Positions 1 to 64,000 of a stretch of DNA of 64,000 nucleotides are shown here, in pieces. A program made the translations under genes and the position numbers. The notes beneath the pieces are model-generated. The model ran no database searches, was not told where the DNA came from, and worked only from the letters and a program-made list of their open reading frames with translations. Each line of letters opens with the position of its first letter. Position 1 is the first letter of the stretch. Source of the DNA: Roseateles sp. SL47 (GTDB lineage Bacteria; Pseudomonadota; Gammaproteobacteria; Burkholderiales; Burkholderiaceae_C); assembly GCF_026625885.1 (NCBI RefSeq), contig NZ_CP113068.1, positions 1,240,001 to 1,304,000 of the forward strand, written 5' to 3'.

Positions 1-201
1 ATCTCCAAACCATCGCACCACCGCCAGGTCCAGCCCCAGCCCGTCCCAGGCCAGCACCGCCAGCAGCCCCAGCAGCACCGTCCAGGTGCCGCCCGAGAGT
101 CGCGGGAGCCACCGGGGGCCCGCCAGCGTGGTGGTGGCCGCATGCAGGGAGGGGGAGGTCGCGGTTGGGTCCGACAATTCGGTCAGGAGGATCGGCTTCA
201 T
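1..201 (-). CDS. N-terminus of a PAP2-family membrane phosphatase (partial)
   Basis: The minus strand is open from an ATG at 201 to the window edge, giving the first 67 residues of a longer protein. After about 35 polar residues comes one hydrophobic segment (WTVLLGLLAVLAW), followed by 'DGLGLDLAVVRWFGD'. That pattern resembles the N-terminus of PAP2/lipid A phosphatase-like membrane proteins, in which a first helix is followed by a 'D...V.RWFG' stretch. The catalytic motifs lie outside the window, so the family call is an inference from the N-terminus only. It is divergent from the response regulator at 410, which makes regulation by that two-component system plausible. Confidence 0.5.
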   Translation of the reverse strand, partial: MKPILLTELSDPTATSPSLHAATTTLAGPRWLPRLSGGTWTVLLGLLAVLAWDGLGLDLAVVRWFGD

Positions 202-409
202 GGCGACATGAGTGGGCGCGTCCCCGCTGAAGCGTTCCTGAAGTGAACCTGAAGTCTTGCTGAAGCTGGCCCCCGTTCCGGGGGAAGCGGCCATTGCCGT
301 GACATCCGCATGGGGCCGATTCGCCGGTCGGACAGGACGGTGGCGCCAGCCTGTTATCGTTTCACCCGAACCGACCGAATCCGATCCGCCCGCGCCCATA
401 CCTGCCACG

Positions 410-1063
410 ATGCGACTGCTCCTGCTCGAAGATGACGAACTGCTGGGCAGTGGCCTGCGTGATTTCCTGGTCTCCGAAGGCCATGAGGTCACCTGGGCCA
501 CCCGGCTCTCGGACCTGCTGCCCCGTCAGTACGAGGATGCGGAGGCGCTCTTGGTGGACTGGCAACTGCCGGACGGCTCGGGCCTGGACTGGTTGCGGTC
601 GCTTCGCCAGCGCGGCGTCGCCACCCCGGCCCTGATGCTCACGGCCCGGGACCTGCTCGCCGACCGGCTGCAGGGCCTGGACAGCGGCGCCGATGACTAT
701 CTGGTCAAGCCCTTTGCGCCGGAGGAACTGGCGGCCCGCTTGCGGGCGGTCAGCCGCCGCCACATGGGGGCCAGCAGTTCCCAGCGCCAATATGGTGACG
801 TCTGGCTGGACCTGGCCGCCAAGCGGGCACGGCGCGACGGCCTGCCGGTGGAACTCACCGCCCGCGAATGGGCCGTACTGGAAGCCCTGGCCCAGCGGGC
901 CGGGCGGCTCTACCCCAAACATGAGCTGGAACTGCGCGTGCTCGGCAACGACGCGGAAGTGCAGAGCAATGCCCTGGAAGTGCATGTGTCCAGCCTGCGT
1001 CGCAAGCTGGGCCGCAACCTGATCGAAACGGTACGCGGCATGGGCTACCGGTTGGGCGCATGA
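410..1063 (+). CDS. OmpR/PhoB-family response regulator
   Basis: The 217-residue protein has a receiver domain (about residues 1-115) and a winged-helix DNA-binding domain (about 125-217). The receiver shows the acidic pair 'EDD' at 7-9, the phospho-acceptor Asp50 in 'LLVDWQLPDG' and the conserved Lys in 'YLVKPF'. The C-terminal domain ends in the typical 'ETVRGMGYRLGA'. An upstream extension to 257 is open, but the receiver begins exactly at the ATG at 410, so that start was chosen. The stop overlaps the start of the downstream kinase gene by 4 nt (ATGA), so the pair is translationally coupled. The sequence is of the QseB/PmrA/TctD kind; the signal it answers to cannot be read. The divergent PAP2-like phosphatase gene may be a target. 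Confidence 0.93.
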   Translation: MRLLLLEDDELLGSGLRDFLVSEGHEVTWATRLSDLLPRQYEDAEALLVDWQLPDGSGLDWLRSLRQRGVATPALMLTARDLLADRLQGLDSGADDYLVKPFAPEELAARLRAVSRRHMGASSSQRQYGDVWLDLAAKRARRDGLPVELTAREWAVLEALAQRAGRLYPKHELELRVLGNDAEVQSNALEVHVSSLRRKLGRNLIETVRGMGYRLGA

Positions 1064-2370
1064 GCACCGCGCCGGCCCGCAAACCGTCGATCGCCGGCCG
1101 TCTGGCGCGCCAGCTGCTGCTGATTTCCGTCTTCTGGGCGCTGGTGGCCGGGGTGTCGGTCTGGGTGGTGGTGCAGGAGGAGGTGGACGAGCTGCTGGAC
1201 GAAACGCTGCAGGCCTCGTCCCAGGTGCTGGGCCAGTTGCTGCGCCAGAGCAATGCGCTGCTGACTTCGGAGGTGGCCGACTCTGATGACCTGAGTACCC
1301 ACTTCGCCTGGCAGCTTGTGTCCGCCGAGGGTGAACTGCTGCATCGCTCGCCACTGGCCCCCACCAAGGCCTGGCAGTTGCCCCCCGGTTTCAGCGACTG
1401 GAAGGACGACGGCAGTGATGGGGATGACTGGCGTGTGCATGTCCGCCCCCTCAAATCCGCCGCTGGCTCGGCCTGGCTGATGGTGGCCCAGACCACGGCG
1501 GAGCGGCGCGAGGTGCGCTCCCGCGTCGGCATGGCCAGCGCCTTGTCTGCCCTGCTGGTGGGCAGCCTGTGCATGATCTGGCTGAACCGGCGCGCCCGTC
1601 AGGAGCTGGAGCCGTTGGCCCGCCTGAGCGAGGCCCTGGGGCAGTACGACCCGCTGGACAGCCGCCAGAGCCTGCCGGAGCAGTCCCGGCGGGAGCTGGG
1701 CGACATCCGCTCCGCCGTGCTGGACCTGGGCCAGCGCCTGGCCCAGCGGGTGGCCAATGAACGGGCCTTCAGCGCGCATGCGGCGCATGCCTTGCGCACG
1801 CCGCTGGCCGGCATGGACACCCAGCTGGCCATGGCCCTGCGGGAAGCGCCGGAAGCCCAGCGTGAGCGCCTGCAGCGCACCCGCGAGGCGGCCGACCGTC
1901 TGCGCCGGGTGGTGACGGCGCTGCTGACCTTGTTCCGCAGCGGCATGAGCCTGCAGTGGCAGGCGCTGGATCTGGCCGCGCTGATGGACCACCTGCCGCT
2001 GCCCCAGCAACTGGAACTGGATCTGCCGGCCGAACCCTGGGTGCAGGGAGACCCGGATCTGCTGGCGGCCGCCCTGATCAATCTGCTGGACAACGCCTGG
2101 CGCCACCGCGCCACCCGTCTGCAGTTGCGGTTGCGGGAGGTGCCCGGTGGCGGCACGGTGATCGAGCTGGAGGACAACGGCAGTGGCGTGCCCGAGTGGC
2201 GCCGCGAAGATCTCAATGACGCGCTGGAGCGCCAGCAATACGAAGGCCGCATGGGCCTGGGCCTGATGATGGCGGATCTGGTCGCCCGCGCCCATGGCGG
2301 TGATCTGCGCCTGCTGCCGGTGGCCCAGGGATTTGCCGTGGCCCTGCGCCTGGGGCCCCCGCCCCCGTAG
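1060..2370 (+). CDS. Sensor histidine kinase, partner of the preceding regulator
   Basis: A 436-residue membrane kinase. The first transmembrane helix is at about 20-40 ('LLLISVFWALVAGVSVWVVV'). A periplasmic sensor region of about 110 residues and a second helix near 160-178 follow. The H-box 'SAHAAHALRTPLAGM' holds the phosphorylated His. The ATPase domain has the N-box 'LINLLDNAWRH', the G1 box 'DNGSGVPEW' and the G2 box 'GLGLMMADLVARAHGG'. The F-box area between G1 and G2 is short. Architecture and length fit QseC/PmrB/TctE-like kinases. It is coupled to the response regulator by an ATGA overlap, which makes them a cognate pair. Confidence 0.92.
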   Translation: MSTAPARKPSIAGRLARQLLLISVFWALVAGVSVWVVVQEEVDELLDETLQASSQVLGQLLRQSNALLTSEVADSDDLSTHFAWQLVSAEGELLHRSPLAPTKAWQLPPGFSDWKDDGSDGDDWRVHVRPLKSAAGSAWLMVAQTTAERREVRSRVGMASALSALLVGSLCMIWLNRRARQELEPLARLSEALGQYDPLDSRQSLPEQSRRELGDIRSAVLDLGQRLAQRVANERAFSAHAAHALRTPLAGMDTQLAMALREAPEAQRERLQRTREAADRLRRVVTALLTLFRSGMSLQWQALDLAALMDHLPLPQQLELDLPAEPWVQGDPDLLAAALINLLDNAWRHRATRLQLRLREVPGGGTVIELEDNGSGVPEWRREDLNDALERQQYEGRMGLGLMMADLVARAHGGDLRLLPVAQGFAVALRLGPPPP

Positions 2371-2443
2371 CCCGTAGCCCGGGGCCCCTGGCCGCCGTCG
2401 CCCCGATCCCTCCCCATCCCGCCGCAGCTACACTGCCGCCTGT

Positions 2444-3433
2444 ATGACGACGCAAGCTGTTCTCACCCATTCCCGCGCCCTTGAAGTGGCGCGCCAGGCT
2501 CTCAAGGTCGAATCCGATGCGCTGCTGGCGCTGGGCCCTCGCCTGGGAGAATCGTTTGAACAGGTGGTGCAGCTCATCCTGTCCAGCAGCGGCCGGGTGG
2601 CGGTGATGGGCATGGGCAAGAGCGGCCATGTGGGGCGCAAGATCGCCGCCACCCTGTCGTCCACCGGCACCCCTTCCCTTTTTGTGCATCCGGCCGAAGC
2701 CAGTCATGGCGACCTCGGCATGGTCACGCCGGCGGACATCGTGCTGGCCCTGTCCAATTCCGGCGAGAGCGATGAGCTCAACGCCATCATCCCGACGCTC
2801 AAGCGCCAGGGCGTCAAGCTGATTGCCATGACGGGCCGCCCGGAGTCCTCCCTGGCCCGGCATGCGGACCATGTGCTGGATTCCCGGGTGGACCAGGAAG
2901 CCTGCCCGCTGAACCTGGCCCCCACGGCCAGCACCACCGCGCAGATCGCCCTGGGTGATGCGCTGGCAGTGGCCCTGCTGGACGCTCGCGGCTTCCGCGC
3001 AGAAGACTTTGCCCGTTCCCATCCCGGCGGCGCCCTGGGCCGCAAGCTGCTGACCCATGTCCGCGACCTGATGCGCAGTGGCGACGCCCTGCCCCGGGTC
3101 AAGGCCGACCTGAGCCTGCTGGAGATGATGCGGGTGATGTCGGCCAAGGGCCTGGGCTGCGCCATCCTGGTGGACGACCAGGACCGGGCGGCCGGCATCT
3201 TCACCGACGGCGACCTGCGCCGCCTGATCGAACGCGGCGCGGACCTGCGGGGCCTGACGGCCCGTGAAGTGATGCACAACAGCCCCCGCACCGTGTCGGC
3301 CGATGCGCTGGCGGTGGAAGCGGCCGACCTGATGGAGTCCGCCCGCATCACCCTGGTGCTGGCGGTCGACGACGACCAGCGCCTGCTGGGCGCCATCAGC
3401 ATCAATGATCTGATGCGCGCGAAGGTGATCTGA
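2444..3433 (+). CDS. kdsD: Arabinose-5-phosphate isomerase (KDO synthesis)
   Basis: This enzyme interconverts D-ribulose 5-phosphate and D-arabinose 5-phosphate, the first step toward KDO of the LPS inner core. The 329-residue protein is the usual length. An N-terminal SIS domain (about 40-175) carries 'MGMGKSGHVGRK', 'SNSGESDEL' and the family signature 'HPGGALG'. Two CBS domains follow (about 205-265 and 270-329, with 'GIFTDGDLRR' and 'GAISINDLM'). A TACACT element at 2429-2434 is a candidate -10 box only nine bases before the ATG, so the transcript may be almost leaderless. The stop overlaps the ATG of kdsC (TGATG), and kdsD-kdsC-lptC form a tight operon. Confidence 0.95.
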   Translation: MTTQAVLTHSRALEVARQALKVESDALLALGPRLGESFEQVVQLILSSSGRVAVMGMGKSGHVGRKIAATLSSTGTPSLFVHPAEASHGDLGMVTPADIVLALSNSGESDELNAIIPTLKRQGVKLIAMTGRPESSLARHADHVLDSRVDQEACPLNLAPTASTTAQIALGDALAVALLDARGFRAEDFARSHPGGALGRKLLTHVRDLMRSGDALPRVKADLSLLEMMRVMSAKGLGCAILVDDQDRAAGIFTDGDLRRLIERGADLRGLTAREVMHNSPRTVSADALAVEAADLMESARITLVLAVDDDQRLLGAISINDLMRAKVI

Positions 3434-4029
3434 TGACGGTGGTGCGAGAACTCCGGCCCGCGCTCCAGTTTGCGCCCGAGCTGCTGCTGCAGGCGCAGGG
3501 CCCGGCCACCGGCCTCAAGGCCGCCATTTTTGATGTGGACGGGGTGCTTACCGATGGCCGCATCTACATCAGTGAACGCGGCGAGGATTTCAAGGCCTTC
3601 TCCACGCTGGACGGCCACGGCCTGAAGCTGCTGGCGCAGGGCGGCATTCTGCCGATCGTGGTGACCGGCCGGGATTCCCCGGCGGTGCGGCGCCGGGTGG
3701 CGGATCTGGGGCTGACACATGCGGTCTACGGTGCCAAGGACAAGCTGGCCGCCGCCCAACCCGTGCTGGACTCGCTGGGCGTGCGCTGGGACGAAGTGGC
3801 GGTCATCGGTGATGACTGGCCCGACCTGCCGCTGATGGTGCGGGCCGGCTTTGCCTGCGCACCCGCCCAGGCCCACGCCGAAACCAAGGCGGCAGCCCAT
3901 TACGTGACCCAGGCGCAAGGCGGCCATGGCGCCGCCCGCGAGTTCTGTGACCTGCTGCTGATGGCGGCTGGCCAGTACGCCCGGTTGCTGCACGGCCATC
4001 TGGACACCCTGGACGGGGGCGCACACTGA
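3433..4029 (+). CDS. kdsC: 3-deoxy-D-manno-octulosonate 8-phosphate phosphatase
   Basis: A C0-type HAD phosphatase of 198 residues that removes the phosphate from KDO 8-phosphate. HAD motif I is 'AIFDVDGVLTDGRIY', with the nucleophile Asp and the second Asp of DxD. Motif II is the Thr in 'IVVTGRDSPAV'. Motif III and the metal-binding acidic pair are in 'VAVIGDDWPDLPLM'. The N-terminus has about 28 extra residues before motif I, which is common in this family. It overlaps kdsD by one base and lptC by one base (TGATG at both junctions), so the three products are made in coordination for LPS assembly. Confidence 0.95.
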   Translation: MTVVRELRPALQFAPELLLQAQGPATGLKAAIFDVDGVLTDGRIYISERGEDFKAFSTLDGHGLKLLAQGGILPIVVTGRDSPAVRRRVADLGLTHAVYGAKDKLAAAQPVLDSLGVRWDEVAVIGDDWPDLPLMVRAGFACAPAQAHAETKAAAHYVTQAQGGHGAAREFCDLLLMAAGQYARLLHGHLDTLDGGAH

Positions 4030-4775
4030 TGGCGGCTCTGGCTCCGCCGCCCGTGGGACCCCGTCGCCGGGTGCAACCCCTGCTGTGGCGTCTGCAATCC
4101 TTCCTGGCCAGCTATGTGCCACTGCTGCTGATGGCCGCCCTGGCGGGCTTCACCTGGTGGCTGATCAAGAGCACGCCGCAGCTGGAAGCCCCGCGCGAGA
4201 AGGCCGCACCCCGGCATGTGCCGGACTACCGCATGCAGGGCTTTGAGCTGGAGCGCTTCAGCAGCGATGGCCGGCTGCTGGCCCGCATCCTCGGGCATGA
4301 GTTGCGCCACTATCCGGACAACGACACCATCGAAATCGACCAGCCCGAACTGCGCGCCTATGGTGACAAGGGTGAGCTGCTGATTGCCCAGGCCAAGCGG
4401 GGCCTGTCCAACGGCGACGGCAGTGAAGTGCAGTTGCTGGGCGATGTGAAACTGCACCGATATCCCTCCGGCGACCCCGCTGCGGTGACCGATCTGGAGC
4501 TGTATGGGGAGTTCCTGCATGTCTTCGTGCCGGAGCAGAAGATGCGTTCCCACCTGCCCGCGCGGGTGGTGGGCCTGGGCGGTGAGATGCAGGTGCGCAG
4601 CTTTGAATACAGCAATCTCAGCGGCTTGCTGACCTTCAGTGGCGGAGGCAAGGCGCAGTTCAGCGCACAACCGGCCGGTGCCCCTGCCGCGCCCGCAGCC
4701 CCCCCCGCCTCGACTCCAGCTTCCAGTGGCGCAGCGGCTTCCAGCCCCTCGGCTGCCGTCAAAACCCGTCGCTGA
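4029..4775 (+). CDS. lptC: LPS export protein LptC
   Basis: LptC is the single-pass inner-membrane partner of LptBFG that hands lipopolysaccharide to LptA. The 248-residue sequence has one N-terminal membrane helix ('YVPLLLMAALAGFTWWLIKS', about 33-52) and a periplasmic domain beginning at the typical 'HVPDYRMQGFELERFS'. The last 35 residues are an Ala/Pro/Ser tail, unusual for LptC and probably disordered. Its position after kdsC is canonical. In many betaproteobacteria lptA and lptB follow, but here the next gene is a short-chain dehydrogenase. Neither lptA nor lptB is in the window. Confidence 0.88.
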   Translation: MAALAPPPVGPRRRVQPLLWRLQSFLASYVPLLLMAALAGFTWWLIKSTPQLEAPREKAAPRHVPDYRMQGFELERFSSDGRLLARILGHELRHYPDNDTIEIDQPELRAYGDKGELLIAQAKRGLSNGDGSEVQLLGDVKLHRYPSGDPAAVTDLELYGEFLHVFVPEQKMRSHLPARVVGLGGEMQVRSFEYSNLSGLLTFSGGGKAQFSAQPAGAPAAPAAPPASTPASSGAAASSPSAAVKTRR

Positions 4776-4803
4776 CCTTCCGGCCCTGAGCTCAGGGATT
4801 CAC

Positions 4804-5577
4804 ATGCCACGTCTTGTCTACATCACCGGTGCTTCCAGCGGCATCGGCCAGGCGCTTGCGCTGCAGTACTACCAACAGGGATGGTCACTGGCCCTGGTGG
4901 CGCGCCGCGTGGAGGAACTGACCGCCTGGGCGCAGGCCCAGCAGCTGGATCCTGCCCGTTGGCGGGTGTACCGCGCGGATGTGAGCGACATCGCCGACAT
5001 CACCGCCACCGGCCACCGTTGCATCGCCGAGCAGGGCCTGCCCGACGTCGTGATTGCCAACGCCGGCATCAGCATCGGTGTGGACACCGCCATCGAAGCG
5101 GATCTGGCGGTGATGCAGCGCATCTATGCCACCAACAACATCGGCATGGCGGCCACCTTCCAGCCCTTCCTCACGCCGATGCGTCAGCGGCGTAGCGGGA
5201 CCCTGGTGGGCATTGCCAGCGTCGCGGGGGTGCGGGGCCTGCCCGGGCATGGCGCCTATTGCTCCAGCAAGGCGGCGGTGTTTGCCTACTGCGAAAGCCT
5301 GCGGGGGGAGTGCCGGCCGGACGGGGTGCAGGTCGTCACCATCGCGCCGGGTTATATCGACACGCCGCTGACCCGCAAGAACCGCTACCGCATGCCTTTC
5401 CTGATGCAGCCCGAAGCCTTTGCACAGCGGGCTTTTGATGCCATCCAGCGCGGTGCGCGGGTGCGCTTCATTCCCTGGCAGATGGGCGTGGTCGCCCGTG
5501 TGATGCATGTGCTGCCGGGGGCCGTGTTGGACCGCCTGCTCGCCGGCCGTCCGCGCAAGCACCGAGAGAGCGAATAA
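4804..5577 (+). CDS. Short-chain dehydrogenase/reductase (SDR)
   Basis: A 257-residue classical SDR with the Rossmann NAD(P)-binding motif 'TGASSGIG' at residues 8-15. The 'NAG' motif is in 'VIANAGISIG', the catalytic Ser in 'GIASVAGVRG', and the YxxxK pair in 'AYCSSKAAV'. The end ('QMGVVARVMHVLPGAVLDRLLAG') is hydrophobic and basic, as in SDRs that associate with membranes. The ATG at 4804 was chosen because the Rossmann fold starts right behind it and a weak Shine-Dalgarno (caggga) precedes it; an upstream extension runs into the lptC tail frame. Its substrate is unknown. It lies 28 nt behind lptC on the same strand and is the last gene before a terminator. Confidence 0.88.
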   Translation: MPRLVYITGASSGIGQALALQYYQQGWSLALVARRVEELTAWAQAQQLDPARWRVYRADVSDIADITATGHRCIAEQGLPDVVIANAGISIGVDTAIEADLAVMQRIYATNNIGMAATFQPFLTPMRQRRSGTLVGIASVAGVRGLPGHGAYCSSKAAVFAYCESLRGECRPDGVQVVTIAPGYIDTPLTRKNRYRMPFLMQPEAFAQRAFDAIQRGARVRFIPWQMGVVARVMHVLPGAVLDRLLAGRPRKHRESE

Positions 5578-5606
5578 GGCCTGGACACCCGTCCCGGCGA
5601 GACAGT

Positions 5607-5635
5607 AAAAAAGGCACTCCGAGGAGTGCCTTTTT
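5607..5635. terminator. Bidirectional rho-independent terminator
   Basis: The 7-bp perfect stem GGCACTC/GAGTGCC with a CGAG loop is flanked by an A-run on the left and a T-run on the right, so it can work on both strands. It sits between the SDR gene (plus) and the RNA-binding protein gene (minus), which converge here. Confidence 0.9.
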
Positions 5636-5669
5636 GCTGGAGGGCCGAAGCCCTTCCGGATCCTGTGGA

Positions 5670-6176
5670 TCAGTAGCCGCCGCTGCCGCCACCGTAGCCG
5701 CCACGGCTACCGCCGCCGCCGCCACCGCCGTAGCCGCCGCCACCGCCGTAGCTGCCACGGCCACCGCTGCCGCCGCCACCACCGTAGCCGCCGCGGCCAC
5801 CGCCGCCACCACCACCGTAGCCGCCGCCACCGCCGCCGCCGCCGAAGCCGCCACGGCTACCGCCGCCGCCGCCACCGAAGCCGCCACGGCTGCCGCCGCC
5901 GCCGCCGCCGAAGCCGCCCGGACGCTCTTCGCGCGGACGAGCCACATTCACCACCACGGCGCGGCCGTCGATGGCTTGACCGTTCATGCCGTTGATGGCG
6001 GTTTGCGCCTCGGCATCAGAGGCCATTTCCACAAAGCCGAAGCCCTTGGAACGACCGGTCTCGCGGTCCATCATGACCTTCGCAGACGTGACGGTACCAA
6101 ATTGCGAGAATGCCTCCTGGAGCGTCTCATCTCGCACGCTGTAAGCGAGGTTGCCCACGTATAGCTTGTTTCCCAT
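5670..6176 (-). CDS. Glycine-rich RRM RNA-binding protein
   Basis: A 168-residue protein with one RRM domain (residues 1-82) followed by an almost pure Gly tail with interspersed Ser, Arg, Tyr and Phe. RNP2 is 'KLYVGNLAYS' and RNP1 is 'SKGFGFVEM'. The tail contains repeated SRGGF-GGGGGG blocks that look like internal duplications. Such proteins occur in cyanobacteria and many Burkholderiales and are often cold- or stress-induced RNA chaperones; a specific role cannot be read. The start is well supported because the RRM begins at residue 4. An upstream region of about 85 nt between the candidate promoter and the ATG gives room for a regulated leader. Confidence 0.93.
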   Translation of the reverse strand: MGNKLYVGNLAYSVRDETLQEAFSQFGTVTSAKVMMDRETGRSKGFGFVEMASDAEAQTAINGMNGQAIDGRAVVVNVARPREERPGGFGGGGGGSRGGFGGGGGGSRGGFGGGGGGGGYGGGGGGGRGGYGGGGGSGGRGSYGGGGGYGGGGGGGSRGGYGGGSGGY

Positions 6177-6267
6177 GGGGAAGCCCTTTCAAAAACCAAA
6201 TAACCCAATGTGCTGCTTCAACCCATCGTGAACCACTCATACGAAGGCGCTGCATTCAGGCCGTCTG

Positions 6268-6297
6268 ATTATGTGTGACAGGATTGGCGATTCGCAA
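6268..6297 (-). promoter_or_regulatory. Candidate sigma70 promoter for the RNA-binding protein gene
   Basis: On the minus strand TTGCGA (6297-6292) and CATAAT (6273-6268) are separated by 18 bases. Transcription would start near 6261, leaving a leader of about 85 nt. This is pattern matching only. Confidence 0.35.
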
Positions 6298-6487
6298 CGC
6301 GTCAACCGTGATGTTGTTTTTCGGCTTCTGCGAACAAACCCCGAGCAGGCGCCAAGAACACCCAACCTTCTCTTTGACGAAGTTTTAACACGGCAAGCGG
6401 GGTTCCCGATTGGCCGGTTTTTGCAACCAAGTTTCCACAGTACGTCGGTTTCAACACGATTTGTCACCGTTTGGAGGGGCAGCAGCC

Positions 6488-7255
6488 GTGATTCGCATCA
6501 TTTCTTTGGTCCCATCGGTCACCGAACTGCTGTTTTCACTGGGGCTGGGACCGTGGGTGGTGGGGCGCACCGGCTTTTGTATTCATCCCCCTAAAGGGGT
6601 GGATGGAATTCCAAAGGTGGGGGGCACCAAAGACCTGAATCTGCAGAAGATCCGGCAGTTGGGCCCCAGCCATGTTGTCGTCAATGTTGATGAAAATCGT
6701 CTGGAGGACGTCGCCGCGCTGCGACAGATGGGGGCCGAGGTGATCGTCACCCATCCGTGCGCACCGGAGGACAACCTGCAGTTGCTGCAGCAAATGATGG
6801 AGCATTTTGCGCAGGAGGTGCCTGCGGTGCGAACACAGGCCGCCCACCTGTTGCGGCGGCTGCATGAGGCACTGGGCGAATGTCGTTCCAGGGCATGGCC
6901 AACGCGGCGGGTGCTCTACCTCATCTGGCGCGACCCCTGGATGACGGTGGCGCGGGACACCTACATTTCACGCATGCTGGCAGAGGTCGGCTGGTGGACC
7001 TGGCCGCCGGTGGACGGGGGTGAGGCCGGCGCCGCCCGATACCCGGCATTGGCGGGAGATGAGCCCTGGCTGAAAGACATGGATGAATTGCTCTTGAGTT
7101 CCGAACCCTATCGTTTTGGCCCGCAGCATCTGGATCTGGCCCAGGCCTTGAGCCCGCACGCGCGGGTGCGCCTGGTCGACGGCGAATTGCTCAGCTGGTA
7201 CGGGCCGCGTGCGGCGGATGGCCTGGACTACCTGCGAGGCTTGGCCCTGTCATGA
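6488..7255 (+). CDS. BtuF/TroA-like helical-backbone metal-receptor protein
   Basis: A 255-residue protein that matches cobalamin/metal-binding 'helical backbone' receptors of the BtuF type: 'RIISLVPSVTELLFSLGLG' at the N-terminus, 'VVGRTGFCIHP', then 'VGGTKDLNLQKIRQLGPSHVVVN'. The GTG at 6488 is chosen because GGAGGGG lies 8 bases upstream and the conserved 'RIISLVPS' strand follows at once. No signal peptide is present and no ABC transporter genes adjoin, so it is probably cytoplasmic rather than a classical binding protein. Its stop overlaps creB by 4 nt (ATGA), so it is the first gene of a four-gene unit with creB, creC and creD. E. coli has creA in this place. Confidence 0.75.
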   Translation: MIRIISLVPSVTELLFSLGLGPWVVGRTGFCIHPPKGVDGIPKVGGTKDLNLQKIRQLGPSHVVVNVDENRLEDVAALRQMGAEVIVTHPCAPEDNLQLLQQMMEHFAQEVPAVRTQAAHLLRRLHEALGECRSRAWPTRRVLYLIWRDPWMTVARDTYISRMLAEVGWWTWPPVDGGEAGAARYPALAGDEPWLKDMDELLLSSEPYRFGPQHLDLAQALSPHARVRLVDGELLSWYGPRAADGLDYLRGLALS

Positions 7256-8001
7256 GCGCGAATGCCGCACGCCTGTTGCTGCTGGAAGATGATCCGGCGA
7301 TCGCCCAGACCGTGGAATTTGCGCTCGGCCGCGAGGGTTTCCAGATCTGCTACTGCGGCTGGCTGCATGAAGCACGCACGGCCCTGGCCCGTGGTGACCT
7401 GGACCTCGCCATCCTGGATGTGGGCCTGCCGGACGGCAATGGGTTGGACCTGTGCCGGGAGATCCGCCTTGGCCCCTTGGCCCGCCTGCCGATCCTGATG
7501 CTGAGCGCCCGCAGTGAAGAAGCCGACAAGGTGCTCGGCCTGGAACTGGGCGCAGACGACTACCTGGCCAAACCCTTCAGCCCGCGGGAGCTGGTGGCGC
7601 GGGTGCGGGCGCTGCTACGGCGCGCGTCATCGCCAGTGGAGGCGGCGGGGCCCTCGCAGGGCGGCTTTGTGGTGGAGGCGGAAGGCTCACGGGTGCGCTT
7701 CCATGGGGAGCTGCTGCCCTTGACGCGCCGCGAACTGGGCCTGCTGCTGCGCCTGCTCAAGGCGCCGCAACGCATCCATTCCCGGGAGGTGCTGCTGGAT
7801 GCGTTGCGGCGCCTTGAGCAGGCGCAGCAGCGCATCCATTCCCGGGAGGTGCTGCTGGATGCGGTCTGGGGCCTGGAGGCTGACAGCGGGGACCGCACGG
7901 TGGACACCCACATCAAGACCCTGCGCGCCAAGCTGCGTCAGGTCCGGCCGGACCTGGACCCCATCCGCACCCATCGCGGCATGGGCTACTCGCTGGAGTG
8001 A
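7252..8001 (+). CDS. creB: Response regulator CreB with an internal 20-codon duplication
   Basis: An OmpR-family regulator of 249 residues with a receiver domain ('LLEDD' at 10-14, Asp56 in 'AILDVGLPDG', Lys in 'YLAKPFSP') and a winged-helix domain ending 'IRTHRGMGYSLE'. Neighbouring creC and creD identify it as CreB. The family is about 229 residues; the extra 20 come from a 60-nt in-frame insertion in the DNA-binding domain, where 'RIHSREVLLDA' occurs twice (about residues 174-184 and 194-204), separated by 'LRRLEQAQQ'. The insertion sits between the first helix of the winged helix and the usual 'VLLDAVWG', so DNA binding may be altered or lost. The gene overlaps the BtuF-like gene by 4 nt and ends 6 nt before creC. 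Confidence 0.88.
   Translation: MSANAARLLLLEDDPAIAQTVEFALGREGFQICYCGWLHEARTALARGDLDLAILDVGLPDGNGLDLCREIRLGPLARLPILMLSARSEEADKVLGLELGADDYLAKPFSPRELVARVRALLRRASSPVEAAGPSQGGFVVEAEGSRVRFHGELLPLTRRELGLLLRLLKAPQRIHSREVLLDALRRLEQAQQRIHSREVLLDAVWGLEADSGDRTVDTHIKTLRAKLRQVRPDLDPIRTHRGMGYSLE
7743..7863. repeat. Inverted plus direct repeat inside creB (template-switch signature)
   Basis: Bases 7743-7778 are repeated as a perfect 36-bp inverted copy at 7796-7831, with a 17-base spacer. Bases 7771-7803 are also repeated directly and perfectly (33 bp) at 7831-7863, giving a 60-bp period. An inverted copy followed by a direct copy is what fold-back replication slippage leaves behind. Confidence 0.95.
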
Positions 8002-8007
8002 CGCGCG

Positions 8008-9471
8008 ATGCGCCTGGGCCTGCGGGTGTTCTTTGGCTTCTTCCTGATTGCCGGGCTGAGTTCCGTCATTTTGTTGCGGGTGGTGCTGGGGGAGGTCAAG
8101 CCCAGCGTGCGCGAGGTGATGGAGGACATCATGGTTGACACCGCCAACCTGCTGGCGGAACTGGCAACCGATGACCTGGCGGCCCTGCCACCCGGGGCGC
8201 CGCTGGACGACACGGCCTTTGCCCGACGCGTGCGTGACTATGCCAACCGGCCGGTGGATGTCCACATCTGGGGCCTGCGCAAGCAGACGCTGGACTTCCG
8301 CATCTATGTGACCGATCCCCGGGGCCGGGTGATCTTCGATACCGTCCAGGGGCCCGGCTCGGCGGTGGGCCAGGACTATTCCCGCTGGAATGATGTGGCC
8401 CGCACGCTGCGCGGCACGTATGGCGCCCGCTCCACCCAGGACGGCTACGGCGGCGACGTCAGTCCGGTGATGTATGTGGCCGCTCCGGTGCGTTCGGCCC
8501 AGGGCGAGCTGCTGGGTGTGGTGACGGTGGCCAAGCCGGTGGCCACGGTGCAGCGCTTCATCGACCGGGCCGAACGACGCATCTGGGCAGCGGGCCTGGG
8601 CCTGCTGGCGGTGTCTCTGGGCATCGGGGTGGCCGTCACCTGGTGGGTGGTGGGCCATGTGCGGCGGCTGCGGCGGTATGCCCAGGAGGTGCAGATGGGC
8701 CAGCGCCAGGCGCCCCCCAAGGTGCCTGGTGAGTTGGGGGAATTGGCGCTGGCCATGGACGCCATGCGGGAGCGGCTGGACGGGCGCGAGCGCATGGAGC
8801 ATCTGGCCCGGGCGCTCACCCATGAACTGAAAAGCCCGCTGGCCGCCCTGCGTGGGGCCGGTGAGCTGCTGCAGGACGATCTGGCGCCTCAAGACCGCCA
8901 GCGATTTGCCGCCCAGGTGGTGGCGCAGAGCGAACGCATGACCGAACTGGTGGAGCGGCTGCTGGCGCTGTCCGCGCTGGAGTTGCGTCGCGGGCCTGAA
9001 CATCCCCGCGCCGTGCGGCTGGACCAGGCGGTGGAGCAGGCGCTGGCCGCATTGAACGATCGGCTCCAGCAGCGCGGCATGCAGGTGCACTGGGGGCGCC
9101 GCGAGGCGCTGACGCTGCAGGCCGATCCGGAATTGCTGGCGCTGGCGCTGAGCAACCTGTTGAGCAATGCGGTGGACTTCAGCCCACCTGGCGGCGTGCT
9201 GGAAGTCAGCGTGAGCCGCGACACCGGCTTTGAACTCCGCGACCATGGGCCCGGCGTCCCCGCCGCCGCCTTTGATCAGCTCGGCCAGCGCTTTTTCTCC
9301 ACCGCCCGCCCGGGCAGCCTGCGCAAGGGCTCGGGCCTGGGGCTGGCCATCGTCCGTCAGATCGCCGGCCTGCATGGATGGGCGCTGCGCTTTGCGCCCG
9401 CACAACCGGGCCTGCGGGTGCAACTGGATGTGCAGGGGCACTTCACACAGAGCTCACAAACTTCGCCCTGA
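8008..9471 (+). CDS. creC: Sensor histidine kinase CreC
   Basis: A 487-residue inner-membrane kinase that phosphorylates CreB. Transmembrane helix 1 is at about 5-27 and helix 2 near 195-215 ('IWAAGLGLLAVSLGIGVAVTWWVV'), enclosing a periplasmic sensor domain with 'YVTDPRGRVIFDT'. A HAMP-like linker follows. The H-box is 'RALTHELKSPLAALRGAGELL'. The ATPase domain has the N-box 'LSNLLSNAVDFSPPGG', the G1 box 'DHGPGVP' and the G2 box 'KGSGLGLAIVRQIAGLHG'. Length matches E. coli CreC (about 474). It is separated from creB by 6 nt. A cre-tag-like sequence overlaps its last codons. Confidence 0.92.
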   Translation: MRLGLRVFFGFFLIAGLSSVILLRVVLGEVKPSVREVMEDIMVDTANLLAELATDDLAALPPGAPLDDTAFARRVRDYANRPVDVHIWGLRKQTLDFRIYVTDPRGRVIFDTVQGPGSAVGQDYSRWNDVARTLRGTYGARSTQDGYGGDVSPVMYVAAPVRSAQGELLGVVTVAKPVATVQRFIDRAERRIWAAGLGLLAVSLGIGVAVTWWVVGHVRRLRRYAQEVQMGQRQAPPKVPGELGELALAMDAMRERLDGRERMEHLARALTHELKSPLAALRGAGELLQDDLAPQDRQRFAAQVVAQSERMTELVERLLALSALELRRGPEHPRAVRLDQAVEQALAALNDRLQQRGMQVHWGRREALTLQADPELLALALSNLLSNAVDFSPPGGVLEVSVSRDTGFELRDHGPGVPAAAFDQLGQRFFSTARPGSLRKGSGLGLAIVRQIAGLHGWALRFAPAQPGLRVQLDVQGHFTQSSQTSP

Positions 9472-9490
9472 GCTCACACGCGGTTTTCAC
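9442..9490 (+). promoter_or_regulatory. cre-tag-like CreB binding site(s) upstream of creD
   Basis: TTCAC at 9442 and CTCAC at 9453 have a 6-base gap, one mismatch from the E. coli CreB box TTCAC-N6-TTCAC. A second pair, CTCAC at 9473 and TTCAC at 9486, has an 8-base gap. The first pair overlaps the end of creC, and creD starts at 9523. In E. coli creD is the best-known CreB target. Confidence 0.6.
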
Positions 9491-9522
9491 ACTGCCGTCT
9501 TCCCTTGAATGGAGCAAGACGA

Positions 9523-10893
9523 ATGAAAACAAAGGCGGTGTGGCTGAAGCTGGCCATCCTGATGGCGGTGACCCTGGTGTTGCTGATGGTGCTGTCCCGC
9601 ATCGGCTGGCTGGTGGATGACCGCCAGGAGCGCCAGCGTGAAGCCACCCAGGGTGTGGCGGCTTCCCAGGCGGGCGAGCAGATGCTGCTGGGCCCGATGG
9701 TGACGCGCTGGTGTGTGGAAAGCTGGGTAGACACCACCGGCACCGGCAAGGACCTCCGGGTGGAGCGTCAGCGGCGCGAATTCACCCTGATGCAGTTGCC
9801 CACCCACCTGTCCGTGGACGGGCAGCTCAATCAGGAGACCCGCTACCGCGGCCTGTTCAAGGTGCGGGGGTATGCCGGGCGGACCACGCTGAAGGCGCAC
9901 TTTGCCGATCTGGCCGCGCTGGTGCCGGTGGCCGAGCACAAGGACGGGCAACTCACCTGTGCCGACCCGCAGATGGCGGTGTCGATGTCCGACCCGCGCG
10001 GACTGCAGGCGGTGGAGGTCCGGCGCGGGGCCGATGCCCTGCCGGTGGTCTCCGGCACGGGCCACAGCACGTTCCCGCGCGGGTTCCATACCGCGCTGCG
10101 CAATCTGGCCACGGACCAGCCGCTGGATCTGTTGGTCACGCTCCAACTTACTGGCACCACCCGTTTCTCGGTCGTTCCGGCGGCTTCCGCCACCGAGGTG
10201 CACCTGCGTTCGGACTGGCCGCATCCCAGCTTCGGCGGTCGCTTCCTGCCCTCGCCGGCCACCCGCAAGGTGGATGCCAACGGCTTCTCGGCGCAATGGA
10301 CCATTTCCGAGCTGGCCACCGATGCCGTGTCGGATGTGCTCAAGGGCCAGAAAGATGTCGACACGCTGGACTTCTCCATGGTGGACCCGATCAACCCCTA
10401 CGTCATGAGCGACCGGGCCATCAAATATGGCGTGCTGTTCATCGTGCTGACGTTTGTCTGCGTTGGCATGCTGGAACTGATGGCGGGCCGACGCGTACAC
10501 CCGGTGCAGTACCTGCTGGTCGGCATGGCCATCAGCATGTTCTTCCTGCTGCTGTTGAGCCTGTCGGAGCATCTCAGCTTTGCGGCTTCCTATGGCGCAG
10601 CGGCGGCGGCCGTGGTGGGCTTGCTGGGGTTTTATGGCGCGGCCATGTTGGGCCGGGTGGGGCGCGGCATCGGCTTTGGTGCGCTGATCGCCCTCTTGTA
10701 TGGGGCGTTGTATGTGGTGCTCATCCAGGAGCAGGCGGCCCTGCTGATTGGGGCGCTGCTGCTGTTTGGCGTGCTGGTGGTGGTGATGGTGGTCACGCGG
10801 CGCATCGACTGGTACGCCTTGCAGGGCGGTCAGGACGCGGCGCGCGACCCGGGCCCGCCCACGGCCCGGCCGGGGGAGCAGGACCGCGCCTGA
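9523..10893 (+). CDS. creD: Inner membrane protein CreD
   Basis: A 456-residue membrane protein, the usual length for CreD. One N-terminal helix (about 8-28, 'LAILMAVTLVLLMVLSRIGWL') precedes a periplasmic domain of some 250 residues with the conserved 'RRGADALPVVSG' and 'SDWPHPSFGGRFLP'. The C-terminal half holds about five helices starting at 'KYGVLFIVLTFVCVGML'. The ATG at 9523 follows GGAG with an 8-base gap; a TTG six codons earlier is a weaker option. CreD is the main output gene of CreBC and affects envelope integrity and colicin/beta-lactam responses in enterobacteria and pseudomonads. Confidence 0.92.
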   Translation: MKTKAVWLKLAILMAVTLVLLMVLSRIGWLVDDRQERQREATQGVAASQAGEQMLLGPMVTRWCVESWVDTTGTGKDLRVERQRREFTLMQLPTHLSVDGQLNQETRYRGLFKVRGYAGRTTLKAHFADLAALVPVAEHKDGQLTCADPQMAVSMSDPRGLQAVEVRRGADALPVVSGTGHSTFPRGFHTALRNLATDQPLDLLVTLQLTGTTRFSVVPAASATEVHLRSDWPHPSFGGRFLPSPATRKVDANGFSAQWTISELATDAVSDVLKGQKDVDTLDFSMVDPINPYVMSDRAIKYGVLFIVLTFVCVGMLELMAGRRVHPVQYLLVGMAISMFFLLLLSLSEHLSFAASYGAAAAAVVGLLGFYGAAMLGRVGRGIGFGALIALLYGALYVVLIQEQAALLIGALLLFGVLVVVMVVTRRIDWYALQGGQDAARDPGPPTARPGEQDRA

Positions 10894-11018
10894 GAGTTCC
10901 GGGTCTGAGGCTGGTGGACACCTTTCGGAGGAACGCCCTCCGGAAGAACGCCATTGCCGCCCGGCACCGCATGCGCCAGCATGGGGTCCATAAGAAACGG
11001 GCCCCGGCCGACAGCACC

Positions 11019-12695
11019 ATGCGAGACAACCTTGGAGACCAGCGGTTTGACTACATCATCATTGGCGCCGGCACGGCTGGCTGTTTGCTGGCCAACCGGC
11101 TGAGCGCGGAGGCCTCCAAGCGGGTGCTGCTGCTGGAAGCCGGTGGGCGGGACGACTATCACTGGATCCACATCCCCGTCGGTTATCTCTACTGCATCGG
11201 CAACCCTCGCACCGACTGGCTGTTCAAGACGGAGCCGGACCCGGGCCTGAACGGGCGCAGCCTGCGCTATCCCCGGGGCAAGGTCCTGGGGGGCTGCTCC
11301 AGCATCAACGGCATGATCTACATGCGGGGCCAATCGCGGGACTACGACGGCTGGGCCGCGCTCACCGGCGACGATGCCTGGCGCTGGCAGGAGGTGCTGC
11401 CCTTCTTCAAGCAGCATGAAGATCACTGGCGGCTGGATGACGGGGCCGAACGCCCCGCCGGTTTTGATGCCAGCCGGCACGGTCATGGCGGGGAATGGCG
11501 GGTGGAAAAGCAGCGCCTGCGTTGGGCCGTGCTGGATGCATTTGCGGCGGCGGCGCAGGAGGCTGGCATTCCATCCACTTGCGACTTCAACACCGGCAAC
11601 AACGAAGGGGTGGGCTACTTTGAGGTCAACCAGCGTGGCGGCTGGCGCTGGAACACGGCCAAGGCCTTCCTGCGACCCACTTGCCTGGCGCGGCCCAATT
11701 TCGAGATGTGGACCGGGGCGCAGGCGCAGCGCCTGTTGTTGTCCGACGGTGGTGCCGACGGCCAGACCCGCTGTGAGGGCGTGGAGGTCCGGACTCCCCA
11801 GGGACTGGAGCAAGCGGGGCTCATGCCCGGGGGCCAGGTGTTGCTGGCGGCCGGTGCCATCGGGTCGCCGCAACTGCTGCAGTTGTCCGGGCTGGGGCCC
11901 GGTGAACTGCTGCAGCGCCACGGCATTGCGGTGCAACGCGACCTGCCGGGCGTGGGGGCCAACCTGCAGGACCATCTGCAGATTCGTGCGGTCTTCCGCG
12001 TGAATGGGGTGAGCACGCTCAACACGCTGGCCAGCAGCTGGCTTGGCAAGGCCCGCATCGGCCTGGAATATGCCTTGCGCAGGACCGGGCCGATGAGCAT
12101 GGCGCCATCCCAACTGGGCGCCTTTGCCCGCAGCTCAGCCGCCAGGGATTGGCCAGACCTTCAATATCACGTGCAGCCGCTGTCGCTGGAGGCCTTCGGG
12201 GAGCCGCTGCATGGCTTCAATGCGTTCACCGCCAGCGTCTGCAATCTCAACCCCACCAGCCGTGGCACCGTGCAGCTGCGCAGCCCGCAGGCATCCGATG
12301 CTCCGCTGATTGCGCCCAACTACCTGAGCACCGAGACCGATCGCCAGGTGGCGGCCGACAGCCTGCGGTTGACCCGCCGCATCGTGGCGCAGCCGGCACT
12401 GGCCCGCTATCAGCCGGAGGAATACAAGCCGGGCCTGCAATATCAGACGGATGAGGAACTGGCCCGGCTCGCCGGGGACATTGCCACCACCATCTTCCAT
12501 CCCGTGGGCACCTGCCGCATGGGCCGGGCGGACGACCCCGAGGCGGTGGTCGACAGCCGGTTGCGGGTGCGCGGCGTCTCGGGCTTGCGGGTGATTGACG
12601 CCAGCGTGATGCCCACCATCACCAGCGGGAACACCAATTCGCCCACGCTGATGATTGCCGAGCGCGCCGCAGCCTGGCTGCGGCTCGGGGACTGA
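11019..12695 (+). CDS. GMC-family FAD oxidoreductase (choline dehydrogenase-like)
   Basis: A 558-residue flavoprotein. The FAD-binding dinucleotide motif 'DYIIIGAGTAGCLLANRLS' begins at residue 10. GMC signature 1 is in 'YPRGKVLGGCSSINGMIYMRGQ' (split here for length: 'RGKVLGGCSSING' then 'MIYMRGQ'), and signature 2 is 'GAIGSPQLLQLSGLG'. The active-site His/Asn pair is in 'FHPVGTCRMG' and 'TSGNTNSPTLM'. It resembles BetA and alcohol dehydrogenase AlkJ-like enzymes that oxidise primary alcohols and pass electrons to quinone. An in-frame ATG at 10971 would add 16 residues; 11019 is preferred as the domain starts directly behind it. No transporter or betaine-aldehyde gene adjoins, so the substrate is open. 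It converges with the aminopeptidase gene 24 nt downstream. Confidence 0.9.
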   Translation: MRDNLGDQRFDYIIIGAGTAGCLLANRLSAEASKRVLLLEAGGRDDYHWIHIPVGYLYCIGNPRTDWLFKTEPDPGLNGRSLRYPRGKVLGGCSSINGMIYMRGQSRDYDGWAALTGDDAWRWQEVLPFFKQHEDHWRLDDGAERPAGFDASRHGHGGEWRVEKQRLRWAVLDAFAAAAQEAGIPSTCDFNTGNNEGVGYFEVNQRGGWRWNTAKAFLRPTCLARPNFEMWTGAQAQRLLLSDGGADGQTRCEGVEVRTPQGLEQAGLMPGGQVLLAAGAIGSPQLLQLSGLGPGELLQRHGIAVQRDLPGVGANLQDHLQIRAVFRVNGVSTLNTLASSWLGKARIGLEYALRRTGPMSMAPSQLGAFARSSAARDWPDLQYHVQPLSLEAFGEPLHGFNAFTASVCNLNPTSRGTVQLRSPQASDAPLIAPNYLSTETDRQVAADSLRLTRRIVAQPALARYQPEEYKPGLQYQTDEELARLAGDIATTIFHPVGTCRMGRADDPEAVVDSRLRVRGVSGLRVIDASVMPTITSGNTNSPTLMIAERAAAWLRLGD

Positions 12696-12719
12696 GCCCT
12701 CCCGGGCCCAGCGTGCGGG

Positions 12720-14096
12720 TCAGCCGCCGAAGCGCTCTTCCAGGTAGGCCAGCAGCGTGCGGATGGTCTGGGCCTCGCCACCCACCGGGCGGCCGGGGCG
12801 GGACACGTCATTCCAGGCAAACAGGTCCAGGTGCAGCCAGTCCTGGCCGTCCGGTACAAAGGCGTCGAGGAACAGCGCGGCGTTGATGGCACCCGCCAGC
12901 GCACTGCGGCCGGTGTTGACGATGTCGCCAATGCTGGAGGCAATGCCTTCCTTGTAGGGCGCCCACAGCGGCATGTGCCACATCGGGTCGTCCATCTTGA
13001 AGCCCAGGTCCATCAGATCGCGGGCGGTATCGGTGTGGCGCGCGAACAGGGCCGGCAGCTGGGCGCCGAGAGCGATGCGGGCAGCGCCGGTCAGCGTGGC
13101 CATGTCGATGATCAGCTCGGGCTTGAACTCGGCGGCATACGCCAGCGCGTCGCACAGGATCACGCGGCCTTCGGCGTCGGTGTTGCCGATTTCGATGTGC
13201 AGGCCGGCGCGGGTCTTGATCACGTCGCCCGGACGGTAGGCATTGCCGGCGATCGCGTTCTCCACGGCCGGAATCAGCACCTGCAGGCGCACCGGCAGCT
13301 TCAGCGCCATGATCAGCGTGGCCAGGCCCAGCACGTTGGCGGCGCCCCCCATGTCCTTCTTCATCTGGCGCATGCCGTCGGCCGGCTTGATGTCCAGGCC
13401 ACCGGTGTCAAAACACACCCCCTTGCCCACCAGCGTGAGACGGGGGTGCTTGTCGCTGCCCCAGTTCAGCTCGATCAGGCGCGGTGCCCGGGTGCTGGCG
13501 CGGCCGACCGCGTGGATGGCGGGGAAGTTCTTCTTGAGCAGGTCGTCACCCACCACGTCCTTGAACTTGGCACCATGCTGTTTGCCGACCACTGCCGCCG
13601 CACGGGACAGTTCTTCCGGGCCCATGTGCTCGGCCGGTGTGTTCACCAGGTCACGGACAGCGCTGATGGCGGTGGCCAGGGCCAGGCCGCGCTGGCCGTC
13701 CGGGCTGGTCTTGACCAGCAACTGGGCCGGTGCGCGCTTGCGCGGCTTGTACAGGTCGAACTGGTAGCAGCCCAGTTCCCAGGAGAGGGCGGCCGCTTCG
13801 TCCTGCAGCTTCAGGCCTTCCGGCGACAGTGTGTAGTCCCCTTCCGGCAGGGCCATCGGCAGCGCGGACAGCGCATACGGATGCGCCGCATGGGCCACAC
13901 CGGCAAAGACCTGGGCCAGCTTGCCGTCCTCACCCGGCACCAGGGCGAAGGTGTCCGGGGCGGCACTGAAGCCCAGCGTGGCGAGCCATTGCTGGGTGCG
14001 CTTGGGGAGCTGCGGGGCCAGCGCCTGATAGGCGGCGCGGTCCAGCGCCAGGATGGGCGTGGCGCGAGCCACCGAACTCTTGAATTGGACGTTCAT
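12720..14096 (-). CDS. M17 (leucyl aminopeptidase) family metallopeptidase
   Basis: A 458-residue cytosolic aminopeptidase with two metal ions. The catalytic C-terminal domain contains 'LVGKGVCFDTGGLDIKP' (metal-binding Asp and catalytic Lys region) and the signature 'NTDAEGRVILCDALAYA'. 'TLTGAARIALG' closes the active site. The N-terminal domain is shorter and more divergent than that of E. coli PepA (503 residues), so this is one of the PepA/PepB paralogs rather than surely PepA. It stands alone on the minus strand; 167 nt of non-coding DNA separate its start from the next minus-strand gene. Confidence 0.92.
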   Translation of the reverse strand: MNVQFKSSVARATPILALDRAAYQALAPQLPKRTQQWLATLGFSAAPDTFALVPGEDGKLAQVFAGVAHAAHPYALSALPMALPEGDYTLSPEGLKLQDEAAALSWELGCYQFDLYKPRKRAPAQLLVKTSPDGQRGLALATAISAVRDLVNTPAEHMGPEELSRAAAVVGKQHGAKFKDVVGDDLLKKNFPAIHAVGRASTRAPRLIELNWGSDKHPRLTLVGKGVCFDTGGLDIKPADGMRQMKKDMGGAANVLGLATLIMALKLPVRLQVLIPAVENAIAGNAYRPGDVIKTRAGLHIEIGNTDAEGRVILCDALAYAAEFKPELIIDMATLTGAARIALGAQLPALFARHTDTARDLMDLGFKMDDPMWHMPLWAPYKEGIASSIGDIVNTGRSALAGAINAALFLDAFVPDGQDWLHLDLFAWNDVSRPGRPVGGEAQTIRTLLAYLEERFGG

Positions 14097-14263
14097 CGAC
14101 TTGCCGTTGGGCTAAAAGAAGGCAGCCCGGGTCGGGCCGTGAAGAGCGGAATTCTCCCCCGGAGGGACCCCCTGGACACAAGTGACCTGCGGCTGGTGCG
14201 AGGGACAACGGTTCCGATGAGCGATTGGTGGACGGGGGCGTTGACGTCCGGGCGGCTGGCGGA

Positions 14264-14758
14264 TCAGCAGGACTGGCGCAACCGGGCCAGCAGGGCCTGG
14301 GCCGCAGCCGTGGTGCCGGCCGGCGCGGTGGCACTGCCGGCGGCCATGGCGGGATTCTCGATCGCGGCCTGGACCAGCCGCAACGCTGCACCAGCTTGGG
14401 GCAGTACCGGACCGATGAAGCAGAGCCGCTCCTGCTGACCGATCAACAGGGTCGGAAAGGTCTCCACTTCCAGGTCGTCCACCAATTCCGCGTCGTCTTC
14501 GATATCGACCCAGACGAATCGGGCGTCCGGGAATTGTTGTCGCAGTTGGGCGAAATCTTCGCGGTAGCCGTCGCAGACCCGGCACCAGGCGGCACACAGG
14601 CAGGCCACCAGCAGAGCGCCGCTGGCGGGCGCGGCGGGCTCGGCAGCACGAGCCGCCGGAGGAAGGCGGGTAGAAGCGGCAGCAGGGGACACCAGCGGTG
14701 CGCTGTTATCAGGGGCGTCATCAAACGCAGAACGGGGAGCGGGGGCTTGCGCGGACAT
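14264..14758 (-). CDS. Thioredoxin-like protein with N-terminal linker
   Basis: A thioredoxin-fold domain with the redox motif 'AAWCRVCDGY' (WCxxC), followed by 'FVWVDIEDDAELVDDLEVETFPTLLI', which contains the cis-Pro 'FPT' of thioredoxins. About 55 residues rich in Ala and Pro precede the domain, and an Ala-rich helix closes the protein. No signal peptide is evident, so it probably works in the cytoplasm. The start is uncertain: in-frame ATGs lie at 14878, 14776 and 14758 without a clear Shine-Dalgarno. The last was chosen because the residues above it are low-complexity and partly overlap a likely promoter region. Length from 14758 is 164 residues. Confidence 0.75.
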   Translation of the reverse strand: MSAQAPAPRSAFDDAPDNSAPLVSPAAASTRLPPAARAAEPAAPASGALLVACLCAAWCRVCDGYREDFAQLRQQFPDARFVWVDIEDDAELVDDLEVETFPTLLIGQQERLCFIGPVLPQAGAALRLVQAAIENPAMAAGSATAPAGTTAAAQALLARLRQSC

Positions 14759-15006
14759 GGGCGGCAGCTTAGCCATAAACCGGGCGGCACGGCGTGGGGG
14801 CCGCCCAAAGTCCCGTGGCGGGGCTGCGACGGGGGTGGGTTGAATCGTCTTCGAAGTTCTTTTAATGAACTTAATCAAGCGGATGCAAGGTTTCGGTGCA
14901 TGTCAGACGTCTGGAAATGTGAAGTGCCTGTCAACGGGGCATGCGACCCACGCGTTGTGTGCCCAAAGCGGTCATTGCCCGCTTGGAAGCCAGAAGGTCC
15001 AAGACC

Positions 15007-15168
15007 ATGATGAAGTCCCATTCCCGCACTGAATCTCAAACCCGTCGCGCCCCGCTGCCCGAGTGGCAGAACGACAAGGGCCGCAAACATGAAGCCTTTG
15101 AGGTGGCGAGCCTCGGCTGCGACCGTCGCAGCGTTGCCCGCGCCCTGCGCTTCGACCGCAAGCGCTGA
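15007..15168 (+). CDS. Small basic hypothetical protein
   Basis: A 53-residue ORF, rich in Arg/Lys ('SHSRTESQTRRAPLPEWQND', then 'ALRFDRKR' at the end). Two adjacent ATGs (15007, 15010) follow a weak AAGG-type Shine-Dalgarno near 14993. It has no recognisable domain. It is isolated between divergently and convergently placed minus-strand genes. The composition is not that of an antisense shadow, since no gene lies opposite. It could be a small nucleic-acid-binding or stress protein, but nothing shows this. Confidence 0.4.
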   Translation: MMKSHSRTESQTRRAPLPEWQNDKGRKHEAFEVASLGCDRRSVARALRFDRKR

Positions 15169-15229
15169 TCCAGCGCCGCCCGGGCCTCCGGAGCCAGGGG
15201 GGCCCTTGAGCCTCCCGGCCGCTGCGGTT

Positions 15230-17557
15230 TCATCCCATCTCGTCCCCGTCATCCATCAAGGGCGCCAACAGGCGCTCGATGTCTGCGGGACTGAATTTCT
15301 CCAGAACTTCACCGCCATCGCGCCCCAGCAGCCCGTCTGCCAGGGCCTGCTTGCGCGCCTGAAGCTCCAGCATCCGTTCCTCGATGCTGCCCTCAATCAC
15401 CAACTGATGCACAAACACCGGCCGGGTCTGACCCAGCCGGTGGGCGCGAGCCATGGCCTGGGCGTCCACGGCCGGGTTCCACCAGGGGTCCACCTGGATG
15501 ACGGTGTCGGCGGCCGTGAGGGTCAGCCCCACGCCGCCGGCCTTGAGGCTCACCAGCATCACCGGCACCTCTTCGGCCTGGAAGCGCCGCACCAGCTCCC
15601 CGCGCTGGCCGGCCGGGGTGTCGCCGGTCAGGCTGAGTAAGGGGATGCCGGCCGTCGTCAGGGCATCACGGATCAAGGCCAGCATGCCGGTGAACTGGGA
15701 AAACACGAGCAAGCGCCGGCCTTCGGCCACCAAGGCCGGGATGCGTGACCGCAGCCAGTCCAGCTTGGCCGCGTCCATGGTGTCCGGGATGTCCAGGCCG
15801 GGCACCAGGCGCGGATCGCAGCAGACCTGGCGCAGCTTGAGCATGGCATCCAGCACCGACATCAGGCCGTCGCCAAAGAGCTTCTGCTGGGCCAGCACCC
15901 GGCGCACCAGATGGTCGGCACCGATGCGGACACTTTCATACAGTTGGCGCTGACCGCCCTGCAGCGGAATGCGTTGGGTGACGACGGTCAGCGGCGGCAG
16001 TTCCGGTGCGACCTCATTCTTCAACCGACGCAGAATGAACGGACGGACCAGTTGGGCCAATTGCCGGGCCCGCGCGGCACTGCCGTTCTGCTCGATGGGC
16101 TTGCGCCAATGGCGGGTGAAAGCCCGGCTGTCGCCGAGATAACCCGGCAACAGGAAATCAAACTGGGTCCACAGTTCGCCCAGATGGTTTTCCAGCGGCG
16201 TGCCGGTGAGCACGAGGCGCTGGTCGGCATGCAGGCGGCGCAGGGCCCGGGCCGCCCGGGAGCGGGGATTCTTCACCGCCTGGGCCTCGTCCACCAGCAG
16301 CAGGCTGAAACGATGGCGGGTCAGGGCCCGCAGCTCGCGCCAGACCAGACCGTAGCTGCACAGCAGCAGGTCGGTGTCGGCCAGACGGGCCAGGACATCG
16401 GATCGGTCGCTCGGTTGGGACAGGCTGGCCACTCGCAGCCCCGGCGCCACGTGTTGTGCCTCCTGGGCCCAGTTGAAGATGAGCGAGGTGGGGGCCACCA
16501 CCAAGGCGGGAGCGCTCAGCCGACCAGTCTGTTTCTGTATCCAGAGATGGGCGAGCGCCTGGGCCGTCTTGCCGAGGCCCATGTCGTCCGCCAGGATGCC
16601 ACCCAGCCCGTGCGCCGCCAGGTATTGCAGCCAGGTCAGGCCCTGCAGTTGATAGGGCCGCAGCGTGATGCCCAGCCCCTCCGGCGCGGCCACTGGCACC
16701 GGCGGACCGGCACGTTGCAGCCGGATCCAAAGATCCCGCAAGTCCTGGACGCCGTGCAACTGCCACCGGCTGTCCTCACCCTCCAGCAGCGAGAGACGGG
16801 CGGCTTCCCAGGAGGTCAGCTTCAGCGGTGCCCGTCGTGAGCGCTGGGCCAGCAGCACCTCCAGCAGCGTCAGCATCAGGCGCTTGAGCGGGCCGGCGGT
16901 GCTGTGCAGGCGACGTCCGCCCGGCGCTCGCAGGCTGACCACGGCGTCGTCGTCCATCAGGCTGAGCGACTCGGCGGAGATCCATCGTTTGTCCCGGCGG
17001 ATCAGGTCCCAGATCAGCGGCGCCAGATCCATCCGCTCGCCCTGCACCACCACCCCCAGGCTGATCAGCCAGGCGCCTTTGCGGCGCGAGAGACCCAGCC
17101 CGGGAATGCGGTCCGCGCCCTGGGTCCCGTCGGACCGATGGCTGCCCTCGGCCCCCAGCGCCTCAGCCTCCGCGACCGCCTCCAGTTCCCAGCCATCAAT
17201 GGCCTGGCTGTGGTGTGCAAAGCCGGGCGCCAGCGCCACCTCCCAACCCGCCTCGCGCAGCGCGGGAAGCTGTTCCACGACGAAGTCGGCAAACAGGTCC
17301 TCCCGCTCCAGCGTCCAGCAGGGCGACAAGGCCAGGCCGACACCGGTCTCCCGCCATTGCAGCAGCTCCGGGTCCACCGGCTGGAGCGGCAGCTGCGACC
17401 ACTGCAGCAAGTGCTCCGGCCGCTCAGGGGCGCACAGCAGCTGGATCAGGGTCACCCGATCACCACGGGGTCCGAGCTTGCCGTGCGGACGCATGCCCAG
17501 CAGGCCATCGCCTCGGGAGAAGGTGCGCAGGAGGAGGTGGGGACGGGGACCGGACAT
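15230..17557 (-). CDS. SNF2-family DNA-dependent ATPase/helicase, short form
   Basis: A 775-residue SNF2 motor. Motif I is 'GILADDMGLGKTAQALAHL' (around residue 330), motif II 'LLLVDEAQAVKNP' with a DEAQ rather than DEAH box, and motif III 'LTGTPLENHLGELW'. The helicase C domain has 'LLVFSQFTGMLALI', 'LVSLKAGGVGLTLTAADTVI' and motif VI 'QAMARAHRLGQTRPVFVHQLV'. Many proteobacterial homologs carry an N-terminal SWIM zinc finger and exceed 1,000 residues; no Cys/His cluster is visible here. An in-frame stop lies just upstream of the ATG, so the gene is not cut by the chosen start. Such proteins remodel nucleoprotein or RNA-polymerase complexes; the client is unknown. Confidence 0.92.
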   Translation of the reverse strand: MSGPRPHLLLRTFSRGDGLLGMRPHGKLGPRGDRVTLIQLLCAPERPEHLLQWSQLPLQPVDPELLQWRETGVGLALSPCWTLEREDLFADFVVEQLPALREAGWEVALAPGFAHHSQAIDGWELEAVAEAEALGAEGSHRSDGTQGADRIPGLGLSRRKGAWLISLGVVVQGERMDLAPLIWDLIRRDKRWISAESLSLMDDDAVVSLRAPGGRRLHSTAGPLKRLMLTLLEVLLAQRSRRAPLKLTSWEAARLSLLEGEDSRWQLHGVQDLRDLWIRLQRAGPPVPVAAPEGLGITLRPYQLQGLTWLQYLAAHGLGGILADDMGLGKTAQALAHLWIQKQTGRLSAPALVVAPTSLIFNWAQEAQHVAPGLRVASLSQPSDRSDVLARLADTDLLLCSYGLVWRELRALTRHRFSLLLVDEAQAVKNPRSRAARALRRLHADQRLVLTGTPLENHLGELWTQFDFLLPGYLGDSRAFTRHWRKPIEQNGSAARARQLAQLVRPFILRRLKNEVAPELPPLTVVTQRIPLQGGQRQLYESVRIGADHLVRRVLAQQKLFGDGLMSVLDAMLKLRQVCCDPRLVPGLDIPDTMDAAKLDWLRSRIPALVAEGRRLLVFSQFTGMLALIRDALTTAGIPLLSLTGDTPAGQRGELVRRFQAEEVPVMLVSLKAGGVGLTLTAADTVIQVDPWWNPAVDAQAMARAHRLGQTRPVFVHQLVIEGSIEERMLELQARKQALADGLLGRDGGEVLEKFSPADIERLLAPLMDDGDEMG

Positions 17558-18050
17558 CGCCTGGGATTGTCAGGGTTCTGGCAAGGCCGGCCGAGGCGCG
17601 TGGATCGGCCTTCCGCGCCATTGGCGCGCCGAGCTCACCCGGGAGGCCCCGTTTACCAACTGCCGCCGCCCACCTGGCGGCGCTCTTACATTTTCTCCAG
17701 ACGCCATCTGTGGCAGCTTTCGGACGGAAAGGCCGCAACGACCCTTCATTTCAGGGGTATGACGACACGATGTAACGCCGTTCGCAAATCGCCCAAGATC
17801 CGAAAGCGTGCAGTGGGCGATGTGCGCAGAACCATGTATGAAGGGGATATTCATGCAAGTGAGCGCGGGCACACCATCCCATTCTGGTGCATTCCCCAAG
17901 TGAAAACCCCAAGTGCGTGCATGGATACACAGTCCTACGATCCCCATCACTCGACGCAACTGCTGTGCGAATGGTGGTTGCCTACGGGGGCTGAGGAGAC
18001 AAACAAATCAGAACCAAGACCAACGAATCGCGGTGACACTGTCACAATTC
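17558..18050. other. Long intergenic region before the TSUP gene
   Basis: About 490 bp with lower GC than its surroundings and no convincing gene. A reading frame from ATG 17921 contains a Trp-Trp pair but runs through the terminator that follows without a stop, so it is not a classical leader peptide. The perfect dyad GTGACA-C-TGTCAC is at 18033-18045; it lies within a larger imperfect hairpin (18024-18051). The strong terminator after it suggests that a short RNA is made from this stretch. Confidence 0.45.
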
Positions 18051-18084
18051 GCGGGCACCTGAATCAGGTGCCCGCTTTGTTTTT
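18051..18084 (+). terminator. Strong rho-independent terminator upstream of the TSUP gene
   Basis: GCGGGCACCT (18051-18060), loop GAATC, and AGGTGCCCGC (18066-18075) form a perfect 10-bp stem followed by TTTGTTTTTG. It reads on the plus strand and ends 50 bases before the TSUP start, so it either ends a short transcript or acts as an attenuator. Confidence 0.85.
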
Positions 18085-18134
18085 GTGGCCCGACTTTTCC
18101 TGGTTTGCGGCCCGCTCCTGCGAGTCCGCTTCTC

Positions 18135-18896
18135 ATGTACGAGCTTTTGACCGTGGCGCTGGCCTCTTTGCTGGCCGGCTTTGTGGATGCTGTGGTGGGT
18201 GGCGGGGGGCTGGTGCTTGTGCCCGCCCTGTTCAGCACCTATCCCACCGCAGCCCCCGCCACCCTGTTCGGCACCAACAAGGGCGCCTCCGTCTGGGGGA
18301 CCGCCTGGGCCACCCACCAATACGCCAAACGCGTCTCGCTGCCGTGGCTCGCGCTGATCCCAGCGGCCCTGGCGGCGCTGGGCGGCAGCTTCTGCGGCGC
18401 CTGGGCGGTGACGCAGGTCGATCCGTCGGGCCTGCGCAAGGCTCTGCCAGTGATTCTGCTGGCCGTCCTGCTCTACACGCTGGCGAAAAAAGACCTGGGT
18501 CGCCACCATGCGCCGCGCCACACCGTGGGCGTTCAGACGCTGATCGCCGCCGTGATCGGCGTGGTCATCGGGTTTTATGACGGATTCTTCGGTCCGGGCA
18601 CCGGCAGCTTCTTTGTTTTCCTGTTCGTCCGCCTGCTGGGGTTTGACTTCCTCCACGCCTCGGCCACCGCCAAGCTGCTCAACACGGCCACCAATGCCGC
18701 CGCGCTGGTGCTGTTTGCCAGCAAGGGCCATGTCTGGTGGCACATCGCCGCCGTCATGGCGGTGGCCAATGTGGCGGGCAGCCTGGTGGGCACGCGCATG
18801 GCGCTGGCCCGTGGCGCAGGATTCGTGCGAGGCATGTTCGTGGCCGTCGTGTCTGTGCTGATTCTCAAGACCGGCTACGACGCGTTCTTGCGCTGA
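18135..18896 (+). CDS. TSUP (TauE/SafE) family membrane transporter
   Basis: A 253-residue membrane protein with about eight helices in two pseudo-repeats. Each repeat begins with the TSUP signature: 'GFVDAVVGGGGLVLVPAL' near residue 15 and 'GFYDGFFGPGTGSFFVFLF' near residue 148. The family exports sulfite, sulfoacetate and other organosulfur anions or takes up related solutes; the substrate here is unknown. The ATG at 18135 lacks a clear Shine-Dalgarno; a TTG at 18105 would add ten residues. A strong terminator hairpin lies directly upstream, hinting at attenuation of this gene. Confidence 0.9.
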   Translation: MYELLTVALASLLAGFVDAVVGGGGLVLVPALFSTYPTAAPATLFGTNKGASVWGTAWATHQYAKRVSLPWLALIPAALAALGGSFCGAWAVTQVDPSGLRKALPVILLAVLLYTLAKKDLGRHHAPRHTVGVQTLIAAVIGVVIGFYDGFFGPGTGSFFVFLFVRLLGFDFLHASATAKLLNTATNAAALVLFASKGHVWWHIAAVMAVANVAGSLVGTRMALARGAGFVRGMFVAVVSVLILKTGYDAFLR

Positions 18897-18981
18897 ACTG
18901 CTCCGGTCACTTTCCGCCAAAGGCGGGATGACGGGACAGGCGTCTCTCGCTATACCATTGGACAAACAACCCATCCTTACC

Positions 18982-19800
18982 ATGCCCGTCGATCCACAAC
19001 TGCGTTCGTTGGACATCGAGATTCCCACCCAGCCGGAAGTGCTGGTGAAGCTCTCTTTGCTCATGGCAGAGGAGGACATCGACCTCCAAGCCGTTTCCTC
19101 CCTGGTGGAGACCGACATGGCCCTGGCCGCCGCCGTGATGAAGGCGGTCAACTCCTCGCTGTACGGCCTGCGGGGCCGGGTGCAGACCGTGCATCAGGCG
19201 CTCACCTATCTGGGCATGCGCGAAGTCGCGGCCATCACTTTTGAGATGGGCCTGCGTGCCGCCTTCCCGCCGGCTGCTGAACTCGAACCGATCTGGTCAC
19301 GCGCTGCCAAGCGCGGCCTGCTGATGGGCCGCATGGGCCAGATGCTGGGGGTGGACCCCTGGGCGGCGCACTCGGCCGGCCTGTTTGAAGAATGCGGCAA
19401 GGCGGTGCTGTACCGTCATGCGCCGGGCCACTATCCGGCCATGTTGCGGGCTGCGGGCACCGATGTGGAACTGGCACAGCTGGAAAGCACCGCCTTCGGC
19501 GTGAGCCATGACAAGCTGGGGGCAGCCCTGTGTGAGAGCTGGGGCCTGGCGCCCGCAGCGGTGAGCAGCGTCAGCCACCATGTGGAAATTCAACGGGACC
19601 TGCGCATGCCCGACACCATGCAGCGCCGCGGTGTCGGCGCCATCTCGCTGGTGGCCTGGACCTTGATGAACGACCCGACGCAGCTCGACGAGAACATCAT
19701 GTTCATCGCGCCGCAGGCCCAACTGGACGAAACCTTGGTGCTGCGTGCAGCGCGCAAGGTGGAAGAGCAGTTGCAGCAGGCGGAAGCCCAGGGCCGCTGA
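18982..19800 (+). CDS. HDOD-domain protein
   Basis: A 272-residue protein consisting mainly of one HDOD domain (about 15-205), a catalytically inactive relative of HD phosphohydrolases found in bacterial signalling. Typical features are 'IPTQPEVLVKLSLLMAEE', 'SSLVETDMALAAAVMKAVNSS', 'VQTVHQALTYLGMREVAAI' and 'HSAGLFEECGKAVL'. An in-frame ATG at 18928 would add 18 residues. The later start is preferred because a TATACC element (18951-18956) that may be the -10 box lies between the two. The following minus-strand diguanylate cyclase converges with it, so the two are neighbours but not an operon. HDOD proteins often link c-di-GMP, motility or stress signals. Confidence 0.85.
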   Translation: MPVDPQLRSLDIEIPTQPEVLVKLSLLMAEEDIDLQAVSSLVETDMALAAAVMKAVNSSLYGLRGRVQTVHQALTYLGMREVAAITFEMGLRAAFPPAAELEPIWSRAAKRGLLMGRMGQMLGVDPWAAHSAGLFEECGKAVLYRHAPGHYPAMLRAAGTDVELAQLESTAFGVSHDKLGAALCESWGLAPAAVSSVSHHVEIQRDLRMPDTMQRRGVGAISLVAWTLMNDPTQLDENIMFIAPQAQLDETLVLRAARKVEEQLQQAEAQGR

Positions 19801-19831
19801 AGGCCGCTGAAGGCCAGCGACACCACGGGCC

Positions 19832-21169
19832 TCACGGCGCCAGGCAGATCCGATCCCTGCCGGTGTGCTTGGCCAGATACAGCGCCTCATCCGCCGCCTG
19901 CAGCAGCGCCTGGCTGCTCAGGTAGGGGCGGCCGGGCTGGTACGCGGCCAGCCCGATGCTCACCGTCACCCAGTCCTCGTGTGTCCCGTTGCGCTGGGCG
20001 GCAGGACGCGCTCCATGCGGGAGGGCCAGCGCACGCAAGGCGTCCCGCACCGTCTCCAGGCGGTCCTGGGCCGAGCGCACATCCAGCCCCGGCATCAGCA
20101 CCACAAACTCTTCACCGCCCAGGCGGGCCACCACGTCGGTGTCGCGCTGGAACTGCTCCGCCAGCAGATGAGCAAGGCGCCGTAGCAGCTCGTCGCCAGC
20201 GTCCCGGCCGTGGCGCTCGTTGTAGGGCTTCAGGTTGTCCACATCCAGCACCGCCAGTGCCAGCCGTCCCTGCTCCCGCTGCACACGCTTGAATTCACGC
20301 CGCAGGGCCAACTCAAATTCCCGGCGGTTCGAAGCCCCGGTCAAGGGGTCGTGTCGCTCCAGGGCCGCCAGTTCACGGCGTTTGGCCTCCAGCGATCGTT
20401 CCACCTCCGCCAGCCGGTGATGCTGGCGCAGGATCTCGTCCCGCAATTGCCGCCCGCGTGTCTGCTCCCGCTGCAGTTCGCCCCCCAGGGTGCTGTGCAC
20501 ATGCGCAAACGCGCGCTCCAGTTGCAGGACCTCATGCGGCCCGTGGTCGTCGGGCTCCAGCCACGAGAGCGACTGCGGCGGCATCGTTGCCTCGAAGCGA
20601 TTCGCTTCCTCGGACAGCCTGCGCAACTGGCGCAGCAGCCAGCGGTCCAGCAGCACGGCGGCCGCGAGCCCCAGCAGCAGCACCAGCAACAGATGGATCA
20701 AGGCGCTGCGCAACAGCGCATCGTGTTGCAAGGTCTGCAGCAAGGACACGCCCTGGGCCTGGACCTTCACCGCACCGCCACTCGCGCCCAGCGGGAATTC
20801 AGCGCTCGGGCCGGGGTCCCCACCGTCATCAGCCTCTGCGCGGATCTGCTCGCCAGTGCGGGTCATCAGCTCGATGCTGCGCAAGCCATGCTGCCGGACG
20901 ATGTGCTCCAGCAGGGCGCGAATCGCTTCCGGCGGTTGCCCCAGGCTTTGCACCAGCGGCGCGGTGTAGAGCAGTGGGATGGCATGGAGATCACGATCCA
21001 GCTGCTGCGCGCGGCGGCGCAGGTCTTCGCGCAGATCCCAGCCTGTGGAAGCGGCTGCAAACAGCAAGCCCACCACGAACAACGCCAGCAGCGTGCGTGC
21101 ACCGACCGAGACGCGAATGGCCTTTGGGGTCATGGGGTTCTGCAGCAACGATCTAGAAACATTGTGCAT
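19832..21169 (-). CDS. Membrane-bound diguanylate cyclase (GGDEF)
   Basis: A 445-residue c-di-GMP synthase. Two transmembrane helices (about 22-42 and 160-180, the latter 'LIHLLLVLLLGLAAAVLLDRW') bracket a small periplasmic sensor. A HAMP-like segment and a coiled coil ('LRDEILRQHHRLAEVERSLEAK') lead into the GGDEF domain. 'DPLTGASNRREFE', 'AVLDVDNLKPYNERHG' and the active site 'RLGGEEFVVLMPG' are intact. The inhibitory I-site RxxD is present five residues before GGEEF ('RDTD'). The ATG at 21169 has AGGG seven bases upstream; alternatives are at 21229 and 21133. It is convergent with the HDOD gene and follows the RluA-like gene on the same strand. Confidence 0.92.
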   Translation of the reverse strand: MHNVSRSLLQNPMTPKAIRVSVGARTLLALFVVGLLFAAASTGWDLREDLRRRAQQLDRDLHAIPLLYTAPLVQSLGQPPEAIRALLEHIVRQHGLRSIELMTRTGEQIRAEADDGGDPGPSAEFPLGASGGAVKVQAQGVSLLQTLQHDALLRSALIHLLLVLLLGLAAAVLLDRWLLRQLRRLSEEANRFEATMPPQSLSWLEPDDHGPHEVLQLERAFAHVHSTLGGELQREQTRGRQLRDEILRQHHRLAEVERSLEAKRRELAALERHDPLTGASNRREFELALRREFKRVQREQGRLALAVLDVDNLKPYNERHGRDAGDELLRRLAHLLAEQFQRDTDVVARLGGEEFVVLMPGLDVRSAQDRLETVRDALRALALPHGARPAAQRNGTHEDWVTVSIGLAAYQPGRPYLSSQALLQAADEALYLAKHTGRDRICLAP

Positions 21170-21269
21170 TTCCAGACCCTGCATCCTCTCCGGGGAAACG
21201 CGCACGCTAGCCCCCTTCGAGGGGGGCACGACGCATACTCTCTTCTGAGGATGCCCACACGCGGCTGAC

Positions 21270-22187
21270 TTATGCCTGCAAGGTCAGCGTGCTGGTGAAC
21301 TGCCGCAGGCGCCCCGTGAGCGGGTCCGTGAAGCCAATTTGACGCGCAAGCAGTTGCAGGGGATGAGAGAAGTCGGGCACCTCTTCCACGGGCTGCAGCA
21401 CCGGATAGATGCGGTCGCCCATCAAGGGCAGGCCCAGCGCGCACATCTGCGCTCGCAGTTGATGCTTGGCGCCGGTGCTGGGCCGCAGCTCATAACGGGC
21501 CCGACCGCCGGGCAGGTGCTCCATCAGGCGCACCTGGGTGAAGGCATTGGGTTCGCCTTCCACCGTCTGCATCTGCATGAAATCCGCCGGATGCTCCTGG
21601 AGCCGGGTGGCCAGATCCATCGGAAACGCCAGCGTGTCGGACGCGGGCGCGATGGCCTCATAGACCTTGTCCACCTGACGGTCCCGGAACAGCCGCTGAT
21701 ACGCATCGCGATGGCTGGCCTGCACCGAGAACAGCACCAGCCCGGCGGTCTCGCGGTCCAGGCGATGCAGCGGGCTGAGGTCGGCAATGCCGGTCATGCG
21801 CCGCAGGCGGGTGAGCAGCGTTTGCTGGACATACCGACCTTTGGGCGTCACGGGGAGGAAATGCGGTTTGTCCGCCACCAGCAGGTCATCGTCCTGATGA
21901 AGGATGCGGACCTCGCCGGGCACCTGCGGCTCGTTGGCCAGCCAGCGCCAGTAATACAGGCGCTGGCCCTGGCAGCGGGTGAAGGCGGTGTCAGGGGCCA
22001 GCGGCTGGCCGTGATCGTCCAGCACCTCGCCGCGCGCCATCCGCTCCGACCAATCGTCCCGCGTCACCAGCGGCAGCCGATGCGCGAGGAAGTCCAGCAC
22101 CAGCGGCCAGGGGCCTGGCGTGCAGGCCAGCGCGGAGGCGGCGACACCATCACGCAGCGGGAGCGTCAGCTTGGGGGGACGTGCCAT
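21270..22187 (-). CDS. RluA-family pseudouridine synthase
   Basis: A 305-residue RNA-modifying enzyme that isomerises uridine to pseudouridine. The catalytic motif 'LSPLHRLDRETAGLVLFS' contains the essential Asp (HRLDRETAG). 'KVYEAI' and 'RPSTGAKHQLRAQMCALGLPLMGDRIYP' are typical of the RluA group. The N-terminal 80 residues differ from RluA/RluC and have no S4 domain. The substrate may be rRNA or tRNA, which cannot be told apart from sequence. It is the first gene of a minus-strand pair with the diguanylate cyclase, 100 nt apart. Confidence 0.9.
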   Translation of the reverse strand: MARPPKLTLPLRDGVAASALACTPGPWPLVLDFLAHRLPLVTRDDWSERMARGEVLDDHGQPLAPDTAFTRCQGQRLYYWRWLANEPQVPGEVRILHQDDDLLVADKPHFLPVTPKGRYVQQTLLTRLRRMTGIADLSPLHRLDRETAGLVLFSVQASHRDAYQRLFRDRQVDKVYEAIAPASDTLAFPMDLATRLQEHPADFMQMQTVEGEPNAFTQVRLMEHLPGGRARYELRPSTGAKHQLRAQMCALGLPLMGDRIYPVLQPVEEVPDFSHPLQLLARQIGFTDPLTGRLRQFTSTLTLQA

Positions 22188-22223
22188 GGCATCGATTGCT
22201 GATGTTGTGCCGACGAATGTGCC

Positions 22224-22259
22224 GACTACTGCGCTGACTACTGCGCTGACTACTGCGCC
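22224..22259. repeat. Three tandem 12-bp units
   Basis: GACTACTGCGCT occurs three times in a row (the last unit has C at position 12) in the gap between the RluA-like gene and the murA-like gene. It is too short for a function to be assigned. Confidence 0.8.
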
Positions 22260-22363
22260 GGTGCTACGCCGCTACTGAGCCGCGACCAGACTGTGGTCCA
22301 GCCGCAGCCCTGCACAGCCGGTTCGCAAGGATGACCGACAAGCCGTCCGTTGGCGGCCTGGTC

Positions 22364-23665
22364 TCAATCGCCCTCGACCCACTCGACCTTGGCGCCCAGG
22401 CGGGTGATGTTCTCCGCAAATTGCGGATGCGCCCGGCGCACCGGGGTGGCGTTGTGGATGACCGACTTGCCGGGGATGCTGGCAGCCACCATCAGCAGGG
22501 CGATGGCCACGCGGATGATGTAGGGGCTTTCGACTTCCGCCGGCGTGAGCGGCTTGCCGCCGAAGGTCACCATGCGGTGCGGGTCCGACAGGAAGGCGTG
22601 TGCGCCGAACTTGGACAACTCGGTGGTCCAGCCCATGGCGCCGTCATAGACCTTGTTCCAGAACATCACGCTGCCTTCGGCCTTCACGCCCAGGGCCACG
22701 AAGATGGGCAGCAGGTCCACCGGGAGGTAGGGCCAGGGCGCGGCTTCCACCTTCTGCAGGATGTTGCGGGTGAAGGGTTCCTTGACCTTGAGCTTGCCGT
22801 TCACCACCGCGCGGGACCAGCCGTCCTCATGGAGGATCTGCACGCCGAACTTGGCAAACGTGCGGTCGATCAGCGGGAACTGCTCGGGGTGGGAATTCTT
22901 GACACGCACGTCGCCGCCGGTGATGGCGCCCAGGGCCAGGAAGGTGACGATCTCGTGGAAGTCTTCGGCAAAGGTGAATTCGCCGCCGCCCAGGGTGGTC
23001 ACGCCGTGGATGGTCAGGCGCGAGGTGCCCAGGCCTTCCAGCTTGGCGCCGAGCATCTGCATGAACTGGCAGAACTCCTGCACATGCGGTTCGCTGGCGG
23101 CGTTCATCAGCGTGGACGTACCGTCGGCCAGAGCGGCGCACAGCACGAAGTTTTCGGTGGTGGTGACCGAGGCGTAGTCGGTCCAGTGGTCGTTGTGGCG
23201 CAGCTTGCCGTCCACTTTCAGCAGCAGGCCGTCGGAGGCGCGGTCCACCGAGGCGCCGAAGCGCTCGAACACTTCCACATGAGGGTCGATCTCGCGGGCG
23301 CCCAGGGTGCAGCCCTTGACATCGTCCTCAATGCGGGCGGCGCCGAAGCGGGCCATCAGGCCGGGCACCAGCATGATGGAGCTGCGCATTTCTTCCGGCA
23401 GGTGGTCCTTGGCGGGGTCGAAATGGGTGTCCTTGTGATGCAGGTCCAGAATGCCGGAGGTGAAGTCCACCGACACGCTGCTGCCGAGTTGGCGGAAGAC
23501 TTCCAGGATCTTCTTGACGTCGGTGATCTCGGGCACGCCATGCAGCCGCACGGGTTCCCGCGTCAGCAGCGTCGCGCACAGGATGGGCAACACGGCATTC
23601 TTGTTGGCCGAGGGAACGATGCGGCCCTTCAGGGGGGAGCCGCCGTGGACGATGAGGTTGGACAT
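22364..23665 (-). CDS. Divergent UDP-N-acetylglucosamine 1-carboxyvinyltransferase (MurA-like)
   Basis: A 433-residue member of the EPSP synthase/MurA family, which transfers enolpyruvate to UDP-GlcNAc at the start of peptidoglycan synthesis. The substrate-binding Lys-Asn pair is kept ('SANKNAVLPILC'). The Cys loop reads 'VKGCTLGAREID', so the fosfomycin-target Cys is present, but the surrounding sequence differs from standard MurA ('GGCAIG.RP'). The general-base Asp is in 'YLPVDLLPIFVALG'. The sequence is clearly off the main betaproteobacterial MurA, which normally lies near the his operon, so this is probably a second, diverged paralog. It stands alone, with the TrhO gene upstream on the same strand. 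Confidence 0.85.
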   Translation of the reverse strand: MSNLIVHGGSPLKGRIVPSANKNAVLPILCATLLTREPVRLHGVPEITDVKKILEVFRQLGSSVSVDFTSGILDLHHKDTHFDPAKDHLPEEMRSSIMLVPGLMARFGAARIEDDVKGCTLGAREIDPHVEVFERFGASVDRASDGLLLKVDGKLRHNDHWTDYASVTTTENFVLCAALADGTSTLMNAASEPHVQEFCQFMQMLGAKLEGLGTSRLTIHGVTTLGGGEFTFAEDFHEIVTFLALGAITGGDVRVKNSHPEQFPLIDRTFAKFGVQILHEDGWSRAVVNGKLKVKEPFTRNILQKVEAAPWPYLPVDLLPIFVALGVKAEGSVMFWNKVYDGAMGWTTELSKFGAHAFLSDPHRMVTFGGKPLTPAEVESPYIIRVAIALLMVAASIPGKSVIHNATPVRRAHPQFAENITRLGAKVEWVEGD

Positions 23666-23757
23666 GGGCCGCGCGAACCGTTAGGAGCAATCAGGCCACG
23701 ATTATCGACGCAGCGCCGAAGACCGCCCAGGCTTGGCGGTCATCCATTCACCGAAAT

Positions 23758-24693
23758 TCACGAACTGCTGCCGGGATCAAGCCGACGCGCGCGTGCCAGG
23801 CGCCAGGCCTCGGCCGGATCGTCGCCATAGACGTCTTCGGCGGTGGTGGCCGTTTCGCGGCGCTGGGTATCGATGGCGATGCGCTTGTCAAACACAAAGC
23901 ACTCGCCGAGCCAGTCGGCCTCGGCGTCTGGCATCTGCTCGAAGTAGTTCACGATGCCGCCCTCAAGCTGGCGGACCTGCAGGCCCTGGTCCAGCATCCA
24001 GCCGGAGAGCTTCTCACAGCGGATGCCGCCGGTGCAGTACATGGCGACCGTTTTTCCTTCGCGTTTCCAGGTGTCGGCGTGGGCCTGGACATAGGCGGGG
24101 AAATCGCGGAAATGGCGCACCTGGGGGTCGATGGCGCCGGCGAAATGGCCCAGTTCAAACTCGAAGTGATTGCGGTTGTCCAGCACCACCACGTCCTCGC
24201 GCCGGATCAGTTCCCGCCAGTCCTGCGGGGACACATGGGTATCGGGCCGGTCGGACAGCCCGGACACGTTGGGCAACCCGAACGCCACCAGTTCCGGCTT
24301 TTCATGGACCTTGAGCAGCGTAAATGGACGGGTGGTGCAGAAGCTGCGCTTGAAATGCAGCGAGGCCAACGGCGGATGACGTCGCAACGCCGCCTCGAAC
24401 AGGGTCAGCGCGACCACCGGCCCGGCGATGGCGCCGGTGATGCCTTCCGGTGCGAGCAGGATGTTGCCCCCGACCGACCGCCCCAACTGCACATGGACAT
24501 CGCGCAGCTGCTGGGCCAGCGCGGCGGTCTCGTCCATGGGCACGAACTTATAGAACGAGCTGTGCTGATACTCGACCGAACCGGCCGCCATTCCGCCCGC
24601 AGCGTCGCTGCTCCCACCTCCCTGCTGCGGAGCTTCAGAGTCGGAGATCGGAGAATGGGTGGAGCCGGGATGGGGGGTGTCGGACATGGACAT
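23758..24693 (-). CDS. trhO: tRNA uridine-34 hydroxylase (rhodanese-like)
   Basis: A 311-residue protein of the TrhO/YceA family, which hydroxylates U34 of tRNAs on the way to cmo5U/mo5U. An N-terminal ferredoxin-like domain ('ILLAPEGITGAIAGP') is followed by a rhodanese domain ('VVVLDNRNHFEFELGHFAGAI') with the active-site loop 'MYCTGGIRCEKLSGWM', which has the catalytic Cys. The first 40 residues are low-complexity. Two ATGs (24693 and 24687) are possible; neither has a clear Shine-Dalgarno, and a longer reading frame to 24933 runs into an intergenic repeat and is not credible. Confidence 0.9.
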   Translation of the reverse strand: MSMSDTPHPGSTHSPISDSEAPQQGGGSSDAAGGMAAGSVEYQHSSFYKFVPMDETAALAQQLRDVHVQLGRSVGGNILLAPEGITGAIAGPVVALTLFEAALRRHPPLASLHFKRSFCTTRPFTLLKVHEKPELVAFGLPNVSGLSDRPDTHVSPQDWRELIRREDVVVLDNRNHFEFELGHFAGAIDPQVRHFRDFPAYVQAHADTWKREGKTVAMYCTGGIRCEKLSGWMLDQGLQVRQLEGGIVNYFEQMPDAEADWLGECFVFDKRIAIDTQRRETATTAEDVYGDDPAEAWRLARARRLDPGSSS

Positions 24694-24883
24694 CACAAAG
24701 AAAAACGAAGTGCCGCGCCCTGCGGATCCGGATGCGGGTGCCCCAGCCCAAGCCAAGGACCTGGTAGATCTCGCAATTGCGCTCCTAAGGCCGGCCACGC
24801 ACCCTTTGGCGCTGCAGCCCAAGCAGATCGAATCGTACCGGCTCCCCGAGCCCTGCCCGCCCCCGATCCCAAATCCCCGCCCC

Positions 24884-25004
24884 GCGCCCCGGGGCCCAGG
24901 AGCGAAGCGACCGGGGGCCCCTCCTCCAGCCACGCCCGCGGAACTGGCTCCGCCAGGCCGCTGGGCGGCGCCCCTTGGGGGCAGGAGCGAAGCGACTGGG
25001 GGGC
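24884..25004 (+). repeat. Interspersed ~80-bp repeat, one half and one full copy
   Basis: A half unit (24884-24919) precedes a full unit (24926-25004), which starts CCAGCCACGCCCGCGGAACT and ends GGAGCGAAGCGACTGGGGGG. The unit is rich in self-complementary stretches such as GCGCCCC/GGGGGC. It lies upstream of psd; a TAGAAT element (25006-25011) follows its end directly and may be the psd -10 box. Confidence 0.9.
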
Positions 25005-25037
25005 CTAGAATCTTGCGTTTTGGATAAACGAGAACCC

Positions 25038-25958
25038 ATGGTGTCCGACCGCCTTGCCGTCCTGCCGCAGTACCTGATGCCCAAACTGCTGCTCACTCGC
25101 ATGGCCGGACGGCTCGCCAGTGCCGAGCTGGGGGGCTTCACCACCTGGACCATCCGTCGCTTCATCGACCGCTACGGCGTCAACATGAGCGAAGCGGCCG
25201 AGTCCGATCCGGCCGCTTATCCCAGCTTCAATGAATTCTTCACCCGGGCCCTGAAGCCCGGCGCCCGCCCCCTGGCGCAAGCCCCGCTGATCTGTCCCGT
25301 GGATGGCGCCATCAGCCAGTTCGGTCCGGTGCAGGCCGAGCAGATCGTCCAGGCCAAAGGCCACAGCTACACGGTGACGGCGCTGGTCGGTGGTGACCAG
25401 CCACTGGCGGCGCGATTCCGCGACGGCCATTTCGCCACCATTTACCTCAGCCCGCGGGACTATCACCGCATCCACATGCCCTGTGATGGCCGGCTGGTGC
25501 GGATGATCCATGTGCCGGGGGACCTGTTCTCGGTGAACCCGACCACTGCGCGAGGGGTGCCGGGGCTGTTTGCCCGCAATGAGCGGGTGGTGTGTCTGTT
25601 CGAGGGTCCGCATGGGCCCTGGATCATGGTGCTGGTGGGCGCCACCATCGTGGGTTCGATGGCGACGGTGTGGCACGGGGTGGTGAATCCGCCGCGGCCG
25701 GGGCGGATCCGGACCTGGCACTACGATGACGAACGCTTCAGCTATGCCCAGGGGGACGAGATGGGTCGCTTCCTGCTGGGCTCGACGGTGGTGATGCTGT
25801 TTCCCAAGGAGCAGGCGGTGACGTTCAACCCGGAATGGGCTCCGGGCGGTGCTGTCAGGCTTGGGGAATCGATGGGCCCCCCAGTCGCTGCGCTCCTGCC
25901 CCCAAGGGGCGCCGCCCAGCGGCCTGGCGGAGCCAGTTCCGCGGGCGTGGCTGGATGA
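25038..25958 (+). CDS. psd: Phosphatidylserine decarboxylase proenzyme with repeat-derived tail
   Basis: A 306-residue membrane-associated enzyme that makes phosphatidylethanolamine from phosphatidylserine. The self-cleavage motif is in 'MGRFLLGSTVVMLF': the Ser of LGST becomes the pyruvoyl group. 'YLSPRDYHRIHMPCDG' and 'FFTRAL' are typical. The enzyme proper ends near 'PGGAVRLGESM'; the last ~28 residues (from about 25875) are encoded by an interspersed repeat that also occurs between other genes. This tail is Pro/Ala/Gly-rich and probably of no catalytic use. The ATG at 25038 is chosen since homologs begin 'SDRLAVLPQYLMPK'. Confidence 0.93.
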   Translation: MVSDRLAVLPQYLMPKLLLTRMAGRLASAELGGFTTWTIRRFIDRYGVNMSEAAESDPAAYPSFNEFFTRALKPGARPLAQAPLICPVDGAISQFGPVQAEQIVQAKGHSYTVTALVGGDQPLAARFRDGHFATIYLSPRDYHRIHMPCDGRLVRMIHVPGDLFSVNPTTARGVPGLFARNERVVCLFEGPHGPWIMVLVGATIVGSMATVWHGVVNPPRPGRIRTWHYDDERFSYAQGDEMGRFLLGSTVVMLFPKEQAVTFNPEWAPGGAVRLGESMGPPVAALLPPRGAAQRPGGASSAGVAG

Positions 25959-26071
25959 TGGGCCCCCCAGTCGCTGCGCTCCTGCCCCCGAGGGGCGCCG
26001 CCCAGCGGCCTGGCGGAGCCAGTTCCGCGGGCGTGGCTGGATGGCCCCCCAGTCGCTGCGCTGCTGGCCCC
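25875..26071 (-). repeat. Interspersed ~80-bp repeat, two full copies and one partial copy
   Basis: Full units lie at 25875-25954 and 25961-26040 and a fragment at 26043-26071, all inverted relative to the copy upstream of psd. They match each other almost perfectly over 80 bp (one base differs in the CCCAAGGGG/CCCGAGGGG part). The first unit overlaps the psd 3' end; the trpS gene follows. Confidence 0.92.
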
Positions 26072-26178
26072 ATGAGGGGCAGTGGCTGGTGGGGCTGCAC
26101 CTCTGTCGTTGGGTGCTGGGGCGCTGGGATTGGGGGAGAATCAGGGTTTGTTGAGCGATTCTGCGAGCGAAGGCCTCC

Positions 26179-27498
26179 ATGACTGTGCGTGTCCTGACCG
26201 GCATCACCACCACCGGTACCCTGCATCTCGGCAACTACGTCGGCGCCGTGCGCCGGGCCATCGCGGCCAGCCGGGAACCCGGTGCCGAAAGCTTCTTTTT
26301 CATGGCGGACTACCATGCACTGATCAAGTGCGATGAGCCCGACCGCATCGAGGCCTCCCGGCTTCAGATCGCCGCCACCTGGCTGGCCGCCGGCCTGGAT
26401 ACCAGCCGCGTCACCTTCTATCGCCAAAGCGATATCCCAGAAATCCCGGAACTGACCTGGCTGTTGACCTGCGTTACGTCCAAGGGCCAGATGAACCGCG
26501 CCCACGCCTACAAGGCCTCCGTCGATGCCAATGTGGCCGCCGGTGAAGACCCGGACGCCGGCATCACCATGGGCCTCTACAGCTATCCCATCCTGATGGC
26601 CGCCGACATCCTGATGTTCAACGCGCACCGCGTGCCCGTCGGCAAGGATCAGGCACAACACATCGAGATGGCCCGCGACGTGGCCCAACGCTTCAATCAC
26701 ACTTTCGGCAAGGGCGAGGAATTCTTCGTGCTGCCCGAGGCCAGCATCGACCAGGAGATGGAACTGCTGCCCGGCCTGGACGGTCGAAAGATGTCCAAGA
26801 GCTACGACAACGTCATTCCGCTCTTCGAAGGCGGCGCCAAGGCGCTGCGCGAGGCCATCGCCCGCGTCGTCACCGACTCCCGCCTGCCCGGTGAACCCAA
26901 GGAGACCGAAGGCTCCCACCTCGTGCAGATCTACGACGCCTTCGCCACCCCCGCTCAGCGCCAGACCTTCCGCTCAGCCCTTCACGGCGGCCTGTCCTGG
27001 GGTGAGGCCAAGCAGCAACTGTTCGATGTGATCGACGCCGAAATCGGCCCGATGCGCGCCCGGTACGACGAATTGATGGCGCACCCCGAACGCATCGAAG
27101 ACATCCTGATGGAAGGCGCCGCCAAAGCCCGCGCCATCGCCGGCCCGCTGCTGCAGCGCTGCCGCGAAGCGGTGGGCCTGCGTCGCTTCCAGGTGCGTGC
27201 CGCCCCGGTGACCACCGCCGTGAAGGCCAAGGCGCAGGTGCCCAGCTTCAAGCAATACCGCGAAGCCGATGGCCAGTTCTACTTCAAGCTGCTGGCCGCC
27301 GACGGCACCCTGCTGCTCCAGAGCCTCGGCCTGGCCCAGGGCAAGGACGCTGGCCAGTGGGTCGCCCGCCTCAAGCGTGAAGGCCAGGCCGCCCTGGCGG
27401 ACGCACCAGTGGTGCGCGAGGCCGATGAGGCGACGCTGGCCGCCGCGCTGGAAGCGCTGGTCACCGCAGAACAGCAGGCCGCTGCCCACAAAGCCTGA
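26179..27498 (+). CDS. trpS: Tryptophanyl-tRNA synthetase
   Basis: A class I synthetase of 439 residues that charges tRNA-Trp. The HIGH-like motif is 'TGTLHLGNYVGA' and the KMSKS motif is 'DGRKMSKSYDNVIPLFEGG'. The catalytic part ends near residue 335. About 100 further residues contain 'SFKQYREADGQFYFKLLAADGTLLLQS' (a YegP/DUF1508-like stretch, split from longer context) and an Ala-rich helix, an extension absent from the ~335-residue E. coli enzyme. The start ATG has GAAGG-type Shine-Dalgarno signals upstream. No Trp leader or T-box is visible. The gene stands behind psd, separated by repeats, so it is probably transcribed from its own promoter. Confidence 0.95.
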   Translation: MTVRVLTGITTTGTLHLGNYVGAVRRAIAASREPGAESFFFMADYHALIKCDEPDRIEASRLQIAATWLAAGLDTSRVTFYRQSDIPEIPELTWLLTCVTSKGQMNRAHAYKASVDANVAAGEDPDAGITMGLYSYPILMAADILMFNAHRVPVGKDQAQHIEMARDVAQRFNHTFGKGEEFFVLPEASIDQEMELLPGLDGRKMSKSYDNVIPLFEGGAKALREAIARVVTDSRLPGEPKETEGSHLVQIYDAFATPAQRQTFRSALHGGLSWGEAKQQLFDVIDAEIGPMRARYDELMAHPERIEDILMEGAAKARAIAGPLLQRCREAVGLRRFQVRAAPVTTAVKAKAQVPSFKQYREADGQFYFKLLAADGTLLLQSLGLAQGKDAGQWVARLKREGQAALADAPVVREADEATLAAALEALVTAEQQAAAHKA

Positions 27499-28080
27499 TC
27501 AGCGTCAGGTCGCAAGCTCGAACCACACGACCGACACCCCGCCCGCGCTGCTTTCAGGGTCTGCCCCACCCGCCGCTGGGGTGTCGCAGTTGTGCGATCG
27601 GCGTTCTCGGTCCACTTCTTCACACTCAAGGCGTTCTCGGTCTGGTCGGAAGACCGCAGGCCACGTAGTCTTGTATGCAAGACGCCGCTGGCGTTGGAGA
27701 ACCTCTGCCATCTTCCTCCACAGTCATCGGAGTGTGATGCGGTGGATGTGGGCGGCGCCCACCCCTCGCAGCGCCCGGTAGTTGCAAGTAAAGCTCGATC
27801 CCGCGATGGGTCCGGCTGTGGCGGACGTGTTGCAGAGGGTCTCGCCGGTTTTCCTTTTTCAACCCGCTTTTCAGTCGTCGTATTGCTCCGATGCCCAGAG
27901 CGTTCCCCGCTCTGAGCGCCCCTGGAGGCTGCCTCACGACCGACCTGCCGCCGGTTCGGGCCGTCGCATCAGCGACCCGCCCGCTCCCAAGCCGGTCCCG
28001 GTTGGAGGGCCGCTTCGAGACCCGGGGACGCGCCCTTGGCGGGCCGGAGCGCAACGACTGAGGGGCCAACAGAAACTTTG
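27499..28080. other. Intergenic region without a supported gene
   Basis: About 580 bp between trpS and the acyl-CoA synthetase gene. Several short frames exist on both strands but none has a recognisable motif, coherent codon use and a start signal together. Its composition is less GC-rich and more mixed than coding DNA nearby. A degenerate copy of the interspersed repeat is at 28030-28067. Confidence 0.5.
28030..28067 (+). repeat. Degenerate half copy of the interspersed repeat
   Basis: GCGCCCTTGGCGGGCCGGAG and the following bases up to 28067 align with the second half of the repeat unit, with several substitutions. It ends 13 bases before the acyl-CoA synthetase start. Confidence 0.6.
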
Positions 28081-29799
28081 ATGTCCGTTCCTCGCTTGTC
28101 GTCCGATGCCCTGGCCCTTCAGCGCCTCTATCACTGGGAGGATGAAGCGCCGGACCGTCTCACGCTGCGCCAACCCATGGGCGACGGCGAAATCAAGGAC
28201 TTCACCTGGCGGGAAGTGGCCGACCAGACGCGCCGCATGGCTGCCTATCTCAAGACGCTGGGTCTGGAGCAGGGCTGGGCCCCGGGCAGCCGCATCGCCA
28301 TCCTCTCCAAGAACTGCGCCTGGTGGCTGATGAGCGATCTGGCCATCTGGATGGCGGGTTATGTCTCGGTGCCGCTGTATCCCACCCTGTCGCCGGACAC
28401 GGTCCACCATGTCCTGACGCACAGCGAGGCGCGCCTGCTGTTTGTGGGCAAGCTCGACGGTTGGGAGTCGATGAAAGCGGGTGTACCGGCCGGCGTGCGC
28501 TGTGTCAGCTATCCGGTTTCGCCGGAGCAGGCCCAGGATGACTACGACACCTGGGACGCCATCTGCTGGGACACCGACCCGCTGCGCGGCCGCCCCACCC
28601 GCAGCCCGGACGAGCTCTGCACCATCATCTACACCTCCGGCACCACAGGCGCGCCCAAGGGCGTGATGCACAGCTTCGCCGGTTTTGCCTGGGCCATTCA
28701 TTCCGGCCTGCGCCGGGTGAATCTGAATGCCGAGGACCGCATGTTGTCCTACCTGCCGCTGGCCCACGTGGTGGAGCGGGTGCTGGTGGAACACGGCTGG
28801 CTGCGCACGGGCCTTACGCTTTATTTCGCCGAGAGCCTGGACACCTTTGCGGCCGATCTCCGGCGCGCCCGGCCCACCGTGTTTTTCTCCGTCCCCCGTC
28901 TGTGGACCAAGTTCCAGCAGGGTGTATGGGCGCGCTTGCCGCAGGGCAAGCTGGAACTGCTGCTGAAGCTGCCGTTCATCGGCAATCTGGTGCGTCGCAA
29001 GGTGCTGACCGCCCTGGGCCTGGACCAGTGCCGCCTGGCGGCTGGTGGCGCGGCGCCCATGCCGGTGGCGCTGCTGCGCTGGTATCGCGCGCTCGGCCTG
29101 CCGATCAACGAGGGCTACGGCATGACGGAGAACCTGGCGGTCTCCCATATCACCACGCCCGGCGAGGACCAGACCGGCACGGTCGGCCCCGCGTATGACG
29201 GCGTGCAGACCCGCCTGGACCCGATCACCGGCGAGCTGCAGATGAAGAGCCCCGCGCTGATGCTGGGCTACTACAGGCAGCCTGAGCTGACTGCCGAAAC
29301 CATCACGCCGGACGGCTGGCTGCACACCGGTGACAAGGCCGACATCCTGACCAAGGGTTCGGTGTCGGGCTGCGTGCGTATCACCGGCCGGGTGAAGGAT
29401 CTGTTCAAGACCAGCAAGGGCAAATACGTGTCGCCCGCACCGATTGAAGATCGCCTGGGCGCGCATCCGCTGCTGGAGGCGGTGGTGGTGGCGGGTGCGG
29501 GGCTGTCCCAGCCGGTGGGCATTGCCATGCTGTCGGCAGAGGCGGTCAACCAGGTGGCCACGGCGGGCGGACGCGAAGCGCTGCTGGCCGGCCTGGCCAC
29601 GCATCTGGCGGCCGTGAATGCCAAGCTCGATCCGCATGAGCAGCTGGATCTGCTGGCGGTGATGACCACACCCTGGACGGTGGACAACGGATTGGTAACG
29701 CCCACCTTCAAGGTGCGCCGCCCTCGGGTGGAAGAGGTGTTTGGGCCGAAGCTGGAGGGGTGGGTCGCACAGCGCCGCAAGGTCTTGCTGGCCGATTGA
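28081..29799 (+). CDS. AMP-forming long-chain acyl-CoA synthetase
   Basis: A 572-residue ANL-superfamily enzyme that activates fatty acids to acyl-CoA through an acyl-adenylate. The phosphate-binding loop is 'TIIYTSGTTGAPKGVMHS'. Other motifs are 'YLPLAHVVERVLVE', 'NEGYGMTENLAVSH' (A5), 'GWLHTGDKADI' (A7) and 'ITGRVKDLFKTSKGKYVSPAPIE' (A8). The 'KTSKGKYVSPAPIE' linker is the form seen in long-chain acyl-CoA synthetases (FAA/ACSL-like), unlike acetyl-CoA synthetase. The ATG at 28081 is preferred over 28036, which would add residues from the repeat. The DUF1232 gene follows after about 25 nt and may be cotranscribed. Confidence 0.92.
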   Translation: MSVPRLSSDALALQRLYHWEDEAPDRLTLRQPMGDGEIKDFTWREVADQTRRMAAYLKTLGLEQGWAPGSRIAILSKNCAWWLMSDLAIWMAGYVSVPLYPTLSPDTVHHVLTHSEARLLFVGKLDGWESMKAGVPAGVRCVSYPVSPEQAQDDYDTWDAICWDTDPLRGRPTRSPDELCTIIYTSGTTGAPKGVMHSFAGFAWAIHSGLRRVNLNAEDRMLSYLPLAHVVERVLVEHGWLRTGLTLYFAESLDTFAADLRRARPTVFFSVPRLWTKFQQGVWARLPQGKLELLLKLPFIGNLVRRKVLTALGLDQCRLAAGGAAPMPVALLRWYRALGLPINEGYGMTENLAVSHITTPGEDQTGTVGPAYDGVQTRLDPITGELQMKSPALMLGYYRQPELTAETITPDGWLHTGDKADILTKGSVSGCVRITGRVKDLFKTSKGKYVSPAPIEDRLGAHPLLEAVVVAGAGLSQPVGIAMLSAEAVNQVATAGGREALLAGLATHLAAVNAKLDPHEQLDLLAVMTTPWTVDNGLVTPTFKVRRPRVEEVFGPKLEGWVAQRRKVLLAD

Positions 29800-29824
29800 G
29801 CCCGTCTGCCGCATGATGGGCGGC

Positions 29825-30205
29825 ATGAAACGAGGTTCTCTCAAGCGCTGGGCGGCCCTGCTCAAGGGCGAGCTGCTCACCGTGTTCTATGCCGCCCGGG
29901 ACCGTGAGGCACCCTGGCCGGCCCGATTGCTGGCGCTGGCTGTGGCGGCCTATGCGCTCAGCCCCATCGACCTGATCCCGGACTTCATTCCAGTCATCGG
30001 CTGGCTGGATGACCTGCTACTGGTGCCGCTGGGCTTCTGGCTGGTGCTGCGCATGATGCCGGCGCCGGTGATTGCCCGGGCGAGGGAGCGCGCGGCGTTG
30101 CAGCGGGCGCGTCTGCCGCGCCATCTCCGGATGGCGGCGGCCGTTGTGGTGCTGTGGGTGTTGCTGGTGGTGCTGCTGATGGTCTGGTGGTTCCGGTCCG
30201 GCTGA
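29825..30205 (+). CDS. DUF1232 (YkvA-like) small membrane protein
   Basis: A 126-residue protein with the DUF1232 core 'AYALSPIDLIPDFIPVIGWLDDLLLVPLG', two hydrophobic segments, and a further C-terminal helix ('MAAAVVVLWVLLVVLLMVWWF'). The domain's function is unknown. ATGs at 29813 and 29816 are also possible; 29825 starts 'MKRGSLKRW', a typical positively charged N-terminus. It lies behind the acyl-CoA synthetase gene on the same strand. Confidence 0.85.
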   Translation: MKRGSLKRWAALLKGELLTVFYAARDREAPWPARLLALAVAAYALSPIDLIPDFIPVIGWLDDLLLVPLGFWLVLRMMPAPVIARARERAALQRARLPRHLRMAAAVVVLWVLLVVLLMVWWFRSG

Positions 30206-30263
30206 CGCGGTCACAGGGCTGCATCCACGTGCTGACTGCCGCATGGGCCCGGTCATGCTGCCG

Positions 30264-30419
30264 TCATGGCACGCCCAGACCTCGCTGCTGGAGGGTGTCG
30301 GCGACCCAGGCAACAGACACCCGCATCCGGGCAGAGACGTAGCGGTGGGGCGAATACACCACATCGACCGGGACGGCGGGCCCCAGTCGTGTCGCGCCTG
30401 CCCGAGCCGCTGGAGATCC
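30264..30419 (-). pseudogene. Remnant of a LysR-type regulator gene (C-terminus)
   Basis: On the minus strand a frame ending at a TGA (30266-30264) encodes 'PVDVVYSPHRYVSARMR' followed by 'VSVAWVADTL'. This matches the last ~35 residues of LysR-family effector domains (Y-x-x-x-R-x-x-S-A-R-x-R-x-F-V-x-W-V-A-E). Upstream the similarity fades, and a stop codon interrupts the frame at about 30479; no HTH domain is present. It is read as a decayed gene fragment. Confidence 0.6.
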
Positions 30420-30763
30420 AGGGTTGCGGGTGTGGCTTGGTGGGCTGCGGCGTTGGAGCCTGGCGCGTGAAACTGGTTATGTGTCCGTCTGAATGACAGA
30501 ACGCAGTTTGGGCGATTCTCGTATCAATAGTGGGTGCACGGGTATTCTTGTGGTGCCCCAAAAACATAACCCTTTGGCAGATCCGAAAATCTCCCAAAGG
30601 GTATGGAGGGGGCCGGCGGCGGTGCGAGGAGGAGTGCGGAGATTCACCGCCGCCGACCAAAACATATTCATTCAACGCCCACCAGGGCGTTACCCAGCCC
30701 CCCGCAGACCTGGCCCCGCCACCCCATAGCCCGACAGGAGCGTCAGCGACGGAAGGGCCTTAT

Positions 30764-30843
30764 CCAGCCACGCCCGCGGAACTGGCTCTGCCAGGCCGCT
30801 GGGCAGCGCCCCCTGGGGGCAGGAGCGGTAGTGACTGGGGGGC
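30764..30843 (+). repeat. Interspersed ~80-bp repeat, full copy
   Basis: Matches the unit upstream of psd in the same orientation, with a few substitutions (for example GGAGCGGTAGTGACT for GGAGCGAAGCGACT). It ends three bases from the stop codon of the DUF4148 gene. The rest of this intergenic region (30206-30846) holds the LysR remnant and an imperfect inverted repeat ACCCTTTGG/CCAAAGGGT (30569-30602). Confidence 0.9.
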
Positions 30844-30846
30844 GAA

Positions 30847-31170
30847 TCACCTCCGCGCCACGGTCGTCGCGGGGGCTTGGCCGCCGAAACGCTTCACCAG
30901 GGTGGCGTAGTAGGGCGACTGGCGCAGTTGCGTGTACTTGGCTTGCGCCTGCTCACGGCGGGCCACGTCGTAGCCGTAAGACTCCGATTGCTCCACAGCC
31001 GCCAGGCCGGATTCACGATAAATCTGCAGGTCGGCCAGCACCTCCGCACGGCTCACCTGGCTCGGCGTATTCACCGGCTGGAGATGCGGGTTGTCATTGG
31101 CCATTGCATTTCCGGCCACAGCGGCCACAGAAGCAAAAACGACAGCAGCGATGATGTTCTTGGTGCTCAT
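30847..31170 (-). CDS. Secreted DUF4148-domain protein
   Basis: A 107-residue protein with a Sec signal peptide ('MSTKNIIAAVVFASVAAVAGNAMA', probable cleavage after AMA). The DUF4148 core follows: 'SRAEVLADLQIYRESGLAAVEQSESYGYD'. This periplasmic family is common in Burkholderiales and has no known function. AAAGGA six bases upstream supports the ATG at 31170 over the ATG five codons earlier. It is a single gene, flanked by a repeat element at its 3' end. Confidence 0.88.
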   Translation of the reverse strand: MSTKNIIAAVVFASVAAVAGNAMANDNPHLQPVNTPSQVSRAEVLADLQIYRESGLAAVEQSESYGYDVARREQAQAKYTQLRQSPYYATLVKRFGGQAPATTVARR

Positions 31171-31543
31171 GATGATTCCTTTCAAATTCAGCCTCAGGGC
31201 ATTTTGCGAAGGGGCTTGAGCGGTTTCGACAGCTCGAAATTGATGTGTCGATGGCGTAACGATAGAGGATTAGGGTTCACCCTTAAATCCATCTCGCCGC
31301 AACACACCGTTGAATGATTTGGAACAATCCAATCGGCCTTCGCCCAAGCTCCCCCACCCTGTCCGGCATCCGACCGATCCGTCGGAACCGCACAGATGTG
31401 CTTTCCCCGGGGCGCCCGGTTTTGACTTTCAGTGTGCGATTGGCGTGGGCCGAGGCCCGCTGAGCGCCAGTCAGTGCGCCCAGCGTTCATGACCCTCTGG
31501 CGAGCGTCTGCAGCCTTCAGATCGTGAGAGTAGGCTTGCCGCC
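31171..31543. other. Divergent intergenic region
   Basis: About 370 bp between the DUF4148 gene (minus) and the MFS gene (plus). It should hold both promoters. A TAGGCT element (31529-31534) lies nine bases before the MFS ATG. No open gene, repeat or clear operator was recognised. Confidence 0.4.
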
Positions 31544-32878
31544 ATGAACAGTCCTCAACCCTCAGCCGCCGTGGCGTCCGGCAGAATCCCCGGCCATTAC
31601 ACGCCGCACGAGAAACGCGACCGCATCATGGCGATCGTCGGTGCGTCGTCCGGCAACCTCGTGGAATGGTTCGACTTCTACGTCTACGCCTTCACCTCCA
31701 TCTATTTCGCACACGCCTTCTTCCCCAAGGGCGATCCGGTGGTGCAGCAGCTCAGCAGTGCCGGCGTGTTCGCGCTGGGCTTCCTGATGCGCCCCATCGG
31801 CGGCTGGCTGTTCGGCCGCATCGCCGACAAGAAGGGCCGCAAGACGGCCATGATGATTTCGGTGCTGATGATGTGTGGCGGCTCGCTCGCCATCGCAGTG
31901 ATGCCCACCTACGAGACACTCGGGGTGATGGCCCCCGCCCTGCTGCTCCTGGCGCGCCTGTTCCAAGGCCTGTCGGTGGGCGGTGAATACGGCACCAGCG
32001 CCACCTACATGAGCGAAGTGGCCCTGCGTGGCCAGCGCGGCTTTTATGCCTCGTTCCAGTACGTCACCCTGATTGGCGGGCAGTTGCTGGCCGTGCTGGT
32101 CGTGGCCATTCTGGAGCAGACCCTCACCGATGCGCAGTTGCACGACTGGGGCTGGCGCATCCCCTTTGCGGCCGGCGCCGTGACGGCCGTGGTGGCCTTC
32201 TACCTGCGCCGCTCGCTCAACGAGACCGCCAAGGCCGAGCAGTTGCAAAGCAAGACGGCCGGCACCATGGGTGAGCTGTTCAAGCATCACTGGAAGGCTT
32301 TCCTGATCGTGCTGGGCTTCACCGCAGGGGGCTCCTTGGCCTTCTACACCTACACCACCTACATGCAGAAATACCTGGTGCTGAGCGCCGGCATGGACAA
32401 GAAGGTGGCCAGTACGGTGATGCTGACGGCACTGTTCGTCTACATGTGCATGCAGCCGCTGTTCGGTGCGCTGTCGGATCGCATCGGACGCCGCACCTCG
32501 ATGCTGCTGTTCGGGCTGCTGGGCATGTTGGGCACCTGGCCCATCCTCTCCGCGCTCAAGACCATCACCAGCCCCTATGCCGCTTTTGGCCTGATCATCC
32601 TGGCCATGGCCATCGTGAGCCTCTACACCTCCATCGGCGGCTTGATCAAGGCAGAGATGTTCCCGCCGCAGATCCGCGCCCTGGGCGTCGGCCTCTCCTA
32701 CGCCATCGGCAATGCGGCCTTTGGCGGATCGGCGGAGTACACCGCGCTCTACCTCAAGAGCATCAATCACGAGAGCCTGTTCTACATCTACGTCTCGGTG
32801 ATGTGCGGCTTTGCCTTCCTGGTGTGCTGGCTCATGCCGGACCTGCGCAAGACCGGTTATTTGAACGAAGAGCACTGA
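31544..32878 (+). CDS. MHS-type MFS transporter (alpha-ketoglutarate permease-like)
   Basis: A 444-residue, 12-helix proton symporter of the metabolite:H+ symporter group. '[14 protein letters not shown]' in helix 1 is the hallmark of KgtP/ProP/CitA-like members. The loop 2-3 motif is '[21 protein letters not shown]', '[20 protein letters not shown]' is in helix 5, and the second-half equivalent '[16 protein letters not shown]' follows helix 8. It most resembles KgtP, which imports 2-oxoglutarate, but dicarboxylates or related acids are possible. It is monocistronic; a GCGGCT microsatellite lies just behind the stop. Confidence 0.88.
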
Positions 32879-32911
32879 GCGGAGCCGTTCGGCGGGGAGC
32901 CGTGACCCTTC

Positions 32912-32947
32912 GCGGCTGCGGCTGCGGCTGCGGCTGCGGCTGCGGCT
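32912..32947. repeat. (GCGGCT)6 hexanucleotide microsatellite
   Basis: Six perfect GCGGCT units lie in the 112-bp gap between the convergent MFS and SulP genes. No coding frame uses it. Confidence 0.95.
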
Positions 32948-32990
32948 CTGGCTCCAGCCCCAGACCGCACATCCGTCCCCGCGCCGGTGC

Positions 32991-34646
32991 TCAGTGCTCG
33001 TCGCGCATGCCCTGGTGGTGGCTCATGAACAGCCGTCCGCAGAACCAGTCATCCCAGCCGCCGGCCTTGAGCCGGTCCAGCACCGGCCCCTTGACCTCGC
33101 TGAGGTCCAGCCGGCGTCCCTGGCGGGCCAGGGCCTCATGCAGGTCCTTCAGCGCGCTCAGCCCGCTGAAGTCGATGCTGTTGACCGGGGACATCTGCAG
33201 CAGCACGCGCCGCGTCCCGGGGCGGGTGTCCAGATGGGCCTGGACCACGTCCGCCAGGCTGCGTCCGTTGAGGAACAGCAGGCTTTCATCAATCCGCAGG
33301 CCCATCACCTCTGGGTCCAACTCCACCTGATAACGCTCCACGTTGCGGTAGTGCTCGGTGCCCGGAATGCGTCCGATCAGGGCCACATGGGGCCGGGCGC
33401 TGCGCTTGAGCAGCAGGGCAATCGCGCCCAGCACGCCCAGCCCCAGGGCCGCCGTGATGCTCACGCCCAGCACCAGCAAGGTCACGACCGTCATCAGCAG
33501 CGCTTCCGCCCGGTCGTAGCGCCAGGCGTCGCGATAGGGCTGCAGCGACACCCCCGCCAGCACCGCCGCCATGATGCTGGCCGCCAGTACCGGTTTGGGA
33601 CACCAGGCCAGCAGGGGGGACAGCGTCACCAGGGCCAAGCCCATCAGACCCGCGACAAACACCCCGGTCATGCGGGTGCGGCTGCCGGCGTCGCTCATCA
33701 GCACGCTGCGCGAGAAGCTGGCGGCGGCCGGCATCCCACCGGTCAGCGCGGCAGCAAGGTTGGCCCCTGCCAGGCCCATCAGCTCCCGGCGCGGAAACAC
33801 CCGCTGGCCCACCCGTCGGGCCAGCGACTCCGCCACGGCCAGGCTGGAGACATATCCCAGCAGCGCGATCAGGGCGGCGCCCGGCAGCATCGTCATCCAC
33901 AGGTGCGTGTTCAGGCGCGGAACGGTCAGGTGCAGGGCCAGGGGCGGCAAGGTACCGACGCGCGCCAGCCCCTGCGGGTCCAGGGCCCAGGCGGCCAGTA
34001 TCCCGATCAGCAGCACCCCCAGCGGCGCCATGCGCGCTGGCAGGCCCTTGGGCAGGCGCCGCACAGCCAGGAGCGCCAGCAGGGCGACGATGCCGAACAG
34101 GCTGGCAATGCCTTGTGCCTCGAAGCCATGGCTGCGGGCGGATGACCACAGCTCCGGCAAGTTGGCCCCGGAAGCCTGCGCGCCCAGCAGCACCGGCAAC
34201 TGGCTGGCGGCAATGGCGATGGTGGCACCGGTCTCGAATCCATGCAGCACCGGGACCGACAGCAAGGCCGCCAGCGCATCCAGCCGCAGCAACGCCGCCG
34301 CACCCAGCAGCAGGCCGACCTCGGCCGCCAGCACCAGCGCCGCTTCGCTCGGGCTCACACCAGCGGGCGCCAGTTGCAGCGTCTGCAGAATCATCAGCGC
34401 CAGCACTGCCACCGGCCCCACGTTCAGGAAGGGGCTGGAACCCAGCAGCGCATACATCAGCGGCGGCAGCAGGCTGGCATATAGCCCCACCTGCGGCGGC
34501 AAGCCGGCCAGCATGGCATAGGCCAGGCTCTGCGGGATCAGCAGCACGCTGACCACCAGCGCCGCCGCCAGGTCGTCTTTCAGGCAGGCCTGGAGGTAGT
34601 CGCGTACCTGGACGCGCAGGGGGTGCCAAAAGGCAGTCAGAGGCAT
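32991..34646 (-). CDS. SulP-family anion transporter with STAS domain
   Basis: A 551-residue inner-membrane transporter. The N-terminal part has 10-14 helices with 'VVSVLLIPQSLAYAMLAGLPPQVGLYAS', the SulP signature region, and 'LNVGPVAVLALM'. A cytoplasmic STAS domain (about 435-545) carries 'NGRSLADVVQAHL' and the loop 'VNSIDFSGLSALKDL', with the Ser/Asp arrangement usual in this family. Substrates in bacteria include sulfate, bicarbonate, fumarate and chloride; no neighbour resolves this. The window has sox genes but they are 25 kb away. The gene has its own unit on the minus strand behind the GGDEF pair, 67 nt from the nearer one. Confidence 0.9.
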   Translation of the reverse strand: MPLTAFWHPLRVQVRDYLQACLKDDLAAALVVSVLLIPQSLAYAMLAGLPPQVGLYASLLPPLMYALLGSSPFLNVGPVAVLALMILQTLQLAPAGVSPSEAALVLAAEVGLLLGAAALLRLDALAALLSVPVLHGFETGATIAIAASQLPVLLGAQASGANLPELWSSARSHGFEAQGIASLFGIVALLALLAVRRLPKGLPARMAPLGVLLIGILAAWALDPQGLARVGTLPPLALHLTVPRLNTHLWMTMLPGAALIALLGYVSSLAVAESLARRVGQRVFPRRELMGLAGANLAAALTGGMPAAASFSRSVLMSDAGSRTRMTGVFVAGLMGLALVTLSPLLAWCPKPVLAASIMAAVLAGVSLQPYRDAWRYDRAEALLMTVVTLLVLGVSITAALGLGVLGAIALLLKRSARPHVALIGRIPGTEHYRNVERYQVELDPEVMGLRIDESLLFLNGRSLADVVQAHLDTRPGTRRVLLQMSPVNSIDFSGLSALKDLHEALARQGRRLDLSEVKGPVLDRLKAGGWDDWFCGRLFMSHHQGMRDEH

Positions 34647-34713
34647 GGCAGCGGCACAACAGGCATCAGAAGGGGGCGCGCGGCAGTATAGGGGGCGGGG
34701 GCGGCGCTCTCGG

Positions 34714-36762
34714 TCAGCCCGCCGAGGCCTCCGGCCCCAGCAGGGTCTGCAGCCGCACCTGCCCCGCGCGGCAGGCGGCTTCGAAATCCGCTTCCATGCG
34801 CATCAGGGCCTGCACGTCCGCCGCCTGCACCGTCGCAATGCCGTGGGCCCGATTGCGCCCCTGCGACTTGGCGGTGTAGAGGGCCATGTCCGCCCAGTTG
34901 ACCGCCTGTTCCCAGTGCTGGGGCAACTGCGTCGGGGCCAGCGGGAAATGGGCATATCCGATGGACGCGGTCACTCGCAGTGGGCCATTGGCGGTCGACA
35001 CCGGCTGTTCGGCCACGCCCATCAGGATGCGTTCGGCCAGATGCTGAAGGGCTTCCAGTGCCACGGTGCGCGCGTAGACGAGGAATTCCTCGCCGCCCCA
35101 ACGCACCACCACGTCCTCCGCGCGCACGGCCTGGCCGATGCGGTGGCCGATCTCGCGGATCACCGCATCGCCGGCGGCATGGCCATGGCGGTCGTTGACC
35201 TGTTTGAAGTGGTCGATGTCGATCATCAAGAGGCCGCCGTGAAATGCCTGGCCGGCTTCCCGCTCCATCACCGACAGCAGATACCGGCGGTTGGCCAGGT
35301 TGGTCAGTGGATCGCGTTCGCTTTGAGCGCGCAGCAGGCTTTGCTTGGCCTTGAGCCGCTTGTTGGTGTCCCGCACCCGGGCCAGCATCACGCCCATCAG
35401 CACCACGGACAGGCCCAGCAGCAGCGCCAATCCCACTCCCACATATTGGGCCAGCCGGCGGTTGGTGAGTTCCTGGCTTTGCAGCGCCTGCTGACGCCGG
35501 GCCAGTTCCAGATCGCGCTGGCGGGCTTCGCTGTCGTATTTGTAGCTGAGCTGCCGCAGCGCGGATTCGCGTTTGCGTTGCGCCGTCTCCGCACTGAGGC
35601 TGCGTTCCTCGTGATAGAGCCGCAAGGCTTCGCGGGGTTGATTGACGGCGGCATAGGCCTCGCCGAGTTCGCGCAGTTGCAGGATGCGGCGCACCGCATC
35701 GTTGTCCCCGCGCGCCAGTTCGATGACGCGGTTCACCTCGCGCCGTGCGGCGTCGAACTGGCGCAGCAGCACCAGCGACACCGACAGGTTGTGCCGCAAG
35801 GTCCGCTCCAGCCGCTGATCGCCGAACTCCTGCACCACCGGCAGGGCCTGGCGGGCCAGCTGGGCGGCGCGTGCCGGCTGGTGGGTATGCATGTACGCAT
35901 CGGCCAGGCTGGCCTGGAGCGTGGCCACCTCACGCCGGGCGTTCGTGTGCTTGGCCAGTTGAAGCCCTTCTTCCAGCACCGCGAGTTGGGTCCGGGTGTC
36001 GTTGCGATGCGCCGCCATGCCGGACTCCACGATGCGCATCCGCACCATCGCCAGCACATCGCCCTGCGCGAGTTGCAGGGCCTGCGTCAGCCATTGCTGC
36101 GCGATGGCCGGCTGATCCATGTCCTGAGCATTGGTGGCCAGTTGGCCCATGACGCTGACCGTGGCAAAGGTGTCGCCAGCGGCCTGGGCCAATGCCAGGG
36201 CATGATGCAGCCGCGTTTGTGCGGAGGCCGGTTCCCCGCGGGCCGACTGGGCGCGGGCGACGAGGCGCAACGCGGCGTAGGTGCCGCGCCAGTCGCAGGC
36301 GGGGGAGATCTGGACGGGGGGCTCTTCCGGGCATCCCGGCAGCAGCTCGGTCAGCGCCTGCTGGGCCAGTTCACCCGCCTTTACCGGCTGGCCGATGCGG
36401 TCCTGCACGTCCGCGCGCAGCAGCAGCGCCATCGGGAGGCCCCCCGGTCGGTGGTCCAGTTCGTCCGCGATCCGATGGGCTTCGTTCATATCGCCCGCCA
36501 GGGCCTGGACCCAGCCGATGGTGTAGTCGATCCGCAGGGCATGGGCGGGTCGGGCCGCTTCGTGGCGGCTCGCGCGCAGGGTTTGCAGTGCCTTGAGCGC
36601 CTCCTTCGGCTCGTTGTAGCCGATGCGGACCCACTGCGCCAATTCAGCGTCGAGCTGGCGGTCGGAGGGGTCGGCCGCAAAGGCACCGGTCACGCAGAGG
36701 AGACTCAGCCCTGTCACCATCCGCATGACCGTCGGGCAGGCGTGCAGGGCATGACGGATCAT
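34714..36762 (-). CDS. TPR-GGDEF diguanylate cyclase (second of a tandem pair)
   Basis: A 682-residue protein: signal peptide ('VMRMVTGLSLLCVTGAFAAD'), a periplasmic array of TPR-like helical repeats (about 40-430), a coiled-coil stretch ('SEARQRDLELARRQQALQSQ'), one membrane helix ('VGVGLALLLGLSVVLMGVML') and a cytoplasmic GGDEF domain. The active site is 'VVRWGGEEFLVYA' and the I-site RAED lies five residues upstream. 'DPLTNLANRRYLL' and 'MIDIDHFKQVNDRHGH' are intact, so c-di-GMP synthesis is expected. The start ATG overlaps the stop of the paralog upstream (ATGA). A C-terminal extension of ~30 residues after the GGDEF domain is shared with that paralog. Confidence 0.9.
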   Translation of the reverse strand: MIRHALHACPTVMRMVTGLSLLCVTGAFAADPSDRQLDAELAQWVRIGYNEPKEALKALQTLRASRHEAARPAHALRIDYTIGWVQALAGDMNEAHRIADELDHRPGGLPMALLLRADVQDRIGQPVKAGELAQQALTELLPGCPEEPPVQISPACDWRGTYAALRLVARAQSARGEPASAQTRLHHALALAQAAGDTFATVSVMGQLATNAQDMDQPAIAQQWLTQALQLAQGDVLAMVRMRIVESGMAAHRNDTRTQLAVLEEGLQLAKHTNARREVATLQASLADAYMHTHQPARAAQLARQALPVVQEFGDQRLERTLRHNLSVSLVLLRQFDAARREVNRVIELARGDNDAVRRILQLRELGEAYAAVNQPREALRLYHEERSLSAETAQRKRESALRQLSYKYDSEARQRDLELARRQQALQSQELTNRRLAQYVGVGLALLLGLSVVLMGVMLARVRDTNKRLKAKQSLLRAQSERDPLTNLANRRYLLSVMEREAGQAFHGGLLMIDIDHFKQVNDRHGHAAGDAVIREIGHRIGQAVRAEDVVVRWGGEEFLVYARTVALEALQHLAERILMGVAEQPVSTANGPLRVTASIGYAHFPLAPTQLPQHWEQAVNWADMALYTAKSQGRNRAHGIATVQAADVQALMRMEADFEAACRAGQVRLQTLLGPEASAG

Positions 36763-38891
36763 GCACGCTCCTCCATCTGCAGCCCCAGCAGGCTGATCAG
36801 GTCCACCTGCCCCTGGTGCCAGGCCGACTCCATCCGTCCTGCCAGCGCCAGCAGTTCCTCGCGGGTCTGGGCCTTCACGGCGGCCACGCCATAGGCCTTG
36901 TTGCGGCCGTGGGCCTTGCTCATGTACATGACGGTATCGACGATGTCCACCGCACGCTCCCACGCCAGCGTGAGGCCGGCGGGCGCCATGGGGAAGCTGG
37001 CGAAGCCAATGGAGGCGCTGATCGGAATGGACAGCGGCCCATGGTCCACCGGAACGCCGCCGATCTGGTCCAGCAGGCGCTGCGCCAGCAACCGTGCGTC
37101 GTCGGTGTTTTCGGAGCGGACCAGGATCAAAAATTCCTCGCCGCCCCAACGCACCACCATGTCCTGTTCGCGCAGCACGCTGCGCAGACGCCGGGCCACT
37201 TCGATCAGCACCGAATCACCCGCCGCGTGGCCCCACTGGTCGTTGATCCGCTTGAAGTGGTCGATATCAACCAGGAACATGCTGCCGCGCAGACCCTGGT
37301 GATCATCACAACGGGCGCCCACATCCTTCTGGAAATGGCGCCGGTTGGCCAAGCCGGTGAGCGGGTCCCGCTCGCTCTGCACGCGCAGCGATTCATTGGT
37401 CTGGGCCAGGGCCGCATTGGTGCGCCGCACCCGGCGATAGGCCACCGCCAGCAAGGCGCCCGACAGCAGCACGCCCACGCCGACTTCGGCCCATAGCTTG
37501 AGCTGCAGGTCGCGGCTGCGGATCTGTTCGGCCTTGAGGCTGTTGTCCTGGTTCAGCAGCTGGATCTCGCGCTCGCGCTGCTGGTCTTCGAAGCGCGCCT
37601 GCGCTTCCAGCATGGCCTTGCGGGTTTCGTCCCGCAGCACCGCATCAAACAACTGGCGGGAGCGGTGGTAGGCATCAACCGCACCGGCAATGTCGTCAGC
37701 CTTCTCCAGATAGCTGCCGAGTTCCAGCCAGGCGTCGGCGGTGTAGCTGCTCGCCTCGCGCTGCGCATCCATGGTGATGGCCTGCAGCACATCGCGTTTG
37801 CCTTCTTCCAGCCGCCGCATGCCGATCTTGGCAATGCCCATGTTGTGCCGGGCCAGGATCTCGGTCTGGATGGCCCGGATCTCCTGGGACAGCACATTGG
37901 CGCGCTGCGACAAGTCCAGTGCCCGCGAGAAATTCTCCTGGCGCAATTCGAAGTCGGCCAGATTGCCCAGCGCCAGCGCCTGCAGGTAGCGGGACTGGGC
38001 CTCCCGCGCATACCGGAGCGCCTGTTCGCGGGCCTGCTGGGTGATGGTGGGGTCGGCGTCCTGCGAATGCACGATGCCGGTCATGGTGGAGACGTTGTAC
38101 ATCAGCACCGGGTCCGGATCGAGCTTCGCTGCGGCCTGGGCCTCGACCATGATCTGCCGCGCGTGGTCGCCCTGCTGAGCCCGGAAATACGAGAAGGCCA
38201 GCGTGATCTGCGCACTCGCGGCCCGCCAGCCCGAGCCCATGCTGCGCGCCAGCTCGATGGCCTTGAGCACGCTCTCCACCGAGGCATCCACCTCGCCGTA
38301 GTCGCTCTGCAGATAGCCCAGCAGCAGCAGCGTCCTGAACAGCATGCGGGGTTCCGCGTGGGCCTGATCGACGTCCGCCAGACCGCCCAGCACGCGGATG
38401 CCGGCCCCCAACTGCCCGTTGCTCTTGAGCCATTGGGCCTTGGCCAGCATCAGCGCCAGCGGCACCTGGGCCCGGGCCGGGGAGTTGGCGGGCCAGGTCT
38501 TGAGCGCTTCGACGGCCGCCTCATGCCCGCTGCGGTCCCGGACCTGCGCCAGCAAGGCCGCGCGCTGGCTGATCGCTTCCATCCGCTGCGGGCTGTCGGC
38601 GGGCATGCGGGCTTCCAGGTCCAGCAGTTGCCGCACATGCTCCTGCGGCTGGGCCAGACCGATCCGCTCCTGCTGCTCCAGCTCCGACACCGTGGCCCGG
38701 TCCTGCACCGACGTGTCGCCCGCCCGGGGCGCCGCCTGCTGCGCCGGGCATCCCGTCAGCAGCATGGCCATGCCGAGCCAAGTGCTCAGCAAGGCGGCCG
38801 ACCGCCAACGGCGGCCGTGCGCACCCCGCCGTGAGGCGGTTGCGCCCGGCTCGGTGGCCTCTGCGTCTGTGGCTCTTGGACTCCCAACCAT
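36759..38891 (-). CDS. TPR-GGDEF diguanylate cyclase (first of a tandem pair)
   Basis: A 710-residue protein of the same build as its neighbour: an N-terminal signal or lipoprotein segment ('LSTWLGMAMLLTGCPAQ', with LTGC as a possible lipobox), TPR-like repeats to about 480, a coiled coil ('QARFEDQQREREIQLLNQ'), one membrane helix ('VGVGVLLSGALLAVAYRRV') and a GGDEF domain with 'VVRWGGEEFLILV', I-site REQD and 'LVDIDHFKRINDQWGH'. The ATG at 38891 was chosen: an upstream frame to 39035 would overlap the permease gene and lacks protein-like sequence. The last residues overlap the second cyclase by 4 nt. The pair looks like a tandem duplication that has diverged mostly in the sensor. Confidence 0.9.
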   Translation of the reverse strand: MVGSPRATDAEATEPGATASRRGAHGRRWRSAALLSTWLGMAMLLTGCPAQQAAPRAGDTSVQDRATVSELEQQERIGLAQPQEHVRQLLDLEARMPADSPQRMEAISQRAALLAQVRDRSGHEAAVEALKTWPANSPARAQVPLALMLAKAQWLKSNGQLGAGIRVLGGLADVDQAHAEPRMLFRTLLLLGYLQSDYGEVDASVESVLKAIELARSMGSGWRAASAQITLAFSYFRAQQGDHARQIMVEAQAAAKLDPDPVLMYNVSTMTGIVHSQDADPTITQQAREQALRYAREAQSRYLQALALGNLADFELRQENFSRALDLSQRANVLSQEIRAIQTEILARHNMGIAKIGMRRLEEGKRDVLQAITMDAQREASSYTADAWLELGSYLEKADDIAGAVDAYHRSRQLFDAVLRDETRKAMLEAQARFEDQQREREIQLLNQDNSLKAEQIRSRDLQLKLWAEVGVGVLLSGALLAVAYRRVRRTNAALAQTNESLRVQSERDPLTGLANRRHFQKDVGARCDDHQGLRGSMFLVDIDHFKRINDQWGHAAGDSVLIEVARRLRSVLREQDMVVRWGGEEFLILVRSENTDDARLLAQRLLDQIGGVPVDHGPLSIPISASIGFASFPMAPAGLTLAWERAVDIVDTVMYMSKAHGRNKAYGVAAVKAQTREELLALAGRMESAWHQGQVDLISLLGLQMEERA

Positions 38892-39006
38892 GTCTGTCGT
38901 ACTGTCTAAGGCGGCGTTTGTACGTGTTGTTACGGGTGGTCCCGGCCAGCCTCGCCGGGCAATCGTGCACGACTGCGCGTCGGTGCAGGATAAGACGCCT
39001 GGGCGC

Positions 39007-40290
39007 TTACCGCCCGCGTGGCCGCAGCATCGCATGAAGCAGGATGGCGCCGAAGGTGGCGGTGCCGATGCCGCCCAGGGAGAGGCCGCCCAGGTGCAGC
39101 GTGTAATCCCCGGTGCCGATCACCAGCGTGATTGCGGCCACCATCAGGTTGCGTGGGTCCTTGAAATCCACCTGCTGTTCCACCCAGATGCGGGCGCCGG
39201 CGACGGCGATCAGCCCGAAGACCACGATGCTCACGCCGCCCATCACCGCCAGCGGAATGGCCTGGATCAAGGCGCCGAACTTGGGCGAAAAGCCCAGCAG
39301 CAGGGCCATCAAGGCTGCAATCACGAACACGGCAGTGGAATAGATGCGCGTGGCGGCCATCACGCCGATGTTTTCGGCATAGGTGGTCACGCCGGTGCCA
39401 CCGGAGGCGCCGCTGACGATGGTGGCCACGCCGTCGCCGATGAAGGCGCGGCCGAGGTGGGGGGACATGTCCTTGCCGGTCATGGCGCTCACCGCCTTCA
39501 GGTGGCCCAGGTTTTCCGCCACCAGGATCAGCGCCACCGGCACGATCATCAGCAGCGCCTGCGATTCAAAGCGCGGGGCGGTGAAGGTGGGCAGGCCCAG
39601 CCAGGCGGCTGCCTGGACTCCGCTCAGGTCGATCGGCTTGCCCAGGCCCAGGCCATTGGTCAGCAGTGCGTACAGCAGGCTGGCGGCGATCAGGCCGGCC
39701 AGGATCAGCAACCGTCGCACCATGCCGCGCCCATGCACCGCCACCAGCGCCACGCAGACGAAGGTCAGGCCCTGCATCCAGGCATCGAAGGGTGTGGGTG
39801 CCATGTTCTTGATGGGCACGGCGGCCAGATTCAGGCCGATGACGGCCACCACGGCCCCGGTCACCACCGGCGGCATCAGCTTTTCCACCCAGCCGCCGCC
39901 GATGGCGGCCACCACCAGGCCGATGACGCTGTACACCACGCCGCACACCACGATGCCGCCCAGGGCCGCCGGCAGGTTGGCATTGGGGCCGCTGCCGCCG
40001 TAACCGGTGGCGGCAATCACCACACCGATGAAGGCAAAGCTGGAGCCCAGATAGCTCGGCACCTTGCCGCCCGTGATGACAAAGAAGATCAAGGTGCCGA
40101 CACCACTCATCAGCACCGCCACATTGGGATCAAAGCCCATCAGCAACGGGGCCAGCACGGTGGCGCCGAACATCGCGATCACATGCTGGAGACCCAGCGC
40201 TGCCGTTTGTGGCCAGGACAGTCGCTCGTCAGGAGCGACCGCCGTCTCGGGGCCGGCCGCCACAGGGCGCCAGCGCATCAACCAACCCAT
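39007..40290 (-). CDS. NCS2-family uracil/xanthine permease
   Basis: A 427-residue nucleobase:cation symporter-2 with about 14 membrane segments. The start region 'RLSWPQTAALGLQHVIAMFGATVLAP' and the motif 'AENLGHLKAVSAMTGKDM' (the substrate-binding Glu in AEN) are typical of UraA-type carriers. 'GASGGTGVTTYAENIGVMAATRIYS' is the second signature. It most resembles UraA/RutG, so uracil is the likely substrate. The ATG at 40290 has TGAGGT seven bases before it; the longer frame to 40374 is not protein-like. No pyrimidine-catabolic gene is adjacent. Confidence 0.9.
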   Translation of the reverse strand: MGWLMRWRPVAAGPETAVAPDERLSWPQTAALGLQHVIAMFGATVLAPLLMGFDPNVAVLMSGVGTLIFFVITGGKVPSYLGSSFAFIGVVIAATGYGGSGPNANLPAALGGIVVCGVVYSVIGLVVAAIGGGWVEKLMPPVVTGAVVAVIGLNLAAVPIKNMAPTPFDAWMQGLTFVCVALVAVHGRGMVRRLLILAGLIAASLLYALLTNGLGLGKPIDLSGVQAAAWLGLPTFTAPRFESQALLMIVPVALILVAENLGHLKAVSAMTGKDMSPHLGRAFIGDGVATIVSGASGGTGVTTYAENIGVMAATRIYSTAVFVIAALMALLLGFSPKFGALIQAIPLAVMGGVSIVVFGLIAVAGARIWVEQQVDFKDPRNLMVAAITLVIGTGDYTLHLGGLSLGGIGTATFGAILLHAMLRPRGR

Positions 40291-40398
40291 GGTATCTACC
40301 TCAGTGAATGAGTCACCGAGTGTAGTGATGCCGGGCGATGGCAGGCCCCTGGGCCTTTCCCCTGCCTTGGTCACGATGACCGGGGCGGGGGGCAGGGC

Positions 40399-42093
40399 TC
40401 AAGCCGCCGCTGCTGCCGCCGCCGCCTGGCCGGTATAGCCGCGGGGCACGGCGCCCAGCAGGTCTTGGGTGTACTTCTTCTTCGGGGCGGCCAGCAGCTC
40501 GCGGGCATCCGCCTGCTCCACCACCTCGCCATGCTGCATCACCAGCACTTCATCCGAAATGAACTTCACCACCGCCAGGTCGTGGCTGATGAAGATGTAA
40601 CTCAGCCCGAATTCGTCTTGCAGGTCCTTGAGCAGGTTGAGCACCTGCGCCTGCACCGACACGTCCAGCGCCGACACCGCCTCGTCCAGCACCAGCACCT
40701 CCGGCTTGAGCGTCAGGCAGCGGGCAATCGCAATGCGCTGCCGCTGGCCGCCGGAGAACTCGTGCGGGTACTTGTAGAGGGCGCTGTCATCCAGCCCCAC
40801 CCGCTTGAGCAAGGCACTGGCCGTTGCCAGCCGCTCTTCATGGGAGCCGCCGATGTGGTGGATTTCCATCGGCTCCACCAGCGTCTGCGCAATGGTGAAG
40901 CGGGGATTCAGCGAGGCATAGGGATTCTGGAACACCACCTGGATGCGGCGACGCATCTTCTGCCAGTCGCTGCCCGACATTTTGAGCAGGTCCTTGCCTT
41001 CGAACAGCACCTCGCCGCCCGTGGGTTCATGCAGGCGCAGCAGCGTCAGCCCCATGGTGGTCTTGCCCGAGCCGGATTCGCCCACCACGCCCAGGGTATG
41101 GCCCTTGCGCAGCTGGAAATCCACGCCCTTCACCGCCTTGAACTCCTGCTTGCCGAACAGGCCGGACTTGAAGAAGAAGCTCTTGCGCAGGCCGCGGGCC
41201 TCCAGGATGACCGGGGCGTTGGGGTCCTTGAGCTTGCCACCGCCCTGGGCCTCACGGCCGGCAATGTGGTCGTCGATCACCATCAGCCGGGCCGGGTTCT
41301 CGGTCAGCGACGGGCGGCAGGCCAGCAGGGCCTTGGTATAGGCATCCTGCGGCGCATGGAAGATCTCGGCCACGGGCGCCTGCTCGCGGATTTCGCCATG
41401 GCGCATCACCACCACCCGGTCCGCAATCTCGCCCACCACGCCCAGGTCATGGGAGATGAACAGCATGCTCATGCGGTGCTTCTCCTTCAGCCGGGCCAGC
41501 AGTTCCATCACCTGGCGCTGGATGGTCACATCCAGGGCGGTGGTGGGTTCGTCGGCAATCAGCAGCTTCGGATTGCAGGTGAGGGCCACAGCAATCATCA
41601 CGCGCTGCTGCTGGCCACCGGACATCTCGTGCGGATAGCTCTTCAGGCGCCGCTTGGGGTCGGGGATGCCCACCTCATTCAGCAGCTCCTCGGCCCGCAC
41701 CAGCGCCTGGCGGCGCGACATGCCCAGATGTTTGATCAGCGGCTCCATGATCTGGTCCGCGACGGTGAACACCGGGTTGAGCGAACTCATCGGGTCCTGG
41801 AACACGCAGGCAATCTCACGACCGCGCACCGCCTGCAACTGGCTCAGGCTGGTCTTGAGCAGGTCGCGACCCTGGAACAGGATCTGTCCGCTGCGCTCGG
41901 CGTTCTCCGGCAGCAGATTGAGGATGGACATGGCGGTGACGCTCTTGCCCGAGCCGGATTCGCCCACCAGGGCCACCGTGCTGTTTTCGGGGATGTCAAA
42001 GCTCACGCCCTTCACCGCCAGTGCGCGCTGCACCTCGCCATGGACCTTGCCGACGCGGAAGGCCACCTTCAGGTCCTGAATACTCAGCAACAT
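40399..42093 (-). CDS. yejF: Dipeptide/microcin-type ABC transporter ATP-binding protein, fused double ATPase
   Basis: A 564-residue protein with two complete ABC ATPase domains. Domain 1 has Walker A '[12 protein letters not shown]', signature '[12 protein letters not shown]' and Walker B '[12 protein letters not shown]'. Domain 2 has '[12 protein letters not shown]', '[14 protein letters not shown]' and '[12 protein letters not shown]' (Glu then Ala in place of the usual Pro, still with the catalytic Glu). Each domain ends in the oligopeptide-family region '[18 protein letters not shown]' / '[14 protein letters not shown]'. This is the YejF/DppDF fusion form. The tail is eight Ala residues from a GCC-type run. 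The gene is the third of a minus-strand unit with two permease genes and powers import by the binding proteins encoded divergently. Confidence 0.92.
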
Positions 42094-42111
42094 TGTTTTC
42101 TCCTGGGGGCT

Positions 42112-43158
42112 TCAGCGCAGCTTGGGGTCGAGCGCATCACGCAAGGCATCGGTGAACAACGAGAAGGCCGTGACAAACACCGCCATGAAGAGCGTCACCA
42201 CCGCCAATTGCCACCAATAGCCCAGGATCAGCTCGTTCTGGGCCTCCGACAGCATCGTGCCCCAGGACACCTGGTCCACGCTCACGCCCAGCCCCAGGTA
42301 GGAGAGGATCACTTCGCTCTTGATGAACGACACCACATGCAGCGACAGCTGCACCAGCGCCACATGCGACACGTTGGGCAGGATGTGCTTGAACATGCGC
42401 GAGGTGCGGCTGGCGCCGATGGCTTCGGCGGAACGCACATATTCGCGGCCCGAGTGCTTCATGAACTCGGCCCGCACCAACCGGTAGATGCCCGTCCAGC
42501 CGGCCAGCCCCAGGATCATCACCACCGGCAGCACACCCCGGCCGAACACCACTGCAAAGGCGAAGATCAGCAGGATGTTGGGCATGGCGGTGAAGACGTT
42601 GTAGACCCACTCCAGGAAGTCGCCCACCTTGCCGCCATAAAAGCCGGAGAGGGCGCCCAGCACCGTACCGATCAGTGTGGCCACCACGGCCGCGAGCACG
42701 CCCACCATGATGGAGATCTCGGCGCCCTTGATGGCCTTGGCCAGCACGTCGCGGCCGAGCCGGTCCGCGCCGAAGGGCAAGGTCTGCGCACGCGGTGTTT
42801 CATCCGTTTTGTAGTGCTTGGCGCGTTCCGCCCATTCACCGTATTTGGGCGCCAGTGGGTCGATGTCGCTCAGGTCCACCTTGGTCCGCTTGTCCACCTC
42901 GACGGCGGCGGCTGTCTCGACCGCACCCGGCCCCATGAAGGTGGGCGGCGCGTTCGGCACGCCGGTCTCCTTCTGCCAGTCGCCGGCCACCAGGCCCAGG
43001 CCGGCGAGCACCACCAGCAGCAGCGACAACGCCACCACCGTCAGGGCCGCCATGCCCACCTTGTCCGCCCGCAGGCGCCGCCAGGAGGCGGCCCACACAC
43101 CTTGGGACTTCTGCGCCTTCGGGCGGGTCGCGCCGGAGGCTGTCATCACGCTGCTCAT
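42112..43158 (-). CDS. yejE: ABC transporter permease (YejE/DppC-like)
   Basis: A 348-residue permease with one N-terminal helix ('VGMAALTVVALSLLLVVLAGLGL'), then a ~70-residue periplasmic segment rich in charged residues ('KRTKVDLSDIDPLAPKYGEW'), typical of YejE but absent from short DppC proteins. The membrane domain has five helices, and the ATPase-coupling EAA loop is 'EYVRSAEAIGASRTSRMFKHILPN'. 'LPFGADRLGRDVLAKAIKGAEIS' is the conserved DppC-type entry. It lies between the YejB-like and YejF-like genes with gaps of 18-25 nt, so all three are one operon. Confidence 0.9.
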   Translation of the reverse strand: MSSVMTASGATRPKAQKSQGVWAASWRRLRADKVGMAALTVVALSLLLVVLAGLGLVAGDWQKETGVPNAPPTFMGPGAVETAAAVEVDKRTKVDLSDIDPLAPKYGEWAERAKHYKTDETPRAQTLPFGADRLGRDVLAKAIKGAEISIMVGVLAAVVATLIGTVLGALSGFYGGKVGDFLEWVYNVFTAMPNILLIFAFAVVFGRGVLPVVMILGLAGWTGIYRLVRAEFMKHSGREYVRSAEAIGASRTSRMFKHILPNVSHVALVQLSLHVVSFIKSEVILSYLGLGVSVDQVSWGTMLSEAQNELILGYWWQLAVVTLFMAVFVTAFSLFTDALRDALDPKLR

Positions 43159-43183
43159 GCTGGAATCTCCGTCCGTCCCGCCG

Positions 43184-44122
43184 TCACTTCAACACCACCC
43201 GTGGGTCGACCAGCCTGTAGAGCAGGTCGGTCACCAGGTTCACCACCATCGTGATGGCGGCGATGTAGATGGCAAAGGCCTGGATCACCGGATAGTCGCT
43301 GCGGTTCACCGCCAGCAGAATCTCGCGGCCCAGCCCCGGAATCGAGAAGAACACCTCCAGCAGGAACGAGCCCACGAAGAGGCTGGGCAGTGCCACCGAA
43401 ATGTTGGTGAGGATGGGGATCATCGCGTTGCGCAGCACATGCTTGAGCAGGATGGTCTTCTCGGTCAGGCCCTTGGCCCGCGCGGTGCGCACGTATTCAT
43501 GGCCGATCTCGTCCAGGAAGAAGGTGCGGTAGAGCCGGGTGTAGGGTGACAAGGCCACCGCAACCGCCACAAACACCGGCAGCGGCGCGTAGGTGGTGAG
43601 ATTGGTCCAGACGCTGTCGCTCCAGCCCTGCACCGGGAACCAGCCCAGTTGGAAGGCGAACACGTACTGGAACACGATGACATAGACCAGCAACGAGATC
43701 GACACGGCGATGGTGGTGCCCATCATCACCGCACGGTCCACCGCACGGCCACGCAGGTAGGCCACGATCAGTGCAAACGGCACCGGCAGCAGCACTTCCA
43801 GCAGCAGGATGGGGATCATCACCGTCAGCGTGGCGGGCAGCCGTGTGGCAAAGAGGTGGGCCACCGATTCATTGGTCGCCCAGCTCTTGCCCCAATCGAA
43901 GGTCACGATCTGCTGAAGGAAGATCAGCAGCTGTTCCCACAGCGGCTTGTTCAAGCCGAGCTGATCGCGGATGGCCTGGATCTGATCGGCGCTGGCGTTG
44001 AGGCCGCCCAGCACTTCAGCGGGATCCCCGCCAAACCATTTGAAGAGGAAGAACACCAGCAGCACGACCCCCAGCAGGGTGGGGATCATTTGCCACAGGC
44101 GCCTGATCAGGTAAGCCGCCAT
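43184..44122 (-). CDS. yejB: ABC transporter permease (YejB/DppB-like)
   Basis: A 312-residue permease starting 'MAAYLIRRLWQMIPTLLGVVLLVFF', the usual DppB/YejB first helix. Then follow a periplasmic loop ('FGGDPAEVLGGLNASADQIQAI'), five further helices and the EAA loop 'EYVRTARAKGLTEKTILLKHVLRN'. The frame is open upstream to 44440, but homologs begin at the ATG at 44122. It is the first gene of the minus-strand transporter operon and divergent from three solute-binding protein genes. Confidence 0.9.
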   Translation of the reverse strand: MAAYLIRRLWQMIPTLLGVVLLVFFLFKWFGGDPAEVLGGLNASADQIQAIRDQLGLNKPLWEQLLIFLQQIVTFDWGKSWATNESVAHLFATRLPATLTVMIPILLLEVLLPVPFALIVAYLRGRAVDRAVMMGTTIAVSISLLVYVIVFQYVFAFQLGWFPVQGWSDSVWTNLTTYAPLPVFVAVAVALSPYTRLYRTFFLDEIGHEYVRTARAKGLTEKTILLKHVLRNAMIPILTNISVALPSLFVGSFLLEVFFSIPGLGREILLAVNRSDYPVIQAFAIYIAAITMVVNLVTDLLYRLVDPRVVLK

Positions 44123-44469
44123 TGCTGGGGGACTCCATTCAAGCGACGCCACGCGGGCGACAGAAAAAGCAAAACCCCGGACGCTTGGGACGGCCAGGGC
44201 CCTTCGGGAACCATGCAAATCACGCGGGAGTCTATGACAGCGCATGCAAGGGCCGTACCGGCATTTGCCCTGAAAGCATCGGAGAAAACTGATATCGCAC
44301 TTCGGTTGTTCCTGTGCGAGGTGGTCGCCATGCGCCCAATCCTGACAAGGGCTTGGGCAGGCCTGCGGTCGTTGAGGGTTGTTGGCATGGTCAAGGCCGG
44401 TAGCCGCCCCTAGACTGCGCGTTTTCCCGCGCACGGTCATTTGTGCCTGTTTTTGAGGATGGTTTTTCG
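44123..44469. other. Divergent promoter region of the peptide transporter locus
   Basis: About 350 bp between the permease operon (minus) and the first binding-protein gene (plus). Both promoters must lie here. GAGGATGG at about 44454-44461 is a plausible ribosome site for the binding protein. No repeat, gene or sure operator was recognised. Confidence 0.4.
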
Positions 44470-46333
44470 ATGCAACGCATGACGGCCTCGACCCGAGGCC
44501 TGGCCACGGCCCTGATCTTCGGTTTTTCGTCCACCTTCGCGCAGGTGCCGCCAGTGGTGCCAGTGGCGCAAGTGGAGCCTATGGGGGCCGCTTCGTCCGT
44601 GAGCGGCGCGCCGGTTGCGGTGGCGGGTCCGGAGAAGGTGCTGCGCGTGGCCATGCGGGTGGCCGAGACAGGGTTCGACCCGGCCTATGTCACCGACCTG
44701 TATTCGCGCAACCTGGTGGCCAACATGTTTGATGCCCCGCTGCGCTACAGCTATCTCCAGCGACCCTATCAACTGGAGCCGTCCGTCACCGACGGCATGC
44801 CCGAGGTGCTGGACAACGCCACGCGGTTCATCTTCCGCATCAAGCCGGGCATCTACTTTTCAGACGACCCCGCCTTCAAGGGCAAGAAACGCGAGCTGAC
44901 CGGCGCCGACCTCATCTATACGCTCAAGCGGCACTATGACCCGGTCGTCAAGAGCGGGCATCTGTATCGGCTGCAGGGCGCCGGCATTCTGGGTCTGGAT
45001 GAGGTGCGCAATGCTGCCTTGAAGGGCGGCAAGCCGTTCAACTACGACCAGGCGGTGGAGGGCCTGCGCCTGGTGGATCGCTACACCGTCGACATCCGTG
45101 TGCGCAACAGCGACCCGCGGTTCATCTACCACTTTGCCGACCCGATGCTGAGCCTGATGGCCCGCGAGGTGGTGGAGACCTACGGGGACCGGGTGGGCGA
45201 GCATCCGGTGGGCACCAACGCCTGGGTGTTGTCGCAGTGGCGGCGGTCGTCGCAGATCGTCTTCACGCGCAATCCCAACTTCCGCGAGGTGTACTACCAC
45301 GAGCCTGTGCCGACGGAGCGGCCGGTACTGGCCGAGCAGGTCAAGCGTCTGCAGGGGCGGCGTCTGCCGATGGTCGACCGTGTGGAGATCTCGGTGATCG
45401 AAGAAAGCCAGCCGCGCTGGCTCTCCTACCTGCGCAAGGAGTTCGACCTGCTGGACGACCTGCCCAATGAATTCGCACCGGTCGCCATCCCGCAGAACAA
45501 GCTCGCGCCCAACCTGGCCAAGCAGGGCCAGCGCGCCATCCGCTACGAGCGGGCGGACGTGACCATGAGCTACTTCAACATGGAAGACCCGGTGGTGGGC
45601 GGCTACACCCCGGACAAGATCGCGCTGCGCCGTGCCATTGCACTGGCGGTGAATCAGGATGAGCAGATCCGTCTGCCGCGTCGCGGACAGGCCGTGCCGG
45701 CGCAGGGCATCATCTCTCCGGGCGTGTTCGGCTATGACAAGCAGCTGAAGTCCGAGATGGGCGAGTTTGACCGTGCCCGCGCCAAGGCCCTGCTCGATCT
45801 CTATGGCTATGTGGACAAGGACGGCGACGGCTGGCGCGACCTGCCGGACGGCAGCCCGCTCACGCTGGAATACACGACCGAGCCCGACGCGAGAAAGCGC
45901 CAGCTGGCCGAGTTGTGGCAGAAGAACATGACCGCCATCGGCGTGCGCATGCGGTTCAAGATCGGCAAGTGGCCGGAAAACCTGAAGGCGGCCAATGCGG
46001 GCCGCTTGCAGATGTGGGGCCTGAGCTGGGGCGCGGACATTCCGGACGGTGAGAACTTCCTGGGCCTGGCGTATGGCCCCAGCAAAGGCCAGTCCAACAA
46101 GTCGCGCTTTGATCTGCCGGAATACAACCGCCTGTTTGAGCAGCAGCATTCCATGCCGGATGGTCCGGAACGGCTGGCGCTGATGCAGAAGATGCAGCGC
46201 ATGGCGGTGGCCTACATGCCGTTCAAGGCAGAGACCCATCAGGTGTTCACCGACCTCGCCCACCCCTGGGTGATCGGCTACGACAAGAACCTCTATCAAC
46301 GCGACTACTGGGCCTATGTCGATATCGATACCG

Positions 46334-46362
<29 letters not shown>
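44470..46362 (+). CDS. Family 5 extracellular solute-binding protein, copy 1
   Basis: A 630-residue periplasmic binding protein of the SBP_bac_5 (peptide/nickel) family. A signal peptide ('TRGLATALIFGFSSTFAQ') is followed by a Val/Pro/Ala-rich linker of ~35 residues. The mature domain starts 'KVLRVAMRVAETGFDPAYVTDLYSR'. Family features are 'FRIKPGIYFSDDPAFKGKKRELT', 'HPVGTNAWVLSQWRRSSQIVFTRNP' and 'NMEDPVVGGYTPDKIALRRAI'. It is longer than DppA (535) and closer to YejA-type proteins. Where copies 2 and 3 have 'PVGTGPF' it has 'PVGTNAW', suggesting a different ligand pocket. The start has a GAGG-type Shine-Dalgarno. It should feed the adjacent YejBEF-like transporter. Confidence 0.9.
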
Positions 46363-48358
<1,996 letters not shown>

Positions 48359-48370
48359 CCCCGCACTTGC

Positions 48371-50356
48371 ATGATGCCTCGCCCGAAGCTGCTGCCATCG
48401 ATCGTCCGCCCCACCGCGCGCCTTGGCGGTCTTTGCTTGGGGGCCGTTGCACTGGTGATGCTGGGCTTGATGCTGATGGCGCCATCGCCGGCCGCGCGGG
48501 CCAGTGCAAGCGAGGCCACGAGTGTCCCAGGCCCTGCGACCGCCGGGGCCACGACCTCCGCCACCATGACGCCCGGGACCATGGCGCCCGGGACCACGGC
48601 ACCCGGCAACACCACGCCCCACCACCCCCGCGAGAAGGTGCTGCGTTATGCCTTCCTGGTGGCGGAAAGCACCCTGGACCCGGCTCAGATCAGCGACCTC
48701 TATTCGCGCGCCGTCACGGCCCATATCTTCGAGTCGCTCTACAACTACGACTACCTGGCCCGCCCCTACAAGATCAAGCCCAACACGGCGATGGCCATGC
48801 CGGAGGTGACGGACAACTTCCGCACCTGGACCATCCGGCTGCGGCCGGGCCTCTATTTCGCGGACGATCCGGCCTTCAAGGGCAAACGCCGGGAATTGAC
48901 GGCCGAGGACTATGTCTACAGCCTCAAGCGCTTCTTTGACCCGGCGGTGAAGTCACCGATGTATTCGAGTTTCCGGCAGGAGGGCATCAAGGGCCTGCAG
49001 GCCATGCGCGACGAGGCCCTGAAAAGTAAGAAGCCTTTCAACTATGACCGGCCGGTGGAGGGCGTGAAGGCGCTGGACCGCTACACGCTGCAGTTCAACC
49101 TGGAAGCGCCGCGGCCGCGCTTTCTCTACAACCTGGCCGGGGGCGACACCTACGGCGCCGTGGCGCGCGAGGTGGTGGAACACTACGGGGCCAGCATCGG
49201 TGAGCATCCGGTGGGGACGGGGCCTTTCCAGCTGGAGAAATGGCGGCGCAGTTCCTTCCTCCGGCTGGTGCGCAACCCGGGCTTTCGGGATGTGCGTTAT
49301 GACGCCGAACCCAATGCGGATGATGCCGAGGGCCAGGCGCTGCTGGCGCGTTTGAAGGGACGCCGCCTGCCGATGGTGGATGCGGTGGAGATCAGCATCA
49401 TCGAGGAACTCCAGCCGCGCTGGCTGTCTTTCCTGAACCGGGAATTCGACCTCATCTACACGCTGCCGGAGGAATATGCGGACATTGCGCTGCCGCACGG
49501 CAAGCTGGCGCCCAACCTCGCCAAACGCGGCATGCATCTGCATCGGGTGCTGGCCAGCGACCGGCACTTGTACTACTTCAACATGGAAGATCCGGTGGTG
49601 GGCGGGTACACCCCTGAGAAGGTGGCCCTGCGCCGGGCGATTGGTCTGGCTACGGATGTCGAGACGGAGATCAACCTGGTGCGGCGGCATCAGGCGATCC
49701 GCGCGCAGTCGATCGTCAGCCCGATGACCTGGGGTTACGACGAGCAGTACCGGTCGGAAAACGGTGAGACGGACCTGGCGCGTGCCAAGTCCTTGCTGGA
49801 CACCTATGGCTATGTGGACAAGGACCGTGACGGCTGGCGCGACATGCCGGACGGCAGCCCGCTGGTGCTGGAGCTGGCCTCGACGCCGGATTCCAAGACC
49901 AAGCCTTACGACGAGCTGTGGAAGCGCAACATGGACCGGCTGGGCATCCGTCTGAAGATCCAGATGGCGCGCTGGCCGGAGAACCTCAAGGCGGCGCGTG
50001 CGGGGCAATTGCAGATCTGGCAACTGGGCTTCAACAACTCCACGCCGGATGCGCAGTTGAGTCTGGAGCTGGTGTACGGGCCAGCTTCCGGCGGTCAGAA
50101 CCTGGGGCGTTTCAAGCTCGAGCGTTTTGATGAGATCTATCGCCAGATGCTGGTGCTGCCGGATGGGCCGGAGCGGCTGGCGCTGCTGCGTGAAGCCCAG
50201 CGGCTGCTCACGGCCTACATGCCGCAGAAGTACCGCGTGCATCGCATGGTGATCGACATCAGCCAGTCCTGGCTGATCGGCTACCGGCGGCCCTTCTTCA
50301 ATCAGATGTTCTGGCAATACGTCGACATCGATACGGAGCAGCAGCCGAGGTTCTGA
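48371..50356 (+). CDS. Family 5 extracellular solute-binding protein, copy 3
   Basis: A 661-residue paralog of copies 1 and 2. The signal peptide is 'RLGGLCLGAVALVMLGLMLMAPSPAARA'. A Thr/Pro/Gly/Ala linker of ~40 residues contains three repeats of the M/T-x-PGT type. The mature domain begins 'KVLRYAFLVAESTLDPAQISDLYSR', with Ser-Thr-Leu in place of Thr-Gly-Phe of the others. 'HPVGTGPFQLEKWRRSSFLRLVRNP' and 'NMEDPVVGGYTPEKVALRRAIGLA' are conserved. It starts 12 nt behind copy 2. Three large binding proteins for one permease suggest an extended range of peptide or other ligands. Confidence 0.9.
   Translation: MMPRPKLLPSIVRPTARLGGLCLGAVALVMLGLMLMAPSPAARASASEATSVPGPATAGATTSATMTPGTMAPGTTAPGNTTPHHPREKVLRYAFLVAESTLDPAQISDLYSRAVTAHIFESLYNYDYLARPYKIKPNTAMAMPEVTDNFRTWTIRLRPGLYFADDPAFKGKRRELTAEDYVYSLKRFFDPAVKSPMYSSFRQEGIKGLQAMRDEALKSKKPFNYDRPVEGVKALDRYTLQFNLEAPRPRFLYNLAGGDTYGAVAREVVEHYGASIGEHPVGTGPFQLEKWRRSSFLRLVRNPGFRDVRYDAEPNADDAEGQALLARLKGRRLPMVDAVEISIIEELQPRWLSFLNREFDLIYTLPEEYADIALPHGKLAPNLAKRGMHLHRVLASDRHLYYFNMEDPVVGGYTPEKVALRRAIGLATDVETEINLVRRHQAIRAQSIVSPMTWGYDEQYRSENGETDLARAKSLLDTYGYVDKDRDGWRDMPDGSPLVLELASTPDSKTKPYDELWKRNMDRLGIRLKIQMARWPENLKAARAGQLQIWQLGFNNSTPDAQLSLELVYGPASGGQNLGRFKLERFDEIYRQMLVLPDGPERLALLREAQRLLTAYMPQKYRVHRMVIDISQSWLIGYRRPFFNQMFWQYVDIDTEQQPRF
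48566..48610 (+). repeat. Three tandem 15-bp units in the third binding-protein gene
   Basis: ATGACGCCCGGGACC, ATGGCGCCCGGGACC and ACGGCACCCGGCAAC follow each other and code for the PGT-type linker repeats. The frame is preserved. Confidence 0.9.
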
Positions 50357-50475
50357 CCGGCTCTGCGCAGGCAGGGGAAACGGTCCGCCCTGAGCGCACG
50401 GCGCGGCATCGCGCCCGTCCCCGAACCATCCCCACGCTCCCACTTCTGCTCCCCGCCAGGGCTACACTGCCCGCC

Positions 50476-50589
50476 ATGTCCACCTCCTTCGCAACGCCGC
50501 TGCTCCTCGCGGGGCTGCAGACGTCGCCATGCCGACGCTTGTGCCCGCGCCTCAGGCCTTTGCGTGTGCGCTGCCGCGCTGTGGCCTGA
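50476..50589 (+). CDS. Possible 37-residue mini-ORF upstream of glrK
   Basis: An ATG eight bases behind a TACACT element (50463-50468) opens a frame of 37 codons that stops by a TGATG overlap with the chosen glrK start. The product is Leu/Arg/Cys-rich without a domain. It may be a coupling leader for glrK, or it may be chance; the longer glrK start at 50529 would overlap it. Confidence 0.25.
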   Translation: MSTSFATPLLLAGLQTSPCRRLCPRLRPLRVRCRAVA

Positions 50590-52040
50590 TGTTTGGCTTC
50601 TTTCGCATTTCCTTCCGCCAGGTCCTGCTGATCGGCTTTCTGCTGATTGCCGGGCTGTTGTCGGCCGCATCGCTTGGTGCGCTGCTCACGCTGGAACGGC
50701 TGACGGTGCAGGGCCGCGAGGCCGTGCTGCGCGCCGCGCGCATGGGCAACGAGGTGCAACAACTGGCCGAGCGCAGCGTGAGCCTGGAGCGTGCGGCTCG
50801 CCAATACCTGGTGCTGGAAGACCGCAGCCTGCGGCAACGCTTTGAAGACGATGCCGAAGACGCCGAGCGGCTGCTGCAGCAACTGCGCGCCCAGGCCCTC
50901 CATCCCGAATCCCTCGACGCCTGGGCCGCCAAGCTCGCCGAGATCCGCAACCTGCTGGATATCGCCGTCAAACCCGGCCCCGCCCGCCGCAAGGAAGCCG
51001 ACCTCACCGCCAAGTTCCGCGAGCTCAGCGCCCTCACCGCCCAGTTGGGTGACATGGTGCGGCAGCACACACAACAGAGCAACGGCTCGCTGCAGGACCA
51101 ATTGGAGAGCGGGCGGGTGAAGCTTGGCCAGCAGGTGCTGGGTGCCATCGGGCTGTCGGTGTTGCTGGCCCTGGCCTTCGGCTTCTGGCTCACCCGTCCG
51201 CTGCGTCGCCTGGAGCAGGCCATCGTCCGATTGGGCGAAAACCGGCTGGAAGAGCCGATCGACTTCCGCGGCCCGGCCGACTTGCAGTCGCTCGGTCAGC
51301 GTCTGGACTGGCTGCGCCTGCGCCTGGGCGAGCTGGATGCTGACAAGGCGCGCTTCCTGCGACACATCTCGCATGAGCTGAAAACGCCGCTGGCGGCCCT
51401 GCGGGAAGGCGTGTCACTGCTGGAAGACGAAGTGGCCGGCGCCCTCAACGACAAGCAGCGCGAGGTGGCCCGCATCCTGCGGGACAACACCGCCGTGCTG
51501 CAGCGGCAGATCGAAGACCTGCTGCGCTTCAACGCCGCCGCCTTCGAAGCCCGCCGCCTGCAACGCCAGCCCACCGAGCTGGCCTCGCTGATCCAGGGCA
51601 CCATCCAGGCACAGCGCCTGCAATGGCAGGCCCGCGACCTGCGCATTACCGTCGAGGGCGGTCCGCAGGAGATCGAGGTCGATCCGGACAAGCTGGGCGC
51701 CGCATTCGGCAATCTGCTCTCGAACGCGATACGCTTCGCCCCGCCGGGGGGTGGAATCCGCTTTGAACTGTCGCGGCGGGACGGCCATTTGCTGATCGAC
51801 CTGAGCGACGACGGTCCCGGTGTCGCGCCGGCCGATCACGCCCGGATCTTCGAACCCTTCTACCGAGGCGAACGCCAGCCGGAGGACGCCCTGCGCGGCA
51901 CCGGCATCGGCTTGTCCATCGTCAAGGAGTACATCGCCGCGCACGGCGGGCAGATCGAACTGCTGCCTTCCGAGCGGGGTGCCCATTTCAGAATCAGCCT
52001 GCCATGCAGCCACACGCATCTTCCTCCCGCCCACGCCTGA
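50589..52040 (+). CDS. glrK: Sensor histidine kinase GlrK (QseE)
   Basis: A 483-residue membrane kinase. Helix 1 ('VLLIGFLLIAGLLSAASLGALL', about 11-32) and helix 2 ('LGAIGLSVLLALAFGFWLT') enclose a helical periplasmic sensor ('RSVSLERAARQYLVLEDRSL' is the four-helix type seen in QseE). A HAMP domain follows. The H-box is 'FLRHISHELKTPLAALREGVSLLEDE'. The N-box 'LLSNAIRFAPPGGG', 'DDGPGVAPADHARIFEPFYRG' and 'GTGIGLSIVKEYIAAHGG' complete the ATPase. The downstream lipoprotein and sigma54 regulator give the QseE-QseG-QseF arrangement. The ATG at 50589 begins 'MFGFFRISFRQVLLIG', a normal N-terminus. It overlaps qseG by 37 nt. Confidence 0.9.
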   Translation: MFGFFRISFRQVLLIGFLLIAGLLSAASLGALLTLERLTVQGREAVLRAARMGNEVQQLAERSVSLERAARQYLVLEDRSLRQRFEDDAEDAERLLQQLRAQALHPESLDAWAAKLAEIRNLLDIAVKPGPARRKEADLTAKFRELSALTAQLGDMVRQHTQQSNGSLQDQLESGRVKLGQQVLGAIGLSVLLALAFGFWLTRPLRRLEQAIVRLGENRLEEPIDFRGPADLQSLGQRLDWLRLRLGELDADKARFLRHISHELKTPLAALREGVSLLEDEVAGALNDKQREVARILRDNTAVLQRQIEDLLRFNAAAFEARRLQRQPTELASLIQGTIQAQRLQWQARDLRITVEGGPQEIEVDPDKLGAAFGNLLSNAIRFAPPGGGIRFELSRRDGHLLIDLSDDGPGVAPADHARIFEPFYRGERQPEDALRGTGIGLSIVKEYIAAHGGQIELLPSERGAHFRISLPCSHTHLPPAHA

Positions 52041-52609
52041 CCCTGACCCCGGTCGCGGCCAGCCTGTTCCTGCTGATGGCGGGCTGCGCGCCCCTGCCGC
52101 CCAAGACCGTGGTCCGGGAAGTGCGCGTGGAGGTGCCGGTGCAGGTGCCCACGGTGAGCCCGGCGGACGCCGCCGCTCGCCATTTGCTGGCCTATCACGA
52201 TCGCATCCGCCAGATGGGCACGGCCGAGCTGGCGCAGGAACTGCTGCCGCGTGACGATGCCAATCTGCCAGCCGCCACCGCCGTACCGCTCGCGCTGGCG
52301 TTGATGACCAACCACGCCCCGGGTGAGCTGGCGCGCGCGCAAAACCTGCTGGAGCAGGTGCTGCGCCAACCCGACACCGGCGACTGGAAGCCGCTGGCGC
52401 AACTGCTGCTGGACCGGCTGGTGGAACAACGCCGCCTGGAAGATCAGGCCGACAAGCTCAACCAGCAGCGGGCCAGCCTGCAGCAGCGCCTGGACCAGGC
52501 CAATCAGAAGCTGGAGGCCCTGAAGGCGATTGAACGCAGCCTGGTGGCCCCACGCCCTGGGGCGCCGTCACCGGCCGCCAGCGCGCCGGCCAGCGGGGCT
52601 TCGAAATGA
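52004..52609 (+). CDS. qseG: QseG-like lipoprotein of the Glr system
   Basis: A 201-residue lipoprotein with signal and lipobox 'LFLLMAGCAPLPP' (Cys about residue 28). The periplasmic part has 'HLLAYHDRIRQMGTAELAQEL', a tetratrico-like helical region and a C-terminal coiled coil ('ADKLNQQRASLQQRLDQANQ'), ending in an Ala/Pro/Ser tail. Its place between glrK and glrR is that of QseG, which in enterobacteria binds QseE and stimulates signalling. The identity rests on position and lipoprotein type more than on strong motif similarity. It overlaps glrK by 37 nt and glrR by 4 nt. Confidence 0.75.
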   Translation: MQPHASSSRPRLTLTPVAASLFLLMAGCAPLPPKTVVREVRVEVPVQVPTVSPADAAARHLLAYHDRIRQMGTAELAQELLPRDDANLPAATAVPLALALMTNHAPGELARAQNLLEQVLRQPDTGDWKPLAQLLLDRLVEQRRLEDQADKLNQQRASLQQRLDQANQKLEALKAIERSLVAPRPGAPSPAASAPASGASK

Positions 52610-53970
52610 CCGGTGCACGCCTGCTGCTGGTCGATGACGATGCCGACCTGCTCAAGCTGCTGTCGATGCGGCTGGACGCGGCCGGGTATGACGTCACCGC
52701 CGTGACCTCCGCCGAGGCGGCGCTGACCCATCTGGCGGTGCAGCGGCCAGCCTTGGTGCTGAGCGACGTGCAATTGCCCGGCATGGACGGGCTGGCCCTG
52801 TTCGACGCCATCCGCGAACGGCATCCCGCCCTGCCGGTGATCCTGCTCACCGCCCACGGCACCATTCCGGATGCGGTCCAGGCCACCGCCCGCGGGGTCT
52901 ACACCTACCTCACCAAACCCTTCGACGGACGGGCCCTGCTGGACACCATCGCCCAGGCGCTGGCGCTGACGGCGCCACAAGGTGATGCGCAGGACCATGG
53001 CGACACGGCCTGGCGCGAAGGCATCGTCAGCCGCTCCAACATCATGGCCGAGGTGCTCGCCGAAGCGAAGCTGGTGGCGGCCTCACAGGCCAGCGTGCTG
53101 ATTCGTGGTGAAAGCGGCACGGGCAAGGAACTGCTGGCCCGCGCCATCCACGCCGCCAGCCCCCGGGCCGGTAAACCCTTTGTGGCGGTGAACTGCGGCG
53201 CCATTCCGGAGGCGCTGCTGGAGTCCGAGCTGTTTGGCCATGTGAAGGGCGCCTTCACCGGGGCGGTGAGCCACCACCGAGGCCTGTTCCAGGCCGCAGA
53301 CGGCGGCACGCTGCTGCTGGACGAAATCGGCGACATGCCGCTGCCGTTGCAGGTGAAATTGCTGCGGGTGCTGCAGGAGCAGCAGGTGCGGCCAGTGGGG
53401 TCCAGCGAGTCGGTACCGATCGACGTCCGAATCCTGTCCGCCACGCATCGGGATCTGGATGTGGCCATGGCCGAAGGCCTGTTCCGTGAAGATCTCTATT
53501 ACCGGCTCAATGTGGTCAGCCTCACAGTGCCCAGCCTGAGCGAGCGCCGCGAAGACATTCCGCTGCTGGCCCAGCACCTGCTCACGCGCCTGGCCACCAA
53601 ATACAACAAGCGCCTCAACGGCTTTGCGCCGGAAGCGCTGAAGGCGTTGAGCATGGCCACCTGGCCGGGCAACGTCCGCCAGTTGCACAACGTGGTGGAG
53701 CAGGTGTCGGCGCTGGCCACCTCACCGCTGATTCCGCTGTCGCTGGTGCAGCGGGCGCTGCGGGTGCCCAGCATGGAGGTGCTGAGTTATGCGCAGGCGC
53801 GGGAGCGCTTTGAACGCGAGTACCTGGTGGGGCTGCTGAAGCTCACGGACGGCAATGTGGCGGATGCGGCACGCCTGGCGGAGCGCAACCGCACAGAGTT
53901 CTACCGTTTGCTGCAGCGCAATGGCCTGAACCCGGGGCTTTTCCGGGCCGATCCGCCTGTCGCCGAATAG
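52606..53970 (+). CDS. glrR: Sigma54-dependent response regulator GlrR (QseF)
   Basis: A 454-residue NtrC-family activator. The receiver has 'LLVDDDADL', the phospho-acceptor Asp54 in 'VLSDVQLPGMDG' and Lys in 'YLTKPFDG'. The AAA+ domain has Walker A 'IRGESGTGKELLARAIH', the sigma54-contact loop 'VKGAFTGAVSHH', Walker B 'GTLLLDEIGDMPLP' and the R-finger region 'FREDLYYRLNVVSL'. The Fis-type HTH at the end ('GNVADAARLAERNRTEFYRLL') is typical of GlrR. The last codons contain one of two predicted GlrR binding sites for the opgG promoter. In E. coli GlrR activates glmY and rpoE with sigma54. Confidence 0.92.
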   Translation: MTGARLLLVDDDADLLKLLSMRLDAAGYDVTAVTSAEAALTHLAVQRPALVLSDVQLPGMDGLALFDAIRERHPALPVILLTAHGTIPDAVQATARGVYTYLTKPFDGRALLDTIAQALALTAPQGDAQDHGDTAWREGIVSRSNIMAEVLAEAKLVAASQASVLIRGESGTGKELLARAIHAASPRAGKPFVAVNCGAIPEALLESELFGHVKGAFTGAVSHHRGLFQAADGGTLLLDEIGDMPLPLQVKLLRVLQEQQVRPVGSSESVPIDVRILSATHRDLDVAMAEGLFREDLYYRLNVVSLTVPSLSERREDIPLLAQHLLTRLATKYNKRLNGFAPEALKALSMATWPGNVRQLHNVVEQVSALATSPLIPLSLVQRALRVPSMEVLSYAQARERFEREYLVGLLKLTDGNVADAARLAERNRTEFYRLLQRNGLNPGLFRADPPVAE

Positions 53971-53975
53971 CGACA
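53958..53975 (+). promoter_or_regulatory. GlrR-type enhancer site 1 (TGTC-N10-GACA)
   Basis: TGTC at 53958 and GACA at 53972 with ten bases between them match the E. coli GlrR consensus exactly. It overlaps the glrR stop codon and is centred about 163 bases before the predicted opgG transcription start. Confidence 0.7.
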
Positions 53976-54023
53976 CGGAAAAATTCAATGAAATCAACGG
54001 CTTGGAACAATCGGCCGCAGATC

Positions 54024-54041
54024 CGTCGCTGAGCGGCGACA
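54024..54041 (+). promoter_or_regulatory. GlrR-type enhancer site 2 (CGTC-N10-GACA)
   Basis: One mismatch (C for T) from TGTC-N10-GACA. It is centred about 98 bases before the predicted opgG start and 66 bases from site 1, close to six helical turns. Confidence 0.65.
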
Positions 54042-54072
54042 CATGAACCGGCAAAATTGCCTACATCTTTTG

Positions 54073-54085
54073 TAAGTCGTTGATT
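54073..54085 (-). promoter_or_regulatory. IHF binding site
   Basis: AATCAACGACTTA on the minus strand matches the IHF consensus WATCAA-N4-TTR at every fixed position. It lies between the two enhancer-like sites and the sigma54 promoter, where IHF bends DNA at such promoters. Confidence 0.65.
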
Positions 54086-54103
54086 TATAAGCGTTAAGTT
54101 GCG

Positions 54104-54119
54104 TGGCACGGGGGTTGCT
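54104..54119 (+). promoter_or_regulatory. Sigma54 (-24/-12) promoter of opgGH
   Basis: TGGCACGGGGGTTGCT fits the sigma54 consensus TGGCACG-N4-TTGCW at every position, with GG and GC ten bases apart. The start of transcription would be near 54130, three bases before the opgG ATG. Confidence 0.85.
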
Positions 54120-54132
54120 TTAACCCCGGTAC

Positions 54133-55665
54133 ATGCGTACATCTGCCCCCACCCTCACCTCCCGATACGCCGGCCTGCTCATGGGCGCGGCGCTGCTGCT
54201 TCGCTGCGCTGCAGCACAGGCATTCGGCTTCGATGATGTGGCCGAGCGTGCACAGGCGTTGGCCGCCAAGCCTTATCAGCCGTCCACCCAAAGCCTGCCT
54301 GCAGAGCTGAAGAACCTGGACTATGACGGCGCGCGTGACATCCGCTTTAAGCCGGCCCGCGCGCTCTGGCGTGAAGACAAGCTGCCCTTCGAGGTGATGT
54401 TCTTCCACCTGGGTCACTATCAGACCGAGGCGGTCCGCATCAATGAGATCAACAACACGGTTGCCCGTCCGCTGCCATTCCGCAAGGACGACTTCGACTA
54501 CGGCAAGAACAAGCTGTCTCCCCAGAAGTGGGGCGACCTGGGTTATGCCGGCTTCCGTGTCCACTACCCGCTGAACAACAACGGCTACAAGGACGAGCTG
54601 GTCGTTTTCCAGGGCGCCTCTTATTTCCGTGTGCTGGGTGCCGGCCAGCACTATGGGCTGTCGGCCCGTGGCCTGGCCATCGACACCGTCGGCGGCAAGG
54701 GCGAGGAATTCCCCCGTTTCACCGAGTTCTGGATCGAGCGCCCTGCGGCCGATGCCAAGGCCCTCACCATCTATGCGCTGCTGGACAGCAAGAGCGTGAG
54801 CGGGGCCTACCGCTTTCTGGTGCAGCCGGGCGCCGAGACGGTGGTGGACGTGAAGGCCCGCATCTTCCTGCGCTCGCCGGTGGCCACGCTGGGCCTGGCC
54901 CCGCTCACCAGCATGTTTCTCTTCGGCGAGAACCAACCCCAGGTCGGCGACTTCCGTCCGGAAGTGCATGACTCCGACGGCCTGATGGTCCACAGCAGCA
55001 CCGGTGAATGGATCTGGCGCCCGCTGATGAATCCGAAGGGCATCTTCACCACGTCCTTTGGCCTGCCGGGCGTCCGTGGTTTTGGCCTGATGCAGCGGGA
55101 CCGCCGGTTCGCCAGCTACGAAGACGTGGAAGCCCGTTATGAGAAGCGGCCTTCCACCTGGATCGAACCGGTGGGGGACTGGGGTCCGGGCCGTGTGGAG
55201 CTGATGCAACTGCACACACCGGATGAAACCCACGACAACATCGTTGCCTACTGGGTGCCTGCCCAGCAGCCGGCGCCGGGCCAGCCGCTGGACTTTGCCT
55301 ACAAGCTGCACCAGCAGGGCGATGACCCGCAGCAGCGTCCGCCGGGGGCCTGGGCGGTGCAGACCCGTACCGGCTACAGCTACGCCAAGCTGGCCGCCAA
55401 CGAGGTTCAGTACATCGTTGATTTCGAGGGCCCGTCCCTCAAGGCCCTGCCGGCCAACGCCGAGGTCAAGGCCCAGCTGAGCACCAACGCCAACGGCCAG
55501 ATCAGCGAAGCCAACGCCTATCCGAACCCGGCCACCGGTGGCTGGCGGATGACGGTTCGCGCCAAGCAACTCCGCCCCGGGCAGCCTCTTGAGCTGCGCG
55601 GCTTCCTGCAACACGACCACAACGTTCTGACTGAAACATGGAGCCTCGTATTACCTCCCCAATGA
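54133..55665 (+). CDS. opgG: Periplasmic glucan biosynthesis protein OpgG (MdoG)
   Basis: A 510-residue periplasmic protein needed for osmoregulated periplasmic glucans, the usual length for OpgG. A signal peptide ('YAGLLMGAALLLRCAAAQA') precedes the mature start 'FGFDDVAERAQALAAKPYQ'. Conserved stretches are 'LDYDGARDIRFKPARALWRED', 'FEVMFFHLGHYQTEAVRINEI', 'GYAGFRVHYPLNNNGYKDELVVF' and 'HSSTGEWIWRPLMNPKGI'. No Shine-Dalgarno precedes the ATG; together with the sigma54 promoter only a few bases away this suggests a leaderless message. A later ATG (54181) would spoil the signal peptide. The stop overlaps opgH. Confidence 0.95.
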   Translation: MRTSAPTLTSRYAGLLMGAALLLRCAAAQAFGFDDVAERAQALAAKPYQPSTQSLPAELKNLDYDGARDIRFKPARALWREDKLPFEVMFFHLGHYQTEAVRINEINNTVARPLPFRKDDFDYGKNKLSPQKWGDLGYAGFRVHYPLNNNGYKDELVVFQGASYFRVLGAGQHYGLSARGLAIDTVGGKGEEFPRFTEFWIERPAADAKALTIYALLDSKSVSGAYRFLVQPGAETVVDVKARIFLRSPVATLGLAPLTSMFLFGENQPQVGDFRPEVHDSDGLMVHSSTGEWIWRPLMNPKGIFTTSFGLPGVRGFGLMQRDRRFASYEDVEARYEKRPSTWIEPVGDWGPGRVELMQLHTPDETHDNIVAYWVPAQQPAPGQPLDFAYKLHQQGDDPQQRPPGAWAVQTRTGYSYAKLAANEVQYIVDFEGPSLKALPANAEVKAQLSTNANGQISEANAYPNPATGGWRMTVRAKQLRPGQPLELRGFLQHDHNVLTETWSLVLPPQ

Positions 55666-57764
55666 GCGCCGGCCACGCCGGCCCGGCGGGCGCAAGCGCT
55701 CCGCCGGTCAACCGTGGTGCCATGGTGCCGCGTCCGTGGTTCAGCCCTGCTCCTGTTGAAGGGGCACTGCCTGCGGCGCCGCAACTGGCCCCCTGGGAAC
55801 GCGCCGCCCACCGTCGGCGCCAGGCCTTGATGTTGTCCATCGGTGCCGCCACGACGCTGGCCACCGGGGTGCTGCTGCACACGCAAGGCGGATGGGCCAC
55901 CCCAGGTCTTCCGCTGCTGCTGCAGTGTCTGCATCTGAGTCTGTTTGTGTTGCTGTTTGCCTGGGTCAGTGCCGGCTGCGTGACCGCCGTCATGGGCTTC
56001 TGGGTCCAGTTGCGCGGTGATCGTCATGCCCTGTCAGCCGATCAGGCCGGCCACGGGCCGATCAGCGCGGACGCCCGTACCGCCCTGGTGATGCCGATCT
56101 GCAATGAAGATGTCACCACCGTCTTCGCCGGCCTGCGGGCCAGCTGCGAGTCGCTGGCGTCGGCAGGGGCCCTGCGTCTGTTCGACGTCTACATCCTCTC
56201 CGACAGCAGTGACCCGGAATGCCGCACGGCCGAGCTGGCCGCCTGGGCTGAGCTGCGCGAGCAGTTTGCCGGCCAAGGGCGCATTCACTATCGCTGGCGT
56301 CAGCGCCGGGTGAAGAAGAAGGCCGGCAACGTGGCCGACTTCTGCCGCCGCTGGGGCCGCAACTACCGCTACATGGTGGTGCTGGATGCCGACAGCGTGA
56401 TGAGCGGCGACTGCCTGCTGACCCTGGTGCGCCTGATGGAAGGCAACCCGCGCGCCGGCATTCTGCAAGCGGCCAATCAGGTCTGCGGTCACGAGACGCT
56501 GCATGCCCGTGCGCAGCAGTTCGCCAGCCGTGTCACCGGCCGTCTGTTTGCCGCCGGCATGCAGTACTGGCAGCTGGGTGAGGCCCACTATTGGGGCCAC
56601 AACGCCATCATCCGCGTCGAGCCGTTCATGAAGCATTGCGCCCTGGCGCCGCTGCATGGCAAGGACATCATGTCCCACGACTTTGTCGAGGCGGCCCTGA
56701 TGCGCCGTGCCGGTTATCAGGTGTGGCTGGTACACGACCTGGTGGGCAGCTACGAGCAGCAGCCGCCGCATCTGCTGGCCGAGCTGCAACGTGACCGCCG
56801 CTGGTGCCAGGGCAACCTGCAGAACCTGCGTCTGGTGGCCGAACCCGGCCTGCATTCGGTGCACCGTGCCATGTTGGTGACCGGCGCCCTGTCCTACTTC
56901 GCCGCGCCCCTGTGGCTGCTGTATGTGTGCCTGGGGGCGCTGCTGTGGAACGTGGGTGGCAATGACGCTTTCCATCCGTTCACACCGGAAGGCAAGCTGG
57001 CACCAGGTGTGCTGGCCCTGTGGCTGGGCACCATCGGCATGTTGACGCTGCCGCGTCTGCTGTCGGTGGGTGCGGTGCTGCTACGCCGTGAGCATGGACA
57101 GTATGGCGGTGTGCTCAAGCTGCTGGGCAGCAGCGCGGTGGAAGCGCTGATGGCGCTGCTGCAGGCGCCCCTGCGCATGGTCGCGCACAGCATCTTCTGT
57201 CTGGTGGCCGTCACCGGCATCTCGCTGGAGTGGAAGTCGCCCCCGCGGGCAGCGCAGGACGTGTCCTGGAAGGAAGCTCTGGCGGCCTTCGGTCGTCCTG
57301 GCCTGATGGCCCTGGCGGTGGCTGCGGTCCTGGCGGTGCTTCGTCCTTCCACTGTGCTGTGGATCGCGCCGATCGCGCTGCCGCTGATGTTGGCCGCACC
57401 GATCATCGTGTGGACCAGCCGTGCTCGCCTCGGGGCTCGTGTGCGCCAACTGGGCCTGCTGCTGATCCCCGAGGAGAGCCGCACGCCCACGGTGCTGCGT
57501 CATGCCTGGGCCTATGGTCAGCAGAGCCGTCATTTGCCGGGCTGGACCGACATGCTGAAGAACCGTCATCTGCTGGCCCTGGCCTGCCAGGCGATGGGCC
57601 GGCGTGACACCGGCCGTGGGCTGCGGGCGCATGTGCGGGACCTGCATCTGTCGCGCATTGCGATGCTGCCGGGTGCCCTGCACACCCTGGCCGCCAATGA
57701 GCGGATGCGCTTCCTGAGTGAACCCAGCCACTTGCTGCGCCTGAGCCAGCTCAAGGCGGCTTGA
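55662..57764 (+). CDS. opgH: Glucans biosynthesis glucosyltransferase OpgH (MdoH)
   Basis: A 700-residue inner-membrane GT2 glycosyltransferase that builds the beta-1,2 glucan backbone from UDP-glucose. Two N-terminal helices lead to the cytoplasmic catalytic domain with 'ALVMPICNEDVTTVFAGL', the DxD-type 'MVVLDADSVMSG', 'GKDIMSHDFVEAALMRRAGY' and the QxxRW motif in 'LQRDRRWCQGNLQNL'. About five or six helices follow. The ATG at 55662 overlaps the opgG stop (ATGA), which suits translational coupling; an ATG at 55638 is also open. E. coli OpgH is longer (847 residues), while many betaproteobacterial forms are close to this size. A terminator follows. Confidence 0.95.
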   Translation: MSAGHAGPAGASAPPVNRGAMVPRPWFSPAPVEGALPAAPQLAPWERAAHRRRQALMLSIGAATTLATGVLLHTQGGWATPGLPLLLQCLHLSLFVLLFAWVSAGCVTAVMGFWVQLRGDRHALSADQAGHGPISADARTALVMPICNEDVTTVFAGLRASCESLASAGALRLFDVYILSDSSDPECRTAELAAWAELREQFAGQGRIHYRWRQRRVKKKAGNVADFCRRWGRNYRYMVVLDADSVMSGDCLLTLVRLMEGNPRAGILQAANQVCGHETLHARAQQFASRVTGRLFAAGMQYWQLGEAHYWGHNAIIRVEPFMKHCALAPLHGKDIMSHDFVEAALMRRAGYQVWLVHDLVGSYEQQPPHLLAELQRDRRWCQGNLQNLRLVAEPGLHSVHRAMLVTGALSYFAAPLWLLYVCLGALLWNVGGNDAFHPFTPEGKLAPGVLALWLGTIGMLTLPRLLSVGAVLLRREHGQYGGVLKLLGSSAVEALMALLQAPLRMVAHSIFCLVAVTGISLEWKSPPRAAQDVSWKEALAAFGRPGLMALAVAAVLAVLRPSTVLWIAPIALPLMLAAPIIVWTSRARLGARVRQLGLLLIPEESRTPTVLRHAWAYGQQSRHLPGWTDMLKNRHLLALACQAMGRRDTGRGLRAHVRDLHLSRIAMLPGALHTLAANERMRFLSEPSHLLRLSQLKAA

Positions 57765-57810
57765 TCGGCGACCGATGTTGAACTGACAGAACAACAAGCC
57801 CTTGCTCCGG

Positions 57811-57860
57811 CGCGGGCCGTGGTGTCCACCTGATGTGTGGCCCCGGCCCGCGTTTCTTTT
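57811..57860 (+). terminator. Terminator of the opgGH unit
   Basis: CGCGGGCC (57811-57818) pairs with GGCCCGCG (57845-57852) and is followed by TTTCTTTT. The loop is long (26 bases), but the stem is strong and lies between the convergent opgH and soxA genes. Confidence 0.75.
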
Positions 57861-57866
57861 GGGAGG

Positions 57867-58646
57867 TCAGGGCCGAACGGCGGGGGTTTCCAAGGGCAGG
57901 CCGCGGGCGCGCTGCATCAGGTAGAGCTCCAGTTGGGTCAGCTCCTGTTCCGTCAACGGTGCAGCACGAACCCCTGTGGTGCAGTTGAGCAGCCGACGCG
58001 GCAACGACCCCATGCCCTGCCATTCCAGCCGATAGATCGGATAACCGGTTGCCAGGCCTGACGGGATGACGGCACCCGCCAGCCGCGAGCCGGCCCGTTC
58101 TTCATGGCATTGCGCGCAGGACAGGTTCAACTGGCCGATGCGGGCGCGGTAGAGCGTCTCTCCCGCCTGTTGCCATGGGGTGAGGCGGTTGTCCTTGGGG
58201 GGCTGGATGGCAAGCCCGCGGGACTGCTGCCCGATATAGGCGGCCAGGGACAGCAGTGCTTCGCTGCTGGTGGTCCAAGCGGGTTGTGCCTGACGAGTGC
58301 TGCGGCAGTGATTGATCTGCTGCAACAAGGTGACGGGCCGCTTCAAGGTTTCAGAAAATGCGGGGTAGCGGCGGGCGACCCCCGCCAGGCCGGCGTTATG
58401 GCAGCTGGCACAGGCGGGTTGGCCCTGGGCAGGTGTGGCCTTCCAGAGATCGGCGCCCTGCGCCACCCACAACATGGCCGGGTTCTGCGCGTCACTGCGC
58501 TGCATGGCCTGCAGGGCCGGCGACATGAAGTCGAAGCCGGAGCGCTCGGCCGATGACGCGTTGGCCGATGCGGCGGCCGAGGCCCCGAGCAGTGCGGGCA
58601 CCCATGGCCAGGCGAACCATCGCGCCAGCGCCCGCAGAAGGCTCAC
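57867..58646 (-). CDS. soxA: Sulfur-oxidation diheme cytochrome SoxA
   Basis: A 259-residue periplasmic c-type cytochrome that, with SoxX, oxidatively couples thiosulfate or related sulfane compounds to SoxY. A signal peptide ('FAWPWVPALLGASAAASANA') precedes the mature domain 'ERSGFDFMSPALQAMQRSD'. Two heme motifs are present: 'CASCH' (about 80) and 'CAQCH' (about 175). The ligand Cys of the active heme is in 'RRLLNCTTGVRAAPLTEQEL'. 'SCAQCHEERAGSRLAGAVI' and 'GYPIYRLEWQGMGSLPRRL' are typical. The GTG start at 58646 overlaps the soxZ stop (GTGA). It is the last gene of the cluster; no soxB follows. Confidence 0.92.
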   Translation of the reverse strand: MSLLRALARWFAWPWVPALLGASAAASANASSAERSGFDFMSPALQAMQRSDAQNPAMLWVAQGADLWKATPAQGQPACASCHNAGLAGVARRYPAFSETLKRPVTLLQQINHCRSTRQAQPAWTTSSEALLSLAAYIGQQSRGLAIQPPKDNRLTPWQQAGETLYRARIGQLNLSCAQCHEERAGSRLAGAVIPSGLATGYPIYRLEWQGMGSLPRRLLNCTTGVRAAPLTEQELTQLELYLMQRARGLPLETPAVRP

Positions 58647-58966
58647 GTCTGCACCTCCAGGCGCCGCAGCTCGCGTTGCTCGAACCCGTGGTCCCCGGTC
58701 CAGACAAATTCCAGATCGCCGCTGCGCTCCGCCACCATCGTGAAAGCGAAGTAGGGATTGGCCGCAATTGCCGGGAACAGCTCCAGGCTGATCACGGTCT
58801 GGCCCAGATAGCGGCATTCAAACCGGCTGATGATGTCCCGAGGCACCACTTGGCCCTGGTCATTGCTGCGGTGGCCCGTTTCCATAGGATGGGCGATGAG
58901 CCATTGCACCTCGAGGATCTGACCGGGTTGAACCTTGTCCGGCACGGTGATGCGGGTGACGGCCAT
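58643..58966 (-). CDS. soxZ: Sulfur-carrier complex protein SoxZ
   Basis: A 107-residue protein of normal SoxZ length that forms a heterodimer with SoxY. The Ig-like fold shows 'PDKVQPGQILEVQWLIAHPMETG' and 'RFECRYLGQTVISLELFPAIAANPYFAF'. It has no signal peptide, in line with SoxZ being exported together with SoxY. GGGAGG eight bases upstream of the ATG lies within the soxY 3' end, and the soxA start overlaps its stop. Confidence 0.93.
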   Translation of the reverse strand: MAVTRITVPDKVQPGQILEVQWLIAHPMETGHRSNDQGQVVPRDIISRFECRYLGQTVISLELFPAIAANPYFAFTMVAERSGDLEFVWTGDHGFEQRELRRLEVQT

Positions 58967-58970
58967 GGGC

Positions 58971-59393
58971 TCAACCTCCCTCGATGCAGGCGGCCAGCGT
59001 CACGATGACGTCCACGCGGTGGGACCACCACTGCCCGTCCGGGGTCTGGGCCAGTGCCACCAGTTGCTGGCTGGTGGCGAGCCGGATGCGAGTGGCCAGG
59101 CGGGCGCCGCCGGGCACGGGCGGCAGCCGGGCCTTGAGCACTTCCCGCTGCGGGTTGAGTTCATTCAAGAGCGCCAGCCCCTGAACAGGCCGGGCGATGG
59201 AAAGCGTGATGGGCACCGCATTGCCGTTCTCGATCAGCGGGGCCATCTCCAGCCGCACCTCACCCACACGCGGCGTCTGGCCCTGGGTGACGCCGAGGAT
59301 GGCCAGCTCCAGCTCGGCGCGGCTGGCCCAGGCCGGCTTCGGCAGCAAGGCCGCGAGGGACAAAGCCTGAAGCACGATTCTCCGGGAGCACAT
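58971..59393 (-). CDS. soxY: Sulfur-carrier protein SoxY with an unusual C-terminal arm
   Basis: A 140-residue SoxY. The signal 'RRIVLQALSLAALLPKPAWA' is of Tat type (twin Arg near the start). The mature part has 'ENGNAVPITLSIARP' and 'IRLATSQQLVALAQTPDGQWW'. The substrate-carrying Cys is Cys136 in 'VTLAACIEGG'; standard SoxY proteins end in 'GGCGG', so the Cys here is followed by Ile-Glu-Gly-Gly instead of directly by Gly-Gly. The swinging-arm geometry may therefore differ. The ATG at 59393 overlaps the soxX stop (TGATG). Confidence 0.88.
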   Translation of the reverse strand: MCSRRIVLQALSLAALLPKPAWASRAELELAILGVTQGQTPRVGEVRLEMAPLIENGNAVPITLSIARPVQGLALLNELNPQREVLKARLPPVPGGARLATRIRLATSQQLVALAQTPDGQWWSHRVDVIVTLAACIEGG

Positions 59394-59812
59394 CACTGCA
59401 AGGTCCGCAGATAGGCGACGATGTCTTCGATCTGCTGCGCGTCCAGCACGGGCTTGCCATCGAACTCCTTGGCCACGCGCTGGAGGCCGGCGTCGGGACC
59501 GGCGCGGTAGTAGGCGGGCATCACGGTCTGCGGGTTCAGCACCTGCGGTGCCACGAGCCGCAGGCGCAACTGTCCGGCGCTCAGCCGCTGGCCCACGCCC
59601 GCCAGGTCCGGCCCCAGGTTGCCCTGCTGCCGCTCCTCCGGGATGGGCGCTGCATGGCACAACAGGCACAGGCCCTGTGGCCGGCTGGCCACCAGCGCCC
59701 GGCCGCGAGTGGCATCACCGGTCAGGCCGCCCAGAGCTTGCGTAATGGCGTCGCCCTGCACCTGGAACGGCAACACCGCACTGGTGGCGAGCAGCAGGTC
59801 AAACAGCACCAT
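59393..59812 (-). CDS. soxX: Monoheme cytochrome c SoxX
   Basis: A 139-residue SoxX, the smaller partner of SoxA. The heme motif is 'GLCLLCHAAPIPEERQQGNLGPDLAGVG' (shown as 'CLLCH' at 49-53), and the axial Met is in 'NPQTVMPAYYRA'. 'GRALVASRPQGLC' and 'QQIEDIVAYLRTL' are typical. The signal peptide is short and lacks an early positive charge ('MVLFDLLLATSAVLPFQVQG'); an in-frame stop lies just upstream, so no longer form exists. The gene starts 34 nt behind the molybdenum hydroxylase gene and opens the soxXYZA series. Confidence 0.9.
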   Translation of the reverse strand: MVLFDLLLATSAVLPFQVQGDAITQALGGLTGDATRGRALVASRPQGLCLLCHAAPIPEERQQGNLGPDLAGVGQRLSAGQLRLRLVAPQVLNPQTVMPAYYRAGPDAGLQRVAKEFDGKPVLDAQQIEDIVAYLRTLQ

Positions 59813-59846
59813 GGCACAGGCACCTCACCCCGGCAGGTATCGGCGC

Positions 59847-62054
59847 TCAGGCCACTTTTGGCTTGAGCGTGTGCTTGGACAAGGGCAATTCGCGGATCCG
59901 CTGGCCGGTGGCCGCGAAGATGGCGTTGAGCACTGCCGGCGCCGCCACGGCAATCGTCGGTTCACCGACCCCGCCCCAGAAACCACCGGACGGCATCACG
60001 ATGGCCTCCACCTGCGGCATGTGCTCCATCTTCACCACCGGATAGGTGTGGAAGTTGTCCTGCTGCACCCGTCCGTCCTTGAGTGTGATCTCACCAAACA
60101 GCGCTGCTGAGAGGCCATACACGAAGCTGCCCTCCACCTGTGCCTGGATCTGCTGCGGGTTCACCGCATGGCCGGGGTCGGTGGCGGCGATGATCTTGTG
60201 GATCTTCAGCGTGCCGCCCTTGGCGACGGACACTTCCGCACAAGCGGCGACATAGCTGCCAAAGCCCATGATCTGCGCCAGCCCGCGGTAATGCCCCTTC
60301 GGCGCGGGCTTGCCCCACCCGGCCTTGTCGGCCACCGCATTCAGCACCGCCAGATGCTTGGGCGACTGTGCCAGCAGTTCCCGACGCAGGGCCAGGGGGT
60401 CCTTGCCAGTGGCGTGGGCCACCTCGTCGATGAAGCTCTCCACGTAGATGGCGTTCTGGTTGAGGTTCACACCGCGCCAGAAACCCGGTGGCACCGGGGG
60501 ATTGCGCATGGCGTGGTCGATGAGCAGGTGCGGGACCGCATACCCGAAGGCGCCCTCGGTGCCGCCCTGATTCAGACCCTGGAACACGACCGGGTCCACC
60601 CCGTTCTTGATGTTCTGCGGGAACAGAGCGGCCACGATGGACTGACCGGAGATCCGCATGTGCAGCGCCTGCAACTGGCCCTTGGCGTCCAGGCCGGCGG
60701 TGAGCTTGCACTGCGTGATCGGGTGATAGCGGCCATGCATCATGTCCTCTTCACGGCTCCAGATCAGCTTCACCGGCGTGCCGGGCAGGGCCCGTGCGAT
60801 GGCGACGGCCTGGCGCACCCAGTCATGCACCGCGCCGCGCCGACCAAAGCCGCCGCCGAGATGGATCTTGTAGACCTCGCACTGGGCCGGCGGCAGACCC
60901 GCCGCTTCGGAAGCCGCAGCCAGCGCGGCTTCCCCGTTCTGGGTGGGCGTCCAGACCTCGCAACGCTCCGGCGTCCAGCGCGCAGTGGCGTTCATCGTCT
61001 CCATGGTGGCGTGGTTCTGATGCGGATAGCTGTAGACCGCTTCAATCTTGCGCGCGGCGCCCGCCAGCGCTGCCCCCACATCGCCCTGGCGCTGGCCGAG
61101 CGCCGCTTCCGGAGCGTCCAGCCCGGCCTTGAGCATGGCGGCCATCTGTTCGCTGTCCAGCTTGGCATTGGGGCCTTCGTCCCACACCACTGGGAGCACA
61201 TCAAGCGCTGTCTTGGCCTGCCACCAGGTGTCGGCCACCACCGCAACGGCGGAATCGCCCACCGGCACCACCTTGCGAACGCCGGGCCGGGCTGCAATGG
61301 CTGCCGCATCAAAGCGCTTGAGCTTGCCGCCAAACACCGGGCAGTCCTTGATGGCCGCATTGAGCATGCCGGGCAGCTTCAGGTCCATGCCGTAGATCTG
61401 GCTGCCATCCAGCTTGCTGCGGGTGTCCAGGCGCTTGAAGGGCTTGCCGGCGATCTTCCAATCCTTGGGGTCCTTCAGCGTGATCTCGGCCGGCGGCTTT
61501 TGCGACACGGCCTTGGCGGCCAACTGGCCATAGCTGCTGACCCGGCCAGTGGCGGCATGGCGCACCTGGCCTTGGTTGCTCGTCAGTTCGCCCACCGGCA
61601 CCTTCCAGTCCTCGGCGGCCGCCTGCAGCAGCATCCAGCGTGCGCTGGCGCCGCCTTTGCGCATGTAGTCGTGGGACTCGCGCACGCCGCGGCTGCCCCC
61701 GGTGGAGAAACTGCCCCAGGCCCGGTTGCGGGCCAGGTTCTGGCCGGGGGTGGGGTATTCGGTCTTGACCCGGGTCCAGTCGCAATCCAGTTCCTCGGCA
61801 ACCAATTGCGCCAGGCCGGTCAGGGTGCCCTGGCCCATTTCGGAGCGGGCAATGCGGACGATCACCGTCTCATCCGGTTGAATGACCACCCAGGCATTGA
61901 GCTCTGGCGTGGCGCCGGAAGCGGAGCCCCCTGGTGCGGTAGTTGTGGCGGCATCAGCGGCCAGACCGGGCACGTGAAAGCCCAGCATGAAGCCACCGGC
62001 CACGGCCGACGATTGCAGAAAGAGCCGGCGGCCGGTGTCCAAGGGGGCGCTCAT
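59847..62054 (-). CDS. Molybdopterin-binding subunit of an IorB-type dehydrogenase
   Basis: A 735-residue xanthine-oxidase-family large subunit, related to isoquinoline 1-oxidoreductase beta. A twin-Arg signal ('[18 protein letters not shown]') sends it to the periplasm. Conserved parts are '[20 protein letters not shown]', '[16 protein letters not shown]' and 'MRISGQSI'. The catalytic Glu is in '[19 protein letters not shown]'. The ATG at 62054 overlaps the stop of the iron-sulfur subunit gene (ATGA). No FAD subunit gene is present, which is normal for the IorAB type, where electrons go to a cytochrome or another acceptor. The substrate may be an aldehyde or N-heterocycle. Confidence 0.9.
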
Positions 62055-62554
62055 GCTTCGCTCCCGTTGGGGTCCAGCAGGCGGATGGCAATGGACTTGC
62101 GATTCACCTGGCCGGCCGCCAGGTGAATGGCCGCACGCACCCGGTTGTAGGTGCCACATCGACAGATGTTGGTGATGGCGCTGTCGATGTCGGCGTCGGA
62201 GGGTTTGGGCTTGTCCTTGAGCAGGGCCGCAGCGGCCATGATCATGCCGCTCTGGCAGAAGCCGCACTGCGGGACATCCAACGCGGCCCAGGCTTTCTGG
62301 ACCGGATGGCTGGCATTGCTGGACAGGCCTTCAATGGTGGTGATGCGGTCGGTCGGCGCCACGCTGGAGAGCGGGCGCACACAACTGCGCACGGCCTCGC
62401 CATTGAGATGGACGGTGCACGCTCCGCATTGGGCCAGGCCGCAGCCGTATTTGGTGCCGGTCAGGCCCAGCTGCTCACGCAGCGCCCACAGCAGGGGGGT
62501 GTCGCCGTCGGCGTCCACCTGCACCGTTTTTCCGTTCACTTGCAACTGAGCCAT
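62051..62554 (-). CDS. [2Fe-2S] subunit of an IorA-type dehydrogenase
   Basis: A 167-residue small subunit. The plant-type ferredoxin cluster is held by the Cys in '[17 protein letters not shown]' and a further Cys in 'VRSCVRPL'. The second, xanthine-oxidase-type cluster uses '[12 protein letters not shown]' and '[15 protein letters not shown]'. It has no signal of its own and is probably exported with the large subunit. It is the first gene of a six-gene series on the minus strand (this gene, the large subunit, soxX, soxY, soxZ, soxA). Confidence 0.92.
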
Positions 62555-62722
62555 GACGTCTCCAGGAATGCGGCGGGATGCCCGCAGGCGCCCGCCGAGC
62601 AGCGGGACAACACTGACTGTAGCGAGCCGACCCCGGGTTGGCGTGCGGGATTGTGCTGAGCCCCGACGGACCCCCGACTGCCCCCCGACGGACCCGCGCA
62701 GGCTTCCTGGAGACTGGGTGGG

Positions 62723-63280
62723 TCAGTGGCGCAGGCCCTTGTCTGCCATCTCTGCCATCTTTTCGGCCAACAGCGCTTCCTTGCGCTGCTGCAGACGTTC
62801 ACCCATCTCCACCAGGTCCAGGCGGGACTTCTTCACCTTGGGGAACATCTCGTTCTGTTCTTCCTTGACGTGGTGCTTCACCCATTCACCCATCACGGTG
62901 ATCTTGGCCTCGTAATCCTCGCCATCCGGCTCCACGCCTTCCACGGCGGTGATCAGGTCCTTCACGCTCTGGTGTTCCACACGGGCCTCGGGCACCATTT
63001 CCTTGTCCTTGAGGGCGGCCTGCACTTCGGGGTAGAGGATCTCTTCCTCGATCTGGGCGTGTACTGTCAGCTCCAGGCAGATCTGCGACACGATCTGCTT
63101 CTTCTTGGCCGCAGAGCGGGTCTTCTTGAATTGCTCGAACAGCTCGTTCACCTTCTTGTGATCGGCGCGCAGCAGAGTGATGGCATCCGGGGCCTTCTTC
63201 ACGGCGGTGGCACGGCGTGGGGTGGCAGCCGTGCGGCGCGTGGAGGTTTTGCGGCTGGCTGTTGTGGCTTGCGTGGGCAT
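62723..63280 (-). CDS. Hemerythrin HHE-domain protein with basic N-terminal tail
   Basis: A 185-residue protein. The first 30 residues are rich in Lys, Arg, Ala and Thr ('TASRKTSTRRTAATPRRAT'), like a nucleic-acid-binding tail. The HHE domain shows 'LRADHKKVNELFEQF', 'HAQIEEEILYPEV', 'EHQSVKDLI' and 'WVKHHVKEEQNEMFP', which provide the His/Glu ligands of a di-iron site. Such proteins sense or bind oxygen, nitric oxide or metals. GGAG seven bases before the ATG at 63280 supports that start over the longer frame to 63322. Confidence 0.88.
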   Translation of the reverse strand: MPTQATTASRKTSTRRTAATPRRATAVKKAPDAITLLRADHKKVNELFEQFKKTRSAAKKKQIVSQICLELTVHAQIEEEILYPEVQAALKDKEMVPEARVEHQSVKDLITAVEGVEPDGEDYEAKITVMGEWVKHHVKEEQNEMFPKVKKSRLDLVEMGERLQQRKEALLAEKMAEMADKGLRH

Positions 63281-64000
63281 GAGGGAACTCCTTGCGGATG
63301 TGCAGGGTTGCGATGCAAGCAACGGGCAAGCCCGATGCCCACGGAGAGAGCGCCGGTTCTGTCATTGTTGCCGCTTGCCTGACCGAATGCCTGGCGCCCT
63401 GCGGCAACGACCACGCCGCTACCACCATGCCGGCACCACCACGCCACCACCACCGCGCCCGGCTCCACCGTCCAGGAAGCGAATCCGGCGCAGTGTGGGT
63501 GACTGCAGGGGCAACCGCAGCCACAGCAGGGGACCAAGCGCCAGCACCAGGACCTGAAACACACGATGGCTTTCGTAGGCCGCCACGACGATGGTGGTGC
63601 GCAGCAGACCCAACAGAACGGAGGCGGCAAGTGGCCGCAGGCGGTGGGTGGCCACCGAGGCAGGATTCAGCATGGCGACGACAGGCGAGGCGCGGGGCAG
63701 TCCAGGTCAGACCGGCTCAGACCGGCTCAAGCAGGGCAAGCGTCACTTACCGGTGCCGATGGCCGGCCAGCAAGCGCGCTGATCCTAGACGGTGGTGGGG
63801 CGCCAACACGCAGTGATGTCGGAGCCCGGTCGACTCAACAACCTGTGGGTCGGACGCCTGTCTCAGCATTCCGGAGGCCCCAGCCAGGGCAGCGCACCGA
63901 TGGGCTCCTGCGCCCAGGCTGGCGATAGTCGAGGCCTTCAACACGGGCCGTCGGTTTTTGGGGGGGAGCATCATGCGCAGGGACGACACCGAGGACTCCA
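63281..64000. other. Region without a well-supported gene
   Basis: About 720 bp. A minus-strand frame at 63419-63673 (84 residues, two hydrophobic stretches) could be a small membrane protein but has no Shine-Dalgarno and no known motif. An ATG at 63973 behind GGAG may open a plus-strand gene that continues beyond the window. Nothing else was recognised. Confidence 0.3.

Follow-up and report, generated by a model that had tools for sequence, protein, structure and literature searches.

A putative GlrR-dependent sigma54 promoter in front of the periplasmic glucan operon opgGH of Roseateles sp. SL47

Results and discussion

The gap between glrR and opgG in Roseateles sp. SL47 very probably holds a GlrR-dependent sigma54 promoter that would transcribe opgG-opgH after an envelope signal, with an almost leaderless start (probability roughly 0.87). 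It lies in a 64,000-nucleotide stretch of contig NZ_CP113068.1 (positions 1,240,001 to 1,304,000; hereafter the window), and all coordinates below are window positions. In the mechanism we propose, an envelope signal passing through GlrK and a QseG-like lipoprotein would lead to phosphorylation of GlrR, which would bind two palindromic UASs while IHF would bend the DNA at one or both of its candidate sites. The GlrR ATPase would then open RpoN polymerase at 54104-54119 to transcribe opgG-opgH, and a transcript starting near 54131 would leave the opgG mRNA nearly without a leader. In the order more widely, the predicted target promoter often stands directly behind glrR, and the gene behind the promoter varies by lineage. 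An initial sequence-only reading of this DNA had proposed the GlrR/sigma54 promoter for opgGH; it overlooked that the predicted module is not specific to opg genes, as well as the probable leaderless opgG mRNA.

Genes of the locus

Five genes, all on the forward strand, make up the locus:

50529..52040, + strand: glrK (qseE), sensor histidine kinase with HAMP, HisKA and HATPase_c domains
52004..52609, + strand: qseG-like outer-membrane lipoprotein (NF007997 QseG, E 1.6e-6; PF13942 YfhG lipoprotein)
52606..53970, + strand: glrR (qseF), sigma54-dependent response regulator (NF011695 GlrR; receiver and AAA+, PF00158)
54133..55665, + strand: opgG (mdoG), periplasmic glucan biosynthesis (PF04349, E 2.2e-198; conserved start codon position)
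55638..57764, + strand: opgH (mdoH), glucosyltransferase (NF003960 MdoH, 924.7 bits, exceeding the cut-off of 829)

The kinase gene lies 5' of the QseG-like gene and glrR, and its name follows gene order only, because no NCBIfam model among the matches listed (25 of 78) reached its cut-off. By eye, the QseG-like protein carries an N-terminal lipobox, LLMAGC; its NF007997 match is far below the curated cut-off and its PF13942 match just below. A GlrR ortholog is present, with a receiver, an AAA+ domain including the GAFTGA loop, and a DNA-binding C-terminus. NF011695 was the best of 112 families for this protein (E 9.4e-184), although its 611 bits do not reach the curated cut-off of 763. The C-terminal helix is nearly identical to that of E. 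coli GlrR (RNRTEFYRLLQRN here, RNRTEFYKLLSRH in E. coli). OpgG and OpgH are encoded in tandem as an OPG synthesis operon, the 5' end of opgH overlapping the 3' end of opgG. The genome contains two sigma54 genes.

Promoter elements between glrR and opgG

The glrR-opgG gap was scanned with sigma54 and IHF patterns that we take to represent the consensus. The following elements were found or predicted:

53958..53975, no strand assigned: UAS1, exact TGTCGC-N6-GCGACA, TGTCGCCGAATAGCGACA, overlapping the glrR stop codon
53992..54004, + strand: IHF-consensus site between UAS1 and UAS2, full match
54024..54041, no strand assigned: UAS2, CGTCGC-N6-GCGACA, one mismatch, CGTCGCTGAGCGGCGACA
54073..54085, - strand: IHF-consensus site between UAS2 and the promoter, full match, AATCAACGACTTA
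54104..54119, + strand: sigma54 -24/-12 promoter, full match, TGGCACGGGGGTTGCT
54131, + strand: predicted transcription start (+1), placed at element position 28, the annotated E. coli glmY 5' end

Pattern scanning thus located all four elements of the sequence-only reading where it had placed them, with three adjustments. The palindromes, described there as TGTC-N10-GACA and CGTC-N10-GACA, are real sites but extend further, to 6-bp arms around a 6-bp loop. UAS2, IHF site and promoter do lie between the two genes, but UAS1 is not strictly intergenic: it runs across the glrR stop codon (53968-53970), which leaves 53971-54132 as the true gap between the genes. Finally, the single IHF site reported is joined by a second full match at 53992-54004. 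The IHF consensus is an uncertain guide, since the E. coli glmY stretch scanned with it gave no match.

The two UASs are 66 bp apart. UAS1 has the exact TGTN12ACA form and UAS2 departs from it at the first base (CGT start); both are conserved in relatives. With +1 at 54131, calibrated on E. coli glmY, the element centres fall at about -165 (UAS1), -133 (additional IHF site), -99 (UAS2) and -52 (IHF site nearer the promoter). Neither a terminator nor a sigma70-like promoter was found in 53800-54250; as no terminator was found there, transcription may also read through from glrR into opgG. Autoregulation of glrKR was considered and set aside: the region 5' of glrK (50200-50600) has no -24/-12 element at up to three mismatches, and its sole UAS-like site, at 50310, has three mismatches.

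Rarity of the module within the genome

The 6.39 Mb genome has a single exact TGTCGC-N6-GCGACA, before opgG. The promoter pattern TGGCACGNNNNTTGCW has three genome sites (none in the control), one of which is 54104-54119. Joining the patterns, TGTC-N10-GACA followed 115-145 bases on by TGGCA-N6-TTGC, returned one site, the opgG locus, and none in the control. No other locus joined TGTC-N10-GACA to the sigma54 core in the scan, which covered gaps of 55-85 and 115-145 bases. In 2000 dinucleotide shuffles of 53938-54170, with up to two mismatches allowed for each element, a UAS appeared in 23 and a -24/-12 in 35, and both with the right spacing in none.

Relaxed patterns gave no support for a wider GlrR regulon in this genome. 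The UAS 18-mer at up to one mismatch has 43 sites, no excess over the 72 of a reversed-pattern control; among the 15 of these 43 sites whose flanks were checked, only the two opgG UASs had a -24/-12 (up to two mismatches) 20-350 bases downstream. The looser TGTC-N10-GACA does exceed its control (107 sites vs 65), so further weak GlrR sites may exist elsewhere. With the strict patterns, a single clear candidate target of GlrR, opgGH, was found in the genome.

Conservation among opgG loci

If the promoter serves GlrR, the module should be found where glrR adjoins opgG. The full module of two UASs plus -24/-12 was present in 29 of the 34 loci with glrR 5' of opgG (the window's own included), and in none of the 76 opgG loci without an upstream glrR; many of the 34 are related, such that these counts are not independent events. 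Together with the UAS shared with E. coli glmY, this supports the proposed GlrR/sigma54 promoter, through which GlrR binding and RpoN dependence would influence glucan synthesis. The five adjacent loci that miss the strict module (L046, L049, L050, L074, L102) still retain a UAS at up to two mismatches, as do all 34. Among the 76 loci without glrR, one (L003) has one UAS plus -24/-12. A -24/-12 alone (up to two mismatches) is common, occurring in 22 of these loci, and 9 have a UAS alone.

Alignment of 12 close Roseateles/Mitsuaria/Paucibacter-type loci, including the window's own, revealed that the elements are kept while the DNA between them drifts. Invariant columns comprised 11 of 12 in the UAS1 arms, 10 of 12 in the UAS2 arms, 9 of 11 fixed sigma54 positions, 9 of 13 in the IHF site at 53992-54004 and 8 of 13 in that at 54073-54085, against 1 of 94 outside the elements. 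Conservation of UAS1 may be partly coding, because in 30 of the 34 loci it overlaps or sits inside the end of glrR; the idea that UAS1 lies past glrR in many relatives is therefore wrong. One of the remaining four is L032, whose GlrR match breaks off early. UAS2 lies 3' of the glrR stop in all 34.

Spacing is likewise constrained. Across 69 modules the two UASs are 63-69 bp apart, and UAS2-promoter distances are grouped by helical turns, clustering near 71, 81, 93, 102, 112, 123 and 135, with one at 160. The phasing has p = 0.0002 when the 25 distinct distances are treated as independent, which overstates it, because adjacent distances in the same clade depend on one another.

A probably leaderless opgG mRNA

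In 28 of the 34 loci the opgG ATG falls at -24/-12 element position 28-31, the place at which the E. coli glmY RNA starts, and on this basis the opgG mRNA is predicted to be leaderless. The predicted leader is 2 nt in the window and 0 in most of the Comamonadaceae loci seen. Transcription thus probably begins almost at the start codon. A missing Shine-Dalgarno sequence was rejected as proof: of 75 opgG starts in loci without glrR, 48 likewise have no match of over three bases. The argument accordingly is the position of the ATG. In the comparison with BON genes, the start with the best Shine-Dalgarno match was picked, a choice that favours the contrast.

The regulation could be as proposed and the mRNA still carry a leader, with translation from the ATG at 54181 or from a longer upstream transcript. 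We regard this as unlikely, while giving it real weight. An in-frame ATG does exist at 54181 (element position 78), nothing terminator-like was found between glrR and opgG, and six relatives (L015, L040-L043 and L074) have true opgG leaders. Against it, the protein begun at 54133 opens with what reads by eye as a signal-peptide n-region, and four loci (L038, L052, L072 and L102) offer no other in-frame ATG, GTG or TTG as far as about query residue 36. Moreover, the ATG is held at position 28-31 while adjacent bases vary.

Other genes behind glrR in the order

The predicted module is not restricted to opg genes. Of 100 regions 3' of glrR in other genomes of the order, the full module was present in 41 and at least one UAS plus -24/-12 in 60, compared with 0 of 98 control stretches 1 kb further on. 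The other 40 regions had no UAS plus -24/-12 at the thresholds used. Cargo behind the module includes genes for BON (OsmY-like), EF-hand/BON, glycine-zipper and CsbD proteins, and opgH, whose ATG sits at element position 28-29 in 6 of 7 cases. In the open-licence PMC literature GlrR and OsmY occur together only in connection with fluoride in E. coli, as given in an abstract.

Two candidate cargo events were discarded. DUF1328 (L214, Pfam) is not counted because the -24/-12 before it lacks a UAS, the UAS pair being located further downstream. The opgH-only cargo of G171 and G204 looked like a separate gain, but the GlrR tree nests both inside the opgG clade, making loss of opgG likelier. That tree has 61 rows. 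The GlrR search supplied 30, among them the copies that stand for L001, L002 and L015; E. coli adds one, and the other 30 are adjacent loci, all of the 34 except those three and L048, which is too short. On it, all opg cargo is explained by one change, on a branch with an SH-aLRT of only 80.

Since the cargo changes behind one promoter, the data suggest that GlrR serves in this order to control a single envelope or osmotic-stress effector, a clue that may help in finding the signal. On balance we favour a picture in which Burkholderiales GlrKR would be a local, nearly single-target envelope-stress switch, with a helically phased GlrR/IHF/sigma54 module directly behind glrR. Lineages would swap the envelope effector (OsmY-like BON, EF-hand/BON, glycine-zipper, CsbD, opgH or opgGH), and with glucan cargo the start codon would have been shifted to the transcription start, so that a conserved leaderless mRNA would arise from the sigma54 promoter.

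Alternative uses of the promoter

The sigma54 promoter and UASs could be real but serve another enhancer-binding protein, for example of the NtrC or PilR type. Other such proteins are likely in the genome (the GlrR search gave 152 first-look candidates, six of which were scored), and GlrR binding at the opgG UASs is itself predicted. We nevertheless consider this very improbable. The UAS 18-mer pattern is that of the site 5' of E. coli glmY, where QseF binds (excerpts of PMC6075780); the module tracks an upstream glrR among opgG loci, and it follows glrR also where the cargo is no opg gene.

Slightly less credible still is a promoter that mainly makes a GlmY-like small RNA, with opgGH downstream by chance. 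GlrR does drive the sRNA GlmY in E. coli (PMC6075780, excerpts), and scanning showed no 55-aa ORF in at least one module-bearing glrR region (L249). However, Rfam gave no match in the window, the 2 nt before the opgG ATG leave no room for an sRNA (as does the ATG position in the 28 loci), and opgH or BON genes directly follow the module in other genomes; an sRNA product was therefore rejected.

That the palindromes are conserved for another cause, such as an RNA hairpin or the glrR coding overlap that affects UAS1, is the least plausible explanation, given that the UAS2 arms are kept past the glrR stop, that UAS spacing is fixed and phased to the promoter, that no terminator-like site was found in 53800-54250, and that the identical 18-mer pattern occurs 5' of E. 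coli glmY, distant from glrR coding sequence.

Significance

To our knowledge, no transcriptional switch for OPG synthesis has been described in these bacteria; our literature searches on it came back empty. In the open-licence PMC literature we found nothing pairing QseF with opgG, GlrR with mdoG, or leaderless with opgG. By title, that literature held no paper on sigma54/RpoN control of periplasmic glucan genes, none on GlrR among those on two-component transcription of opgGH and, among the matches listed, none on a sigma54 promoter yielding a leaderless mRNA. The main text of a sigma54 regulon survey (PMC12316311) contains none of 'glucan', 'GlrR' or 'QseF'. The QseE/QseF pair has been noted in beta-proteobacteria (PMC8895600, in part); opgG does not appear in the excerpts of that paper or of PMC12194929.

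If our reading is correct, GlrKR directly controls a structural target in the operon for periplasmic glucans, and a transcriptional switch of OPG synthesis in these bacteria becomes testable. Leaderless translation in a betaproteobacterium would also gain a natural test case, a conserved sigma54 promoter whose mRNA is leaderless.

Comparison with known systems

The closest known system is the E. coli glmY promoter under QseE/QseG/QseF (GlrK/GlrR). Both share the kinase-lipoprotein-regulator gene order, the 18-mer UAS pattern and a -24/-12 promoter; glmY has TGTCGCTTTCTGGCGACA (TGTCGC-N6-GCGACA) at -197, plus two related sites. Activation of glmY by GlrR/QseF through its UASs is assisted by IHF (excerpts of PMC6075780), and IHF-consensus sites are present here. 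The systems differ in that the predicted target here is a glucan synthesis protein operon rather than an sRNA, the promoter follows glrR instead of preceding glrK, a pair of UASs spaced by 66 bp replaces three, and the start codon is at the predicted transcript start.

In E. coli, GlrKR controls an sRNA and rpoE, the latter through the QseF-activated P2 promoter (PMC6075780, in part). As a predicted GlrR/QseF target with a sigma54 promoter and a link to envelope homeostasis, opgGH resembles rpoE P2. It is a different gene, and since the one exact UAS of this genome lies before opgG, the strict form is absent from all other genes, rpoE among them.

Two-component systems are also tied to periplasmic glucans in enterobacteria, where two papers, by their titles and abstracts, concern effects of OPGs on Rcs and EnvZ-OmpR signalling (PMC7013093 and PMC6218677). 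In the present proposal, by contrast, expression of the synthesis operon itself would depend on a sigma54 activator. Finally, Sinorhizobium meliloti has 171 natural leaderless mRNAs (excerpts of PMC3616915), with the AUG at the 5' end as predicted for opgG; in contrast, the leaderless start predicted here would belong to a sigma54 promoter of one operon across several genera.

Promoter elements between glrR and opgG

Our analysis supports, and extends, the proposal of the sequence-only reading that GlrKR would act on the glucan genes opgGH through a sigma54/IHF promoter. Re-reading of the sequence confirmed the positions of all four elements, namely two GlrR-type palindromes (UAS1 and UAS2), an IHF consensus, and a -24/-12 sigma54 promoter element (54104-54119). 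The extent of the palindromes was revised, as their arms run beyond the TGTC-N10-GACA and CGTC-N10-GACA first written.

Features of the locus
glrK: histidine kinase
QseG-like gene: weak QseG match and a lipobox
glrR: GlrR is the best family, with a score below its curated cut-off
opgG: MdoG
opgH: MdoH, with a score above cut-off
53958-53975: UAS1, TGTCGC-N6-GCGACA, overlapping the glrR stop codon
53992-54004: further full IHF consensus between UAS1 and UAS2 (pattern scan)
54024-54041: UAS2, CGTCGC-N6-GCGACA

A search of the whole genome (6.39 Mb) gave one exact UAS and three exact -24/-12 sites; TGTC-N10-GACA followed 115-145 bases on by a sigma54 core is found solely at glrR-opgG. None of 2000 shuffled sequences contained a UAS and a -24/-12 in register (a UAS in 23; a -24/-12 in 35). 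Binding of GlrR and IHF and dependence on RpoN are putative at this promoter; the genome carries two sigma54 (rpoN) genes (G000:C1:1466211-1466669 and 5036327-5036797). Upstream of glrK (44443-50356) lie three similar ORFs in tandem, the second with an AQ repeat close to its N-terminus and the third a family 5 solute-binding protein.

Conservation with adjacent glrR

The comparison covered 110 opgG loci. Named genomes supplied 80 of these (the best of 323 relatives), and the other 30, including the window's own, came from 250 genomes of the order that were searched for OpgG, 38 of which had a match. Named relatives closest to the window by OpgG (92-93%) include Roseateles terrae and R. depolymerans. 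A full module required two UASs (≤2 mismatches each, 60-70 bp apart) and, 70-170 bp beyond them, a -24/-12 with ≤2 mismatches. glrR lay upstream of opgG in 34 loci and was not found in the available upstream stretch of the other 76, where the scan covered 400 bp ahead of opgG (a shorter stretch in L079). The sequence-only reading had looked to conservation where glrR adjoins opgG, and the full module was present in 29/34 such loci versus 0/76 without glrR. Any UAS was found in 34/34 versus 9/76, and any -24/-12 in 32/34 versus 22/76, so it is the combination that discriminates. Four of the five misses (L049, L050, L074, and L102) have unusual UAS spacing; the -24/-12 of L046 carries 3 mismatches, and L074 likewise lacks any site at ≤2.

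No two of the 34 glrR-opgG gaps are identical, though many are related and do not represent 34 independent events. The elements hardly vary across 12 close loci, whereas just 1/94 of the other columns is invariant. UAS1 lies within or overlaps the glrR end in 30/34 loci, and UAS2 lies beyond the glrR stop in all 34.

Some loci depart from this arrangement. In L058 (1-7542; Acidovorax sp. SRB_14), a locus in which no GlrR match was found, opgG keeps the -24/-12 and an ATG at position 28, but the 400 bp ahead of it contain no UAS; a rearrangement may have severed the enhancer. In genome G011, opgG stands apart from glrR with one UAS, a -24/-12, and a leader with a Shine-Dalgarno sequence (L003), and glrR is followed by one UAS, a -24/-12, and a glycine-zipper gene (L258); GlrR possibly acts on opgG from a distance here. 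L028 and L030 encode a more distant GlrR (62-63% identity), convergent to opgG and directly downstream of opgH-opgG.

Across 69 modules (29 at opgG and 40 from the survey behind glrR), UAS1 and UAS2 are 63-69 bp apart, and UAS2 lies 70-160 bp from the -24/-12 in clusters ~10.5 bp apart (p of 0.0002, which is optimistic because values inside a clade are not independent). Such grouping is what would be left by a DNA loop with a face-of-helix requirement.

A predicted leaderless opgG mRNA

The annotated RNA start of E. coli glmY falls at position 28 of its -24/-12 element. With -24/-12 sites of ≤3 mismatches accepted, the opgG ATG lies at position 28-31 in 28/34 glrR-opgG loci (28 in 17, 29 in 1, 30 in 9, and 31 in 1), and the translations from it resemble signal peptides by eye. 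We thus predict that opgG mRNA is leaderless; its start site, the signal that GlrKR would sense, and the effect on glucan output are putative. Six loci (L015, L040-L043, and L074) have opgG with ordinary leaders. Neither of the remaining exact sigma54 matches in the window's genome gives a leaderless start: in L127, AAGGAG precedes an ATG lying ~20 bases after the predicted start, and in L128 no ATG is close to that start. By eye, short inverted repeats occur just past the predicted start before opgG in L040-L042 and in leadered cargo mRNAs of L160, L163, L165, L167, and L176, differing in sequence with pairing seemingly retained.

Cargo genes behind glrR

GlrR (E ≤ 1e-130) was found in 102/250 genomes of the order. 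Of 100 regions behind glrR (from 109 matches; 95 genomes), 60 carried at least one UAS together with a -24/-12, and the full module was present in 41, against 0/98 for control stretches 1 kb further on. Cargo genes in these 100 regions included a BON-domain ORF in 25, by a local profile made from six of these (Pfam BON confirmed in 3/3 checked; OsmY matching one, E 2.4e-18, below cut-off), OpgH in seven (MdoH above cut-off in 4/4 checked), and OpgG in one. Pfam identified glycine-zipper cargo in three regions checked and CsbD in one. G042 has the order glrR, opgH, histidine kinase, a small ORF without Pfam match, and opgG. For opgH cargoes, an ATG lies at 28 or 29 in 6/7, and in G171, the seventh, position 30 holds an in-frame GTG; BON cargoes start at position 49-105 with a 4-7 base Shine-Dalgarno match in 23/25, and the remaining two gave no start candidate. 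In a GlrR tree of 61 rows, opg cargoes are grouped and nested among BON-cargo lineages (branch support 80). The module thus probably predates its tie to glucans. In L206 (G231) and L214 (G167), a -24/-12 without UAS precedes a small gene between glrR and a more distal UAS pair (DUF1328 by Pfam in L214, alike by eye in L206).

Comparison with glmY

Upstream of E. coli glmY we found TGTCGCTTTCTGGCGACA at -197, TGTCTC-N6-GCGACA at -134, and TGTC-N10-GACA at -230. PMC6075780 describes QseF as binding three UASs at glmY (consensus TGTN12ACA) with the help of IHF. GlrR of the window closely resembles its E. coli counterpart in the C-terminal helix. As judged from sequence, opgGH is a putative new target, in a new arrangement, for a known type of regulator.
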